Source of the DNA: Pseudomonadota bacterium
GTDB lineage: Bacteria; Pseudomonadota; Gammaproteobacteria; Burkholderiales; Usitatibacteraceae
Reading direction: 5' to 3'
Length of the DNA: 64,000 nucleotides
NCBI GenBank assembly: GCA_029781595.1
Contig: JAKOWJ010000034.1
Coordinates: forward strand, 34,211-98,210
Positions 1 to 64,000 of this stretch are shown here, piece after piece; position 1 is the stretch's first letter; every line of letters starts with the position of its first letter. The position numbers were made by a program, and so were the translations under genes. The notes below the pieces were generated by a model. That model searched no databases. It saw nothing but the letters and a program-made list of their open reading frames with translations, and was not told the origin of the DNA.

Positions 1-58
1 CATGGGGGACGGGGCGGCCGGCGCGGGACCGGGCCGCGCGCCGGGAAACGGTGACGGA

Positions 59-469
59 CTACTTGACCGCGGCGAGGCGGGTCTTGCGCTGGGGCAGGTC
101 GCGGCCGCGCCAGACGCGCTCGACCATGACGTCGGCGGGCTGCAGGGCGGCCACCAGGCGCCCGTAGAGGCCCTCGGCCTTGCCGCTGTTGTCGCAGGTC
201 ACGTTGCAGACGTAGACGTCGAGCGTGGCGCCGTCGCGCTCGGGCCAGGTGTGGATGGCGAGGTGGGACTCGGCGAAGACGACCGCGCCGGTGGCGCCGC
301 CCACCTGGGTCTCGTCCAGGCCGTCGAACTGGTAGAAGTGGTCACCGAGGACGGTGAGGCCCACCGCCTGGCACGCTGCCACGCAGGCTTCGCGAAGCGT
401 GGCGGAGGAGGCCAGCATCTCGCGGTTCCGGCAGCCGTACAGGTCGGCGATGATGTGCAGTCCCTTCAC
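59..469 (-). CDS. speD: S-adenosylmethionine decarboxylase proenzyme (SpeD/SpeH type)
   Basis: VKGLHIIADLYGC...ESHLAIHTWPE...DVYVCN motifs; GTG start at 469 preceded by AGGAGGT; the longer ORF start is unlikely. Confidence 0.88.
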   Translation of the reverse strand: MKGLHIIADLYGCRNREMLASSATLREACVAACQAVGLTVLGDHFYQFDGLDETQVGGATGAVVFAESHLAIHTWPERDGATLDVYVCNVTCDNSGKAEGLYGRLVAALQPADVMVERVWRGRDLPQRKTRLAAVK

Positions 470-681
470 TCCGTTACCTCCTGTTTTTTGAACGAATTCC
501 GCAGGAAGGGGGCACTTGGCTCGGCTGCGGGCGCCCGCCCGGGCCTCGCGGCCACGCGGCGGCGCCCGAGTCACTCGGGCGGTGGGTGAACCCTTCGGTG
601 CAGCGGTGTGAACAAGCAGTCGTCGCGGGAAATGCGAAGCCTTGAATTGTAGCCGATTGTGCGCGGGAATCCCAGCTTTTT

Positions 682-1644
682 TCAAGGTTTTCCGGCAGTT
701 GCCGCCGTCTTGCCGCGCACGCGCACCCCCGTGGTCTCCTCGATGAGCGCCGCGCCTTCCGCGCGCAGGAAGGCCCGGAAGCTCTCGGCGAGCGGCGACA
801 GGCGCTTGCCCTGCCGCGCCACCACGTGCCAGTCGCGCGTGACCGGCGTGCCGCGCACGTCCAGTCGCACGAGGCGGCCGGTGGCGAGCTCCAGGCCCAC
901 CGTGTGCAGCGACAGGAAGGCGATCCCCATCCCCGCCATCACCGCCTGCTTGATGGTCTCGTTGCTCGCGAGCTCCATGCTGCTCGCCGGGTGGATGCCG
1001 CGCTCGGCGAAGACGCGCTCCATGGACATGCGCGTGCCCGAGCCGGGCTCGCGGATGATGAAGTTCTCGGTGGCCAGGCGGTCCAGGGCGAGGCCGCGGC
1101 GGTGCGCGAGCGGGTGCCCCGGCGGCGCGACGATCCCGTGGGGGTGGCGCGCGAAGGTGGTGGCCTCCACGTCCAGCCCGCGCGGCGGGCGGCCCATGAT
1201 CGCGAGGTCCACCTGGTTGGCCTGCAGCTCGCCGATCACCTGCTCCCGGTTGGTGACGGAGAGCTTCACGGTGATCCCCGGGTGCCGGCGCGAGAACTCC
1301 GAGAGCAGCCGCGGGGCGAAGTACTTGGCCGTGCTCACCACCGCCAGGTGCAGGCGCCCGCCCGCGAGGCCCCGGATCGCCGCGAGCGCGTCGTCGCAGT
1401 CCTTCATGCGGCTCGCCACCTCGAGGGCGAAGCGCGCGAGCTCCGCGCCGGCCTCCGTGAGGTGCACGCGCTTGCCCACGATCTCGAACAGGGCGAGCCC
1501 GGCCTGGGACTCGAGCTGCTTCACCTGCATGGAGACGGCCGGCTGGGTGAGGTGCAGCTCCTCCGCGGCGCGCGAGAAGGACAGGTGCCGCGCCACGGCC
1601 TCGAAGGCCCGCAGCTGGCGGAAGGTGGCGTGGCGGATGGGCAT
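682..1644 (-). CDS. cbbR: LysR-family transcriptional regulator, CbbR type
   Basis: MPIRHATFRQLRAFEAVARHLSFSRAAEELHLTQPAVSMQVKQLE LysR HTH; divergent from cbbL; start chosen at 1644 because the upstream Met overlaps the operator-like palindrome. Confidence 0.9.
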   Translation of the reverse strand: MPIRHATFRQLRAFEAVARHLSFSRAAEELHLTQPAVSMQVKQLESQAGLALFEIVGKRVHLTEAGAELARFALEVASRMKDCDDALAAIRGLAGGRLHLAVVSTAKYFAPRLLSEFSRRHPGITVKLSVTNREQVIGELQANQVDLAIMGRPPRGLDVEATTFARHPHGIVAPPGHPLAHRRGLALDRLATENFIIREPGSGTRMSMERVFAERGIHPASSMELASNETIKQAVMAGMGIAFLSLHTVGLELATGRLVRLDVRGTPVTRDWHVVARQGKRLSPLAESFRAFLRAEGAALIEETTGVRVRGKTAATAGKP

Positions 1645-1673
1645 GGCGCGCCTCTCCGGGTGATAATGAAGCA

Positions 1674-1690
1674 CTTATTGTACCGATAAG
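1674..1690. promoter_or_regulatory. Candidate CbbR operator, CTTAT-N7-ATAAG
   Basis: Perfect inverted repeat CTTAT TGTACCG ATAAG containing a LysR-type T-N11-A core, in the cbbR-cbbL divergent intergenic region. Confidence 0.6.
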
Positions 1691-1740
1691 GATTACTGAC
1701 TATCCCTTATGGTCCGCGGTCCGTAGCCTTGGGGGCGTGA

Positions 1741-3207
<1,467 letters not shown>

Positions 3208-3226
3208 GCCGAGAGAGGAAGACGAC

Positions 3227-3646
3227 ATGAGACTCACGCAAGGCACCTTCTCCTTCCTGCCCGACCTCACCGACGCCCAGATCCGCGCGCAGATCACGTA
3301 CTGCCTCGGCAAGGGCTGGGCGGTGTCGGTCGAGTACACGGACGACCCGCACCCGCGCAACACCTACTGGGAGATGTACGGCAACCCGATGTTCGACCTC
3401 AAGGACGCCGCCGGCGTGATGGCCGAGGTCGACGCCTGCCGCAAGACCTTCCCCAACCACTACGTGAAGGTGAACGCCTTCGACTCGACCCACGGCTGGG
3501 AGGCGCTGCGCCTGTCGTTCATCGTGAACCGCCCGAAGGTGGAGCCCGGCTTCGAGCTGCGCCGCGAGGAGGGCGCCGGCCGCCGGCAGCGCTACACGAC
3601 GCGCTCCTACGCGACCGACCGGCCCGAGGGCCAGCGCTACCCCTGA
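3227..3646 (+). CDS. cbbS: RuBisCO small subunit, red-type
   Basis: [46 protein letters not shown]-terminal extension typical of red-type small subunits. Confidence 0.96.
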
Positions 3647-3658
3647 TCCCGGCCGGCC

Positions 3659-4546
3659 ATGAACGACGCGCCTGCCATCGACCTGGAGGCCCTCGCCCGC
3701 GAGGCGGGGCTTCCCGGGCTGCTCGCCGACCTGGACGCGAGCCTGGTCGGGCTCGCCCCGGTGAAGACGCGCATCCGGGAGATCGCGGCGCTGCTCGTCG
3801 TGGACCGCGCGCGGCGCACCCTGGGCCTCACCTCGGCCGCGCCCTCGCTGCACATGTGCTTCACGGGCAACCCCGGCACGGGCAAGACCACCGTGGCGCT
3901 GCGCATGGCCGAGATCCTCAACCGCCTGGGCTACTGCCGGAAGGGGCACCTGGTGGCCGTCACCCGCGACGACCTCGTGGGCCAGTTCATCGGCCACACG
4001 GCGCCCAAGACGAAGGAGGTCCTGAAACGGGCCATGGGGGGCGTGCTCTTCATCGACGAGGCCTACTACCTGTACCGCCCGGAGAACGAGCGTGACTACG
4101 GGATGGAGGCCATCGAGATCCTGCTGCAGGTGATGGAGAACCAGCGCGACGACCTCGTGGTGATCCTCGCGGGCTACAAGGACCGCATGGACACCTTCTT
4201 CAAGGCCAACCCGGGCCTGTCCTCGCGCATCGCCCACCACATCGACTTCCCGGACTACTCGTCGGGCGAGCTGCTGCGCATCGCCGAGCTCATGCTCTCG
4301 GGGCTGCAGTACTGCCTGAGCCCGGCGGCGCGCGAGGCGCTCGTCGAGTACATCGACCGTCGCCGGGAGCAGCCGCACTTCGCCAACGCCCGCTCGATCC
4401 GCAACGCGCTGGACCGCGCGCGCCTGCGGCAGGCCAACCGCCTCTTCGCCGCCGGCGGCGCCGTCTCGCCCGAAGCGCTGATGACGCTCGAATCCGAGGA
4501 CCTGCGCGCGAGCCGCGTGTTCTCGCCATCCGGAGATGCCCGATGA
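3659..4546 (+). CDS. cbbX: Red-type RuBisCO activase, AAA+ ATPase CbbX
   Basis: Walker [10 protein letters not shown], Walker [14 protein letters not shown]; directly downstream of cbbS. Confidence 0.96.
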
Positions 4547-5316
4547 CCCTCAAGGCCCTGCTCTTCGACGTCGACGGCACGCTCGCCGACACCGAGGAAA
4601 CCCACCGCCAGGCGTTCAACGCCGCCTTCCTCGAGTTCCGGATGCCCTACGCGTGGACCCCGGAGGAGTACGAGGTCCTGCTGCGCATCTCGGGCGGCAA
4701 GGAGCGGCTCGCGCACTACTTCACGCACCTGCCCGTCGACGCCGCCGAGAAGGAGCGCCTGCTCGCCAACGTGACGAACGTGCACCGCGTGAAGACCGAG
4801 CGCTACGCCGAGCTCGTGGCGAGCGGCGGCTCGCCGCTGCGCCCCGGCATCGCGCGCATCCTCTCCGAGGCCACGGCCGCGGGCCTGAAGGTGGGCATCG
4901 CCTCGACGACCACCTCGGCCAACGTGGCCGCGCTCCTGGACGCCGAGCTGGGGAAGAACGCGCACCGTCGCTTCGCCGTCATCGCCTGCGGCGACGTGGT
5001 GCCGGCCAAGAAGCCCGCGCCCGACATCTACCGCCTGGCCCTCTCGACGCTGGGCCTGGGGGCCGCCGAGGCCGTCGCCTTCGAGGACTCCGCCAACGGC
5101 CTCGCGGCCGCCAAGGCCGCCGGGCTCTTCACCGTCGTCACCCCCACCCGCTGGACGCAGGGCCAGGACTTCGGCGAGGCCGACCTCACCCTGCCGCACC
5201 TGGGCGACCCGGCCCACCCGCTGAGCGGCGTGGCCGCGGGCCGCGCCGGCGGGCCCTTCCTCACCGTGGACGCCCTCGCCCGGCTGCACGGGCGCGCGGC
5301 CGCCAAGGCCGCCTGA
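4543..5316 (+). CDS. cbbY: HAD-family phosphatase, CbbY-like
   Basis: [16 protein letters not shown] motif; 4-bp ATGA overlap with cbbX. Confidence 0.88.
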
Positions 5317-5333
5317 CAGGAGCGAAGAAGACC

Positions 5334-6425
5334 ATGCGAGAGACCATGCGCGTCGAGACGCGGCCCACCATCACCGAGTTCTTCCTGTCCGAGCAGCGCC
5401 GCGCGCCGCACGCCACCGGCGCCTTCACCGCGGTGATCAACGACGTGCGCCTCGCGTGCAAGCGCATCGCCCACGCCGTCGGCCAGGGCGCGCTCGCGGG
5501 CACGCTGGGCAAGGCCGGCTCCGACAACGTGCAGGGCGAGGCGCAGATGCGCCTGGACGTGCTGGCCGACGAGATCTTCGTGCGCACCAACGAATGGGGC
5601 GGCCACCTCGCGGGGCTGGTCTCCGAGGAGCGCGAGACCCCCTACGGCATCCCGCAGGCCTACCCGCGCGGGCGCTACCTCCTGGTCTACGACCCGCTGG
5701 ACGGCTCCTCCAACATCGACGTCAACGTCTCGGTCGGCAGCATCTTCTCCGTGCTGCGCTGCCCGGACGGCGTGGCCGAGCCGCGGGTGGAGGACTTCCT
5801 GCAGCCCGGCACGCGCCAGGTGGCCGCGGGCTACGCGATCTACGGGCCCACGACCATGCTCGTGCTCACGCTCGGCCGCGGCACGCACGGCTTCACGCTC
5901 GACCGCTCCATCGGCGAGTTCATCCTCACGCACCCCGACATGGTGATCCCGGCCGCCACGCGCGAGTTCGCCATCAACGCCTCCAACGAGCGCTTCTGGG
6001 AGCCGCCGGTGCGCCGCTACGTCGCCGAGTGCGTGCAGGGCAAGTCGGGGCCGCGCGGCGCCGACTTCAACATGCGCTGGATCGCCTCCCTCGTGGCGGA
6101 GGTGCACCGCATCCTGGTGCGCGGAGGCCTGTTCATGTACCCGCGCGACACGAAGGATCCGTCCAGGCCCGGGCGGCTGCGCCTGCTCTACGAGGCGAGC
6201 CCCATGGCCATGATCGTCGAGCAGGCGGGGGGCGCGGCCTCCACCGGCCGCGGACGGCTGCTGGAGATCGAGCCCGCCTCGCTGCACCAGCGCGTGCCGG
6301 TGATCCTGGGCTCGCGCGACGAGGTCGAGCGCATCGAGCTCTATCATCGCGAGCACGACGCGGGCATCGAGCCGCCCGTGCCGCCGCCGCTGTTCCACGA
6401 CCGCTCGCTCTTCACCAGGGCCTAG
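5334..6425 (+). CDS. fbp: Class I fructose-1,6-bisphosphatase
   Basis: [39 protein letters not shown]-like and GGLFMYP motifs; start [11 protein letters not shown] with upstream AGGAG. Confidence 0.94.
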
Positions 6426-6426
6426 C

Positions 6427-6502
6427 GAAGGGGACGCTGCCCTTCGCCGCCCGCCGCACGAAGCGGAAGCCAACGAGAACGACGAAGGGCAGCGTCCCCT
6501 TC
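6427..6502. repeat. REP/MITE-like inverted repeat: 20-bp perfect arms, 36-bp loop
   Basis: GAAGGGGACGCTGCCCTTCG (6427-6446) and its exact reverse complement CGAAGGGCAGCGTCCCCTTC (6483-6502); each arm contains its own AAGGG...CCCTT palindrome. Confidence 0.8.
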
Positions 6503-6524
6503 AGCGCCAGGGAGAAAGCAGGAA

Positions 6525-7406
6525 ATGTCGGCCAAGCACCCCATCATCGCGATCACCGGCTCGTCGGGCGCCGGGACCACCTCCGTCATGCGCACCTTCG
6601 AGCAGATCTTCCGGCGCGAGAGCGTGAACGCGGCCTTCGTCGAGGGCGACTCCTTCCACCGGTACGACCGCGGCGAGATGAAGGCGAAGATGGCCGAGGC
6701 GCTCGCGGCCGGCAACCGCCACTTCAGCCACTTCGGGCCGGAGTCGAACCTCTTCGCCGAGCTCGAGTCGCTCTTCCGCGACTACTCGGCCACCGGCCGG
6801 GGCCGGCGGAGAAGGTACCTGCACGACGAGGGCGAGGCCGCCCCCTACAAGCAGCCGCCCGGCACCTTCACGGCGTGGGAGGACATCCCCGAGGGCACGG
6901 ACCTGCTCTTCTACGAGGGCCTGCACGGGGCGGTGGCCGCCGACGGCGTGGACGTCTCGAAGCACCCGGACCTGCTCATCGGCGTGGTGCCCGTGATCAA
7001 CCTGGAGTGGATCCAGAAGCTGCACCGCGACCGCTCGATGCGCGGGTACTCCACGGAGGCGGTGACCGACACCATCCTGCGGCGCATGCCGGACTACATC
7101 AACTACATCACGCCCCAGTTCTCGCGCACGCACATCAACTTCCAGCGCGTGCCCACCGTCGACACGTCGAACCCCTTCGTCGCGCGCTTCATCCCGACGC
7201 CGGACGAGAGCCTGCTCGTCATCCGCTTCGCGAACCCGCGCGGCATCGACTTCCCCTACCTGCTGTCGATGCTGCACGACTCCTTCATGTCGCGCGCCAA
7301 CACGATCGTGGTGCCCGGCGGCAAGATGGACCTCGCCATGCAGACCATCCTCACGCCGATGATCTGGCGGCTCATGGAGCGGCGCAAGCAGGCCCTCTCG
7401 CGCTAG
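6525..7406 (+). CDS. prkA: Phosphoribulokinase
   Basis: ITGSSGAGTTSV P-loop, EGDSFHRYDR, FYEGLHGAV; CBB context. Confidence 0.95.
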   Translation: MSAKHPIIAITGSSGAGTTSVMRTFEQIFRRESVNAAFVEGDSFHRYDRGEMKAKMAEALAAGNRHFSHFGPESNLFAELESLFRDYSATGRGRRRRYLHDEGEAAPYKQPPGTFTAWEDIPEGTDLLFYEGLHGAVAADGVDVSKHPDLLIGVVPVINLEWIQKLHRDRSMRGYSTEAVTDTILRRMPDYINYITPQFSRTHINFQRVPTVDTSNPFVARFIPTPDESLLVIRFANPRGIDFPYLLSMLHDSFMSRANTIVVPGGKMDLAMQTILTPMIWRLMERRKQALSR

Positions 7407-7433
7407 GGACCCGGGCCTCGCCGGGACCCTTTC
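7406..7433 (+). terminator. Possible intrinsic terminator between prkA and tkt
   Basis: GGGACCCGG-GCCTCG-CCGGGACCC stem with one central mismatch, followed by a short T run. Confidence 0.4.
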
Positions 7434-7442
7434 CCCACATCC

Positions 7443-7450
7443 GATAAAAT
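7443..7450 (+). promoter_or_regulatory. GATAAAAT, putative -10 region upstream of tkt
   Basis: AT-rich 8-mer in very GC-rich sequence; the same 8-mer precedes gap and fba. Confidence 0.45.
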
Positions 7451-7462
7451 ACGAGTCCCCAC

Positions 7463-9490
7463 ATGCAGTCCGCCCTCGCCCCCTCCCGCATGGCCACCCC
7501 GACCGCAACGCCCGCCGACCTCGCCAACGCCATCCGCGCCCTCGCGATGGACGCCGTCCAGAAGGCCAACTCCGGCCACCCCGGCATGCCCATGGGCATG
7601 GCCGAGATCGCCGAGGTGCTCTGGCGGCGGTTCCTGCGCCACAACCCCGCCAACCCCGCGTGGGCGGACCGCGACCGCTTCGTGCTCTCGAACGGCCACG
7701 GCTCCATGCTGCAGTACGCGCTGCTGCACCTCACGGGCTACGCGGTGTCCATCGAGGACATCAAGAGCTTCCGCCAGCTGCACTCGCGCACGCCCGGCCA
7801 CCCCGAGGTGGGTGTGACGCCCGGCGTGGAGACGACCACCGGCCCGCTCGGGCAGGGCCTCGCCAACGCCGTGGGCATGGCGCTCGCCGAGCGCCTGCTC
7901 GCCGCCGAGTTCAACCGGCCCGGCCACACCGTGGTCGACCACCAGACCTACGTGTTCCTGGGCGACGGCTGCCTCATGGAGGGCATCTCCCACGAGGCCT
8001 GCTCGCTCGCCGGCACGCTCGCCCTGGGCAAGCTCGTCGCGCTCTACGACGACAACGGCATCTCCATCGACGGCCACGTGTCGGGCTGGTTCCGCGACGA
8101 CACCCCCGCGCGCTTCGCGGCCTACGGCTGGAACGTGATCCCCGGCGTGGACGGCCACGACCCGAAGGCGGTCGAGGCCGCCATCGCCCGCGCCCGCGCC
8201 GACGCCTCGCGACCCACGCTCATCTGCTGCAAGACGGTGATCGGCAAGGGCTCGCCCAACAAGCAGGGCACCGACGGCGTGCACGGCGCCGCCCTCGGCG
8301 ACAAGGAGGTCGCGGCCACCCGCGAGGCCATCGGCTGGCCCTACCCGCCCTTCGAGATCCCCGCGGCCGTCTACGCGGCCTGGGACCAGCGCGAGCGCGG
8401 CGCCGGGCTCGAGGCGGACTGGAACGCGCGCTTCGAGGCGTACGCGAAGGCCCACCCGGACCTCGCGAAGGAGTACCGCCGCCGCATGGCGGGCGAGCTG
8501 CCGCCCAACTGGGGCGAGGTGGCCGCGGCGATGGTCGCCCGGGCGGTGGAGAAGGCCGAGACGGTCGCCACGCGCAAGGCCTCGCAGATCGCCATCGAGG
8601 CGATCGCGCCCCACCTGCCCGGGTTCCTGGGCGGCTCGGCGGACCTCACCGGCTCCAACCTCACCAACTGGTCCGGCTCGAAGTCCGTGTCGGCCGACCA
8701 CGCCGGCAACTACGTGAACTTCGGCGTGCGCGAGTTCGGCATGACCGCCATCGGCAACGGCATCGCGCTGCACGGCGGCTTCATCCCCTACTCGGGCACC
8801 TTCCTCGTGTTCAGCGACTACGCGCGCAACGCCGTGCGCATGGCCGCGCTCATGAAGGTGCGCAACATCCTGGTCTACACGCACGACTCCATCGGGCTGG
8901 GCGAGGACGGGCCGACGCACCAGGCCGTGGAGCACGTCTCGAGCCTGAGGCTCATCCCGCACCTCGACCTCTGGCGCCCCTGCGACACGGTGGAGACCGC
9001 GGTGGCCTGGGCCTGCGCGATCGAACGGCACGACGGGCCGACGGCCTTCGCGCTCTCGCGCCAGAACGTGCCGTTCTGCCCGCGCTCGCCGGAGCAGGTG
9101 GCGGCCATCCGCCGCGGCGGCTACGTGCTCTCCGAGGCCGCCAGCGCGCCCCGCGCCGTGGTGATCGCCACCGGCTCCGAGGTGGCCATCGCCCTCGCGG
9201 CGCAGAAGGCGCTCGCGGAGGCGGGCGTGCCCGTGCGGGTCGTCTCGATGCCCTGCACCTCGGTATTCGACCGCCAGGACGGCGCCTGGCGCGCCGCCGT
9301 GCTGCCGAAGGGGCTGCCGCGCGTCTCCGTCGAGGCGGGCGTCACCGACTTCTGGCGCAAGTACGTGGGTCTGGAGGGCGCGGCGATCGGCGTGGACAAC
9401 TTCGGCGAGTCGGCCCCGGCCGGCGCGGTCTACAAGCACTTCGGCGTCGACGCCGACCACGTCGTGGCGGCGGTGAAGTCGCTGCTCTGA
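7463..9490 (+). CDS. tkt: Transketolase
   Basis: [45 protein letters not shown]; alternative start at 7490 (MATPTATP). Confidence 0.95.
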
Positions 9491-9539
9491 TCCTTCCCGC
9501 ACGGGGCTTGCCCGCCGTCAAGGCGGCCGGCCCCCTTGC

Positions 9540-9547
9540 GATAAAAT
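9540..9547 (+). promoter_or_regulatory. GATAAAAT, putative -10 region upstream of gap
   Basis: Same 8-mer as upstream of tkt and fba. Confidence 0.45.
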
Positions 9548-9586
9548 AGGGCGTCCCGCTTCCCTCTTTCCCCTTCCGGAGCTCCC

Positions 9587-10600
9587 ATGACCATCCGCGT
9601 CGCCATCAACGGCTATGGCCGAATCGGCCGCAACATCCTCCGCGCCCACTACGAAGGCGGCAAGAAGCACGACATCCAGATCGTCGCGGTCAACGACCTG
9701 GGCTCGCCCGAGACCAACGCCCACCTCACGCGCTTCGACACCGCCCACGGCAAGTTCCCGGGCACCGTCGCGGTGGACGGGGACCACATGGTGGTGAACG
9801 GCGACCGCATCCGCGTGCTGGCCAACCGCGACCCGTCGGCGCTGCCCTGGGGCGAGCTGGGCGTGGACGTCGTGCACGAGTGCACCGGGTTCTTCACCAG
9901 CAAGGAGAAGGCCGGCGCCCACCTGAAGGGCGGCGCGAAGAAGGTGATCATCTCCGCGCCCGGCGGCAAGGACGTGGACGCGACCGTGGTCTACGGCGTG
10001 AACCAGGGCGTGCTGAAGGCCTCGCACACGGTGATCTCCAACGCCTCGTGCACCACCAATTGCCTGGCGCCGCTCGTCAAGCCCCTGAACGACCGGATCG
10101 GCCTGGTGAACGGCCTCATGACCACCATCCACGCCTACACCAACGACCAGGTGCTCACGGACGTCTACCACGAGGACCTGCGCCGCGCCCGCTCGGCCAC
10201 GATGTCGATGATCCCGACCAAGACGGGCGCCGCCGCCGCGGTGGGCCTGGTGCTGCCCGAGCTCAACGGCAAGCTCGACGGCTACGCCATCCGCGTGCCG
10301 ACCATCAACGTCTCGATCGTGGACCTGTCCTTCATCGCCGCGCGCGACACCACGGTCGACGAGGTGAACGCCATCATGAAGGAGGCCTCGGAGTCCCCGG
10401 CCATGAAGGGCGTGCTCAACTTCAGCAAGGCGCCGCTCGTCTCCGTGGACTTCAACCACGACCCGGCCTCGTCCACCTTCGACGCGACGCTCACCAAGGT
10501 CTCGGGCCGCCTCGTGAAGGTCTCGGCCTGGTACGACAACGAATGGGGCTTCAGCAACCGGATGCTGGACACGACCGTCGCCCTGATGGCGGCGAAGTAG
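9587..10600 (+). CDS. gap: Glyceraldehyde-3-phosphate dehydrogenase, type I
   Basis: [41 protein letters not shown]-type motifs. Confidence 0.97.
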
Positions 10601-10605
10601 CCCCC

Positions 10606-11001
10606 TCAGTCCGCGGCCAGGGCCTCGAGCGTGCGCTCGAGGTCCGCCAGGCAGTGCTCCAGGCACGCCAGGCGGTCGCGCACGTCCCACGCGCGGCCGG
10701 CGCCGAACGCGTCGTCCATGAGGCGCACCAGGTGCAGGCAGTCGGTCGCGTCGAGCATCACGAGCGAGCCCTTGAGCTTGTGCACGGCGCGGCCGCCGCG
10801 CGCCAGGTCGCCCGTGCGGCAGGCGGAGGCGATGGCGGCCAGGCTGTCGGCGCTCTCGCGGCGGAAGAGCGCGAGGATCTCGGAAAGAAAGGCTGGGTCG
10901 CGGGCGTAACGGCCGAGATACGCGTCCCGGCCCGCCCGCGCGGGCGCCGCCGGCGGCGGCGGGAGCGGGGTCTGCGTCTGTCGTCGAAGTTCGATGTCCA
11001 T
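10606..11001 (-). CDS. Hpt (histidine phosphotransfer) domain protein
   Basis: AVHKLKGSLVMLDA phospho-acceptor His motif; ATG at 11001 (MDIELRRQ), 131 aa. Confidence 0.75.
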   Translation of the reverse strand: MDIELRRQTQTPLPPPPAAPARAGRDAYLGRYARDPAFLSEILALFRRESADSLAAIASACRTGDLARGGRAVHKLKGSLVMLDATDCLHLVRLMDDAFGAGRAWDVRDRLACLEHCLADLERTLEALAAD

Positions 11002-11131
11002 GGCCGCATTGTGGCGGCCCGGCTCGCGGGGCGATGTGAACGGGTCGACTGCGCCGGTTGCGGCTGCAACCGCCGGTCGCGCGTCCACCCTTCTGTAGAA
11101 TGAACCCTCGATACTGGGAGGCAATCCGAAG

Positions 11132-12313
11132 ATGTCCGTCCTCAAGCTCACCGACCTCGACCTCGCCGGCAAGCGCGTCTTCATCCGCGCCGACCTGAAC
11201 GTCCCCCAGGCCGACGACGGCACCATCACCGACGACACGCGCATCCGCGCCTCCGTGCCCGGCATCCGCCTCGCGCTCGAGCGCGGCGCCGCCGTGATGG
11301 TCACCTCCCACCTCGGCCGCCCCAAGGAGGGCGAGCTCACCGAGGCCGATTCGCTGCGCCCCGTGGCCGCGCGCCTCGCCGAGCTGCTGGGCCGCGAGGT
11401 CCCGCTCGTGCGCGACTGGGTGGAGGGCGTGGACGTGAAGCCCGGCCAGGTGGTGCTCCTCGAGAACTGCCGCGTGAACAAGGGGGAGAAGAAGGACGAC
11501 GAGGCGCTCGCGCGGAAGATGGCCGCGCTGTGCGACGTGTACGCCAACGACGCCTTCGGCACGGCGCACCGCGCCGAGGCCACCACCCACGGCATCGCCC
11601 GCTTCGCGAAGGTCGCGTGCGCCGGTCCCCTGCTGGCCGCCGAGCTCGAGGCCCTGGGCCGCGCCGTCGCGAGCCCGAAGCGCCCGCTCGTGGCCATCGT
11701 GGCCGGCTCCAAGGTCTCGACCAAGCTCACCATCCTCAAGAGCCTGTCGGCGAAGGTCGACCAGCTCATCGTGGGCGGCGGCATCGCCAACACGTTCATG
11801 CTGGCCGCGGGGCTGCCCATCGGCAAGTCGCTCTGCGAGGCCGACCTCGCGCCCGAGGCCAAGGAGATCGCCGTGATGATGCAGGCGCGCGGCGCCGCGG
11901 TGCCCGTGCCGGAGGACGTGGTGTGCGGCAAGGCCTTCGCGGCGGACGCGGCCGCCACGACGAAGGCGGCCCGCGACGTGGCCGACGACGACATGATCTT
12001 CGACATCGGCCCGCGCACGGCGGCGGGCTACGCGAGGATCCTCCAGTCGGCCGGCACCATCGTCTGGAACGGCCCGGTGGGCGTCTTCGAGTTCGACCAG
12101 TTCGGCGCGGGCACGCGGGCCGTGGCCGAGGCCATCGCGGCCTCGCCGGCCTTCTCGATCGCCGGCGGCGGCGACACGCTCGCGGCCATCGCCAAGTACG
12201 GCGTGACCGACCGCATCTCCTACATCTCCACGGGCGGCGGCGCCTTCCTCGAGTTCCTGGAGGGCAAGGTCCTGCCGGCGGTGGCGATCCTCGAGTCGCG
12301 GGCCGGCGGGTAG
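11132..12313 (+). CDS. pgk: Phosphoglycerate kinase
   Basis: [46 protein letters not shown]. Confidence 0.97.
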
Positions 12314-12372
12314 CGCCGGCCGCCGCATCGGGGAAGTCGCGCACAACCAGAACGAAAGGGAAGCCCCGGAAG

Positions 12373-13803
12373 ATGCGAAGCACCAAGATCGTGGCCACGC
12401 TCGGGCCCGCCTCGAGCGACCCGGCCATCCTCGAGCGCATGATGCGCGCCGGCGTCGACGTCGTGCGCCTGAACTTCTCCCACGGCAGCTCCGCCGACCA
12501 CGAGGCGCGCGCCGAGCTCGTGCGCGAGACCTGCCGCAGGATCGGCCGCACCGTGGGCATCATGGCGGACCTGCAGGGCCCCAAGATCCGCGTGGGCCGC
12601 TTCCGCGAAGGCAAGGTCACCCTCAAGCCCGGCGAGGCGTTCGTCCTGGACGCGGCCTGCGAGCTGGGGGAGGCCGGCCGCGTGGGCCTGGACTACAAGG
12701 AGCTGCCGCGCGACGTGAAGCCCGGCGACGTGCTGCTGCTCGACGACGGCAAGATCGTCCTCGACGTGCGCGACGTGCGCGGCCACGAGATCCACACCGT
12801 CACGCGCCACGGCGGCGTGCTCTCCAACAACAAGGGCATCAACCGGCAGGGCGGGGGCCTCACCGCGCCCGCCCTCACGCCCAAGGACATCGAGGACATC
12901 CGCACGGCCGCGCGCCTGAAGGTGGACTACCTGGCGGTCTCCTTCCCCAAGAGCGGCGCCGACATGTACATGGCGCGCGAGCTCCTGCGCGCCGGCGGCG
13001 GGCACGCCTTCCTCATCGCCAAGATCGAGCGCGCCGAGGCCATCCCGGCCCTCGAGGAGATCATGCGCGCCTGCGACGGCATCATGGTCGCGCGCGGCGA
13101 CCTCGCGGTGGAGGTGGGCGACGCGACCGTGCCCTCGCTGCAGAAGCGGATGATCCGGCAGGCGCGCGAGCTCAACAAGCTCACCATCACCGCCACGCAG
13201 ATGATGGAGTCGATGATCTCCTCGCCCGTGCCCACCCGCGCCGAGGTCTCCGACGTGGCCAACGCGGTGCTCGACGGCACCGACGCGGTGATGCTCTCGG
13301 CCGAGAGCGCCTCCGGCCAGTACCCCGTCGAGGCGATCGAGGCCATGAGCCGCATCTGCGTGGAGGCCGAGAAGTCGCAGACGGTCTCGCTGGACAGGGA
13401 CTTCCTCGACCGCGTCTTCCACCGCGTCGACCAGTCGATCGCCATGGCCGCGCTCTTCACGGCCTTCCACCTCAAGGTGAAGGCGATCGCCTCGCTCACG
13501 GAGTCGGGCTCCACCGCGCTGTGGATGAGCCGCCTGAACTGCGGCGTGCCCATCTACGCGCTCACCTCGCAGACGGTCACCCGCTACCGCTCCACGCTGT
13601 TCCGGGGCGTCTTCCCCCTCAACGTGCGCTACATCGGCCACGACCGCGACGAGCTGCTCGACGAGGCGGAGAACGTCCTGGTGCAGAACGGGGCGGCCCG
13701 GGAGGGCGACCTCATCGTCGTCACCTTCGGCGAGCCCATCGGCGCGGCCGGGGGCACCAACACGATGAAGATCCTGCGCGTGGGCGAGCACCGCAAGAGC
13801 TAG
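12373..13803 (+). CDS. pyk: Pyruvate kinase
   Basis: RSTKIVATLGPASSDP, ADLQGPKIRVGRF, IMVARGDLAVEVG, ATQMMESMI. Confidence 0.96.
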   Translation: MRSTKIVATLGPASSDPAILERMMRAGVDVVRLNFSHGSSADHEARAELVRETCRRIGRTVGIMADLQGPKIRVGRFREGKVTLKPGEAFVLDAACELGEAGRVGLDYKELPRDVKPGDVLLLDDGKIVLDVRDVRGHEIHTVTRHGGVLSNNKGINRQGGGLTAPALTPKDIEDIRTAARLKVDYLAVSFPKSGADMYMARELLRAGGGHAFLIAKIERAEAIPALEEIMRACDGIMVARGDLAVEVGDATVPSLQKRMIRQARELNKLTITATQMMESMISSPVPTRAEVSDVANAVLDGTDAVMLSAESASGQYPVEAIEAMSRICVEAEKSQTVSLDRDFLDRVFHRVDQSIAMAALFTAFHLKVKAIASLTESGSTALWMSRLNCGVPIYALTSQTVTRYRSTLFRGVFPLNVRYIGHDRDELLDEAENVLVQNGAAREGDLIVVTFGEPIGAAGGTNTMKILRVGEHRKS

Positions 13804-13815
13804 CCGCCCCCGCGG

Positions 13816-14118
13816 CTACTGGTTCACCACGATCTTCTGCAGCCTCGCGAGGACCTCGCAGTCTCCCAGGCCCTGCGCGCGCCCCTCGGCGACCGCCGAT
13901 TCGGCGGCGGCGAGCACCGCGGCGTGGCGCCGCCGGTCCGCCTCCCGCCCGCCGGGCGGCGGCTCACGGATCGTGGCGAGCAGGGCCTGCGCCGCCTGCC
14001 GGCAGCGCGGATCGAGCTGCGCCCGGCACCTGGGGTCCTGGAGGTCGCGGCAGGGCTCGGCCGCGGCGGCCCAGGCGGCCGAAATGGCCAGGGCGAGGAG
14101 GGCGAGCGCGCGGGCCAT
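13816..14118 (-). CDS. Small exported hypothetical protein
   Basis: Signal-peptide-like MARALALLALAISAAWAAAAE then a short mature region with 4 Cys; 100 aa. Confidence 0.55.
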   Translation of the reverse strand: MARALALLALAISAAWAAAAEPCRDLQDPRCRAQLDPRCRQAAQALLATIREPPPGGREADRRRHAAVLAAAESAVAEGRAQGLGDCEVLARLQKIVVNQ

Positions 14119-14121
14119 CGC

Positions 14122-15885
14122 CTACTCCAGCCCCGCGGGGCGGTGCGTGAACCAGGCGAAGAACACCGTGCCGTCGGCTCGCCGGTCGACGAACCACCCC
14201 TCGCCGGCGCGCGCCTCCCCGCCCCACCACTGCCCGTTCACCCAGCTGCGGTCGGCCGCGTCCGCGCCCTGCGCCCGGCAGCGCGCCGCGCTCTCGTCGT
14301 CGAAGTAGCGCGTGACCGGATAGCTGCCGGCGCCGAAGCCGGCGGAATCCTCGCCCGTGGAATCCCACGCGAAGGTGCCGGTGTCGCAGCCCGTGAACTC
14401 GATCGTGACCGAGCCCCAGCGCTTGAGCGCGAGCTGCGAGAACGAAAGCCCCGCGCCGAACGCGGTGCCGGTGGCGCTGTAGATCGTGGGCATCACGAGA
14501 CGGTTGCCCTGCATCGGTGCGTCGCCCACCACCCAGTACTGCGTGCCGGCGTGCGTGCGGTCGGCCGCCGGCATCGCGGCCGCGTCCGGCCGGTGCGTGA
14601 ACCACGCGAAGAAGGTGGTGCCGTCGGTGCGCCGGTGCAGGAAGAGACCCTCGCCGGCGCGCGCCTGGCCGCCCCACCACTGCCCGTTCACCCAGCTGCG
14701 GTCGGCCGCGTCCACGCCCTGCGCGAGGCAGCGCTGCGTGGCCTCGTTGTCGAAGTAGCGCTCGATCTCGTAGGCGCCCGCGCCGAAGTTCGCCGAATCC
14801 GCGCCCGTCGAATCCCACGAGAAGCGCGCCCGCGTGCAGGAGACGAGCTCGATGCGCGCGGAGCCCCAGCGGCGCACGGCGAGGTCGGAGAAGCGAAGCC
14901 CCGGACCGAACTGCGCGCCCGAGGCGGAGTAGACGTTGGCGAGCGCCAGCGTGCGGCCCTCGAAGACCGCGTCGCCCACCACCCAGAACTGCGTGCCCAC
15001 CTGCGCCGCGTCCACGGCGCGCGGGATCGCGACGACCGCCACGAACACCGGGCCGGAGAGCCCGCCCGAGCCGCCGGGCACGACCGTCGCGAGCGTGGCG
15101 CCCGTTTCCGGGTCGAGCTTCTCCACGCCGTTGCCGTTCACCACGAGCAGGTTGCCGTCCGGGGCGTAGTCGATGCCGGTGGGGCGCGTGAGCCCGGCGC
15201 GGACCGCCGTCACCGCGCCGCTCGCGAGGGTCCAGCGCAGGAGCTGGCCCGAGCCCTCCGCGGTGATGAACATGTGCTGGCCGTCGCGCGCCGGCAGCAG
15301 GCCCCGCGTGTTGCGGATGCCCGCCGTGCGGGCGGGCACCGCGACGCCCGTCGCGCCGGTGCGCGGATCCCAGCGCACGACGCTGCTCGAGTCGTACCCG
15401 GGCACGTAGAGGTTGCCGTCGGGCCCGAACACGAGCCCGTTGTCTGGCCCGCCCAGCCCCGAGGCGCGCGGCGGCACCACCACCGCGACGAGCTTGCCGT
15501 CGCGTCCGTAGTGGCGCACGTCCTGGCTGGAGTAGCCGCCCACGTAGGCCTCGCCGGCCGCGTCGAAGGCAAGCCCCGTGGGGCCGATGAGCCCCGGGCG
15601 CGCGAACTCCCCGGCGTACGCGAGCGTGTCGTTGCGGTACTTGTGGATGATCCCCGTCTGCTCGCTGATCACGTAGACGAGGCCGTCCGGCCCCAGGCGC
15701 ACCGCCTGCGGCCCCGACAGGCGCTCGCCCGAGTCGAGGTCGCGCAGGTAGGCGCCCGAGCAGGCGTCGTACACGTGCACCGTGGAGAAGTAGCCGCTCA
15801 CGAACAGGCGCGAGCCGCAGGTCGACTGGGCGCTGGCGGCCAGCGAGGCGAGGAGGGCGAGGCAGGCGAGGCATCGGCGGAGCAT
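14122..15885 (-). CDS. Secreted NHL-repeat-type propeller protein with C-terminal tandem repeat
   Basis: Signal peptide [20 protein letters not shown]; repeated GPDG(L/N)xYV / [12 protein letters not shown] motifs; two copies of [16 protein letters not shown]...FFAWFTHRP. Confidence 0.75.
14150..15000 (-). repeat. Tandem repeat, 450-bp (150-aa) period, inside the NHL protein gene
   Basis: 45-bp identical block at 14219-14263 and 14669-14713 (offset 450); the GTQ(F/Y)WVVGDA-coding blocks at 14531 and 14981 also lie 450 bp apart. Confidence 0.85.
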
Positions 15886-16023
15886 GGGGGCCTTCGGGCG
15901 GGGGTCGGAATGCGCCAGCCTGCCCGCCCGGAACCGCCCCGCGCCCGGCGGAAAACCTCCGATTTTTCTCCGATCCGCCTCCCGGCCCCGGAGCGCCGCG
16001 CGCCGAGCCCCTAGAATCCCGCC

Positions 16024-18120
16024 ATGTCCGCCGCTTCTCCCCTCCCCCGGCGCCCGACCGGGCCGCTTCGCATCGGCGAGTTCGAGGTGCAGCCGGCCTC
16101 GAACGAGTTGCGCGGCCCTGCCGGCACCATCCGGTTGCGGCCGCTGCTGATGGAGGTCCTGCTGCGCCTGGCGGCCGAGCCGGGCGCCGTGGTCGCCCGG
16201 GAGCGGCTGATCGAGGACGTCTGGCCGCGGCGCATGGTGAACGACGAGGTCCTGTCGCGGGCCATCGCCGAGCTTCGCACCGCGCTGGGCGACGACCCCC
16301 GGCAGCCGCGCTACGTCGAGACGCTGCCGAAGGCCGGCTACCGGCTCGTCGCCGCCGTGGAGCCGGGCGGCGACGGCAGGTCCCCCGCCCGGCGCCGGTG
16401 GCTGCCGGCGCTTGCCGCGTCGGTCGTGCTCGGGTCTGCCGCGACCGTCGCGCTCCTCGTGACGCGGACGGACCCCGCCGCCGGCCTCGCAGACCAGCTG
16501 GCGGCCGCCCAGCCCTTCACCGCGGATCTCCAGCTCGAGCTGGGCCCGCGCTTCTCGCCGGACGGCAGCCGCGTGGCCTTCGCGCTCGGCGAGGGCGACG
16601 AGGCGCGCGTCGTCGTGCAGCCGGCGCGCGGCGGCGCGCGGCGCCTGGTCGGCCAGGCGGGCGCCGCGCACCTGTCTCCCGTGTTCTTTCCGGACGGCCG
16701 TCGACTCGCCCTGTGGCGCGGACGCGGCGGCGAGTGCGAGATCGTGGAGCACGACCTCGACAGCGGCGCCGAGCGCCGGCTCCTCGACTGCGAGCTGCGG
16801 CCGCGCCCGCGCTTCGACCTGTCCCCCGACGGCTCGCGGCTGGTCGTGAGCGCGACGGCGCCCGGACGGGTCGGGCTCGTGATCGTCGACGTGGCGAGCG
16901 GGGCCCGCCGGGCCCTCACGACGGCCAAGGCCGGCGGCGACGACGACGTCGACCCGCGCTTCAGTCCCGACGGCGCGCGCGTGGCCTTCTTCCGCGGGAC
17001 GGCCTCGCACCGCCGGCTGTGGACCGTCGCCGCGGACGATCCGGCGGGCGCCCGCCAGGCCTCGGCGCTGGAAGGCCTGTGCTACGGCGCGGCCTGGCTG
17101 GGGCCCCGCGGCCCGCTCCTGGTCGCCTCGGACTGGCTGGGCTTCCGCGCCCTCACGCTCCTGGACCTCGGCACGGGCGAGGCGCGGCTACTGGGCGCGC
17201 GCGGCGCGCGCTATCCGGACGTGAGCGCCGCCGGCGACGTCGCCTGGGAGAGCGCCGTCTACCGTGCCGACCTGTGGCTCGTCGACGCCTTGCAGGAGGG
17301 CGCCTCCCCGCGCCTGCTGTGGCCCTCCACGCGCTACACCAACATGCCGGCCTTCTCGCCCGACGGCGCCCGGCTCGCCTTCGTCTCCAACCGCGACGGG
17401 TTCGAGGCCCTGTACGTGGCACCGCTGTCGGGGGAGCCCGCGCGCCTGCCGCTGCCGCAGGCCTATCGCTACATCCGCCCGAAGTGGTCGCCCGACGGCC
17501 GCTCGCTCTACGCCGTGCGCATTCCCGTGGGACGGCGGCCGGCCGCGCCGCAGGCCGTGCGCATCGGCCTCGCGGACGCCCGCCTGGAGGCCCTCGAGGT
17601 CCTCGGAGCCGCGGTGACCGCCGTGATCCCGAGCGACGACGGCCGCTGGCTCTACGCGGGCGTGCCCGAAGGCGAGGCGATGCGGATCCTGCGCGCGCCG
17701 GCCGACGGCTCAGCCCCCCCGGAGCGCCTGCCCCTTCCGCCGGTGGCCGAGTTCCACCTGGGCGGGGCGAACCTCGTCTTCACCCGGCCGGGCGAGCGCG
17801 GGGCGACCCGTTGCCGGCTCGACGGCGGGGCCTGCGAGCCGGTGGCCGTCGCGCTGGACGACTCGCTGCGGTTCGACTGGGTGGTGGCGGGCGACGCGCT
17901 CTACTACCCGACCACGGCCGGCGGTCGCCGGCAGCTCGAGCGGTTCGACCTCGCCCGCGGGCAGGTGGCCTGGCGGCGCGATTTCGCGCCCACCGCCACC
18001 GGGCTGGCGGTGGCCGCGAGTCCCGACGGCTCGCGCCTGGCCGTGAGCCGGGCCGAGAAGCCCGCCATCGACCTCATGATCGCCCGGGCGCCGCGCCCGT
18101 TCGCGGGCCGGGAGGAATAG
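16024..18120 (+). CDS. CadC/ToxR-like winged-helix regulator with TM segment and TolB/PD40-like propeller
   Basis: N-terminal [16 protein letters not shown]...[31 protein letters not shown]...[15 protein letters not shown] winged helix; [23 protein letters not shown]; repeated [11 protein letters not shown] / [16 protein letters not shown]. Confidence 0.85.
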
Positions 18121-18173
18121 CCCTTCCGGGAGCGGCGGACCCATCCGGGCGATCGCGGGGGGGTGCCCATGCT

Positions 18174-18181
18174 GATAAAAT
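18174..18181 (+). promoter_or_regulatory. GATAAAAT, putative -10 region upstream of fba
   Basis: Same 8-mer as upstream of tkt and gap. Confidence 0.45.
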
Positions 18182-18239
18182 TTCACCTTTCCCCCACCTC
18201 ACGCCCGCCGCCCCCGCGGCCAAGCCTTCCGGAGGAACC

Positions 18240-19304
18240 ATGGCACTCGTTTCGATGCGTCAGCTGCTGGACCACGCGGCCGAGAACGGCTACGGGCTTC
18301 CCGCCTTCAACGTGAACAACCTGGAGCAGGTGCAGGCCATCATGGAGGCGGCCGCGGAGACCGACAGCCCGGTGATCATGCAGGCCTCGGCCGGGGCGCG
18401 GAAGTACGCCGGCGAGACCTTCCTCAAGTACCTCATCGAGGCGGCGGTGGCGAGCTTCCCGAAGACGCCGGTGGCCATGCACCAGGACCACGGCCAGTCC
18501 CCCGCCGTGTGCGAGGGCGCCATCAAGCTGGGTTTCTCCAGCGTGATGATGGACGGCTCGCTCGAGGCCGACGGCAAGACGATCTCCTCCTACGAGTACA
18601 ACGTGCAGGTGACCAAGACGGTGGTCGACATGGCGCACCGCCTGGGCGTGTCGGTCGAGGGCGAGCTGGGCTGCCTGGGCTCGCTCGAGACGATGAAGGG
18701 CGACAAGGAGGACGGCCACGGCACCGACGCGACGATGACGCGCGAGATGCTGCTCACCGACCCGGAGCAGGCCGCCGACTTCGTGAAGAAGACGGGCGTG
18801 GACGCGCTCGCCATCGCCATCGGCACCTCGCACGGCGCCTACAAGTTCACCCGCAAGCCCACGGGCGACATCCTCGCCATCGAGCGCATCAAGCAGATCC
18901 ACGCGCGCATCCCCAACACGCACCTGGTGATGCACGGCTCGTCCTCGGTCCCGCAGGACCTCCTGCAGATCATCCGCGAGAACGGCGGCGAGATGAAGGA
19001 GACCTACGGCGTGCCCGTCGAGGAGATCCAGGAGGGCATCAAGCACGGCGTGCGCAAGGTGAACATCGACACGGACATCCGCCTGGCGATGACGGCGGCG
19101 GTGCGCAGGTTCCTGAACACGAACAAGAGCGCCTTCGACCCGCGCGACTACCTCAAGCCCGCGCGCGCGGCGGCCAAGGAGATCTGCAAGCAGCGCTACC
19201 AGCAGTTCGGCTGCGCGGGCATGGGCTCGAAGCTGCAGCCCATCGCCCTCGACAAGATGGCCGACCGCTACGCGAAAGGCGAGCTCAAGGCCGTCGTGGT
19301 CTGA
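18240..19304 (+). CDS. fba: Fructose-bisphosphate aldolase, class II
   Basis: [64 protein letters not shown]. Confidence 0.95.
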
Positions 19305-19375
19305 TCGCCCGACCGAAGTCCCACCCCTCGGCCGGGCCGCGCATCGCGCGGCCCGGCGCGCTTGGAAAGCCCGCA

Positions 19376-20251
19376 ATGGACCTCTACGAATCGAAGATCG
19401 AGTCCCTGCCCCTCATCGCCCGCGGCAAGGTCCGCGACATCTACGCGGTCGGCGAGGACAGGATGCTGCTGGTGGCGAGCGACCGCCTTTCGGCCTACGA
19501 CGTGATCATGCCCACGCCCATCCCGGAAAAGGGCCGCGTGCTCACGGAAGTGGCCAACTTCTGGTTCGCGATGCTCGCGCCCATCGTCCCCAACCACCTC
19601 ACCGGAATCGACCCGGAGAGCGTGGTGGCGCCGGGCGAGCGCGAGCAGGTGCGCGCGCGCTCGATCGTCGTCAAGCGCCTGAAGCCCCTGCCCATCGAGG
19701 CCGTGGTGCGCGGCTACCTGGAGGGCTCGGGCTGGAAGGAGTACCAGGAGTCGCAGAGCGTCTGCGGCATCGCCCTGCCCCCGGGCCTGCAGCGCGCCTC
19801 CAAGCTCCCGAAGCCCATCTTCACGCCCGCGACCAAGGCCGAGGCCGGCACGCACGACGAGAACATCTCGTTCGAGCGCATGGCGTCCATCGTGGGCGAG
19901 GCGCGCGCGGGCGAGGTTCGCGACGTGGCGATCCGGCTCTACGAGACGGCCGCGGCCTACGCGCTCGGCAAGGGCATCATCATCGCCGACACCAAGTTCG
20001 AGTTCGGCACCGACGCGGCCGGGCGCCTGCACCTCATCGACGAGGCGCTCACGCCCGACTCCTCGCGCTTCTGGCCGCTCGACACCTACAAGGTGGGCGA
20101 GAGCCCGGAGAGCTTCGACAAGCAGTACGTGCGCAACTGGCTCGACTCCATCGGCTTCGCGCGCAAGCCCCCGGCGCCGCAGCTGCCCCGCGAGGTCGTG
20201 CTCCGGACCTCGGAGAAGTACCAGGAGGCCCTGAAGCGCCTCACCGCATGA
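19376..20251 (+). CDS. purC: Phosphoribosylaminoimidazole-succinocarboxamide synthase
   Basis: [54 protein letters not shown]. Confidence 0.96.
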
Positions 20252-20856
20252 GCCGCGCCGTCCTGCTCGACATGGGCGGCGTGCTCGTCGAGCTGGGCGG
20301 CGAGCGGCCCTTCCTGGACATGATCGGCGGCGGCATGGACGCCGACGAGATGTGGCGCCGGTGGCTCGCCTCGCCCGCGGTGCGCGCGCACGAGACGGGC
20401 CGGCTCGACACCGCCGCATTCGCGCGGCAGGCGGTGCGCGAGTTCGGCCTCACGGTCGGGCCGGAGGAGTTCCTCGAGCACTTCACGAGCTGGCTGCACG
20501 GCCCGTACGACGGCGCGCACGAGCTGCTGGAGGCGCTGGCCGCGCGCCACCGCACCGCCATCGTCACCAACATCAGCGCCGTGCACTGGCCCATCGCGGA
20601 AGGGTACGGCCTCTTCGACCGCGTGGCGCACGTCTTCGCCTCCTTCCGGATGGGCGCCATCAAGCCCGATGCGGACTTCTTCGCGATGGCCCTGGAGGGC
20701 GTGGGCGCCTCGCCGGCCGAGGCGGTGTTCTTCGACGACAACGTGGTGAACGTCGAGGGCGCCCGCGCCTGCGGGATCGAGGCCCACGTGGTGCGCGGCG
20801 TGGGCGAGACGCGGGGAAAGCTCGAGGAGCTGGGGCTGCTCGGCGGCCCCGGCTGA
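20248..20856 (+). CDS. HAD-superfamily hydrolase
   Basis: [40 protein letters not shown]. Confidence 0.85.
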
Positions 20857-20858
20857 GG

Positions 20859-21932
20859 CTACGCCTTCGAGAACGCGAAGCGGCGGCAGGATTCGGTGGT
20901 GTAGCCCGGCGAGGCGTAGCCGAGGCTCGCGCGCGGCCCCAGCTCCTGCAGGAGGGCCGCCGTCGTCTCCCGGTCGCGGGCGCGGCAGGCGAACGTGGCG
21001 AAGCGGTTGCGGTTGAAATCGTCGGGGTAGCGCGCCAGCATGTCCTGGAAGGCCTTCTTCATCCGCGGCCACCGCGCGGCCGTCTCGGTGAAGAGGTCGC
21101 CCTCGGTCTTGTCCGCCACGTCCATGTAGAGCCAGGCGTAGAAGGCCTCGCCGTCGGTGGCGCGCGTGCGCTCGACGACGCGGCCGACGAACCGGTCCAC
21201 CGCCTCGAAGCTCCCGCCCCACTGCGGCAACAGGTAGTTCAGGCGCGTGTAGTGGATCGTGTGGTAGGTCGGGAACTTGCCCGCCGCCTCCTCGTACAGC
21301 GCGTCCATGGCGCTCGCCGGCTGCTGCGAGCTGCCGGCGACGATGAGGGCCACCCAGTACCAGAGGGGCGATTCGCGTCCCGCGGGCCCGGCCTCGTCGA
21401 GCGCGGCGGCGGCCTTCGCGAGGCGCTCCCGGAACAGGCGCATGCCTTCGCCGGGCACGGACGAGGCCGATCCCCCGCCGCGCGCGACCCACGCCTGGCG
21501 CTGCCAGCGGATGGCCATGACGAGCTTGCGCATGCGCGAATCCGGCGCGCCCGCCTGCCACTTGCCGAGCCAGCGGTCCATGTCCGTCGTGTCCTCGACG
21601 TCGAGCTGCGCGTCCCACGCGCCCTGCAGGGCCTCGAGCATCCAGAGGCCGTGGGTTGTGCGCTGGCGGCTCGCGAGGAACTCGTCGTGCATCCGGTCGA
21701 GGACGCCCCACTCCTCGTTGAACACCGCGGCGATCGCCGCGTTCATCGCGTCGGCGTAGGTCTTGAGCGTGTAGCCGGTCTCCGACGGGGGGATCTGCGC
21801 CGGAAAGCCGGGGCGCCCCGGCGGGGTCTTCGGACCCCACCAATGGGCGGAGGCGGGGGCCAGGGCGAGGAGTGCGGAAAGGGCCGCGGCGGCGAGGGCG
21901 CGGAAGGGTCGGGTGGGCATCGGGGCATCCAT
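20859..21932 (-). CDS. Exported hypothetical protein (possibly DUF4034-like)
   Basis: Signal peptide followed by WGxxD, WMLEALQGAWD, RWQRQAWVARGGG; DUF4034 resemblance from memory only. Confidence 0.55.
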   Translation of the reverse strand: MDAPMPTRPFRALAAAALSALLALAPASAHWWGPKTPPGRPGFPAQIPPSETGYTLKTYADAMNAAIAAVFNEEWGVLDRMHDEFLASRQRTTHGLWMLEALQGAWDAQLDVEDTTDMDRWLGKWQAGAPDSRMRKLVMAIRWQRQAWVARGGGSASSVPGEGMRLFRERLAKAAAALDEAGPAGRESPLWYWVALIVAGSSQQPASAMDALYEEAAGKFPTYHTIHYTRLNYLLPQWGGSFEAVDRFVGRVVERTRATDGEAFYAWLYMDVADKTEGDLFTETAARWPRMKKAFQDMLARYPDDFNRNRFATFACRARDRETTAALLQELGPRASLGYASPGYTTESCRRFAFSKA

Positions 21933-22019
21933 CGGAAGGCAGCGGCCCGGGCGGGCCGCCGATGCCCGATGTTATCAGGTACGGTTGCCGGACTTACTGA
22001 CGGTAGCGGCCTGCCGCGC

Positions 22020-22883
22020 TCAGGGCAGCACGATGCGCGCGGGCAGGAAGCGCACGAGGTTCGCGAGCCGCTCCGGCGCCCCGGCGGCGGGGAGCCGGTC
22101 GAGCGCCGCGTCCAGCCCGCCGCTCGCCCCGTCCACCGAGACCGTGAGCCGCACCCGGCCGCGGTCGACGACCGCCGACAGGGGCACCGGACAGGCGACG
22201 CACGCCGCCGCCACGCCCGACGTCTCGTAGAGCGTGCCTTCGAGCACGAGGCCCGCCGCGTCCCAGCGCCCCTCCTGCAGCGTGTACCACCGCGGCAGCC
22301 CGTTGGCGTCGTACACCTGCCAGGTGGCGAAGACCTGGTCCGAGCCGCCGAAGTCGTGGGCGACCATGAGGCCCGAGCCGTTGGTCTGCGGGTCGTACCA
22401 CGCGCCCGAGACGTCGAAGCGCGCGCGCGGCAGGGTTTCGCTCCCCGTGACGAGGGTGCCGCGCGCGAGGGCCGTCGCGCGCGTCGAGAGCACCAGGATG
22501 TCGACCTGCCCCGCCGCCTCCGGCGTGTAGTCGAGCGAGAACTCCCAGGGCGTCAGCACCTGCGCGCAGGGCGCGAAGGTCTGCGGCTCCGCGAGCAGGA
22601 TCCCCAGGGCCGGCGTGCCGTGGCCCGACGGCAGGCCGAGTTGCGCCTGCGTCGGCGGGCACGCGGAAGGCCAGGTGCCGCCCACGGTGATGCGCCGCGC
22701 GACGCCCGGCGCCGCGACGGCCGGGGTGACGGTGACCGCTGCCACCGGGGGCACGATCGAGAGCTTGCGCGTCGCGCCCGTCTCGACCGGCGCTGCGGCC
22801 GCCGGCGCCGCCAGGACTGCCGCCATCCCCGCCGCCAGCCCCCACGCGATGCCCCGTTTCCGCCACGTCTTCGTGATCCGCAT
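22020..22883 (-). CDS. Exported hypothetical protein with C-terminal GxWYxPxxxGxG domain
   Basis: Signal peptide MRITKTWRKRGIAWGLAAGMAAVLAAPAAAA; GAWYDPQTNGSGLMV...VFATWQVYDANGLPRWYTLQ...LYETSG. Confidence 0.65.
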   Translation of the reverse strand: MRITKTWRKRGIAWGLAAGMAAVLAAPAAAAPVETGATRKLSIVPPVAAVTVTPAVAAPGVARRITVGGTWPSACPPTQAQLGLPSGHGTPALGILLAEPQTFAPCAQVLTPWEFSLDYTPEAAGQVDILVLSTRATALARGTLVTGSETLPRARFDVSGAWYDPQTNGSGLMVAHDFGGSDQVFATWQVYDANGLPRWYTLQEGRWDAAGLVLEGTLYETSGVAAACVACPVPLSAVVDRGRVRLTVSVDGASGGLDAALDRLPAAGAPERLANLVRFLPARIVLP

Positions 22884-22957
22884 CGAACCGCTCCCGTGAT
22901 CGCATGCCCGGCAAGTGCCGGACACAGGTTATGCATCAATGAGTTGCAGGGAATCCC

Positions 22958-22988
22958 CGAAAGTGTGGGATTTTTTCCCACATTTTCG
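22958..22988. promoter_or_regulatory. 31-bp palindrome, operator candidate 1
   Basis: CGAAAgTGTGGGA-ttttt-TCCCACAtTTTCG, one mismatched pair. Confidence 0.7.
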
Positions 22989-23030
22989 ATAGACTGTCGG
23001 CTCCTGTCAAGCCTTGTGGAGCCCCGCAAA

Positions 23031-23049
23031 TGCGGGAACACTTCCCGCA
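23031..23049. promoter_or_regulatory. 19-bp perfect palindrome, operator candidate 2
   Basis: TGCGGGAA-CAC-TTCCCGCA; same TGYGGG-N7-CCCRCA pattern as site 1; ends 8 bp before ATG 23058. Confidence 0.75.
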
Positions 23050-23057
23050 CTTCGAAG

Positions 23058-23933
23058 ATGATGTCGGGCACCCCCATGAGCGAGCAGAACCCGCAGTCGC
23101 GGCCCGCGGCCGTGCTGCGGGCGCTCGCGCGGGTGCTGCGACCGGTGGCGCGCCTGCTCATCGCCGGCGGCGTGCCCTTCCAGGCGGCGAGCGAATCGCT
23201 CAAGCGCGCCTATGTGGCGGCCGCGCGCCGGCATTTCCCGGAGGATGCGCGCAGCGACAGCCGGCTTTCGCTGCTCACCGGGCTCAACCGCAAGGAGGTG
23301 CGAAGGCTCACCACCCCCGTGGCCGACGAATGGGGGCCGGAGTCGGTGACCTCGTTCGGGGCCGCCGTATTCGCGGCCTGGACCGTGCGCCCGCAGTGGC
23401 GCGACGCCGAGGGACGGCCGCGCCCGCTTCCGCGCCGCGGCGAGGGTTCGTTCGTCGAGCTGGTGAAGAGCGTCACGCTGGATCACCGCCCCGCCGCCAT
23501 CCTCGAGGAGCTGGTGCGCCTGGGCCAGGCGCAGGTGGACGAGGACGGCACGGTCCACGCGTGCGGCGACGCCTTCCTTTCCCAGCGCGAGTTCTCGGAC
23601 CGGCTCGGACCCCTGGCGGAGAACCTGCAGGATCACGCCGATGCGGCGGTCGCCAACGTGCTGGCGCCCTCGCCGGCCTTCCTCGAAAGAAGCGTCTTCG
23701 CCGACGCGCTCTCCGCGGAGTCGGCCAGGCGCCTGCAGGAGGAGGCCCGCACGCAGTGGAAGCGGCTGCACGACGAGCTCATCGCGCGGGCCGACGCGCT
23801 CGAGGCCGAAGACCGGGCGCTGGGCCGCCCGGCGCGCAGCCGCGTGCGCATCGGCCTCTACGCCTTCTCGGAGAACGAGGACGCGCCCGCGCCGCCGGCG
23901 CCGGGCCCCACGGAGGAATCCCGCGATGAGTGA
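23058..23933 (+). CDS. DUF6502-like protein, possible HTH DNA-binding protein
   Basis: MSEQNPQSRPAAVLRALARVLRPVARLLIAGGVPFQAASESLKRAYV...SRLSLLTGLNRKEVRRL (HTH-like); starts possible at 23058, 23061 or 23076. Confidence 0.65.
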   Translation: MMSGTPMSEQNPQSRPAAVLRALARVLRPVARLLIAGGVPFQAASESLKRAYVAAARRHFPEDARSDSRLSLLTGLNRKEVRRLTTPVADEWGPESVTSFGAAVFAAWTVRPQWRDAEGRPRPLPRRGEGSFVELVKSVTLDHRPAAILEELVRLGQAQVDEDGTVHACGDAFLSQREFSDRLGPLAENLQDHADAAVANVLAPSPAFLERSVFADALSAESARRLQEEARTQWKRLHDELIARADALEAEDRALGRPARSRVRIGLYAFSENEDAPAPPAPGPTEESRDE

Positions 23934-25104
23934 ATCGCCCCTGGCGCGCGTCGCAGGCGCGGCCGCGCTCGGCCTGGTCACGCTGCTGCTGGCGGCCTGC
24001 GGCGCGCAGACCAAGACGGGCAGCAACGGCACGGGGAACGAGCCGCCCGTCCTGCAGGCCGACAACGCCTTCGTCACCGGCGCGCTCACCGGCGCCGAGC
24101 CGTTTGCCGCCGCGACCGCCGCCGTCGACCTCGCCGGCGCCGCCCTCCGCGTCGACTCCCGGCCGGATGCCGGCAGCGACGGCCTTCGTCTCGGGATGGT
24201 TCTCGAGGCCGCGGGCACGAGCGCGGCAGGCGCCACGGTCGTGCGCGTCGCGAGTGTCCAGTCGGTCGCTCGCGGCGCCGTCGCGGCGGTGGATGCGGAC
24301 AACGGCCGGTTCACCGTCGCCACGCTGGCGTTCGTCACCGACACGAACACGCTCTTCGACGGCGTGGCCGGCATGGTGGGCCTCGTGCCGGGCGACACCG
24401 TGGAGGTTTCCGGACTTCCCCTCGCCGCTTCGCACGCCTGGCTCGCCACGCGGGTGACGCGCCTCGCTCCGCAGCCGGCCACCCGGCTCGAGCTCGCCGC
24501 GCCGGTGGACCAGGCGGCCGCCGGCGCCCTCGTCGTCGCCGGCGTCACGGTGCCGCTGTCCGCTCCCGTGGCGGGCGCCCCGGCGGTGCTCGTCGGCAGC
24601 CGCGTCCGCGTCGCGGGCACGCTCGACGCCGCGGGCGCGACGCTCACGCCCTCGCACGTGGAGTTCCTGCCCGACTACCCGCCGACGGCCGGGGCCCGCG
24701 TCGCCTTCGACGGCATCGTGCTCGCGACGCTGCCCGCGGGCGGCGTGCGCGTGCGAACGGCCTCGCGCGACCTCGACGTGACGGGCATGCCGGCGGACGC
24801 CGCGTTGCCGACGGCCGGCTCGCGCGTGACCGGCCAGGGCACGGCACAGGGCGCCGGCGCTGTCGTGGCCGACGCGTTCGCCGTCATCGCCCCGGGCGCA
24901 CCGGTCATCTATCGCGTGACCGGTTCCGTAAGTGACTTCGCCTCCCTCGCCTCGCTGCGCGTGCGCGGCGAGCCGGTGGACCTCACGACGGCGGTGATCA
25001 CGGGGGGCGATGCCGCGGGCATCGGCAACGGCCGCCGCCTCGCGGTGACGGGAACGGCGGGGCCCGGCGCGATCCGCGCGAGCGCCGCGCAGGTCCTGCC
25101 CTAG
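23926..25104 (+). CDS. DUF5666-like lipoprotein
   Basis: Lipobox-like VTLLLAACG; repeated GxVxAVDxxxGxFTV...GDTVEVSG units; 8-bp overlap with the upstream CDS. Confidence 0.7.
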   Translation: MSESPLARVAGAAALGLVTLLLAACGAQTKTGSNGTGNEPPVLQADNAFVTGALTGAEPFAAATAAVDLAGAALRVDSRPDAGSDGLRLGMVLEAAGTSAAGATVVRVASVQSVARGAVAAVDADNGRFTVATLAFVTDTNTLFDGVAGMVGLVPGDTVEVSGLPLAASHAWLATRVTRLAPQPATRLELAAPVDQAAAGALVVAGVTVPLSAPVAGAPAVLVGSRVRVAGTLDAAGATLTPSHVEFLPDYPPTAGARVAFDGIVLATLPAGGVRVRTASRDLDVTGMPADAALPTAGSRVTGQGTAQGAGAVVADAFAVIAPGAPVIYRVTGSVSDFASLASLRVRGEPVDLTTAVITGGDAAGIGNGRRLAVTGTAGPGAIRASAAQVLP

Positions 25105-25117
25105 GGAACGCGCGAAG

Positions 25118-25864
25118 CTAGCGAAGCACGGCGGAGAGCCAGCCGTCCACGGCCGCCGCGAGCGCCTCCTCGCGGCCGGCGTAGAAGTGGTCGGCCCCGG
25201 CGATCCTCACCTGGCGCGAGCCCTCCGGGGCGGACAGCAGCGTGAGCCGGCGGCGCCAGTCCGCCTCGAGCGAGGGCGCGAGGTCGTTCTCGCCGTACAC
25301 GTCGAGGATGGGCCGCGGCGAGAACCACGTGGCGAGGCTGTAGCCGCCGGTGAGGCCCAGGCAGGCCCAGGCCGCGTAGGGCGGGTCGGCGGTCTCGTCG
25401 AAGTACGCGTTGGCCATCCACGAGCCCATGCTGTGCGAGACGAGGGCGATGCGCTTCTCGCCGCGCGCCGCGAGCCACGCCGCCGCGCGCCCGAGGCGGT
25501 CGATCGCCTCGGGGAACACCGCCGGGTAGTAGGCCTCCGAGCGCGCGTCAGCCGCCTGCACCGGCATCTGGATGGAAAGGGTCGTCCAGCCGCGGTCCGT
25601 GAGCTTGGCGCGCAGCACGCCGATCACGCCGTGGTCCGGGTGCACGCCGATGCCGTGCACGATCACCACCGCGCCCTTGGGCTTCGCCGCGGGCGCGTGG
25701 ATGGCGAGGAATCGGCGCCCGGCGGAGGTCTCGAGCCACACCGCGTCGCCCACCACCAGCGCGGGCACCACCTCGTCCGCCCAGCGCTTCTCGCGCGCGT
25801 AGTCCTGCGCCGGCGCGGGCAGCGCGGCGGCCATGGCGAGGAGCAATGCGAGGCGGGCGATCAC
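25118..25864 (-). CDS. Alpha/beta-hydrolase-like exported protein (DUF3530-like)
   Basis: VVIVHGIGVHPDH, LVSHSMGSWMANAYF (GxSxG-like), signal peptide; GTG start. Confidence 0.65.
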   Translation of the reverse strand: MIARLALLLAMAAALPAPAQDYAREKRWADEVVPALVVGDAVWLETSAGRRFLAIHAPAAKPKGAVVIVHGIGVHPDHGVIGVLRAKLTDRGWTTLSIQMPVQAADARSEAYYPAVFPEAIDRLGRAAAWLAARGEKRIALVSHSMGSWMANAYFDETADPPYAAWACLGLTGGYSLATWFSPRPILDVYGENDLAPSLEADWRRRLTLLSAPEGSRQVRIAGADHFYAGREEALAAAVDGWLSAVLR

Positions 25865-25903
25865 GCGTGAGAGAATAGCCGCTTCGCGTATCCGCTTCCA
25901 GCC

Positions 25904-26647
25904 ATGGAGTTCCTGTCCTTCGCCTGGATCGCCGACCCGCAGGTCTGGCTCTCGCTCGTCACGCTCTCGGCCCTCGAGATCGTGCTGGGCATCGACAACC
26001 TCGTGTTCATCGCGATCCTCACCGGCCGCCTGCCCGCGCACCAGCGCAAGCTCGGGCGCCGGGTCGGCCTCGCGCTCGCGCTGCTCACGCGCCTGGCCCT
26101 GCTCGCCACCCTGGCGTGGATCGTGGGCCTGGTCGAGCCGGTCTTCAGCGTGGCGGGCCGGGCCTTCTCCTGGCGCGACGTGATCCTGGTGGGCGGGGGC
26201 CTCTTCCTGCTCTACAAGGGCACGATGGAGATCCATGCGATGGTGGAGCACGACGAGCCGGAGCCGCACTCCCCGCACGGCGCGGCGGGCGCGACGCTGC
26301 GCGGCGTGGTGATGCAGATCGCCGTGATCGACATCATCTTTTCGCTGGACTCGGTGATCACCGCGGTGGGCATGGCCGACCACCTCTGGGTGATGGTCAC
26401 CGCGGTGGTGCTCGCCATGGTGGTGATGATCGCCGCGGCGGACCCCCTGTCGGAGTTCGTCTCGCGCCACCCCACGGTGAAGATGCTCGCGCTCGCCTTC
26501 CTGCTGCTCATCGGCGTCGTGCTGGTGGCCGACGGCTTCGGCGTGCACGTGCCCAAGGCCTACATCTACTTCGCGCTCGCCTTCTCGGTGGCCGTGGAGA
26601 CGCTCAACCACGTCGTGCGCCGCCGCCGGCGGACGCGCGCCGCGTGA
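25904..26647 (+). CDS. TerC-family integral membrane protein
   Basis: LSALEIVLGIDNLVFIAILTGRLP, IDIIFSLDSVITAVGM. Confidence 0.92.
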   Translation: MEFLSFAWIADPQVWLSLVTLSALEIVLGIDNLVFIAILTGRLPAHQRKLGRRVGLALALLTRLALLATLAWIVGLVEPVFSVAGRAFSWRDVILVGGGLFLLYKGTMEIHAMVEHDEPEPHSPHGAAGATLRGVVMQIAVIDIIFSLDSVITAVGMADHLWVMVTAVVLAMVVMIAAADPLSEFVSRHPTVKMLALAFLLLIGVVLVADGFGVHVPKAYIYFALAFSVAVETLNHVVRRRRRTRAA

Positions 26648-26657
26648 GGCACCGCCC

Positions 26658-27788
26658 ATGAAGACCCGAATCGACCCGCGCCGGCTCACCCGGGAGCTGC
26701 TCGCGTTCAACACCATCAACCCGCCGGGCATGGAGCGCGCCTGCGCGCGCCACCTCGGCGCGATCCTCGAGGCCGCGGGCTTCCGGGTGGCCTACCACGA
26801 GTTCGCCGAGTCGCGCACGAGCCTGGTCGCGGAGATCGGCGGCGACGACGGGCGCCCGCCCATCTGCTTCACCGGCCACATCGACACCGTGCCGCTGGGG
26901 GCCAAGGCCTGGACGCGCGACGCCTTCGCGGGCGAGACCGACGGCGACCGACTCTTCGGCCGCGGCTCGACCGACATGAAGGGCGGCATCGCCGCGTTCG
27001 TGGCCGCCGCGGTGGAGCTCGCGCCGCGCCTGGCCCGCAGCCCCGGCCTGGTGCTCGTGGTCACCGCGAGCGAGGAGGTGGGCTGCGAGGGCGCGAAGTA
27101 CCTGGTGGACTCGCGCCTTCTGGACCGCGCCGGCGCCATCGTCGTGGCCGAGCCCACGGCCAACTACCCGTACGTGGGCCACAAGGGCCTGGCGTGGTTC
27201 GAGATCGAGACCACGGGCGTCACCGCCCACGGCTCGATGCCGGAGGTGGGCGAGAACGCCATCGTGAAGATGGCGGACGTGATCCGCGACCTGGAGGGGT
27301 TCCGCTTTCCCGTGGACGCCCACCCCGTGATGGGCTCGCCCACGCTCAACGTCGGCACGATCCGCGGGGGTCTGAACACCAACTCCGTGCCCGACTCGGC
27401 CAAGATCACCGTGGACGTTCGCACGGTGCCCGGCGTGGACCACGGGCACCTGTGCCACTCGCTCGAGCACCTGCTGGGGCCGCGCGGCGCGCGCGTGCGC
27501 CAGATCGTCGACACGCCCGCGCTCTACACGGAGCCCGCGGACGCCTGGATCCAGCAGGTGTTCGAGGACTGCACGCCCTTCCTGGGCGCGCGGCCCGACC
27601 CGCGCACCATCACCTTCTCGACGGACGGCGCCTGGCTCAAGCCGGGCTATGGCGGCGCGCCCGCGGTGATCCTCGGGCCGGGCGAGCCGCGCCTGGCGCA
27701 CCAGACCGACGAGTGGTGCTCGCTCTCCCGGCTCGAGCAGTCGGTGGACCTCTTCGCCACGATCATGCGCCGGTGGTGCGGGCTGTAG
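26658..27788 (+). CDS. M20-family peptidase/deacylase (ArgE/DapE-like)
   Basis: FTGHIDTVPLG, GRGSTDMKGGIAAF, ASEEVGCEGAKYL. Confidence 0.88.
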   Translation: MKTRIDPRRLTRELLAFNTINPPGMERACARHLGAILEAAGFRVAYHEFAESRTSLVAEIGGDDGRPPICFTGHIDTVPLGAKAWTRDAFAGETDGDRLFGRGSTDMKGGIAAFVAAAVELAPRLARSPGLVLVVTASEEVGCEGAKYLVDSRLLDRAGAIVVAEPTANYPYVGHKGLAWFEIETTGVTAHGSMPEVGENAIVKMADVIRDLEGFRFPVDAHPVMGSPTLNVGTIRGGLNTNSVPDSAKITVDVRTVPGVDHGHLCHSLEHLLGPRGARVRQIVDTPALYTEPADAWIQQVFEDCTPFLGARPDPRTITFSTDGAWLKPGYGGAPAVILGPGEPRLAHQTDEWCSLSRLEQSVDLFATIMRRWCGL

Positions 27789-27796
27789 GCGCAGGC

Positions 27797-29035
27797 GTGG
27801 CCGCGTCCATCCCCGCCCCGCGCCCGGCCGCGGCCAGCGCCCTCCTGCTGGCGGCATTCCTCGCGGTGCTGCCGTTCTCCTCGAGCGTGGCGCTGCGCAA
27901 CGCGCTGCTCGCCGGCGGCGCGCTGGCGCTCGCCCTCGCCGCCCGCCGCGGGAGCCTGCCGCGCCCCTGGCTGCCGCCCGCGCGCGTGCTGGCGCCCTTC
28001 GCCGCGTACGCCGCCTGGTGCGTCGCCTCCGTCGCGTGGAGCGTCGACCGCCCCTACTCGCTCGCCGAGCTGCGGCCGGACCTGCTGTATCCCGCCGTCG
28101 CGTTCCTCGTCTTCTTCGCCGCGACCGACGGCGTGCACGCGCTCGACCGCTGGGCGTGGGGCCTCAGCGCGGGGCTCGCGGGGCTCGCCGCCTCCGCCGC
28201 CGCGCAAAAGCTCGCGCTGGGCGAGTGGGACCCGCAGCGCTGGCACGGCGACGTGGGCAGCTACGCCACGTACGTGGTGCTCGCGGCGCCCGCGCTCGGC
28301 TGGTCCTTCGCGCGCACCGCCTCGCGGCGCCTGCGCGCGGCGCTCGCCGCCGTGGCCGTGCTCACGCTCGTGGTCACCTCCTGGAACGACAACCGCATCG
28401 CCTGGGTCGCGCTGGCCGGCATGACCGTCGTCGCCGCGGCGCTTCGGCCCCGGTCGTCCGGCTCGCCGCGTCCCGGCGCCGTCCTGGCCCTCGCGGCCGC
28501 CGGCCTCGTGGTGTTCGCCGCCCTGTTCGCGCTCGCGGTCCACCAGCGCGCCGAGAAGCTCGAGCACACGCCGGAGGCCGCCGAGGCGAGCCTCGCGCGC
28601 GACCCGCGCCTCGCCATCTGGGACTACGCGGCCGGCCGCATCGCCGAGGCGCCGTGGGCCGGCCACGGCTTCGGGCGCGGCATCCTGCGCCAGCAGTTCC
28701 GCACGGGCGTGGTGCCCGGCACCGACAACCCGCTCTACACGCACGCGCACAACACGGTGCTCAACGTGCTGCTGCAGGGCGGCGCGGTTGGCCTCGCGCT
28801 CTTCGCGTGGCTCGCGGGGGCGGTGCTGCGCGAGATGGCGGCGGGGCTGGCGGGCGGAAAGGAGCGCCGCCTCGCGGCGGCCCTGGGAATCGTGCTGCTC
28901 GCCGGCTTCGCCATCCGCAACCTCACGGACGACTTCCTGGTGCGCCACAGCGCCATGCTCGCGTGGGGCCTCGCGGGCGCGGTGCTCGGCGCGTTGCGCG
29001 CGCCGGGGGCTACTTCCGCCAGAACGCCGGCGTGA
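27797..29035 (+). CDS. O-antigen ligase family membrane protein
   Basis: Multi-TM protein; LAIWDYAAGRIAEAPWAGHGFGRGI, THAHNTVLNVLLQGGAVGLALF; GTG start. Confidence 0.82.
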   Translation: MAASIPAPRPAAASALLLAAFLAVLPFSSSVALRNALLAGGALALALAARRGSLPRPWLPPARVLAPFAAYAAWCVASVAWSVDRPYSLAELRPDLLYPAVAFLVFFAATDGVHALDRWAWGLSAGLAGLAASAAAQKLALGEWDPQRWHGDVGSYATYVVLAAPALGWSFARTASRRLRAALAAVAVLTLVVTSWNDNRIAWVALAGMTVVAAALRPRSSGSPRPGAVLALAAAGLVVFAALFALAVHQRAEKLEHTPEAAEASLARDPRLAIWDYAAGRIAEAPWAGHGFGRGILRQQFRTGVVPGTDNPLYTHAHNTVLNVLLQGGAVGLALFAWLAGAVLREMAAGLAGGKERRLAAALGIVLLAGFAIRNLTDDFLVRHSAMLAWGLAGAVLGALRAPGATSARTPA

Positions 29036-30527
29036 AGAGCACGAGCATCGTGAAGAGCTCCAGGCGCCCGAGCAGCATCGAGAAGGTGCACACCCAGGTC
29101 TGGAAGTCGGTGAGCGAGGCGTAGTTCGTCGCCGGCCCCACGGCGCCCAGGCCCGGGCCCATGTTGTTGATGCAGGCGAGCACGGCGGTGACGGCCGACA
29201 CCACGTCCAGCCCGCTCGCGAGCAGCAGCATCGACATCACGATGATCGTGCCGCCCCACATGAGCATGAAGGCGAGCACCGCGAAGATCACGTTGTTCTC
29301 GATCACCTGCTCGCCGAACTTGACGGGCAGCACCGCCCGCGGGTGGATGATGCGCGTCATCTCGCGCACCGCCTGCTTGAAGAGCAGGCTCGCGCGCACC
29401 ATCTTGATGCCGCCGCCCGTCGAGCCCGAGCTCGTCACGAAGCACGACATGAAGATCATCCAGATGGGCGCGAACACGGGCCACTGGCCGAAGTCCACCG
29501 AGGCGAAGCCGGTCGTCGAGGCGATCGACACCACGTTGAAGGCCGCGTGCCGCAGCGCGGTGGTGAAGTCGTCGTACACGCCGCGCCAGACGAGGAAGGC
29601 GGCGATCATGAGCACCGAGCCGGCCATCCAGGCCATGACGCGCCCGGCCTCGGCGTCGGCCGCGTAGGGCCGCAGCGAGCGCCGGCGCACCGCCAGGAAG
29701 TGGGTGGCGAAGTTCAGGCTCGCCACCAGCATGAACACGATGGTCACCGACTCGATGGCCGGCGAGTGGAACCAGGCGAAGCTCTCGTCGTGCGAGGAGA
29801 ACCCGCCCAGGCCCATGGTCGAGAAGGCGTGGATCACCGCGTCCACCCAGGTCATGCCGGCCGCGTGGTAGGCGGCGATGCAGGCGGCGGTGACGGCGGC
29901 GTACACGGCCCACAGGCCCTTGGCGGTGTCGCCGATGCGCGGGGTGAGCTTGGTGTCCTTCATGCAGCCCGGGCTCTCGGCCTTGAAGAGCTGGCTGCCG
30001 CCCACGCCCAGCAGCGGCAGGATGGCCACGGCGAGCACGATGATGCCCATGCCCCCGATCCACACCAGCAGCGTTCGCCAGATGTTGATGGAAGGCGCGA
30101 GCGCGTCCAGGCCCGAGAGCACCGTGGCGCCCGACGTCGTCATGCCCGAGACGGCCTCGAAGTACGCGTCGGTGAAGCTCATGCCCGGCAGGGCGGCGAG
30201 CAGCGGCACGGTGGCGAAGGCCGGCACCACGGTCCACACCAGCGAGACCAGCAGGAAGCCGTCGCGGGGCTGAAGCTCGCGGCGGTGGCGCCCGCGCGTG
30301 GCGAAGAAGGTGAACAGGCCGCTCACGAAGGTGACGATGAAGCCCGACTCGTAGGCCCGGTGCGCGCCGTCGTGCAGCGCCATCGAGAAGCCGAGCGGCA
30401 CGAGGAAGGCCGGCGAGAAGAGCAGCACCGCCCCCGAGAGCACGTGCAGCACCGGGAAGACGCGGAAGACCGCGTCCACGGGGCGCGGGGCGCCCGGGGC
30501 CGTTCGCAGCGGCAGGGGCCGGCTCAT
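29010..30527 (-). CDS. trkH: Trk potassium uptake membrane subunit TrkH
   Basis: SGMTTSGATVLSGLD, TSSGSTGGGIKMVR, ACINNMGPGLGAVGP. Confidence 0.95.
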   Translation of the reverse strand: MSRPLPLRTAPGAPRPVDAVFRVFPVLHVLSGAVLLFSPAFLVPLGFSMALHDGAHRAYESGFIVTFVSGLFTFFATRGRHRRELQPRDGFLLVSLVWTVVPAFATVPLLAALPGMSFTDAYFEAVSGMTTSGATVLSGLDALAPSINIWRTLLVWIGGMGIIVLAVAILPLLGVGGSQLFKAESPGCMKDTKLTPRIGDTAKGLWAVYAAVTAACIAAYHAAGMTWVDAVIHAFSTMGLGGFSSHDESFAWFHSPAIESVTIVFMLVASLNFATHFLAVRRRSLRPYAADAEAGRVMAWMAGSVLMIAAFLVWRGVYDDFTTALRHAAFNVVSIASTTGFASVDFGQWPVFAPIWMIFMSCFVTSSGSTGGGIKMVRASLLFKQAVREMTRIIHPRAVLPVKFGEQVIENNVIFAVLAFMLMWGGTIIVMSMLLLASGLDVVSAVTAVLACINNMGPGLGAVGPATNYASLTDFQTWVCTFSMLLGRLELFTMLVLFTPAFWRK

Positions 30528-30530
30528 GGG

Positions 30531-31910
30531 CTAGAAGAACCCCACCGAGACCTCGAAGAGCTTCTCCACGCGCGGGATCATGCGCTTCTGCGTGAGGAAG
30601 ACCAGCACGTGGTCGTCGGGCTCGATCACGTGGCCGTCGTCCTCGGCCACGATGACCCGCTCGCCGCGCACGATGCCCACGATCGTGGCTCCCGGCGGCA
30701 GCTCGATGTCGCGGATGGCGCGGCCCACGACGCGCGAGGTCTTGCGGTCGCCGTGCGCGATGAGCTCCAGGGCCTCGGCCTTGCCGCGGCGCACGCTGTG
30801 CACCGCCACCACGTCGCCGCGCCGCACGTGCTCCAGGAGGCTGCCGAGCGTGGCCTGGGCGGGCGAGATGGCGATGTCGATCTGGCCGCCCTGCATGAGG
30901 TCGCCGTAGGCCTTGCGGTTGATGAGGGCGATCACGCGCCGCGCGCCCATGCGCTTGGCGAGCAGCGCCGACATGATGTTGGCCTCGTCGTCGTTGGTGA
31001 CGGACACGAAGAGGTCGGTCTCGTCGACGTTCTCGTCGCCCAGCAGGTCCTCGCTGCTCACGTCGCCGTGCAGCACCAGCGTGGAGCCGAGCTGGCCGGC
31101 CAGGAACTCGCAGCGGCGCTTGGAGGCCTCGATCACCTTCACGTTCATCAGGCGCCCCTCGAGCGCGCGCGCCAGGCGCAGCCCGATGTTGCCGCCGCCG
31201 GCGATGATCACGCGGCCCACGCCGCGGTCCATCTGCCGCATGTGCGCCATCACCTCCCGGATGTGGCCGGAGGCCGCCACGAAGAACACCTCGTCGCCGG
31301 GGTGCACCACCGTGTCGGGCGCGAGGTTGAGCGGCCGGTCGTTGCGGTAGATGGCGGCCACCTTCACGTCGATCGTGGGCAGCAGCTTCTCGAGGTCGCG
31401 CAGCGGGTGGCGCACGATGGGCCCGCCCTCGACCGCGCGCACCGCCACCAGGTCGATCTTGCCGCCGGCGAACTCCGCGACCTGCAGCGCCTCGGGGAAG
31501 TCGATGAGCTTGGCGATGTACTCGGTCACGATCTGCTCGGGGCAGATGGCGTGGTTCACCGAGAAGCAGTCGCTCTCCAGCAGCTCCGGGTGGCGCTCGA
31601 ACCACGTGGAGCGGATGCGCGCGATGCGCGTGGGGATGTTGAACACCGAGTGCGCGACCTTGCTCGCCACCAGGTTGGTCTCGTCGCTCGCCGTCACGGC
31701 GAAGAGCATGTCGGTGTCGGCGGCGCCCGCCTCGGCCAGGATCTCCGGGTGGGCGGCGTTGCCCACGACGGTGCGCAGGTCGTACTGGTTCTGCAGGTCC
31801 TTCAGGCGCTCCGGGCTCGTGTCGACGACCGTCACGTCGTTCTTCTCCGACACGAGGCTCTCGGCCACGCTGGCGCCGACCTGGCCGGCGCCGAGGATGA
31901 GGATCTTCAA
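30531..31910 (-). CDS. trkA: Trk system NAD-binding subunit TrkA
   Basis: MKILILGAGQVGASVAESL, second Rossmann VIIAGGGNIGLRLA. Confidence 0.95.
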   Translation of the reverse strand: MKILILGAGQVGASVAESLVSEKNDVTVVDTSPERLKDLQNQYDLRTVVGNAAHPEILAEAGAADTDMLFAVTASDETNLVASKVAHSVFNIPTRIARIRSTWFERHPELLESDCFSVNHAICPEQIVTEYIAKLIDFPEALQVAEFAGGKIDLVAVRAVEGGPIVRHPLRDLEKLLPTIDVKVAAIYRNDRPLNLAPDTVVHPGDEVFFVAASGHIREVMAHMRQMDRGVGRVIIAGGGNIGLRLARALEGRLMNVKVIEASKRRCEFLAGQLGSTLVLHGDVSSEDLLGDENVDETDLFVSVTNDDEANIMSALLAKRMGARRVIALINRKAYGDLMQGGQIDIAISPAQATLGSLLEHVRRGDVVAVHSVRRGKAEALELIAHGDRKTSRVVGRAIRDIELPPGATIVGIVRGERVIVAEDDGHVIEPDDHVLVFLTQKRMIPRVEKLFEVSVGFF

Positions 31911-31982
31911 GGTGGATGCGTCTTCGTCGGGGGGGTCGGGGCGGATTCTACGCCCGGCCCGGCCGGTCCGCCTTGCCCCGGC

Positions 31983-32786
31983 TCACAGGGAGACGATGAG
32001 CTTGACCGCGAGCGCGAGCAGGAACAGCGCGAAGGCCTTCTTGAGGAGGGCCACCGGCAGGCGGTGGGCCAGTCGCGCGCCCACCGGCGCCATGAGGGCG
32101 CTCGTGACGGAGATGCCCAGCAGCGCGGGCAGGTACACGTAGCCGAGCGTCCAGGGCGGAAGCGAGGGCTCCGTGAGCCCGGCGACCACGTAGCCGGCGG
32201 TGCCCGAGATCGCCACCACGAAGCCGATGGCGGCCGAGGTGCCGATCGCCGACTTGAACGGCACGCCCCACGCGGTCATGAAGGGCACGGAGATCATCGC
32301 GCCGCCCACGCCCGCCAGGCCCGAGAGCCCGCCGATGAGCGCGCCCACGCCGAAGAGGCCCGCGCGCCCCGGCATGGGCCGGCCCGCGGCGGGCGCCCGC
32401 CCGAAGAGGATGTGCGCGACCACGTAGAGCATGAAGGCGAGGAAGAAGTACTTGAGGAAGGCGACCGGGGCCACGCGCGCCACCGCGCCCGCGGCGAGCC
32501 CGGCGGCCAGCACGCCCGGCGCCACGCCGCGCACGACGTCGGCGCGCACCGCCCCGTGCGCGTGGTGCTCGCGCGCGCCCGAGCCCGTGGCCACGACGAT
32601 CGCCGCGAGCGAGGTGCCCAGCGCGAGGTGCATCACCAGGTGCGGCGTGAACCCGAAGGCCACGAACACGAGCCCGAGCGTCGGGACGATGACCGCACCA
32701 CCGCCGATGCCCAGCAGTCCCGACAGGAAGCCCACCACCACCCCCAGGCCGGCGTAGGTGAGCCAGGTGAGCGCCTCAGGGGGCAT
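31983..32786 (-). CDS. TSUP (TauE/SafE) family permease
   Basis: GFLSGLLGIGGGAVIVPTL and GGLSGLAGVGGAMISVPFM duplicated motif. Confidence 0.9.
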   Translation of the reverse strand: MPPEALTWLTYAGLGVVVGFLSGLLGIGGGAVIVPTLGLVFVAFGFTPHLVMHLALGTSLAAIVVATGSGAREHHAHGAVRADVVRGVAPGVLAAGLAAGAVARVAPVAFLKYFFLAFMLYVVAHILFGRAPAAGRPMPGRAGLFGVGALIGGLSGLAGVGGAMISVPFMTAWGVPFKSAIGTSAAIGFVVAISGTAGYVVAGLTEPSLPPWTLGYVYLPALLGISVTSALMAPVGARLAHRLPVALLKKAFALFLLALAVKLIVSL

Positions 32787-33246
32787 CGCGCCCGAGCCGC
32801 TTCACGACGGCCGCCCACTCGCGCGCGGTGACCGGCGTGATCGACAGGCGGTTGCCCCGTCGCAGCACGACCATGTCCGCGAGCTCCGGCCGCGCGCGCA
32901 GCTCCTCCAGCGGCAGCAGGCGCGTCTTGCGCTCGAGCGCGACGTCGACGAGCAGCCAGCGCGGGTTCGCGCGCGTGCTCTTCGGGTCGTAGTAGGGGCT
33001 CTTCGGGTCGAACTGGGTCTCGTCCGGGTACGGCCCGCTCGCCACGCGCGCCAGGCCCGCGATGCCCGGCACCGCGCAGCTCGAGTGGTAGAAGAGCACG
33101 CCGTCGCCCACGCGCATCGCGTCGCGCATGTAGTTGCGGGCCTGGTAGTTGCGCACGCCGAACCAGGGCGTGGTCTTCTTCGGCGCGCGGGCGAGATCGT
33201 CGATCGAGAACTCGTCCGGCTCCGACTTCATGAGCCAGTGGGACAT
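32776..33246 (-). CDS. EVE domain protein
   Basis: MSHWLMKSEPDEFSIDDL...GVRNYQARNYMRDAMRVGDGVLFYHSSC. Confidence 0.9.
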   Translation of the reverse strand: MSHWLMKSEPDEFSIDDLARAPKKTTPWFGVRNYQARNYMRDAMRVGDGVLFYHSSCAVPGIAGLARVASGPYPDETQFDPKSPYYDPKSTRANPRWLLVDVALERKTRLLPLEELRARPELADMVVLRRGNRLSITPVTAREWAAVVKRLGRDAP

Positions 33247-33270
33247 GGGAGGAGCGGGAGGTGGGAGGCG

Positions 33271-33447
33271 ATTTCCTGCGGTGTTCGTCCGGGCCGCACG
33301 CTCGAACCCAAGGGTTCAAGGCGGTTGCCTACCGGGTGCCGTAGGTACATCCGACATGGGACGCGCACAAAAGCACCGCTTTGGCGGGCATCCAGGCTGA
33401 CAAGATTATCGGCTCGAAGATGTAAGCCCGGACGAACACCGCAGGGA
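33271..33447 (-). ncRNA. ssrS: 6S RNA (boundaries approximate)
   Basis: 20-bp perfect terminal stem (33275-33294 with 33426-33445), internal CTTGAACCCTTGGGTTCGAG, position immediately downstream of zapA. Confidence 0.88.
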
Positions 33448-33473
33448 ACCGCCGCAGGTCGCGTGCCTCGCGA

Positions 33474-33815
33474 CTAGAAGAGCTTGTCCTGGTCGGCGGC
33501 GAGCGCCGAGTCCAGCGATTCCTGCATCGCGGCGATTCTACGCCGAAAGTCCGCTCCGTCAACGGAAGGCGCGCCGCCCTTGCCGCCCTTCTGCGCCAGG
33601 AACTCGTGGGCGATGTTGAGCGCGGCCATGACCGCGATCTTCTCGTTGCCGGTGATGCGGCCGCCGTCGCGAAGGTCCTTCATCCGGCGGTTGAGGTAGT
33701 CGACGGAGGCCTGCAGCTGCGCCTCCTCGCCCTCGGGGCAGGCCACGCGGTACTCGCGGCCCAGGATCTGGATGGGAAGGCCGCGCTCGCGGCTCCTCGC
33801 GTCGTCGGCGCTCAC
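33474..33815 (-). CDS. zapA: Cell division protein ZapA
   Basis: LPIQILGREYRVACPEGEEAQLQASVDYLNRRM...VMAALNIAHEFL. Confidence 0.92.
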   Translation of the reverse strand: MSADDARSRERGLPIQILGREYRVACPEGEEAQLQASVDYLNRRMKDLRDGGRITGNEKIAVMAALNIAHEFLAQKGGKGGAPSVDGADFRRRIAAMQESLDSALAADQDKLF

Positions 33816-34012
33816 GCCTCGGTCTCGGGAATCTGCTTGAGCAGCGCCTCGATGCGCGCCTTGGCGGCGGCGAGCTTCTCGGTGAGGCGCGCGTTCTCGT
33901 CCGTGCGCGCCGCCAGCTGCTGGCGCAGCTCGCGACCATCCTCCCGCAACTGCTTGAGCTGCGCGACGGCCTGCTCGACCTTCGCTTCGAGGGCGGAAAG
34001 CTCGGATTCCAT
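33812..34012 (-). CDS. Short coiled-coil protein upstream of zapA (ZapB/TIGR02449-like)
   Basis: MESELSALEAKVEQAVAQLKQLREDGRELRQQLAARTDENARLTEKLAAAKARIEALLKQIPETEA; 66 aa. Confidence 0.8.
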   Translation of the reverse strand: MESELSALEAKVEQAVAQLKQLREDGRELRQQLAARTDENARLTEKLAAAKARIEALLKQIPETEA

Positions 34013-34122
34013 GCTCGGCAGGTTATTGGAAAAGGGTTTCCGAGTCAACGTGTAAGCGCTTATTTTGAAAGTGGTTTCGAATGTAACGGTGGGCGTCCGC
34101 GCCCCCGCGGCGTATGATCCGC

Positions 34123-34270
34123 TTCCAGCGACCGGGTGCCCGGGAAGCCGGTGAGAAGCCGGCGCTGCCCCCGCAACGGTAAGCCAGTGCGGGTCCCCCT
34201 CGACGCCACTGCGGCCACGCGCCGCGGGAAGGCGGGGACCAAGTCTGGCGAGCCCGGAGACCGGCCCGGT
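34123..34270 (+). promoter_or_regulatory. Cobalamin (AdoCbl) riboswitch
   Basis: GGTGCCCGGGAAGCCGGTGAGAAGCCGGCGCTGCCCCCGCAACGGTAA ... GGGGACCAAGTCTGGCGAGCCCGGAGACCGGCC (B12 box), upstream of a TonB receptor. Confidence 0.92.
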
Positions 34271-34373
34271 CGCGAGGACCCCGACCGCCAGGGCGAGTGG
34301 CCCCCGGGCGGGGATGCGAGAACCTGTGGGCCTGCGGGGACGCTGGCCCGCCTGGACCAAGGACCCCTCCACC

Positions 34374-36224
34374 ATGAAGAAGCAGCCCCTCGCCGGCCTC
34401 GCCGCCGCGATGGCGCTCGGCGCGCACGCCCAGCCCGTGCCCGCCCCCTCCGCCCCCCTGCTCGCCTTCCAGCCCCTCGACGCCATCGTCGTCACCGCGG
34501 CGCGCACGCCGCAGCGCGCGGCCGACGCGCTGCGCGACGTCGAGGTCATCACGCGCGAGACGATCGACCTGGCCGGGCCCATCTCCGTGGCCGAGCTCCT
34601 GCAGCGCCAGGCGCTCGTCGAGTTCCGCGGCACGGGCGGGCCGGGGCAGCCGGCGGGGCTCTTCCTGCGCGGCGCCAACGCCGGCCAGACGCTCGTGCTG
34701 ATCGACGGGCTGCGCGCGGGCTCGGCCACGGTGGGCACCACCTCCCTGGAGAACATCCCGCTCGACCTCGTCGAGCGCATCGAGGTCGTGAAGGGGCCGC
34801 TTTCCAGCCTGTACGGCCCCGACGCCATCGGCGGCGTGGTGCAGGTCTTCACGCGCGCCTCGGCCAAGCCGCGCCTGTTCGCCACCCTGGGATACGGCAC
34901 CGACGCCGACTCGCGCCTGGCCGCGGGCTTCACCGCCATCGAGGGCGCCCTCACCGCGTCGTTCTCCGCCGGGGCCCGGCGCGTGGACGCGCCCAGCGCC
35001 ACCAACGCGCGCGCGTTCTGCCACGACCCGGACCGGGACCCGTACGAGAACGCCTTCGCCAACCTGCACGCCGAGGCGCGGCTGGCCCGCGACGAATCGC
35101 TCGCCTTCGCGGCCTTCGCGAGCCGCGGCCGCGCGCGCTTCGACGGCTGCCCGGATGCCCAGGGGCGGTTCGCCAACGACCGCAACGTGCAGACGATCTC
35201 CGGCGCGAGCGTGCAGTCCTCGATGCTGTACGCGCCGGGGTGGGAGAGCCGCCTTCGCGTCGGCCAGGGCCGGGACGCGCTCGCCATCGAGTCGGCCACG
35301 CCGGCGCGCTTCGAGACGCGGCAGGACCAGGCCTCGTGGACGCACGAGTTCGCCACGCCCGCCGGCCGCGTCCTGGCGGCGGTGGAGACGCTCCGCCAGA
35401 AGGTGCTGTCCGACACCGGGTTCACGCGCACGAGGCGGACGACCAACTCGGCCTGGATCTCCGCCGACGAGTCGTGGAAGGGCTGGAAGCTGGAGGCCTC
35501 GGCGCGCCGCGACGACGACGACCAGTTCGGCACCCACGACACGGGCGCCGTGAGCCTGGGGGCCACCTGGCCGGGCGTGGCGCTGGTCTCGGCCACGGTC
35601 GGGCGGGGCTTTCGAGCGCCGACCTTCTTCGACCTGTACGCGCCGGCCTCGGACTTCTACGTGGCCAACCCCGACCTGCGCCCCGAGAGGAGCCGATCGC
35701 GCGAGGTGGGCGTGCGCAGCCTTTCCGGCGGCGCCTGGCGCTGGCGCCTCACCGCCTTCGACCACCGCATCGAGGACCTCATCGCGTACGTGTTCCCGAC
35801 GGTGCTCAACGTGCGCCGCGCGCGCATCCGCGGGCTGGAGGCCGAGGCGGAGGCGACGCTCTGGGGCACGCGCGTGCGGGCCTCGCTCGCGGCGCAGCGC
35901 CCGCGCGACGAGGACACGGGCCTGCTGCTGCAGGGCCGCGCCCGCCGCTTCGGCCGCGTGGAGCTCTCGCGCAGCTTCGGGGCGTGGCGCCTGGCCGCCG
36001 GCCTCACCGCCTCGGGGCCGCGCTTCGACTCCGCCGACGAGTCGCCGGCCTCGCGCCTGCCCGGCTACGCCATCGCCGACGCCTCCGTGCGCTGGCGCAT
36101 CGACCGCCACTGGAGCGCCGAGCTCACGGGCACCAACCTCGCGGACCGCCGCTACGAGCACACCGTGGGCTACGACGCGCCGCGGCGCGCCGTCCTGCTC
36201 AACCTGCGCTACGAGGCCCCCTGA
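34374..36224 (+). CDS. btuB: TonB-dependent receptor, BtuB-like
   Basis: DAIVVTAARTPQRAADALRDVEVITRE plug; ERIEVVKGPLSSLYGPDAIGGVVQVFT; preceded by a cobalamin riboswitch. Confidence 0.9.
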   Translation: MKKQPLAGLAAAMALGAHAQPVPAPSAPLLAFQPLDAIVVTAARTPQRAADALRDVEVITRETIDLAGPISVAELLQRQALVEFRGTGGPGQPAGLFLRGANAGQTLVLIDGLRAGSATVGTTSLENIPLDLVERIEVVKGPLSSLYGPDAIGGVVQVFTRASAKPRLFATLGYGTDADSRLAAGFTAIEGALTASFSAGARRVDAPSATNARAFCHDPDRDPYENAFANLHAEARLARDESLAFAAFASRGRARFDGCPDAQGRFANDRNVQTISGASVQSSMLYAPGWESRLRVGQGRDALAIESATPARFETRQDQASWTHEFATPAGRVLAAVETLRQKVLSDTGFTRTRRTTNSAWISADESWKGWKLEASARRDDDDQFGTHDTGAVSLGATWPGVALVSATVGRGFRAPTFFDLYAPASDFYVANPDLRPERSRSREVGVRSLSGGAWRWRLTAFDHRIEDLIAYVFPTVLNVRRARIRGLEAEAEATLWGTRVRASLAAQRPRDEDTGLLLQGRARRFGRVELSRSFGAWRLAAGLTASGPRFDSADESPASRLPGYAIADASVRWRIDRHWSAELTGTNLADRRYEHTVGYDAPRRAVLLNLRYEAP

Positions 36225-36266
36225 GCCCGCCGGCGTCCCCCGGGCCGTTTTGCTAATCTGGCGGCC

Positions 36267-37343
36267 ATGGTCCCGGACCCGATCGGCGTCGACTCTCTTC
36301 GCCGCGTCCTCGTGGTGAAGCTGCGCCACCACGGCGACGTGCTGCTCGCCTCCCCGGTGTTCCGCGTGCTGGCGGCGCGGGCCCCCGAGGCCGAGATCGA
36401 CGCGCTGGTCTACGCCGACACGCGCGACATGCTCGCCGGGCACCCGGACGTCTCGCGCATCCACGGCATCGACCGCGAGTGGAAGCGACAGGGCCTGCTG
36501 GTGCAGGCGCGCCACGAGGCCGCCCTGCTGACGGCGCTGCGCGAGCGGCGCTACCAGCTCATCGTGCACCTCACGGAGCACTGGCGCGGCGCCTGGCTCG
36601 CGCAGCTGCTGCGCCCGCGCTGGTCCGTGGCGCCCGCCCGTCCCGGCTGGGCCTGGAACGCGGCGTTCTCCCACCGATTCCCGCGGCCGCGCGGCACGCC
36701 GCGGCACGCGGTGGAGGCCAACCTCGACGCGCTGCGGCGCGTGGGCCTGTACCCCGAGCCGGCGGAAAAGCGCCTGGTGATGGTGCCGGGCCCCGAGGCC
36801 GAGGCGCGCGTGGACGCCCTGCTCGCCCAGGACGGTCTCGCCCCCCGCGGCTTCCTGCAGTTCCACCCCACCTCGCGCTGGCTCTTCAAGGCCTGGACGG
36901 ACGAGCGCAACGCCGAGCTTCTGCAGCGCCTGGTGCGCGACGGCCACCGCGTGGTGGTCACCGGCGCGCCCAGCGCCCGGGAGCGCGCCATCGTCGCGCG
37001 CATCCTCGAGCGCGCGGCCGTGCCCGTGACGGACCTCTCGGGCACCCTCACGCTGCGCGAGATGGGCGCGCTCGCCGCTCGCGCGCGGCTCTTCTTCGGC
37101 GTCGACTCGGCGCCCATGCACATCGCCGCCGCCATGGGCACGCCGGTGGTGGCGCTCTTCGGCCCCAGCGGCGAGCGCGAGTGGGGGCCGTGGATGGTGC
37201 CGCACCGCGTCGTGGCCGGCCCCCAGCCGTGCCGGCCGTGCGGCAACGACGGCTGCGGCGGCGGCAAGGTGAGCGAGTGCCTCACGGGCCTCGCGGTCGA
37301 CGAGGCCCACGCCGCGATCAACGACCTCCTCGCGCAGTCGTGA
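36267..37343 (+). CDS. Glycosyltransferase family 9 (heptosyltransferase)
   Basis: VLVVKLRHHGDVLLASPVFRVL; FFGVDSAPMHIAAAMGTPVVALFGPSGEREWGPW. Confidence 0.9.
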   Translation: MVPDPIGVDSLRRVLVVKLRHHGDVLLASPVFRVLAARAPEAEIDALVYADTRDMLAGHPDVSRIHGIDREWKRQGLLVQARHEAALLTALRERRYQLIVHLTEHWRGAWLAQLLRPRWSVAPARPGWAWNAAFSHRFPRPRGTPRHAVEANLDALRRVGLYPEPAEKRLVMVPGPEAEARVDALLAQDGLAPRGFLQFHPTSRWLFKAWTDERNAELLQRLVRDGHRVVVTGAPSARERAIVARILERAAVPVTDLSGTLTLREMGALAARARLFFGVDSAPMHIAAAMGTPVVALFGPSGEREWGPWMVPHRVVAGPQPCRPCGNDGCGGGKVSECLTGLAVDEAHAAINDLLAQS

Positions 37344-38503
37344 GCGCGCCGCCTCGAGGCCGGGCACCGGGCGGACCCCGCGTCGCGCTGGTGCGAAGCC
37401 GCTTCGATGCCTTCGGCGGCGCCGAGCGCTTCGTGCAGTCGGCCGTGGCCGCGCTCTCGGCGCAGGGCGCCACCCTCACCCTCGTCACGCGGCGCTGGCC
37501 CGACGGCGACGGCAGCGCCATCGTCCTGGACCCGTTCTACCTCGGCAGCCTCTGGCGCGACCGCGGCTTCGCGCGCGCCGTCTGCGCCGAGCTGCCGCGC
37601 CGGCACTTCGACCTCGTGCAGTCCCACGAGCGCATCGCCTGCTGCGACGTCTACCGCGCCGGCGACGGCGTGCACGCCGAGTGGCTCGCGCAGCGCGCGC
37701 GCATCCAGTCGCCGCTGGCGCGCCTGGGCACGCGCCTCGCGCCCCACCACCGCTACCTCCTCGCCGCCGAGCGCGCGCTGTTCACCTCGCCACGGCTCAG
37801 GGCGGTGATCTGCAACTCGGAGATGGTGCGCGGCGAGATCGCCGCGCGCTTCGCCACGCCCGCCGACCGGCTCGTGCTCATCCGCAACGCCGTGGACGGC
37901 GCGCGCTTCCACCCCGGGCTGCGCGCCGAGCTGGGGCCGGCGGTGCGCGCCCAACTGGGGATCCCCGCAGGCGCGGCGGTGTTCGCGTTCGTGGGCTCGG
38001 GATTCGAGCGCAAGGGCGTCGGGCCCTTCCTGCACGCCCTGGCGAGGCGCCGCGAGCCCGCCTGGGGCCTGGTCGCCGGCCGCGACAAGCGCGCCGCCCG
38101 CTACCGGGCGCTGGCCGCCCGCCTGGGCCTCGCGGACCGCGTGCGCTTCCTGGGCGGCGTCTCCGACGTGCGGCCCTACCTCGCGTGCGCCGACGCCTTC
38201 GTGCTGCCCACGCTCTACGACCCCTTCCCCAACGCGGCGCTCGAGGCGATGGCGGCCGGGCTGCCCGTGGTGACGAGCGGCAAGTGCGGCGCGGCCGAGG
38301 TCGTGCGCGAGGGCGAGAGCGGGTTCGTGCGCGACGCGCTGGACGTGGCCGGCCTGGCCGAGTGCCTGGACCGCCTGGACCCCGACTCGGCGCGCCGGCT
38401 GGGCGGGGCCGCGCGCGAGGCGGTGGCCGGCCTCACGCCCGAGGCCATGGGACGCGAATACCTCGACCTGTACCGCCGGCTCCTCGGGGGCAAACTGGGA
38501 TAA
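37340..38503 (+). CDS. Glycosyltransferase family 4
   Basis: RSRFDAFGGAERFVQSAV; LPTLYDPFPNAALEAMAAGLPVVTSGKCGAAEVV; GTG start overlapping the upstream stop. Confidence 0.9.
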   Translation: MSAPPRGRAPGGPRVALVRSRFDAFGGAERFVQSAVAALSAQGATLTLVTRRWPDGDGSAIVLDPFYLGSLWRDRGFARAVCAELPRRHFDLVQSHERIACCDVYRAGDGVHAEWLAQRARIQSPLARLGTRLAPHHRYLLAAERALFTSPRLRAVICNSEMVRGEIAARFATPADRLVLIRNAVDGARFHPGLRAELGPAVRAQLGIPAGAAVFAFVGSGFERKGVGPFLHALARRREPAWGLVAGRDKRAARYRALAARLGLADRVRFLGGVSDVRPYLACADAFVLPTLYDPFPNAALEAMAAGLPVVTSGKCGAAEVVREGESGFVRDALDVAGLAECLDRLDPDSARRLGGAAREAVAGLTPEAMGREYLDLYRRLLGGKLG

Positions 38504-38510
38504 TGGCGCG

Positions 38511-40259
<1,749 letters not shown>

Positions 40260-40261
40260 AG

Positions 40262-41377
40262 GTGGCGGACCTGGCCGCGCTGCGCATCCTGCACACCGAG
40301 TCGTCCCTGGGCTGGGGCGGGCAGGAGATCCGCGTGCTCACCGAGGCGCGCGGCGTCGCCCGCCGCGGCCACGCCGTGACGCTCGCCGCGCCCGCCGAGT
40401 CGCGCATCTTCCAGGCGGCCGCCGGCTATGGCCTGGAGGCGGTGGCGATCCCCATCGCGCGCAAGTCGGTCCGCGGGCTGCACGGCATGGTGGGCCTGCT
40501 GCGCGGCCGGCCCTTCGACGTCGTCAACACCCACAGCTCCACGGACAGCTGGCTCGCGGCCATCGCCGTGTGCTGCCTGCGCCGCGCGCCTCCCGTGGTG
40601 CGCACGCGCCACATCTCCGCGCCCTTGCCGCGCAACCTCGCCACGCGCTGGCTGTACCGCAGCGCCACCGAGCGGATCGTCACCACGGGCGAGAAGCTGC
40701 GCCTGCAGGTGATCGCCGAGACGGGCGTGGACCCGGCGCGCGTGGTGTCCATCCCCACCGGCATCGACCTGGAGCGCTTCCAGCCCGGGCCGAAGGCGCA
40801 GGCGCGGCGCGAGCTGGGGCTGGACGAGCAGGCCTTCACCTTCGGCATCGTCGCGACGCTGCGCAGCTGGAAGGGCCACCGCCAGCTCCTGGAGGCACTG
40901 GCCGCGATGCCCGATCCGGGCGCAAGGCTCGTCGTGGTGGGCGACGGCCCGCAGCGCGAGGCCCTCGAGGCGGCCATGGGCGAGCTGCGCCTCGCCGGGC
41001 GCCTGAAGTTCGTCGGCAACCAGGCCGACGTGGCGCCGTGGCTGCGCGCCTTCGACGCCTTCTGCCTGCCGTCCTACGCCAACGAGGGCGTGCCGCAGGC
41101 GCTCATGCAGGCCATGGCCTGCGGGCTGCCGGTCGTCTCCACGCCCGTGGGCAGCATCGAGGAGATCGTGGAGGACGGCCGCACGGGCCTCCTGGTGCCG
41201 CCCAGGGACGTGCCGGCGCTTCGCGCGGCGATGGAGCGCCTGGCCGCCGACGCCGGGCTGCGTGCGCGCCTGGCCTCCGCCGCCCGCGCCGAGGCGCTGA
41301 TGCGCTTCGGCGAGGACCGCATGGTCGAGCGCATGCTGGAAGTCTTCACGGCGGCGACCCGCACCGCGCATGGGTGA
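40262..41377 (+). CDS. Glycosyltransferase family 4
   Basis: RILHTESSLGWGGQEIRVL; LPSYANEGVPQALMQAMACGLPVVSTPVGSIEEIV; GTG start. Confidence 0.9.
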   Translation: MADLAALRILHTESSLGWGGQEIRVLTEARGVARRGHAVTLAAPAESRIFQAAAGYGLEAVAIPIARKSVRGLHGMVGLLRGRPFDVVNTHSSTDSWLAAIAVCCLRRAPPVVRTRHISAPLPRNLATRWLYRSATERIVTTGEKLRLQVIAETGVDPARVVSIPTGIDLERFQPGPKAQARRELGLDEQAFTFGIVATLRSWKGHRQLLEALAAMPDPGARLVVVGDGPQREALEAAMGELRLAGRLKFVGNQADVAPWLRAFDAFCLPSYANEGVPQALMQAMACGLPVVSTPVGSIEEIVEDGRTGLLVPPRDVPALRAAMERLAADAGLRARLASAARAEALMRFGEDRMVERMLEVFTAATRTAHG

Positions 41378-42473
41378 GCGCTTCGCCACGCGCGCGAAGG
41401 TGGTCTCCCGCGCGCTGGCGCGCCGTCTCGCCTCGCCCGGCCTCTCCCGCGCCCCCGCGAGTCCCGCGCGCATCCTCGTCGCGCACCACCTGCTGCTGGG
41501 CGACACGATCATGCTCGCGCCGCTGCTCGCCAAGCTGCGCGCGAACCACCCGCGGGCCGACATCGCGATGACGGTGCCGCCGGCCACCGCGTGCCTGTAC
41601 GCGGCGAGGCCCTGGGGCGTGCGGGCGCTGCCGTTCTCGCCGCGGGAGCCGCGCACGCTCGCGCCGCTCCTCGCCGAGCCGGCCTTCGACCTCGCCGTCG
41701 TCCCGGGCGACAACCGCCACGCCTGGCTCGCCGCGGCGATGGGCGCGCGGCACGTGGTCGCGCACGCCGGCGACGTGCCGGCCACCAAGAACTGGTTCGT
41801 GGACGACGCGCGGCCGATCCGCGCGGCGCCGGCGACGTGGGGCGAGCTGGTCTGCGACCTCGTGGACGGCGCCGATCCCCCGCCCTTCGCAAGGGGGGAC
41901 TGGCCCGCGCCGCCCGCCGCGCCGCTTCCGACGGCGCCGGCCGCGCCCTACTGCGTGCTGCACGTGGGCGCGAGCACGCCGCTCAAGCGCTGGCCGCCGG
42001 AGCGCTGGGCCGCGCTGGCCGAGGCGCTCGCCGCCAAGGGCCTCGCGGTGGTGTGGAGCGGCGGCCGGGGCGAGGAAGCCCTCGTCGCCGCCTGCGACCC
42101 CGCGGGGCGCCACGCCTCCACCGCGGGCACGCTGGACCTCGCGCAGCTCTGGCGCCTCGTCGCCGGCGCCGCGCTGCTCGTGAGCGCCGACACGGGCGTG
42201 GCCCACCTCGGGCGCGCCGCCTTCGCGCCCACGATCACGCTGTTCGGTCCGGGATCCATGACGCTCTGCGATTCCGGCGCCTTCTGGGCCGCGACGCCCT
42301 GGCGGGCGGTGGGCGAGCGCGACTTCCCCTGCCGAGACCAGGCCCGGCTCTTCCGCCGCGACGTCGCCTGGGTGCGACGGTGCTCCCGCGGGCTGGACGA
42401 GTGCCCCGCGCCGCGCTGCATGCACGCCATCGGCGTGGAAGCGGTGCTCGCCGCCGCGGCCGGCCTCACCTGA
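41370..42473 (+). CDS. Glycosyltransferase family 9
   Basis: ILVAHHLLLGDTIMLAPLLAKLR; LVSADTGVAHLGRAAFAPTITLFGPGS. Confidence 0.88.
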   Translation: MGERFATRAKVVSRALARRLASPGLSRAPASPARILVAHHLLLGDTIMLAPLLAKLRANHPRADIAMTVPPATACLYAARPWGVRALPFSPREPRTLAPLLAEPAFDLAVVPGDNRHAWLAAAMGARHVVAHAGDVPATKNWFVDDARPIRAAPATWGELVCDLVDGADPPPFARGDWPAPPAAPLPTAPAAPYCVLHVGASTPLKRWPPERWAALAEALAAKGLAVVWSGGRGEEALVAACDPAGRHASTAGTLDLAQLWRLVAGAALLVSADTGVAHLGRAAFAPTITLFGPGSMTLCDSGAFWAATPWRAVGERDFPCRDQARLFRRDVAWVRRCSRGLDECPAPRCMHAIGVEAVLAAAAGLT

Positions 42474-42580
42474 GCCACCGGGAACCGCCCCGGGCCGCGG
42501 CGGTCCGACTCAGGCAGGCGCCGGCGGAATCCGATCGCGGCACTGCTAGAATTTCCTCCTCCCCCGACCGCCGGACCGCC

Positions 42581-44350
42581 ATGAACCGCCTCGCCCTGCG
42601 CCTCCTCCTCGCCCTCGCCGCCGCGGCCGGCCTCGCCGCCCACGCGGCGCTGCCCGTGGTCCTCGGCGAGCCGGTGGCGGAATCGCCGAAGGCCGCCGCC
42701 GTCGCGGGCCTGCTCACCACCGAGGACGAGTTCCCCGCCCCCCGGCTGCTGCTGCGCGCCCCGGGCGAGGGCGAGCTCGCCGCGATGGACGAGGCCCCGG
42801 GCGGCGCCAAGAAGGTGAAGGTGGGCTTCGGCCGCGAGGTCGCCGCCGAGGCCGAGCCGGGCACCGCCACGGCGTTCGCCTGGAGCCGCGTGGGCGAGTG
42901 GCGCATCGCCAAGCTGCGCGTGCAGTCCCCGGGCGCCAGCGCCCTGCGCGTGGCGCTGCGCATCGCCCCGACGGCCGAGCCCTGGAGCCTTCGCGTGGCC
43001 GGCAGCGACGACGAGACGAAGGCGCTCGGCCCCGTGGCCGAGGCCGGCCCCCTGGGCCGCACCGATCTCTTCTGGACGCCGCTCACCGAGGGCGACGCGC
43101 AGGTGATCGAGATCGCCTCTCCCGTCTCGCAGCCGGCGCCGGACGTGCAGGTCGTTCGCGTGTCGCACCTGGTCACCGGGCCGTCGAGCGGCTTCAAGGT
43201 GACGCCCAAGATCGGCCAGTCGCTGCCCTGCAACATCGACGTGGCGTGCGTCGCGAGCCCCTCCCAGGCGCTGCTCAACGCCGCCGCCTCGGTGGTGCGC
43301 ATGCAGTTCACCTACCCGGACGGGGGTTCCTTCCTGTGCTCCGGGACGCTGCTGAACGACACGGCCTCGGGCACGCAGATCCCGTACCTCTTCTCGGCCA
43401 ACCACTGCTTCGAGGCGGACAGCGCGCCGTACTTCACGGCCGCGCAGAAGCAGCAGGTGGCCAACACGCTCAACAGCTTCTTCTTCTACCAGGCCGCCAC
43501 CTGCGGCAGCCTCGCCACGCCCGCCTTCGTGCAGCGCTTCGGCGGCGCCACCTTCCTGTACAGCAGCCTTTCGCTGGACGTGCTGTTCGTGCGCCTGAAC
43601 GACTGGGCGCCGGCCGGCGCGTTCCTCTCGGGCTGGGACGCCAACGCCATCACGGCGGGCAGCGCCGTCACGGTGCTGCACCACCCGTTCGGCGACCTCA
43701 AGAAATTCTCGTCGGGCACGATGCGCGCGTTCGAGGTGCTGCCCAGCCCGCAGAACGCCTCCGGGGGCTACGCGCGCGTCGAGTACAACCAGGGCGTGAC
43801 GGAGCCGGGCTCGAGCGGCGGCGGCCTGCTCACGTTCTCCGGCGGGCAGTACGTGCTGCGCGGCGGGCTCTTCGGCGGCGATTTCTTCTCCTGCTCCAGC
43901 AAGCAGTCCAACGGCTACTACGTGGGCTCGGACTTCTACTCGCGCTTCGACGCCGCCTACCCCTCGCTCCGGACCTGGCTGGAGGCCACGGGCACGCCGG
44001 ACTTCGACGTGACGGACCTGTGGTACCTGCCGTTCGAGAGCGGCTGGGGCATGAACCTCGTGCAGCACCCGAGCGGCAAGGTCTTCGCGGTCTGGTACAC
44101 CTACGACACGGATTTCGGCCCGCTGTGGCTGGTGATGCCCGACAGCACGTGGACGACCTCCCGCACGCTCACCGGCACGCTCTACCGCGTGAGCGGCCCG
44201 AACTACAACCAGGCCTTCAACGCCGGCAACGTCGTGGCCTCGCCGGTGGGCTCGCTCACCTTCACCTTCACGGACGCGAACAACGGCGCGTTCACGTGGA
44301 CGGTGAACGGCGTCTCGGGCACCAAGAGCATCACGCGCCAGCCCTTCTGA
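42581..44350 (+). CDS. Secreted trypsin-like serine endopeptidase (lysyl-endopeptidase-like) with C-terminal WY-type domain
   Basis: Signal peptide; SANHCF (His), SLDVLFVRLND (Asp), GVTEPGSSGGGLL (Ser); C-terminal DLWYLPFESGWGMNLVQ...FAVWYTYDTDFGPLWLVMP. Confidence 0.85.
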   Translation: MNRLALRLLLALAAAAGLAAHAALPVVLGEPVAESPKAAAVAGLLTTEDEFPAPRLLLRAPGEGELAAMDEAPGGAKKVKVGFGREVAAEAEPGTATAFAWSRVGEWRIAKLRVQSPGASALRVALRIAPTAEPWSLRVAGSDDETKALGPVAEAGPLGRTDLFWTPLTEGDAQVIEIASPVSQPAPDVQVVRVSHLVTGPSSGFKVTPKIGQSLPCNIDVACVASPSQALLNAAASVVRMQFTYPDGGSFLCSGTLLNDTASGTQIPYLFSANHCFEADSAPYFTAAQKQQVANTLNSFFFYQAATCGSLATPAFVQRFGGATFLYSSLSLDVLFVRLNDWAPAGAFLSGWDANAITAGSAVTVLHHPFGDLKKFSSGTMRAFEVLPSPQNASGGYARVEYNQGVTEPGSSGGGLLTFSGGQYVLRGGLFGGDFFSCSSKQSNGYYVGSDFYSRFDAAYPSLRTWLEATGTPDFDVTDLWYLPFESGWGMNLVQHPSGKVFAVWYTYDTDFGPLWLVMPDSTWTTSRTLTGTLYRVSGPNYNQAFNAGNVVASPVGSLTFTFTDANNGAFTWTVNGVSGTKSITRQPF

Positions 44351-44386
44351 GCGCCGCGCGGGCGCAGCCCGTATGATGGGCGGGCC

Positions 44387-45223
44387 ATGGCGCCCGCCTC
44401 CCTCAGCCTCGCCATCGTCACGCACGCGCCGGACGAGCGCCTGCTCGCGCGCACCCTCGCGTGCGCCGCCGAGGCCGTGGCCTTCGCGCGGGAGCGGGGC
44501 ACGCTGGGCGAGGCGACGCTCTTCCTGGTGGACAACGGGCCGGAAGGGCTCGCGCCGATGCTCGCGAGCCTGGCGGAAGCCGCGCTCGCCCGCGCGCCCG
44601 GCACGGCGCTTGCCGTCCTCACCGGCCACGGCAACGTGGGGTTCGGGCGCGGGCACAACCTCGCGATCGCGCAGTCGAAGTCGGATTTCCACCTGATCCT
44701 CAACCCGGACGTGGAGATGGCGCGCGAGGCGCTGCACGAGGCGCTTGCCTGGCTCGGCGCGCACCCGGAGACGGGCGTCATCACGCCGTCGGTGCATTCA
44801 CCCGCGGGCGAGCGCGAGTACCTGGTGAAGGGCGAGCCCACGCCGGGCGTGCTCTTCGTGCGCGGGTTCGTGCCGCGGTTCCTGCGCGGGCCTTTCCGCC
44901 GGCAGCTCGACGCCTACGAGTTGCGGCACCTCGACTGGAACGAGGTGCAGTCGCCCGTCACCTACGCGAGCGGCTGCTTCCTGCTGTGCCGGCGCGCGCT
45001 GCTCGAGCAGGTGCAAGGGTTCGATCCGGGCTACTTCCTCTACTTCGAGGATTTCGACCTCACGCTGCGCCTGTCGAAGGTGACGACGCTCGCGTACCTG
45101 CCGCAGGTGCGGATCGTGCACCACGGCGGTCGGGCGGCGTCGAAGGGGCTGCGCCACATGGCGTGGTTCTACGCTTCGGCGCGGCGGTTCTTCTCGGCCC
45201 ACCGGCACGCAAACGTCGCCTAG
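44387..45223 (+). CDS. Glycosyltransferase family 2
   Basis: LSLAIVTHAPDERLL, GHGNVGFGRGHNLAI, FHLILNPDVEM, ASGCFLLCRRALLEQVQGFDPGYFLYFEDFDLTLRL. Confidence 0.9.
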   Translation: MAPASLSLAIVTHAPDERLLARTLACAAEAVAFARERGTLGEATLFLVDNGPEGLAPMLASLAEAALARAPGTALAVLTGHGNVGFGRGHNLAIAQSKSDFHLILNPDVEMAREALHEALAWLGAHPETGVITPSVHSPAGEREYLVKGEPTPGVLFVRGFVPRFLRGPFRRQLDAYELRHLDWNEVQSPVTYASGCFLLCRRALLEQVQGFDPGYFLYFEDFDLTLRLSKVTTLAYLPQVRIVHHGGRAASKGLRHMAWFYASARRFFSAHRHANVA

Positions 45224-45346
45224 CGGCGCGCGGAAATCCGCCCGCGCGTATCCGCGATTCTCGGGCGCGGCGCCTCGCGCGCCTGCCTAGCATGGGTCCC
45301 AAGCCGGTCGCGTCGTCCTCGCGCCCGGCCCATTCCGGAGGACCCC

Positions 45347-45511
45347 ATGAAGACCCTCACCGAACAGGAAGCGCTCGCCATCGCCGGCGGGCTGCCACCC
45401 GGCGCCGCCCTCGACGAGCTTCTCTTCCGGGCACCGGCCGAGCCGCTGCACGATCCCCTGGCGCTCGCCCCGCAGCCCCCCGAGGAAGGCCCGCCCTCGA
45501 GGCCCGACTGA
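45347..45511 (+). CDS. Putative double-glycine leader peptide 1 (54 aa, Pro-rich core)
   Basis: MKTLTEQEALAIAGG|LPPGAALDELLFRAPAEPLHDPLALAPQPPEEGPPSRPD; GGAGG ribosome-binding site 5 bp upstream; too short for the supplied ORF track. Confidence 0.72.
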   Translation: MKTLTEQEALAIAGGLPPGAALDELLFRAPAEPLHDPLALAPQPPEEGPPSRPD

Positions 45512-45587
45512 CCCGCGGGGCGCCACGCCCGCCCGGTCGCCCGGCGCGGCGCCTGTGTCCACGCGACCACCACCCAAGGAGAAGCCC

Positions 45588-45752
45588 ATGAAGGAGATCG
45601 ACAGGAAGCACCTGCCGGACATCCCGGGCGGCCGCACGCCAGGCGACAACGGCTGCGTCCCGTCCTTCCCCGAGCCGCTGGAGTACCCGCCGAACCCGCT
45701 GGGGCCGTTCCCCGGACCGGTGCCGGTGGAACTGCCGGCCGATCCCGTGTAG
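45588..45752 (+). CDS. Putative double-glycine leader peptide 2 (54 aa, Pro-rich core, one Cys)
   Basis: MKEIDRKHLPDIPGG|RTPGDNGCVPSFPEPLEYPPNPLGPFPGPVPVELPADPV; AAGGAG ribosome-binding site. Confidence 0.72.
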   Translation: MKEIDRKHLPDIPGGRTPGDNGCVPSFPEPLEYPPNPLGPFPGPVPVELPADPV

Positions 45753-45782
45753 CCCTGAAGCCAACCCCGAAAGGAACCGACC

Positions 45783-45977
45783 ATGAACCTGAACGACATT
45801 CCCGCCCGCATCGACATCCCCGCCATCGACACCACCGCCGCCGAGTCGATCGCCGGCGGCGGCGACAGCTGCTCGCTGGAGAGCCTGCTGCGGGTGACGC
45901 AGGACCTCACGCAGGCGTACGAGAACCTCGTGGACTTCGCCTCCCACGTCATCGGCCGGGTCGCGGGCGAGCCGTAG
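45783..45977 (+). CDS. Putative double-glycine leader peptide 3 (64 aa, one Cys)
   Basis: MNLNDIPARIDIPAIDTTAAESIAGG|GDSCSLESLLRVTQDLTQAYENLVDFASHVIGRVAGEP; AAAGGAA ribosome-binding site. Confidence 0.72.
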   Translation: MNLNDIPARIDIPAIDTTAAESIAGGGDSCSLESLLRVTQDLTQAYENLVDFASHVIGRVAGEP

Positions 45978-46034
45978 TCGCCCAACAGGACCTTTCCGCC
46001 AAGGGGCTGCGATTCGCAGCCCCTCTCCCGGGAG

Positions 46035-46862
46035 ATGGACTTGATCGCCAACGGATTCCAGATCGCCTTCCTCGCATTCGCGGCTCAGTTTCTTGCCATG
46101 CTTCTGGTGAAGGTGTTCATCTGGAAGTTCCCTGGCGCGAACGCCGAGCTGGAGCTCGTGACCCAGACGTCCGCCTGCCTCGTGGCGATCGTCATTCTCT
46201 TCGGCATCGCGCCCGTCCGGCGAATCTGCATGACGCTATTGCGGGCACCGATTCCGAGTGGCGCTTCCTCCGAGTTCGCGTTCGTGCTCGGGATGAAAGC
46301 GACCATTCCCCTGGCGGTCATCGGGGGCTACGCGGCCCTCTCCCTCCTCTTCGGAAATCCGGCATGGATCGTGGACTGGTACCCCCGCTACGACATCGAA
46401 GAGCAGTGGCAGCGCAGCTTCGCTCCCCTGGAAATCCTGCGCCTCGTCGCCATCAGCTGGATCGTGGGCCCGGTCCTCGAGGAGATCGTCTTCCGCGGAC
46501 TCATGTACCGCGCCTTCGAGCGCCAGTACGGATGGATCGTGGCAACCCTCCTCTCCTCGCTCGCCTTCGGCCTGTCGCATTTCGGGAGGATCCTGACCAC
46601 CTTCCTAGGAGCGATCCTCCTCACGTGCGTCATGCGGCGGATGGGATCGCTGCGGGCATCGATGGTCGTGCACGGCACCTACAACTGTCTCGTGTCGTGG
46701 CCGATCCTCGGGGCCGGGATCCTGAGAATGCCGGACGGCACGGTCACCGACGTGTCGACGTGGTGGCTGCACCTCGTCTGCCTGGCATTCGTCGCGGTCG
46801 CGCTGCCGATCTACCTCCGGCTCTCGCGTCACGATCGCACGCCGGTCTCCGCGAAGCCGTAG
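46035..46862 (+). CDS. CPBP-family intramembrane metalloprotease (CAAX protease/Abi)
   Basis: GPVLEEIVFRGLMYRAF, AFGLSHFGRI, VVHGTYN motifs; multi-TM. Confidence 0.88.
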   Translation: MDLIANGFQIAFLAFAAQFLAMLLVKVFIWKFPGANAELELVTQTSACLVAIVILFGIAPVRRICMTLLRAPIPSGASSEFAFVLGMKATIPLAVIGGYAALSLLFGNPAWIVDWYPRYDIEEQWQRSFAPLEILRLVAISWIVGPVLEEIVFRGLMYRAFERQYGWIVATLLSSLAFGLSHFGRILTTFLGAILLTCVMRRMGSLRASMVVHGTYNCLVSWPILGAGILRMPDGTVTDVSTWWLHLVCLAFVAVALPIYLRLSRHDRTPVSAKP

Positions 46863-46880
46863 TGACCCGGTGAACGGTCG

Positions 46881-48122
46881 ATGTTCCGGCCCGAAGTCCA
46901 CGCCGACCGCGCCCGCGCCGCGATGGGCACCATCGTGCTCATCCGCCCACTGTCCACGCTGGCGCTCACGGGCGCGGCCCTCGCGATCGCCGTCGTCCTC
47001 GCCGCCTACCTCGCCCTCGCGGAGTACTCGCGCAAGGCGCCGCTGCAGGGCACGCTGGTGCCCGCCTCCGGCGCCATCCGCATCGTGGCGCCTCGCGCGG
47101 GGCTCGTCGTCGACCGGCCGGTCCGCGAGGGCGAGCGCGTGCACGCCGGGGAGGTCCTGCTGCGACTGGCCGATGCGCGAACCGCCGGGGGCGGACGCAC
47201 GGTCGGGGAAGCGCTCGTCGCGCTCGCCGCGCGCCGCGTCGCCGCGACGAGGCGCCAGCGCGAGGAGGTCCGCGTCGCCGCCCGCCGCGAGCGCGAGGCG
47301 CAGCTCGGCCGCCTGCGGGGGCTCGAGGCCGAGGGCCTCGAGCTCGACGCGGAGATCGCGGCGATCGCGCGGCGCGAGGACCTCGCGCGGCGCTCGCTCG
47401 AACGCCTGTCGGGTCTCGCGCGGCGCGGCTTCGCCTCCGTCGCGCAGCGGCAGCAGAAGGAGGAAGAGCTGCTCGAGCTGAGCGCCCGTCGACACTCGGC
47501 CCGGCGCGCGCGCCTCGCGCTGGCGCGCGACGTCGACTCGCTGCGGCTGTCGGTGGAGCAGTCGCGGGCCGGCGAGCAGGCGCAACTGGCCGCCCTGGAC
47601 GCCCAGCTCGCCGCCCTCGGGCAGGAGGAAGTCGAGCGCGGATCGCAGGCCGACGCCGAGGTGATCGCGCCGGCTTCCGGCACGGTCGCCGCCCTGCTGG
47701 CCGAGCCCGGCCAGGCGGTCGCCGGCGGAGGCGCCCTCGCCACGCTCCTGCCGGCGGGCTCGCCGCTGGAGGCGCACCTGTACGCCGCCTCGGCCGCCGT
47801 CGGCTTCATCCGCGCGGGGCAGGACGTGCGCCTGCGATTTCCCGCCTTTCCCTACCAGAAGTTCGGCAGCGCGCACGCTCGCGTCCTCTCGGTGTCGCGC
47901 AGCGCGTTCGCGCCGGCGGACCTGGGCTTCCTGCCGCCCGACGGCTCCCGCGAGCCCGTCTACCGCGTGAAGGTCGCGCTCGACGCGCAGTCGGTGCGCG
48001 CCTACGGGCGCGACGAGCCGCTGCAGGCCGGCATGCGCGTGGAGGCCGACGTGCTGCTCGACCGCCGCCGCCTCATCGAGTGGGTGTTCGAGCCGCTGCT
48101 CGGCCTCGCCGGGAAGGCCTGA
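46881..48122 (+). CDS. HlyD-family periplasmic adaptor (membrane fusion protein) of a peptide exporter
   Basis: Single N-terminal TM; GTLVPASGAIRIVAPRAGLVVDRPVREGERVHAGEVLLRL; long coiled coil; VIAPASGTVAALLAEPGQAVAGG; adjacent to the exporter. Confidence 0.88.
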   Translation: MFRPEVHADRARAAMGTIVLIRPLSTLALTGAALAIAVVLAAYLALAEYSRKAPLQGTLVPASGAIRIVAPRAGLVVDRPVREGERVHAGEVLLRLADARTAGGGRTVGEALVALAARRVAATRRQREEVRVAARREREAQLGRLRGLEAEGLELDAEIAAIARREDLARRSLERLSGLARRGFASVAQRQQKEEELLELSARRHSARRARLALARDVDSLRLSVEQSRAGEQAQLAALDAQLAALGQEEVERGSQADAEVIAPASGTVAALLAEPGQAVAGGGALATLLPAGSPLEAHLYAASAAVGFIRAGQDVRLRFPAFPYQKFGSAHARVLSVSRSAFAPADLGFLPPDGSREPVYRVKVALDAQSVRAYGRDEPLQAGMRVEADVLLDRRRLIEWVFEPLLGLAGKA

Positions 48123-48123
48123 G

Positions 48124-50262
48124 TTGGAACCCGCCGCGGGCCTGGCGTTCGGCGGCAGGCGCCGCCTGCCGCTCTTCCTGCAGACGGAGGCGGCGGAGTG
48201 CGGCCTCGCGAGCCTGGGCATGGTGGCGTGCTACCACGGGCACCGCACCGACCTCGCGGCGATGCGGCGACGCTTCGCCGTCTCGCTCAAGGGCGCGACG
48301 CTCGCCTTCCTCATGCAGGCCGCGGGGCGCCTGCGCCTCGCGCCGCGGGCGCTGCGGCTGGAGCTGGACGAGCTGCCGCGCCTTCGCACGCCGTGCATCC
48401 TGCACTGGGATCTCAACCACTTCGTCGTGCTGCGCTCGGCCAGCGCCCGCGGCGCGGTCGTGCACGACCCGGCCTTCGGCGTGCGGCGCCTGGCGATGGA
48501 GGAGGTCTCGCGCCACTTCACCGGCGTGGCCCTGGAGCTCGTGCCGACGACGGAGTTCCGTCCCGCCGACGAGCGTCGCCGCGTGCGGCTGCGCGACCTC
48601 ACGGGGCCCGTGTCGGGCCTGGCGCGCTCCCTCGGCCAGGTGCTCGCGCTCGCGCTCGTCCTGCAGGCCTTCGCGGTGCTCGCGCCCTTCTACATGCAGT
48701 GGGTGGTCGACGGGGCGGTGGTGTCCGCGGACCGCGACCTGCTCGCGGTGCTGGGACTGGGGTTCCTGCTCCTCGCCGTCGTCCAGGTCGCCGTCTCGGC
48801 CCTGCGCTCGTGGGTGGTGCTGTACCTCGGCACGAGCCTGAACCTGCAGTGGCTCGCCAACGTGTTCACGCACCTGCTTCGCCTGCCGGTGGCGTGGTTC
48901 GAGAAGCGCCACCTCGGCGACGTGGTCTCGCGCTTCGGCGCGGTGACCACCATCCAGCGCACGCTCACCTCCAGCTTCGTCGAGGCGCTCATCGACGGCC
49001 TCATGGCCTTCGCCACGCTCGCCATGATGCTCGCCTACAGCCCGGGCCTGGCCGCCCTCGCCGTCGCGGCCGTGGCGGCCTACGCGGTCTCGCGCGCGGC
49101 GTTCTACGCGCCCCTGCGGCGCGCGACCGAGGAGCACATCGTCCACGCCGCCCGCCAGCAGAGCCACTTCCTCGAGACGGTGCGCGGCGTGCAGTCGATC
49201 AAGCTCTTCGGCCGCCAGGACGAGCGGCGCTCGCGCTGGCTCAACCTCGCCGTCGACACCGTGAACCGCGACCTGGCGGTGCAGAAGCTCACGCTGGGCT
49301 TCCGGTCCGCCAACGGCCTGGTCTTCGGCGCCGAGCGCGTGGCCGTGGTCTGGGTGGGGGCGAGCCTGGTGCTCGACGCCACGCTCACGGTGGGCATGCT
49401 GTTCGCCTTCATGGCGTACAAGGACCAATTTTCGGCGCGGGTGGCGGGGCTCATCGACAAGCTGATCGAGCTGCGCATGCTGCAGCTCCAGGGCGAGCGC
49501 CTGGCCGACATCGTCCTCGCGCCGCCCGAGGCCGAGGCGCCGGCTTGCGCGCCCGCCGTGGCCGAGGCCTCCATCGAGGCGCGCAACCTCTCCTTCCGCT
49601 ACTCGGACACGGAGCCCTTCGTGCTGCGCGGCTGCTCCTTCCGCATCGCGCCGGGGGAATCGGTGGCGATCGTCGGGCCGTCGGGCTGCGGCAAGACCAC
49701 GCTGGTGAAGATCCTGCTGGGCCTGCTGCAGCCCACGGACGGGCAGGTGCTCGTGGGCGGCGTGGACCTGCAGAAGCTCGGCACGGAGGCCTACCGGCGC
49801 CTGGCCGGCACCGTGATGCAGGACGACCCGCTCTTCGCCGGGTCCATCGCCGACAACGTGAGCTTCTTCGACGCGAGCCCGTGCCAGGACGCCATCGAGC
49901 GCTGCACGCGCCTGGCGGCCGTGCACGACGACATCGCGGCGATGCCCATGGGCTACCACACGCTCATCGGCGACATGGGCGCGGCGCTCTCGGGGGGGCA
50001 GCGCCAGCGCATCCTCCTCGCCCGCGCCCTCTACAAGCAGCCGCGCCTCCTCTTCCTCGACGAGGCCACCAGCGCGCTCGATGTGCGCCGCGAGCGCGAG
50101 GTGAACGAGGCGATCCGGGGCCTGAACCTCACGCGCATCCTCATCGCCCACCGGCCGGAGACGATCGCCTCCGCCGGGCGCGTGATCGCGCTGCAGGACG
50201 GCCGCGTGGCGCAGGACCTGCGCCGGGCGCCGGAGCCCGGGGCCGCTCAGCTCGCGACCTGA
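48124..50262 (+). CDS. Peptidase-containing ABC transporter (C39 peptidase, double-glycine peptide exporter)
   Basis: N-terminal LQTEAAECGLASLGMVACYHG (C39 Cys), HWDLNHFVVL (His), VHDPAFGVRRL (Asp); ABC TMD; Walker A GPSGCGKTT, LSGGQRQRILLARAL; TTG start. Confidence 0.93.
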   Translation: MEPAAGLAFGGRRRLPLFLQTEAAECGLASLGMVACYHGHRTDLAAMRRRFAVSLKGATLAFLMQAAGRLRLAPRALRLELDELPRLRTPCILHWDLNHFVVLRSASARGAVVHDPAFGVRRLAMEEVSRHFTGVALELVPTTEFRPADERRRVRLRDLTGPVSGLARSLGQVLALALVLQAFAVLAPFYMQWVVDGAVVSADRDLLAVLGLGFLLLAVVQVAVSALRSWVVLYLGTSLNLQWLANVFTHLLRLPVAWFEKRHLGDVVSRFGAVTTIQRTLTSSFVEALIDGLMAFATLAMMLAYSPGLAALAVAAVAAYAVSRAAFYAPLRRATEEHIVHAARQQSHFLETVRGVQSIKLFGRQDERRSRWLNLAVDTVNRDLAVQKLTLGFRSANGLVFGAERVAVVWVGASLVLDATLTVGMLFAFMAYKDQFSARVAGLIDKLIELRMLQLQGERLADIVLAPPEAEAPACAPAVAEASIEARNLSFRYSDTEPFVLRGCSFRIAPGESVAIVGPSGCGKTTLVKILLGLLQPTDGQVLVGGVDLQKLGTEAYRRLAGTVMQDDPLFAGSIADNVSFFDASPCQDAIERCTRLAAVHDDIAAMPMGYHTLIGDMGAALSGGQRQRILLARALYKQPRLLFLDEATSALDVRREREVNEAIRGLNLTRILIAHRPETIASAGRVIALQDGRVAQDLRRAPEPGAAQLAT

Positions 50263-51110
50263 GCCTCGCCCGGCCGGGCCAGCAGCACCCGCCCCAGCCG
50301 CAGGAGCCCCCACACGATGAGCAGCGGCATCACCAGTGTCTGCAGCACGAACACCACGATGAGGTTCACCACGTGGTTCACCGCCGCGCTCGCCGCCTCC
50401 TTCAGTTCCTCCAGGCGCTTTCGCACGTCCGTGTTCTGCCGCAGCCACTCCCGCAGGGCCTCGGCCTGGCGCGGGAAGGAGAAGAGGCCGGCCGACCCGT
50501 CGGTGGGAGCCTCGGGCTTCGACTCGCGAAGCGGCGTCGCGAGCTTGTCGATCTGCCCGGAGGAGAGCTCGATCTTCGCGCGGTCCTCCTCGTAGCCCTT
50601 CGCGAGGAACACCTGGAACGCCGCATCCGACCCGAGGATCGCCACGGGCACCGCGAAGCGCACGATGAGCAGGCCGAAGAAGAGCCGCGAGAGCCACGGC
50701 GGCGCCCGCCCCCGCATCGCCGTCCACGCGGCCCAGCCCAGCACCAGCGCCGTGAGCGCGGCCGACACGGCCCAGTGCCCGCCGATGCGGATGAGCGCGA
50801 TCTCCACGCCGAAGGCCACGCTCGCCGCGAGCATGAGCGAGGAGAACTGCTCGACGAGGTCGTCCAGGGGGTCCAGCACCTGCCCCGGCGTGAAGACGAC
50901 GCCCACGCCCACCGGCTCCACCGCCACCTCCGTGCCCTTCACGACGGAGATCACGGCGTTGAGCGCGCGCGCCGTGGCGAAGGTGGCCAGGGCGCGCTTG
51001 AGCCCCGCCTCCGCCTGCGCGAGCGCCCCGGCGTCGAGCGGTGCGAGCCACGCGGCCGCGACCACCGCCGCCGCCGCCGCGCCAAGGCCGATCCTGCGCG
51101 CGAGATCCAT
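50247..51110 (-). CDS. Integral membrane protein of unknown function
   Basis: Multiple TM segments; start MDLARRIGLG at 51110. Confidence 0.6.
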   Translation of the reverse strand: MDLARRIGLGAAAAAVVAAAWLAPLDAGALAQAEAGLKRALATFATARALNAVISVVKGTEVAVEPVGVGVVFTPGQVLDPLDDLVEQFSSLMLAASVAFGVEIALIRIGGHWAVSAALTALVLGWAAWTAMRGRAPPWLSRLFFGLLIVRFAVPVAILGSDAAFQVFLAKGYEEDRAKIELSSGQIDKLATPLRESKPEAPTDGSAGLFSFPRQAEALREWLRQNTDVRKRLEELKEAASAAVNHVVNLIVVFVLQTLVMPLLIVWGLLRLGRVLLARPGEAQVAS

Positions 51111-51214
51111 GGGCCCATCATAGCCCCGGCCGCCCGGGGGCCGCCCGCCGGTCGCCGTATAATCGGGGGCCTCGGCGCGGCTTCCGGCGCGCCCGCAGGC
51201 GGTTCCCACCGGCA

Positions 51215-52078
51215 ATGACCTCCTCCTGGATGCTCGTGGCGGGCTTCTTCTTCGCCGCCATGGCCCTGCTCGTGAAGATCGGCGGCGCCCACTTCGAGGC
51301 CATCGAGATGGGCTTCTACCGCTCGCTGGGCGCCTTCCTCTTCATCGCCGGCTACGTGGTGGCGGGCCGCCGGCGGGTGTGGAACCGGCACATGGGCACC
51401 CACCTCCTGAGGAGCCTGGCGGGCACCTGCGGGATCATCTTCTACTTCTACGCCATCTCGAACCTGCCGCTCGCCACGGCGACCACGCTCAACTACACCT
51501 CGCCGCTGTTCCTGGCGATGGCCACCACCGTGGTGCTGCGCGAGCGCTTCTCGCCCTGGCTGCTCGCGGCCATCGTCACGGGCTTCGCGGGCGTGGCGAT
51601 GCTGCTGCAGCCCACGTTCGCGGCGGGCAAGGAAGGCCCGGCCCTGGCGGGGCTCTTCTCCGGGCTGGTGGCCTCGTGGGCCTACCTCGGGGTGAGGACC
51701 CTCAGCCAGTCGGGCGAGCCCGAGTGGCGCATCCTCTTCTGGTTCGGCTTCTTCGGCACCGTGGGGTGCCTGGCCTACCAGGCCACCTTCTCGACCTTCC
51801 ACCGCGTGGGCTGGGACAATGCGGGGATCCTGCTGGGCATCGGCGTGCTGGGCACCGTGGCGCAGCTCGCCATGAACCGCGCCTACCACCTGGGCAACAC
51901 GCTCGTGGTGGGCGCGCTCTCGTACTCCACCATCGTCTTCTCGACCCTGTTCATGGTGACGGTGTGGGGCGACTCGCTCTCGCTCCTGAGCTGGGCGGGC
52001 ATCGTGGTCATCGTCGCGAGCGGGCTCATCGCCCTTCGCAAGGAAAGAAGCGCCAAGCTGGGAGGAACCCCGAAGTGA
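51215..52078 (+). CDS. EamA/DMT-family transporter
   Basis: Ten-TM pattern; NLPLATATTLNYTSPLFLAMATTVVLRERFS. Confidence 0.88.
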   Translation: MTSSWMLVAGFFFAAMALLVKIGGAHFEAIEMGFYRSLGAFLFIAGYVVAGRRRVWNRHMGTHLLRSLAGTCGIIFYFYAISNLPLATATTLNYTSPLFLAMATTVVLRERFSPWLLAAIVTGFAGVAMLLQPTFAAGKEGPALAGLFSGLVASWAYLGVRTLSQSGEPEWRILFWFGFFGTVGCLAYQATFSTFHRVGWDNAGILLGIGVLGTVAQLAMNRAYHLGNTLVVGALSYSTIVFSTLFMVTVWGDSLSLLSWAGIVVIVASGLIALRKERSAKLGGTPK

Positions 52079-52926
52079 GATCGCAACTGCTCGTCAGCAC
52101 CGAAGACCTGGCCGCGAACCTCGCGGACCCCGACTGGATCGTCGTCGACACGCGATTCGACCTCGCGCGCCCCGCCAAGGGCCGGGAGCTGTACGCGGCC
52201 GGCCACCTGCCCGGCGCGTTCTACCTGCACCTGGACGAGGACCTGTCGGGACCCAAGACCGGGAAGAACGGCCGCCACCCGCTGCCGCCGCTCGCCGACT
52301 TCGCCGCGCGCATGAACCGCTGCGGCGTGGCGCCCGGCCGCCAGGTCGTGGTCTACGACGACGGCGGCGGCAGCTACGCGGTGCGCCTGTGGTGGATGCT
52401 GCGCTGGCTGGGCCACGAGGACGTGGCGCTGCTGGACGGCGGATTCGCCGCGTGGAAGCGCGAGAGCCGGCCCCTCGTGACGGAATCGCCCGCGCCGCGC
52501 GAGGGAAAGTTCGAGCCGAAGCCGCTGCTGGGCGCCACCGTGGACGCGCACTACGTGGCGGCCATGCTCGGCAACCCCGCGGTGCCCGTGGTCGACGCGC
52601 GCGCCGCCACGCGCTACATGGGCGAGAACGAGACCCTGGACCCGGTGGCCGGCCACATCCCCGGCTCGCTCAACCGCTTCTGGCAGCACAACCTCGGCTA
52701 CGACGGGCGCTTCCTCTCGCCCGACGAGCTGCACGCGGAGTTCGAGGAACTGCTCGGAAAGGTCGACCCGGCCACCGTGGTGCACTCCTGCGGCTCGGGC
52801 GTGACGGCATGCCACAACCTCTTCGCGATGGAGCTCGCGGGCCTGAAGGGCTCGCGCCTGTACCCCGGCTCCTGGAGCGAGTGGTGCGCCGATCCCTCGC
52901 GCCCCGTGTCCACCGGCCCCAAGTGA
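52075..52926 (+). CDS. Thiosulfate/3-mercaptopyruvate sulfurtransferase (two rhodanese domains)
   Basis: WIVVDTRFDL...GHLPGAFYLHLDEDLSG; active-site VVHSCGSGVTACHN; GTG start overlapping the upstream stop. Confidence 0.9.
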   Translation: MRSQLLVSTEDLAANLADPDWIVVDTRFDLARPAKGRELYAAGHLPGAFYLHLDEDLSGPKTGKNGRHPLPPLADFAARMNRCGVAPGRQVVVYDDGGGSYAVRLWWMLRWLGHEDVALLDGGFAAWKRESRPLVTESPAPREGKFEPKPLLGATVDAHYVAAMLGNPAVPVVDARAATRYMGENETLDPVAGHIPGSLNRFWQHNLGYDGRFLSPDELHAEFEELLGKVDPATVVHSCGSGVTACHNLFAMELAGLKGSRLYPGSWSEWCADPSRPVSTGPK

Positions 52927-52933
52927 CCCCGCC

Positions 52934-54892
52934 ATGAGAAGAACGCCCGCGCTCGCCGCGCTGCTCCTCGCCCTGGCCCTCGGCGCCCGCGCCGAAGGCG
53001 AATCCCTCACGCCGCCCGCGGCCCTCGTGCTGGACGGCATCCCGCCCATCCCCGCGCAGATCGCCGCGAAGACGGAGCCCTACACGCAGTTCCGCCCGGC
53101 GCGCGTGCTCGACTGGAATCCCGGCAAGGCCGAGCTGCTGGTGAGCCAGCGCCTGGGCAACACGGCGCAGCTGCACCGCGTGAGCGAGCCGGGCGCCCCG
53201 CCAGAGCCCCTCACCGACTACGCGGACGCCGTCGCCGGCGGGCGCTACGAGCCGCGCAACCCGTCGCGCCTGCTGTTCACGCGCGCGAGCGGCGGCGACG
53301 AGGTCTACCGCATCTACCGCTACGACACCGCGACGAAGGAGGCGGTGCCCGTGAGCCCCGAGGGCCGCCGCGCGGGCGAGCTCGAATGGAACCACAAGGG
53401 CAACCGCATCGTGTTCACCACGGTGGCCATCGACCGGCGCAGCGCCTCGCGAGAGGCGAGCACCACGGTGCACCTGGCCAATCCCGACGCGCCGGAGGGG
53501 ACGCGGGTGCTCGCGGAGCTGCCCGGCGGCGGCTGGGGTTCCTTCGCGTTCTCGCCCGACGACAGGCGCCTCGCCTTCATCGAGTACCTCTCTGCCAACG
53601 AGGCGCACGTCTGGGTGATGGACGTGGCCACCGGCAAGCGCCGCCGCCTCACCGCCGTGCGCGAGGGCAGGAAGGTCTACTACGGCCGGCCGCAGTTCTC
53701 GCCGGACGGTCGCGCGCTCTACGTGGTGAGCGACCGCGGCTCGGAATTCCGGCACGTCGCGCGCATCGAGCTCAAGGGCGGGCGCGAGAAGGCCCTGGCG
53801 GCCAACCTCAAGTTCGACGTGGAGGACATCGAGGTCTCCGCGGCCGCGCGGCGCCTGGCCTTCGTGACCAACGAGCAGGGCGCGAGCGTGCTGCGCTTCC
53901 TGGACCTCGCCTCCGGCAAGGAGCTGCCGCGGCCCGCCCTGGTGCCGGGCGTCATCTCGGGCCTTCGCTGGAACCGCGCCGGCACGCAGGTCGCCTTCAC
54001 GCACGCCTCGGCGCGCTCGCCGGGTGACGTCTTCACCTACGACCTGAAGGCCAACCGCGTCACGCGCTGGACCAACGGCAACAGCCCGGGCCTGGACGCG
54101 TCGGCCTTCCCCGAGGCGCGCATCATCCACTGGAAGAGCTTCGACGACCGGGAGATCACGGGCCTGTACTACCACCCGCCGTCCCGCTTCGAGGGCCAGC
54201 GCCCGGTGGTGATCAACGTGCACGGCGGGCCCGAGTCGCAGGCTCGCGCCGGCTTCATCGGCCGCAACAACTACCTGGTGAACGAGCTGGGCATCGCGCT
54301 CATCTACCCCAACGTGCGCGGCTCGGCAGGCTTCGGCAAGACCTTCCTCGCGCTGGACAACGGGCGCCTGCGCGAGGACTCGGTGAAGGACCTGGGCGCG
54401 CTCCTGGACTGGATCGCCCGCCAGCCGGGCCTGGACGCCAGGCGCGTGCTGGTGATGGGCGGCAGCTACGGCGGCTACATGACGCTTGCCGCCAGCGTGC
54501 ACTACGCCGACCGCATCGCCGGCTCGATCAGCGCCGTGGGCATCTCCAACTTCGTCACCTTCCTCGAGCGCACGGAGACCTACCGGCGCGACCTGCGCCG
54601 CGTGGAGTACGGCGACGAGCGCGACCCGGCCATGCGCGAGTTCCTGCAGTCCATCTCGCCGCTCACCCATGCCGACCGGATCACGAAGCCCCTCTTCGTG
54701 GTGCAGGGCCGCAACGACCCGCGCGTGCCCTGGACGGAGGCCGAGCAGATCGTGAAGTCGCTCAAGGACCGCGGCACGCCCGCGTGGTTCCTGCTGGCCA
54801 ACGACGAGGGGCACGGGTTCCGCAAGAAGTCGAACGCGGACTTCCTCTTCTGCGCGATGGTGGAGTTCATCCGGCGCACGCTCACGCCCTAG
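52934..54892 (+). CDS. Secreted S9-family prolyl-oligopeptidase-like peptidase
   Basis: Signal peptide; VLVMGGSYGGYMTLAASV, VQGRNDPRVPWTEAEQ, NDEGHGFRKKSN. Confidence 0.92.
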   Translation: MRRTPALAALLLALALGARAEGESLTPPAALVLDGIPPIPAQIAAKTEPYTQFRPARVLDWNPGKAELLVSQRLGNTAQLHRVSEPGAPPEPLTDYADAVAGGRYEPRNPSRLLFTRASGGDEVYRIYRYDTATKEAVPVSPEGRRAGELEWNHKGNRIVFTTVAIDRRSASREASTTVHLANPDAPEGTRVLAELPGGGWGSFAFSPDDRRLAFIEYLSANEAHVWVMDVATGKRRRLTAVREGRKVYYGRPQFSPDGRALYVVSDRGSEFRHVARIELKGGREKALAANLKFDVEDIEVSAAARRLAFVTNEQGASVLRFLDLASGKELPRPALVPGVISGLRWNRAGTQVAFTHASARSPGDVFTYDLKANRVTRWTNGNSPGLDASAFPEARIIHWKSFDDREITGLYYHPPSRFEGQRPVVINVHGGPESQARAGFIGRNNYLVNELGIALIYPNVRGSAGFGKTFLALDNGRLREDSVKDLGALLDWIARQPGLDARRVLVMGGSYGGYMTLAASVHYADRIAGSISAVGISNFVTFLERTETYRRDLRRVEYGDERDPAMREFLQSISPLTHADRITKPLFVVQGRNDPRVPWTEAEQIVKSLKDRGTPAWFLLANDEGHGFRKKSNADFLFCAMVEFIRRTLTP

Positions 54893-54909
54893 TGACGCGG
54901 CGCCCGCGG

Positions 54910-54938
54910 GGAAAGGGGGCCTCGCGGCCCCCTTTTCC
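54910..54938. terminator. Bidirectional intrinsic terminator between convergent S9 peptidase genes
   Basis: AAAGGGGGCC-TCGC-GGCCCCCTTT perfect stem with A-run and T-run flanks. Confidence 0.8.
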
Positions 54939-54958
54939 TTCGCGGCCTTGCCCGGCGG

Positions 54959-56923
54959 CTACTTCAGGTTCTCGCCGTAGAACTTCTCGAGGCGGCGGTA
55001 GAAGTCGAAGACGTGCTCGTCCTTGTTGTAGCCGTGCCCCTCGCCGGGATAGACCACGTACTCGACGCTCTTGCCGTTCTTCTCCAGCGCCTCGCGGAAC
55101 CGGTCGCCGTGCACCTGCGGCACCCGCCGGTCGGCGGCGCCCATGGTGAGCAGCACCGGCGCCTTCACGTTCGCGGCCTGCCGCAGCGGGGAGTACTTCT
55201 CGAACATCGCCCTGTCGGCGTCCGAGTCGCCCACCATGAGCTTGAAGTCGGTCTGGAAGAAGTCCGACAGGTACGAGATGTCCGAGTACGGAACCTCCTG
55301 GAAGAGGAAGAGGTCGGTCACGGCCACGAAGGGCGAGCCGCACTTCCAGAGGTCCGGGTCGCGCGCGACGCCCATCGCCGCCGCGTAGCCGCCGTAGCTG
55401 CCGCCGTGGATGCACATCCGCGAGCGGTCCGCGATGCCTTCCTTCACCAGGTACAACGCACCGTCGTCGATGTCGTCCTGCATCGCCTGGCCCCATTGGC
55501 GAAAGCTCGAGACGAAGTGCTTCGTGCCGTAGCCCAGCGAGCCCCGAGGCTCGGGTTCGAGCACGGCGTAGCCGCGCGAGGCGAAGAACTGCGCCTCCGG
55601 CCAGCGGCCCCACGAGATGAGCGAATAGCCCCTCACCCAGGGCCCGCCGTGCACGTTCACGATGAGCGGCAGGTTTTTGCCCGTGGAACCTCGCGGGATC
55701 GTGAGCCAGGCGGGGATCTCCATCCCGTCGCGCGCCTTGTACTTCACGAAGCGCCGCTCGGCCATGAGCGCGGGATCCAGCCACGGGCGCGTGCGCACCA
55801 GGCCCTCCAGCGAGGGCTTGGCGCGGTCCAGCAGGTGGTACATGCCCGGGTCGGTGTCAGAGTAGGCGTAGACCAGCGCGAGGTTCTCGTTGTCCGGCGC
55901 GAGCGCGAAGACGTTGATCGTGCCCTTGAGCGTGAGGTCCAGCTGGCGCTGCAGCCGGTCCATCTCCGGGTCGAACCACTTCACCGAAGGCTTCTCGGCG
56001 TCGTAGCGGATGCCCAGGAGCTTCTTCTGGGCGCGGCTGAAGACGAGGCCGCCCTCGACATCGATGAGCCCGTGTTCGAAGACCAGGTCACCCTTCTGGC
56101 GCATGGTCGTGTCGTACTTGTAGATCGCCATGCGGTCGCGCCCCTCGTTGGTCGCGACGTAGAGGGTGCGGTTGTCGTAGTCGAAGGCGACGGGATCCCA
56201 GCCCGTCTTCATCGGCGTGCCGTTGAGGATCGGGAATTCCCAGAGCATCTCCCACTTGGCGTCCTTGCCGTCGCGGTACCACACCTGCTGCATGAGGCGC
56301 GACTGCCTGTCCTTGCGCTCCGGGATGCTCACCGCCACCCGCGGCACGTGGTCGCGGTCCAGCACCCACTTCACCACCCGGCCGGGCGAGTCGAAGGTGA
56401 GCAGCTCGAAGCGCCCCGTCTCCGTGTCGAGCAGGTAGGCGTCGAGCGAGTCGCGCGTGCGCCCGGCCATGGTCACGTAGGCCTTGGGCGAGCCGTCGTG
56501 CGTGAGCGCGAGCAGGCCCAGGCCCCGCAGCGCGAACTTGGTGTACTCGCGCACGGCGCTGCCGTCCTGGTTGATGCAGTAGGACCCGCGGTAGTTCGCG
56601 CCGCCGTTCACGTCCCGGCCGTCGGCCACCGCGAAGCACAGGCGCTCGTTGTTCACCCAGAAGAAGCTCGCGACGTCCAGCCCCTCGAACGCCGTGATGA
56701 CGCTTCGCGTGCGCCTGGCCACGTCCAGGACGACGAGGTTGTCGCGCCCCTTGAGCGGGGCCAGGGCCGCCAGGCGCGAGCCGTCGGGCGACAGGGCCAT
56801 CTGGCTGAACTGCGGGCGCCTGAAGAACTCCTCGACGGGGATGTCCGCCGCCGTCTTCTGCGCGTGGGCCGGGCCGGCGAGGCAGAGGGCCGCGGCCAGC
56901 GCGGCGAGGCAATTTCGGGTCAT
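54959..56923 (-). CDS. Secreted S9-family peptidase
   Basis: Signal peptide MTRNCLAALAAALCLAGPAHAQ; IHGGSYGGYAAAMG, MGAADRRVPQVHGD, GEGHGYNKDEH. Confidence 0.92.
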   Translation of the reverse strand: MTRNCLAALAAALCLAGPAHAQKTAADIPVEEFFRRPQFSQMALSPDGSRLAALAPLKGRDNLVVLDVARRTRSVITAFEGLDVASFFWVNNERLCFAVADGRDVNGGANYRGSYCINQDGSAVREYTKFALRGLGLLALTHDGSPKAYVTMAGRTRDSLDAYLLDTETGRFELLTFDSPGRVVKWVLDRDHVPRVAVSIPERKDRQSRLMQQVWYRDGKDAKWEMLWEFPILNGTPMKTGWDPVAFDYDNRTLYVATNEGRDRMAIYKYDTTMRQKGDLVFEHGLIDVEGGLVFSRAQKKLLGIRYDAEKPSVKWFDPEMDRLQRQLDLTLKGTINVFALAPDNENLALVYAYSDTDPGMYHLLDRAKPSLEGLVRTRPWLDPALMAERRFVKYKARDGMEIPAWLTIPRGSTGKNLPLIVNVHGGPWVRGYSLISWGRWPEAQFFASRGYAVLEPEPRGSLGYGTKHFVSSFRQWGQAMQDDIDDGALYLVKEGIADRSRMCIHGGSYGGYAAAMGVARDPDLWKCGSPFVAVTDLFLFQEVPYSDISYLSDFFQTDFKLMVGDSDADRAMFEKYSPLRQAANVKAPVLLTMGAADRRVPQVHGDRFREALEKNGKSVEYVVYPGEGHGYNKDEHVFDFYRRLEKFYGENLK

Positions 56924-57017
56924 GGTGGGGTCGCCAGTGGGGTGGGGAACCGGGGCCGCCCTCGTGGGACCGCCCCGCCGTGCGCGATTATAGTGGCTGC
57001 GCGACCTCCCCATCCCC

Positions 57018-57398
57018 GTGCTGGCCGACCTCGTCCTGCTGCTGCACGCCGCATTCGTCGCCTTCGTGGTGGGCGGGCTTGCCGCGACCTGGTCCGGCGC
57101 CGCCCTGGGCTGGCGGTGGGTGCGCCACCGGGGATTTCGCCTCGCGCACCTCGCGGCGATCGGCTTCGTCGTCGCGGAGTCGCTGCTGGGCTACGCCTGC
57201 CCGCTCACGATCTGGGAGGACGCCCTGCGCGGCGCGGCGCCCGGCGGCGAAGGGTTCATCCAGCGCTGGGTGCACGCGCTGCTCTTCTGGTCCGCGCCCG
57301 CGTGGGCGTTCACCGCCGCCTACTGCGCCTTCGGCGCCCTCGTGGCCGCCACGTGGTGGGGCGTGCCGCCGGCGCCGCGCCGGGGACGGGGCGCCTAG
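57018..57398 (+). CDS. DUF2784-like membrane protein
   Basis: MLADLVLLLHAAFVAFVVGG...LLGYACPLTIWEDALR. Confidence 0.8.
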   Translation: MLADLVLLLHAAFVAFVVGGLAATWSGAALGWRWVRHRGFRLAHLAAIGFVVAESLLGYACPLTIWEDALRGAAPGGEGFIQRWVHALLFWSAPAWAFTAAYCAFGALVAATWWGVPPAPRRGRGA

Positions 57399-57958
57399 GC
57401 GCGGCCGAGCACCAGGTTCACGGCCGCCACGAGCGCGCTCATCTTGAAGGGCTTGCTCACGTAGCCGTCGGCGCCGGCCGCCAGGCCCGCCTTCACGTCC
57501 GCGGCCTCCGCCTTGCCGGTCATCATGATGACGGGCATGCGCGAGAACTTGGGGTGGGCGCGCAGGCGCGCGAGGATCTGCAGGCCGTCGGCGTCGGGCA
57601 GCACGATGTCCAGGAGCACGAGGTCCGGGAGGATGGGCCGGTTCACCTCGGCGTTGATCTGCTGGCGGTTGGCCGCGCGGCGCACCTCGAATCCGGCCAC
57701 GGAGAAGATCTCCGCCAGCAGGTTGGACAGGTCAGGGTCGTCCTCGATCACGAGCAGGGCGTGGCGCTCGCCGTTGCGCGGCGCGATCTTCGACTGCGCG
57801 CGCCGGGCGATGGCCACGTAGTAACCGGACTTGCGCAGCTCCGCGCCGCCCGAGGCCGCCTCCCGGCCCGCCGTCTCGAGCTGCTGCGGCGTGGGCTGCG
57901 GAGGCTGCACCGCCGCCGGCTTGGTGAAGTCCAGGTCGTCTTCCGCGGGTGAGGTCAT
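57395..57958 (-). CDS. Response regulator, single receiver domain with N-terminal extension
   Basis: [47 protein letters not shown]. Confidence 0.88.
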
Positions 57959-58557
57959 GGCACCGCCTTCCTTCTCTCGCCGATCCGGCTCTCCTCGCCC
58001 TTGAGGAGCTTGCGGATGTTCGCCTCGTGGCGCCAGACGAGCAGCGCGCACATCGCCGTGACCGCCGCGAAGGCCGGCCCCGCGCCGTGCATCCAGTACA
58101 CGGCCGCCGGCGCGAGGAGCGAGGCCACGATCGCGCTGAGCGAGGAGTAGCGCGTCGCGACCACCACCGTGAACCAGGCCAGCAGCACGCCCGCGGCGAC
58201 GCGCCAGTCCAGCGCGAGGAGCACCCCCGCGGCCGTGGCCACGCCCTTGCCGCCGCGGAAGCGCAGCCACACGGGATACAGGTGCCCGAGGAAGGCGGCG
58301 AGCGCCGCGACCGCCACCGCCGCGTCCGACAGGCCCAGCCGCAGGGCCGCCCAGACGGCCACCCAGCCCTTGAAGCCGTCGCCCAGGAGCGTCAGCGCCG
58401 CGGCCGCCTTGCTGCCGGAGCGCAGGACGTTGGTGGCCCCCGGGTTGCCGGAGCCGAAGGAGCGCGGATCCGGCAGGCCCATGGCGCGGCTCACGATCAC
58501 CGCGAAGGGCACCGACCCGGCGAGGTAGGCAATGACGGCGGCCAGGAACGCTTCCAT
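57955..58557 (-). CDS. plsY: Glycerol-3-phosphate acyltransferase PlsY
   Basis: [53 protein letters not shown]. Confidence 0.95.
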
Positions 58558-58620
58558 GGCGATACTCTACAATACGGCCCCGTTCCCGCTCCGGCCCGAC
58601 CGCGCCCCCCACGACTGCCG

Positions 58621-58983
58621 ATGGACACGATCTTCATCCGCGAATTCCGGGTCGACGCCTGGGTCGGCATCTACGACTGGGAGAAGCTGCGCCCCCAGAC
58701 CCTGGAGCTCGAGGTGGAGATCGGCATCCCCGGCACGCGGGCGGCGGGCTCCGACGACATCCGGGACACGGTGCACTACGGGCTGGTCGTCGAGCGCTTC
58801 ACGGCCGAGCTCGCCGGACGCCGCTTCGGGCTGCTCGAGGCGCTGGCCGAGCACCTGGCGGGCATCGTCACCGGCGAATTCGGCGCGCCGTGGGTGCGCC
58901 TGTCGGTGGCCAAGCTCGGCCACATCCGCAACGTTCGCAAGGTGGGCGTGACCCTCGAGCGCCGGCGCGAGGCCGCGAAGTGA
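58621..58983 (+). CDS. folB: Dihydroneopterin aldolase
   Basis: MDTIFIREFRVDAWVGIYDWEKLRPQTLELEVEIG. Confidence 0.9.
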   Translation: MDTIFIREFRVDAWVGIYDWEKLRPQTLELEVEIGIPGTRAAGSDDIRDTVHYGLVVERFTAELAGRRFGLLEALAEHLAGIVTGEFGAPWVRLSVAKLGHIRNVRKVGVTLERRREAAK

Positions 58984-58990
58984 GGCGCCC

Positions 58991-59185
58991 GTGCTGAAGT
59001 GGGTGCTGGTGATCGTGGTGGCGGTGGTGGTGCTGTCCTTCTTCGCGCCGCAGTTCTCGCGCATGGGCCTGGGCCGCCTGCCCGGCGACATCACCGTGCG
59101 CTTCCGCGGCCGGCTCGTGTACCTGCCCATCACCACCACGGTGCTCATCTCGCTCGCCCTCACGGCGCTGGGCAGGATCCTCTAG
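58991..59185 (+). CDS. DUF2905-like small membrane protein
   Basis: LGRLPGDITVRFRGRLVYLPITTTVLISL; 64 aa. Confidence 0.85.
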   Translation: MLKWVLVIVVAVVVLSFFAPQFSRMGLGRLPGDITVRFRGRLVYLPITTTVLISLALTALGRIL

Positions 59186-59976
59186 TCCGCCCCGGCGTCG
59201 GGCTCGGTGAAGATCGAGCGGTACGAGGTGTACACCGTCGCGAGCAGCAGCGGCGCCCACAGGAACAGGCCCAGCCCCAGCGGGACGAGCGCCACGACGA
59301 GCAGCGCCAGCATCGCCAGGCCGTAGACCAGCATCGGCAGGAAATTCCGGAAGCTCGCCGCCAGGCTCTCGCGCATCGCGGGCAGCGCCGGGACGTCGTG
59401 CAGCATCGCGAGTGTCGGCGCGAACCACATCGCGGCCACGAGCGGCAGGGCGAGCGCCGCCACCACGAGCACGCCCAGCAGGAGCGCGATGAGGCTCTCG
59501 GGCACCGCGTTCATGATCGCGGCCTCGTCGCCGCGCAGCAGCGCCATCATGAACGCGCCGCCCACGAACAGCGCGAGGATGCCCACCAGCACGAGCTGGC
59601 CCGCCGTGTAGATGAGGCCGATGGCGAAGAGCGGGCCGGTATTGCGGCGGAAGCCCGCGAGCAGGTGCTCGAGCTCCAGCTCGCCGTCCGTCTCCAGCGA
59701 GCGGCACCCCAGGGCGATGCCGCCCAGCAGGATGGGCGAGACGAGGTTGTCCAGCCAGATGCCCACGAGCGGCACGAGGGTGAGCCCGACGTGCACCAGG
59801 AAGAGCACGACGAGGAAGACGATCCACATGAGCGTGGACTTGCGCACGAGCCGCCAGCCGTCGCCCACCCAGTCGATGCCGGCGCCGGCGCGCACGCGGC
59901 GGCCGGGCATCACGAGCGTCGGGGACCCCGGGTCGTTGGCGGCGGGCCCGGGGAGCAGGGGGCCGGGGGCGGACAT
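59182..59976 (-). CDS. BPSS1780-like membrane protein
   Basis: Multi-TM; GWRLVRKSTLMWIVFLVVLFLVHVGLTLVPLVGIWLDNLVSPILLGGIALGC. Confidence 0.7.
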   Translation of the reverse strand: MSAPGPLLPGPAANDPGSPTLVMPGRRVRAGAGIDWVGDGWRLVRKSTLMWIVFLVVLFLVHVGLTLVPLVGIWLDNLVSPILLGGIALGCRSLETDGELELEHLLAGFRRNTGPLFAIGLIYTAGQLVLVGILALFVGGAFMMALLRGDEAAIMNAVPESLIALLLGVLVVAALALPLVAAMWFAPTLAMLHDVPALPAMRESLAASFRNFLPMLVYGLAMLALLVVALVPLGLGLFLWAPLLLATVYTSYRSIFTEPDAGAD

Positions 59977-60016
59977 GGGCGGGAAGTCGGGCGGAAGGCG
60001 GCGGGCCCGGAAAAGG

Positions 60017-60499
60017 TTACTCCTCGCGTCCCACGTCAACAAGGACGGGCGAGAGCACGCGCACGATCTCGGCCGGCGCGATTCCCAGGAGGTAGCCGCG
60101 GCGGCCGCCGTTGATGTAGATGCGCGCGAGCCCGAGGATGCTGCGCTCGAGGTAGACGGGCATGCGCTTTCGCGTGCCGAAGGGCGAGCAGCCGCCCACC
60201 AGGTACCCCGAGTGGCGCGTGGCATCCTCCGGCCTGCAGGGGAACACGCGCTTGGCGCCGGCCACTTTCGCGAGCTCCTTGGTGGCCACCTTGCGGTCGC
60301 CGTGCATCAGCACCACGAGGGGCTCGCCCTTGTCGGTCTCCATCACGAGGGTCTTCACCACCTCGTGCTCGGGCACGCCCAGGCTCGAGGACGACACGGC
60401 CGTGCCGCCGTGCTCGACGTAGTCGTAGAAGTGCTCCGTCCAGGCCACGCCGTGCTGCGCGAGGAAGGCGGTGGCGGGCGTGCCGGCGTGCTTCGTCAT
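60017..60499 (-). CDS. ybaK: YbaK/EbsC-type aminoacyl-tRNA deacylase
   Basis: VVKTLVMETDKGEPLVVLMHGDRKVATKELAKVAGAKRV; HSGYLVGGCSPFGTRKRMPVY; GRRGYLLGI. Confidence 0.92.
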   Translation of the reverse strand: MTKHAGTPATAFLAQHGVAWTEHFYDYVEHGGTAVSSSSLGVPEHEVVKTLVMETDKGEPLVVLMHGDRKVATKELAKVAGAKRVFPCRPEDATRHSGYLVGGCSPFGTRKRMPVYLERSILGLARIYINGGRRGYLLGIAPAEIVRVLSPVLVDVGREE

Positions 60500-60542
60500 G
60501 GGAAAGGCGGGCGCGAAAGGCGCTAGCGTACCCGAGGCGCGC

Positions 60543-61298
60543 TCAGGCGAGCAGCACGCGCGCGAGGAGCACCACGCCGCTCGCGAGGAGCACGCCCCCG
60601 ACGACGCGGCGCATCTGCGCCTGCGTGAGGCCCACGTGGATGCGCGTGCCCAGCGCGAGGCCGGCCCAGGCGAAGGGCGCGGCCAGGGCGAAGCCCGCGA
60701 AGATCGACGCCTTGAGCACGAGGCCCGCGAGGGCGTAGCTCGTGGTGCGGACCGTCGCCGACACGGAGATGATGGTGGAGACGGTCGAGCGGATCTCGCC
60801 CTTCCCGCGCAGCCGGCCGGAGAGATAGGCGGCGTAGACCGGACCACCGGCGCCGAACACCGACGCCAGGGCTCCGGCGAGGATCCCCGCCGGGATGCAC
60901 CACCAGCGCGAGATCGTCCCGCCCGGCGCGGGGTCGAGGATCGCGTGCAGCCCCACCGACATCGCGAAGAGCGCCGCCCCCACGCGCAGGGGCTCGCGCG
61001 GCACGTGCACGAGCACGGTCACGCCCACGACGATGCCCACCACGACGAAGGGCAGCAGGCGCTTGAGCTCGGGCACGCTCACCTCCCGGCGGTTGGCGCC
61101 GCCCACGACCAGGGCGGCCGCCACGTCGGCCATCGCCATGAGCGGCACCAGGTAGGTGAGCGGCAGCCAGTTGGCCAGGATGGGGATGGAGATGATGGTC
61201 GAGCCGAATCCCGACATCCCGAAGACCGTGTAGGCGAAGACGATGGTGAGGGGCGCAACCACCCAGAACGCCAGGGGCAGCGCGGCGAGCTCGCTCAT
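60543..61298 (-). CDS. TSUP (TauE/SafE) family permease
   Basis: VFGMSGFGSTIISIPILANWLPL; second half LASVFGAGGPVYAAYLSGRL. Confidence 0.88.
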   Translation of the reverse strand: MSELAALPLAFWVVAPLTIVFAYTVFGMSGFGSTIISIPILANWLPLTYLVPLMAMADVAAALVVGGANRREVSVPELKRLLPFVVVGIVVGVTVLVHVPREPLRVGAALFAMSVGLHAILDPAPGGTISRWWCIPAGILAGALASVFGAGGPVYAAYLSGRLRGKGEIRSTVSTIISVSATVRTTSYALAGLVLKASIFAGFALAAPFAWAGLALGTRIHVGLTQAQMRRVVGGVLLASGVVLLARVLLA

Positions 61299-62206
61299 CC
61301 GCGCGGGTGGTGCTTCTCGTGGATGCGCTTGAGCCGCTCGCGCGCCACGTGCGTGTAGATCTGCGTCGTCGAGATGTCGGCGTGCCCCAGCAGCATCTGC
61401 ACCACGCGCAGGTCGGCGCCGTGGTTGATGAGGTGGGTGGCGAACGCGTGGCGCAGCGTGTGCGGCGAGATGGCCTGGCGGATGCCGGCCCGCGCCGCGT
61501 AGCGCTTCACCAGCCCCCAGAAGGCCTGCCGCGTCATGGCCGCGCCGCGCTGCGTGACGAAGAGCGCGTCGGACTTGCGCGCGCCGAGGATGGCGGGCCG
61601 GGCGATGGCGAGGTAGCGCTGCACCCAGGCGAGCGACTCCTCCCCCAGCGGCGCGAGGCGCTCCTTCGAGCCCTTGCCGAGCACGCGCACCACGCCCATG
61701 TCCAGGCTGAGCTGCTGCACCTTGAGCCCCACGAGCTCGGAGACGCGAAGGCCGCTCGCGTAAAGGAGCTCCAGCATCGCCTTGTCGCGAAGGCCCAGGT
61801 CGGCGTCCTTGTCCGGCGCGTCCAGGAGCGCCTCGACCTCCGCCTCGGAAAGCGACTTGGGCAGCGGGCGCGGCAGCTTCGGCGCCTCGATGTCGGCCGT
61901 CGGGTCGTCGCGGCGCAGGCCCTCCAGGACGAGGTGGCGGTAGAAGCGGCGCAGCGCCGAGACGAGCCGGCCCGTGGTGCGCGGCTTGGCCTTCTTCTGC
62001 GTCACCTGCCAGGCGAGGTGCCGGTGCAGGTGCTCCGGGCCGGCCGCGAGCAGCCCGGGGCCGTCCTCGGCCGCGAGCCAGGCCGCGAACTGCGTCACGT
62101 CGCGCCGGTAGCCCTCCAGGGAATTGCGAGCCAGGCCGTCCGCGAGCCAGAGCGCGTCGCAGAAGCGCTCCACGAGGCGGACGTCAGCCTCGGCGGGCGC
62201 CTTCAT
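61295..62206 (-). CDS. xerD: Tyrosine recombinase XerD
   Basis: GLRVSELVGL; SPHTLRHAFATHLINHGADLRVVQMLLGHADISTTQIYTHV. Confidence 0.93.
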   Translation of the reverse strand: MKAPAEADVRLVERFCDALWLADGLARNSLEGYRRDVTQFAAWLAAEDGPGLLAAGPEHLHRHLAWQVTQKKAKPRTTGRLVSALRRFYRHLVLEGLRRDDPTADIEAPKLPRPLPKSLSEAEVEALLDAPDKDADLGLRDKAMLELLYASGLRVSELVGLKVQQLSLDMGVVRVLGKGSKERLAPLGEESLAWVQRYLAIARPAILGARKSDALFVTQRGAAMTRQAFWGLVKRYAARAGIRQAISPHTLRHAFATHLINHGADLRVVQMLLGHADISTTQIYTHVARERLKRIHEKHHPRG

Positions 62207-62666
62207 GCGCGAGCAGCCAGCGCTTGATGGAGAGCTCGAAGCCCTCCTCGCGCGCGCCCATGAAGCCGCCGAGCGAGCCGCCCGCGCCCACCACGCGGTG
62301 GCAGGGGACGACGATGGGCAGGGGGTTGGCGCCGCAGGCCCCGCCGACCGCGCGCGCCGACGAGCCGATGCGCCCGGCGAGCTCGCCGTAGGTGAGCGTC
62401 CTGCCCGCGGGGATGGCGCGCATCGCCTCCCACACCGCGATCTGGTGGTGCGTGCCCGCGAGGCGAAGGGGCAGGTCGAAGGCCCAGGCCGGGTCGTCGA
62501 GGTAGGCCTGGATCTGCACGCAGGCGAGGTAGGCCACCGTGTTGCGCGGCGGGGCGAGGGCCGGCACGTCCGGCGAGAGGTAGCGGATGCCGGTGACGTG
62601 CGAGTCCGAGGCCGAGACGCCGATCGTGCCGAACGGCGCCCTCACGCAGGCCTGGAACGGGGCCAC
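62184..62666 (-). CDS. ogt: Methylated-DNA-[protein]-cysteine S-methyltransferase
   Basis: IPAGRTLTYGELAGRIG...ANPLPIVVPCHRVVGAGGSLGGF. Confidence 0.94.
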   Translation of the reverse strand: MAPFQACVRAPFGTIGVSASDSHVTGIRYLSPDVPALAPPRNTVAYLACVQIQAYLDDPAWAFDLPLRLAGTHHQIAVWEAMRAIPAGRTLTYGELAGRIGSSARAVGGACGANPLPIVVPCHRVVGAGGSLGGFMGAREEGFELSIKRWLLAHEGARRG

Positions 62667-62672
62667 GGCGGC

Positions 62673-63683
62673 CTAGCCCTCCCCGGCCAGCGCGCGGATC
62701 CTGGCGGCGAGGTCCGGCGGCAGGGCGATGCCCTCGCGCGCGATGCGCTCGCGGTTGGCGCGGCGCCGGTCACCGGGAAGGCGCACCCCCGCGTCGGCGA
62801 GCATCGCGGCCACGAGCGTCTCCACGCGCTCGAGATAGACCTCGCGGCCGGCGAGCGCCTCCGGGTCGATGGCGAGGAAGGCCTGGCCGATGCGCGTGGG
62901 CTTTCCCGCCTCCGTGAAGAAGCTGTCGGACTCGAAGCCGAAGGCCGCGCCCGAGAGCGCGCAGGCGAGCAGCTCCACCGTGAGCGCGAGCATGGCCCCC
63001 TTGGCGCCGCCGGCGGGCAGCATCATGCCCTCCAGGCCCGCCTTCGGGTCCGTGGTGGGGTTGCCGTCCTTGTCCAGCGCCCAGCCGGCCGGGATGGGCT
63101 TGCCCTCGCGCGCGGCCACCATGAGCTTGCCGCGCGCCACCTCCGACAGGCTCAGGTCCACCACCATGGGCGGCTTGCCGCGGCGCGGGAAGGCGGCGGC
63201 GATGGGGTTGGTGCCGAAGAGCGCGCGCTTGCCGCCCCACATCGGCATGGCCGCCGGCGAGTTGCCGAAGGCGAGGCCCACGAGGCCCGCCTCCGCGATG
63301 GGCTCGGCGTGGTAGGCCGCGACGCCGAAGTGGTTGCTGTTGGCCACGGACGCGAAGGCCACGCCGAACTCGCGCGCGCGGGCGATCGCCTCGCGCACGG
63401 CGAAGGCGCAGGCCTCGAAGGCGAGGCCGCCGCCGGCATCGACGACGAACGCGCCGCCGCGGCCGCGCGCGACCTTCGGCACCGCGCTGCCGGTGGCGCG
63501 GCCGTTCTTCACGTGGCCGCAGTACTGCGGGATGCGCGAGGCCCCGTGCGAGGGGATGCCGTCGAGCTCGGCGGCCACCAGCGCGGCGGCGGTGGCCTCG
63601 GCCATGGCCGGCGTGGCGCCCGATTTCTCGAGCGCGCGCCGCATGAGGTCGTGGAGGGCTTGGGGGGAGAGGCGGTCGGTCAT
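62673..63683 (-). CDS. Malate/L-lactate dehydrogenase family (Ldh2-type) oxidoreductase
   Basis: ELDGIPSHGASRIPQYCGHVKNG; VANSNHFGVAAYHAE; GTNPIAAAFPR. Confidence 0.92.
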   Translation of the reverse strand: MTDRLSPQALHDLMRRALEKSGATPAMAEATAAALVAAELDGIPSHGASRIPQYCGHVKNGRATGSAVPKVARGRGGAFVVDAGGGLAFEACAFAVREAIARAREFGVAFASVANSNHFGVAAYHAEPIAEAGLVGLAFGNSPAAMPMWGGKRALFGTNPIAAAFPRRGKPPMVVDLSLSEVARGKLMVAAREGKPIPAGWALDKDGNPTTDPKAGLEGMMLPAGGAKGAMLALTVELLACALSGAAFGFESDSFFTEAGKPTRIGQAFLAIDPEALAGREVYLERVETLVAAMLADAGVRLPGDRRRANRERIAREGIALPPDLAARIRALAGEG

Positions 63684-64000
63684 GAGGGCACGGGCGCAGG
63701 CGACCTGCGCAGCATCTGGATGACGAAGACGGCGGCGAAGATCCCGACGCCCACGGCGTCGAGGCTCGCGAAGGGCAGGATCACCAGGGCGCCCGCCACG
63801 ACGAGCAGCGTGCGCTCCAGCCAGTTGGTCCGCCGCAGGAGCCAGCCCTGCAGGCCCGCGGCGAGCGAGGCGATGGCCACGAAGATGAGGAAGACGACCC
63901 AGGCCACCTCCCACCAGTTGCCTCCCTTGGGCAGCTGCAGGAGCACGCCCGCGCCGAGCGGGTCGAGCACGAAGAAGAACGGCACCACGAAGGCGGGCAT
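63680..64000 (-). CDS. C-terminal part of a TRAP-type transporter fused permease (5' end outside window)
   Basis: Hydrophobic C-terminus PAFVVPFFFVLDPLGAGVLLQ...; ORF open at the window edge; 4-bp overlap with the dehydrogenase gene. Confidence 0.6.
   Translation of the reverse strand: MPAFVVPFFFVLDPLGAGVLLQLPKGGNWWEVAWVVFLIFVAIASLAAGLQGWLLRRTNWLERTLLVVAGALVILPFASLDAVGVGIFAAVFVIQMLRRSPAPVPS

What the first reader, a model, noticed from the sequence alone, without database searches (positions are those of the whole stretch)
45347..50262. Uncharacterised double-glycine peptide secretion locus: three small precursors + CPBP protease + HlyD adaptor + C39-peptidase ABC exporter
Seen directly: three consecutive small ORFs with good ribosome-binding sites, each with a GG near the end of a short N-terminal segment, then a CPBP membrane protease, an HlyD-type adaptor and an ABC transporter with an N-terminal C39 peptidase whose Cys/His/Asp motifs are intact. 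Established knowledge: C39 peptidase-containing ABC transporters (CvaB/LagD/PCAT type) cleave after GG in leader peptides and export bacteriocins, microcins or signalling peptides. Inference: this is a complete class II microcin-like or signalling-peptide export cassette. The cores resemble no bacteriocin I recognise, and no LanM, radical SAM, YcaO or other modification enzyme is visible between 44 and 51 kb.
Basis: partly seen in the sequence, partly recalled or inferred. Interest (0 to 1): 0.88.

Follow-up and report, generated by a model that had tools for sequence, protein, structure and literature searches.

The report
Three-peptide exporter with peptide-protease pair
A betaproteobacterium carries an operon that makes and exports three small peptides, and one of them belongs to an undescribed peptide family always found beside its own membrane protease, even in a distant bacterial family, which points to a secreted peptide with a dedicated partner, most likely a microcin-like weapon and its immunity protein.

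Summary
At 45347-50262 lie three small double-glycine (GG) ORFs, a CPBP glutamic protease, an HlyD adaptor and a C39-peptidase ABC exporter. The three ORFs are three of only four that pass an ATG + ribosome-binding site + GG-leader filter in the 64 kb window.

The cassette is conserved in order in its own genus and a sister genus, in different surroundings. In one close genome pair a ~400-bp divergence trough falls on peptides 2-3.

Peptide 3 founds a family no library names: GG/GA leader, one Cys just after it, C-terminal helix ending SHVIERV. It occurs in 50 of 107 genomes of a distant gammaproteobacterial family; in all 40 loci read there it lies beside a CPBP gene, with no exporter nearby. 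The CPBP follows peptide 3, not the exporter (absent from 37 other exporter loci). There, peptide 3 co-occurs with an unlinked C39 exporter (48 of 50, against 12 of 57).

Best reading: a microcin-like export operon laid out like microcin S, with the CPBP as peptide 3's partner, probably immunity. Cleavage, killing and immunity are inferred; signalling and CPBP-as-maturase stay open.

The parts
45221..45346 (+). Upstream region with blocks conserved in own genus (GAAAT ... CGATTYTCGSG ... CTAGCATGGG), likely promoter/5' UTR of the operon
   Evidence: alignment of 7 relatives; no sigma-70 consensus match
45347..45511 (+). pep1: 15-aa leader MKTLTEQEALAIAGG + 39-aa acidic core LPPGAALDELLFRAPAEPL...
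   Evidence: leader pattern M[KR]xL[TS]xxExxxx[AS]GG shared with the cargo of related exporters
45512..45587 (+). pep1-pep2 spacer, about 80% conserved, possible conserved RNA fold (weak: window z -0.6)
45588..45752 (+). pep2: 15-aa leader MKEIDRKHLPDIPGG + 39-aa Pro-rich (33%) acidic core; core hypervariable among relatives
45783..45977 (+). pep3: 26-aa leader ending AGG; core GDSCSLESLLRVTQDLTQAYENLVDFASHVIGRVAGEP; founder of a GG-peptide family with one Cys after the cleavage site and a C-terminal helix
46002..46024 (+). RNA hairpin between pep3 stop and CPBP start (about 10-bp stem), position conserved in 10 genomes though sequence changes; may tune the ratio of cargo to downstream genes
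   Evidence: window z -3.1; relative L031 z -5.6
46035..46862 (+). CPBP/Abi (Rce1-like) glutamic intramembrane protease, motifs EExxxR, FxxxH, HxxxN intact; partner of pep3
46881..48122 (+). HlyD-family periplasmic adaptor
48124..50262 (+). C39-peptidase ABC exporter (PCAT), Q-x5-C, H and D motifs present; full-length match to PCAT1 and ComA structures

Best explanation
This is a self-contained operon for a secreted peptide mixture. Three precursors are bound through their GG leaders by the C39 domain of the ABC exporter, cut after GG, and exported through ABC-HlyD and an outer-membrane channel encoded elsewhere. Peptide 3 is the ancestral, effector-like component: a ~38-aa acidic peptide with one Cys near its N-terminus and a conserved C-terminal helix. 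The CPBP membrane protease is its dedicated partner, most likely a self-immunity protein as McsI is for microcin S. Peptides 1 and 2 are additions specific to this bacterial family and share the export route. Shown by sequence: architecture, conservation, pep3-CPBP pairing, pep3-C39 co-occurrence, local replacement of peptides 2-3. Inferred: cleavage, export, killing activity, immunity.
For: Domain content and motifs. Six genes conserved in order, with different upstream genes in genus g1 and g2. Pep1 leader matches leaders of bacteriocin-like cargo beside related exporters in Burkholderiales. Pep3-CPBP adjacency in 40/40 distant loci without exporter and in L131; pair duplicated in L025 and found in another setting in L176. 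CPBP absent from 19 + 3 + 5 + 10 other exporter loci. Pep3 and C39 co-occur across the distant family: 48/50 vs 12/57, Fisher 1.6e-16; within its largest genus 36/38 vs 5/35, 4.6e-13. Pep3 and CPBP distances correlate, Mantel r 0.54. The CPBP evolves far faster than the exporter: mostly 30-40% vs 76-88% identity to the window in its own family. Between G151 and G155 identity is about 87-99% across the cassette but 60-75% over pep2-pep3. Microcin S has the order precursor - CAAX-protease-family immunity gene - HlyD - ABC, with immunity shown by experiment (PMC3316575).
Against: All three cores are acidic (pI 4.1-5.0) and not Gly-rich or strongly hydrophobic, unlike most class II microcins and bacteriocins. 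The cassette looks like a core-genome locus of two genera, whereas bacteriocins are usually patchy. In G151/G155 peptides 2-3 were replaced without the CPBP, which strict toxin-immunity matching would not predict, unless the CPBP recognises the conserved helix. The pep3 helix is its most conserved part, not its most variable. CAAX proteases in bacteriocin clusters can also process or regulate (PMC9298176). The Fisher and Mantel figures are not corrected for phylogeny, and most distant loci share one ancestral site.
Confidence: 0.5

Rival explanations
1. Cell-cell signal: one or more cores are exported pheromones, and the CPBP is a receptor, regulator or maturase, as proposed for SilX in Streptococcus anginosus.
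For: Conservation across nearly all genomes of two genera; allele replacement of peptides 2-3 resembles pherotype switching; SilX links a CAAX protease to a quorum-sensing peptide (PMC9298176).
Against: No histidine kinase or regulator in the cassette, and in the distant family the nearest neighbours are two other conserved genes, not an evident receptor. Three chemically different cargoes would need several receptors.
Confidence: 0.2
2. The CPBP is a maturation protease that makes a second cut in pep3 or acts near its invariant Cys, comparable to the myxosortase-type CPBP enzymes (MrtJ is among the closest NCBIfam models, below cut-off).
For: Catalytic motifs are intact in the aligned relatives, and EExxxR and FxxxH in 40/40 distant CPBPs; exactly one Cys in 52 of 53 pep3 cores and never none; MrtJ-like similarity; CPBP not needed by exporters with other cargo.
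Against: The pep3 duplication and the relocated pair each carry their own fast-diverging CPBP, more like immunity than a shared enzyme; pep3 has no membrane anchor of the MYXO-CTERM kind.
Confidence: 0.2
3. The peptides act outside competition and signalling, for example as extracellular structural or metal- or redox-handling peptides.
For: Acidic, one-Cys and Pro-rich cores; broad vertical conservation.
Against: Does not explain the fast-evolving CPBP, nor the localised allele replacement.
Confidence: 0.1

Closest known systems
Microcin S operon (mcsS-mcsI-mcsA-mcsB, E. coli G3/10; PMC3316575)
   Same: Order precursor - CAAX/CPBP-family protein - HlyD - ABC exporter; McsI shown to give self-immunity.
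   Different: Here three short acidic precursors; pep3 matches no library family; CPBP of 275 aa (McsI 216 aa); in a Burkholderiales genome, not on an E. coli plasmid.
Class II microcins in general (MccV, MccE492; cinful survey PMC9746304)
   Same: GG leader, PCAT, membrane fusion protein, adjacent membrane protein.
   Different: Cores of 38-39 aa, acidic, with at most one Cys; the cinful immunity size limit of 250 aa would miss this CPBP.
PCAT1/ComA-type peptidase-containing ABC transporters
   Same: Full-length sequence match including the C39 domain.
   Different: Partnered with HlyD for export across two membranes.
Abi/CPBP immunity proteins of class II bacteriocins (Kjos et al. 2010, as cited in PMC9298176; paper itself not held)
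   Same: Same protease family, next to GG-leader peptides.
   Different: Paired with one specific peptide family in Gram-negatives, convergent to it and unlinked from the exporter in the distant family.
Myxosortase-like CPBP proteases (MrtJ/JDVT-CTERM)
   Same: Among the closest NCBIfam models to the CPBP.
   Different: Below curated cut-offs (41.7 vs 75 bits); the neighbour is a leader peptide without a C-terminal membrane anchor.

Membership tests
Class II microcin export locus | Precursor with GG/GA leader | tested here: met
   Three precursors, GG conserved in the aligned relatives
Class II microcin export locus | PCAT with C39 domain and catalytic motifs, plus HlyD/MFP | tested here: met
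Class II microcin export locus | TolC-like outer-membrane factor | tested here: inconclusive
   Not in the cassette; several OEP-family (PF02321) genes elsewhere in the genome; pairing not testable
Class II microcin export locus | Dedicated immunity protein | tested here: inconclusive
   CPBP adjacent and tracks pep3; immunity itself untested
Class II microcin export locus | Sequence similarity of core to a known microcin or bacteriocin family | tested here: not met
   No Pfam or NCBIfam match to the three peptides beyond one chance hit at E 0.12
Class II microcin export locus | Antibacterial activity | not testable with these tools
   needs peptide and indicator strains
CPBP/Abi (Rce1-like) glutamic proteases | EExxxR, FxxxH and HxxxN/B motifs in a multi-helix membrane protein | tested here: met
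   model pLDDT 83, best PDB match SpdC with Foldseek probability 1.00 though E 0.04
NHLP/Nif11-type bacteriocin export (TIGR03796) | Score above curated cut-off | tested here: not met
   485 bits vs cut-off 853
Glycocin | Dedicated S/O-glycosyltransferase in cluster | tested here: not met
   Family-2 glycosyltransferase upstream only in genus g1; not found in the g2 loci
Lanthipeptide / YcaO / radical-SAM RiPP | Modification enzyme in locus | tested here: not met
   no further gene between the glycosyltransferase and the ABC exporter

The most novel reading that the evidence does not exclude
Pep3 + CPBP is an undescribed two-gene secreted-peptide system in which the intramembrane protease acts on the peptide (maturation at or near its invariant Cys, or sensing) and not as classical immunity. 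It uses a resident C39 exporter in trans in one bacterial family and has been built into a three-peptide operon in this one.
Probability: 0.3. Interest if true: 0.8.

Novelty: new variant of a known kind. Interest (0 to 1): 0.62.

Why it matters
Few double-glycine peptides outside Enterobacterales have a known partner or function. A peptide family that keeps its own intramembrane protease over two distant bacterial families, with the exporter linked in one and unlinked in the other, gives a defined pair for testing what CPBP proteases do beside secreted peptides: immunity, maturation or reception. It also shows that surveys searching only for known cores, or capping immunity proteins at 250 aa, miss such loci.

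Tried and rejected
Glycocin idea (upstream glycosyltransferase): rejected, not found in sister-genus loci. Phage or plasmid carriage: no pep3 in plasmid records or viral contigs. Search of public genome contigs with the CPBP alone found nothing. A pep3-pep2 disulfide pair: weakened, because two g2 genomes have no Cys in pep2 while pep3 keeps it. Chance ORFs: rejected. A conserved RNA structure between pep1 and pep2: some compensatory pairs, but the window's own fold is not better than shuffles. Strict pep3-CPBP co-replacement: not seen in G151/G155. Sigma-70 promoter or terminator scan: nothing.

Full report
OBSERVATION. Pfam supports CPBP/Rce1-like (2.6e-18), HlyD (1e-17) and a C39-peptidase ABC exporter (C39 1.1e-28). 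The exporter aligns over its length with PCAT1 and ComA structures. No Pfam or NCBIfam family covers any of the three peptides. A simple filter (ATG, ribosome-binding site, 40-80 aa, GG at a leader-like place) over both strands of the 64 kb returns four ORFs, three of them these.

CONSERVATION. The cassette is present in the window's genus (g1) and a sister genus (g2) of one Burkholderiales family. A named g2 member is Betaproteobacteria bacterium GR16-43; the family may be Usitatibacteraceae (my guess, not tested). Seven of the eight g1 genomes show exporter and peptides; the eighth has the exporter's C-terminal part cut by a contig end. Five of six g2 genomes have it; the sixth is 80% complete. 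Upstream genes differ between g1 and g2, so pep1 to ABC is a unit. Identity to the window is 76-88% for the exporter and mostly 30-40% for the CPBP (24% in the most divergent g2 copy, 22% for the second copy in L025). Sampling 399 genomes of the order found no convincing pep1 or pep3 outside the family (only marginal hits with E above 0.001).

PEPTIDES. All cores are acidic, pI 4.1-5.0. pep1 keeps LPPGAALDEVLYRAPAEPL-like sequence. pep2 keeps its leader but has a variable Pro-rich core. pep3 keeps one Cys and a C-terminal Y[ED]xLVDFxSHVIERV stretch, modelled as a helix (residues 32-60, pLDDT about 90 over most of it). Pairwise dN/dS was 0.08-0.18 for the exporter, 0.15-0.63 for the CPBP, 0.20-0.75 for pep3, 0.24-0.74 for pep1 and 0.41-1.27 for pep2; short genes make these noisy. 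Between G151 and G155, DNA identity is about 87-99% over the cassette except about 400 bp over pep2-pep3, which falls to 60-75%. Synonymous divergence of pep3 there is 1.35 against 0.11 for the exporter, which suggests import of a foreign allele.

REGULATION. A hairpin lies between pep3 stop and CPBP start in ten genomes, with different sequences in g2. Only some are stronger than shuffles (window z -3.1, L031 z -5.6, L025 z -1.4). Random 63-base pieces of this GC-rich window fold as well in 27% of cases, so conservation of position is the main argument.

RELATED EXPORTERS. At 51-62% identity the exporter occurs in other genera of the order (34 of 399 genomes match, own family included). Loci I read carry other GG small ORFs, some bacteriocin-like, with leaders such as MRELTISEAGAVSGG and MKDLTMEEVNDVSGG, close to the pep1 leader.

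PEP3 AND CPBP. The pep3 profile found G579, a member of a distant family (f211) of the class, and then 50 of 107 f211 genomes. f211 may be Woeseiaceae (guess from genome size only). In 40 of 40 loci read, pep3 is next to a CPBP gene; the 39 simple pairs are all convergent, ends -33 to 92 bases apart, and one locus has two pep3 genes flanking a CPBP. No HlyD or ABC relative was found in those loci, which reach up to about 6 kb on each side. All 41 cores have a Cys 1-5 residues after GG/GA (40 have just one). EExxxR and FxxxH are present in 40/40 CPBPs by pattern, HxxxN in 36/40. Most f211 loci share the same two flanking gene families, so this is mainly one old association kept over time; L176 lies in a different setting. 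In L025 a second pep3 is followed by a second CPBP. With a combined CPBP profile, none of 37 other exporter loci has a CPBP. Caveat: L068 has a membrane protein with a non-significant Rce1-like score (E 0.28).

EXPORT IN TRANS. Among 107 f211 genomes, 48 of 50 with pep3 have a C39 domain at E below 1e-15, against 12 of 57 without (Fisher 1.6e-16; within g322 36/38 against 5/35, 4.6e-13). These tests ignore phylogeny and assembly completeness. The ten C39 loci I read hold HlyD + ABC and no clear GG cargo.

MECHANISM. The most economical reading is export and cleavage by the C39 route, with pep3 as the main effector and the CPBP as its partner. Microcin S has the same order with a CAAX-family immunity protein proven by experiment. 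That CAAX proteases in such clusters may instead process or regulate is documented, and the acidic cores do not look like usual pore formers. I put antimicrobial + immunity at about one half.

NOVELTY. The export layout is known. The pep3 family, its constant CPBP pairing and the three-peptide operon were not found in the libraries and papers searched. This is limited evidence: only open-licence papers were searchable.

Noticed in passing
Own genome G000:C153 (L035, 8031-11473) and relatives L069, L071, L072: A second C39 exporter clade (47-50% identical) present across the family has nearby small ORFs with leader ...LxLVGGG and very short ends such as GDVVFA, GDVIWG, GDVIF or DVTVVIG: predicted mature peptides of only about 5-8 residues, in tandem copies in L072 (5810, 6011, 6223).
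   Followed up: partly
L067 8847-9239 and 10834-11235; L068 3000-3284 and 5029-5304 (genus g3): Exporters 55% identical to the window's lie near Gly-rich or hydrophobic microcin-like GG peptides (MRELTISEAGAVSGGNPAAGAVAAGG...), different from the trio.
   Followed up: partly
L103 (contig labelled Vicinamibacteria): Contains pep1, pep2, pep3, CPBP and the start of HlyD next to an EF-G-like gene; probably a misbinned contig of the window's family.
   Followed up: no
L149 (97-417 and 1488-1838); L147 (8435, minus strand): GG ORFs in other Burkholderiales exporter loci end in DKSGNNY/DKSGANY-like repeats, a shared C-terminal motif.
   Followed up: no
f211 loci (L170-L209): pep3-CPBP usually sits between a ~220-aa probable outer-membrane protein gene and a ~405-aa alkane-monooxygenase-like gene (both named from sequence appearance only); pep3 is present in about half of the genomes.
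   Followed up: partly
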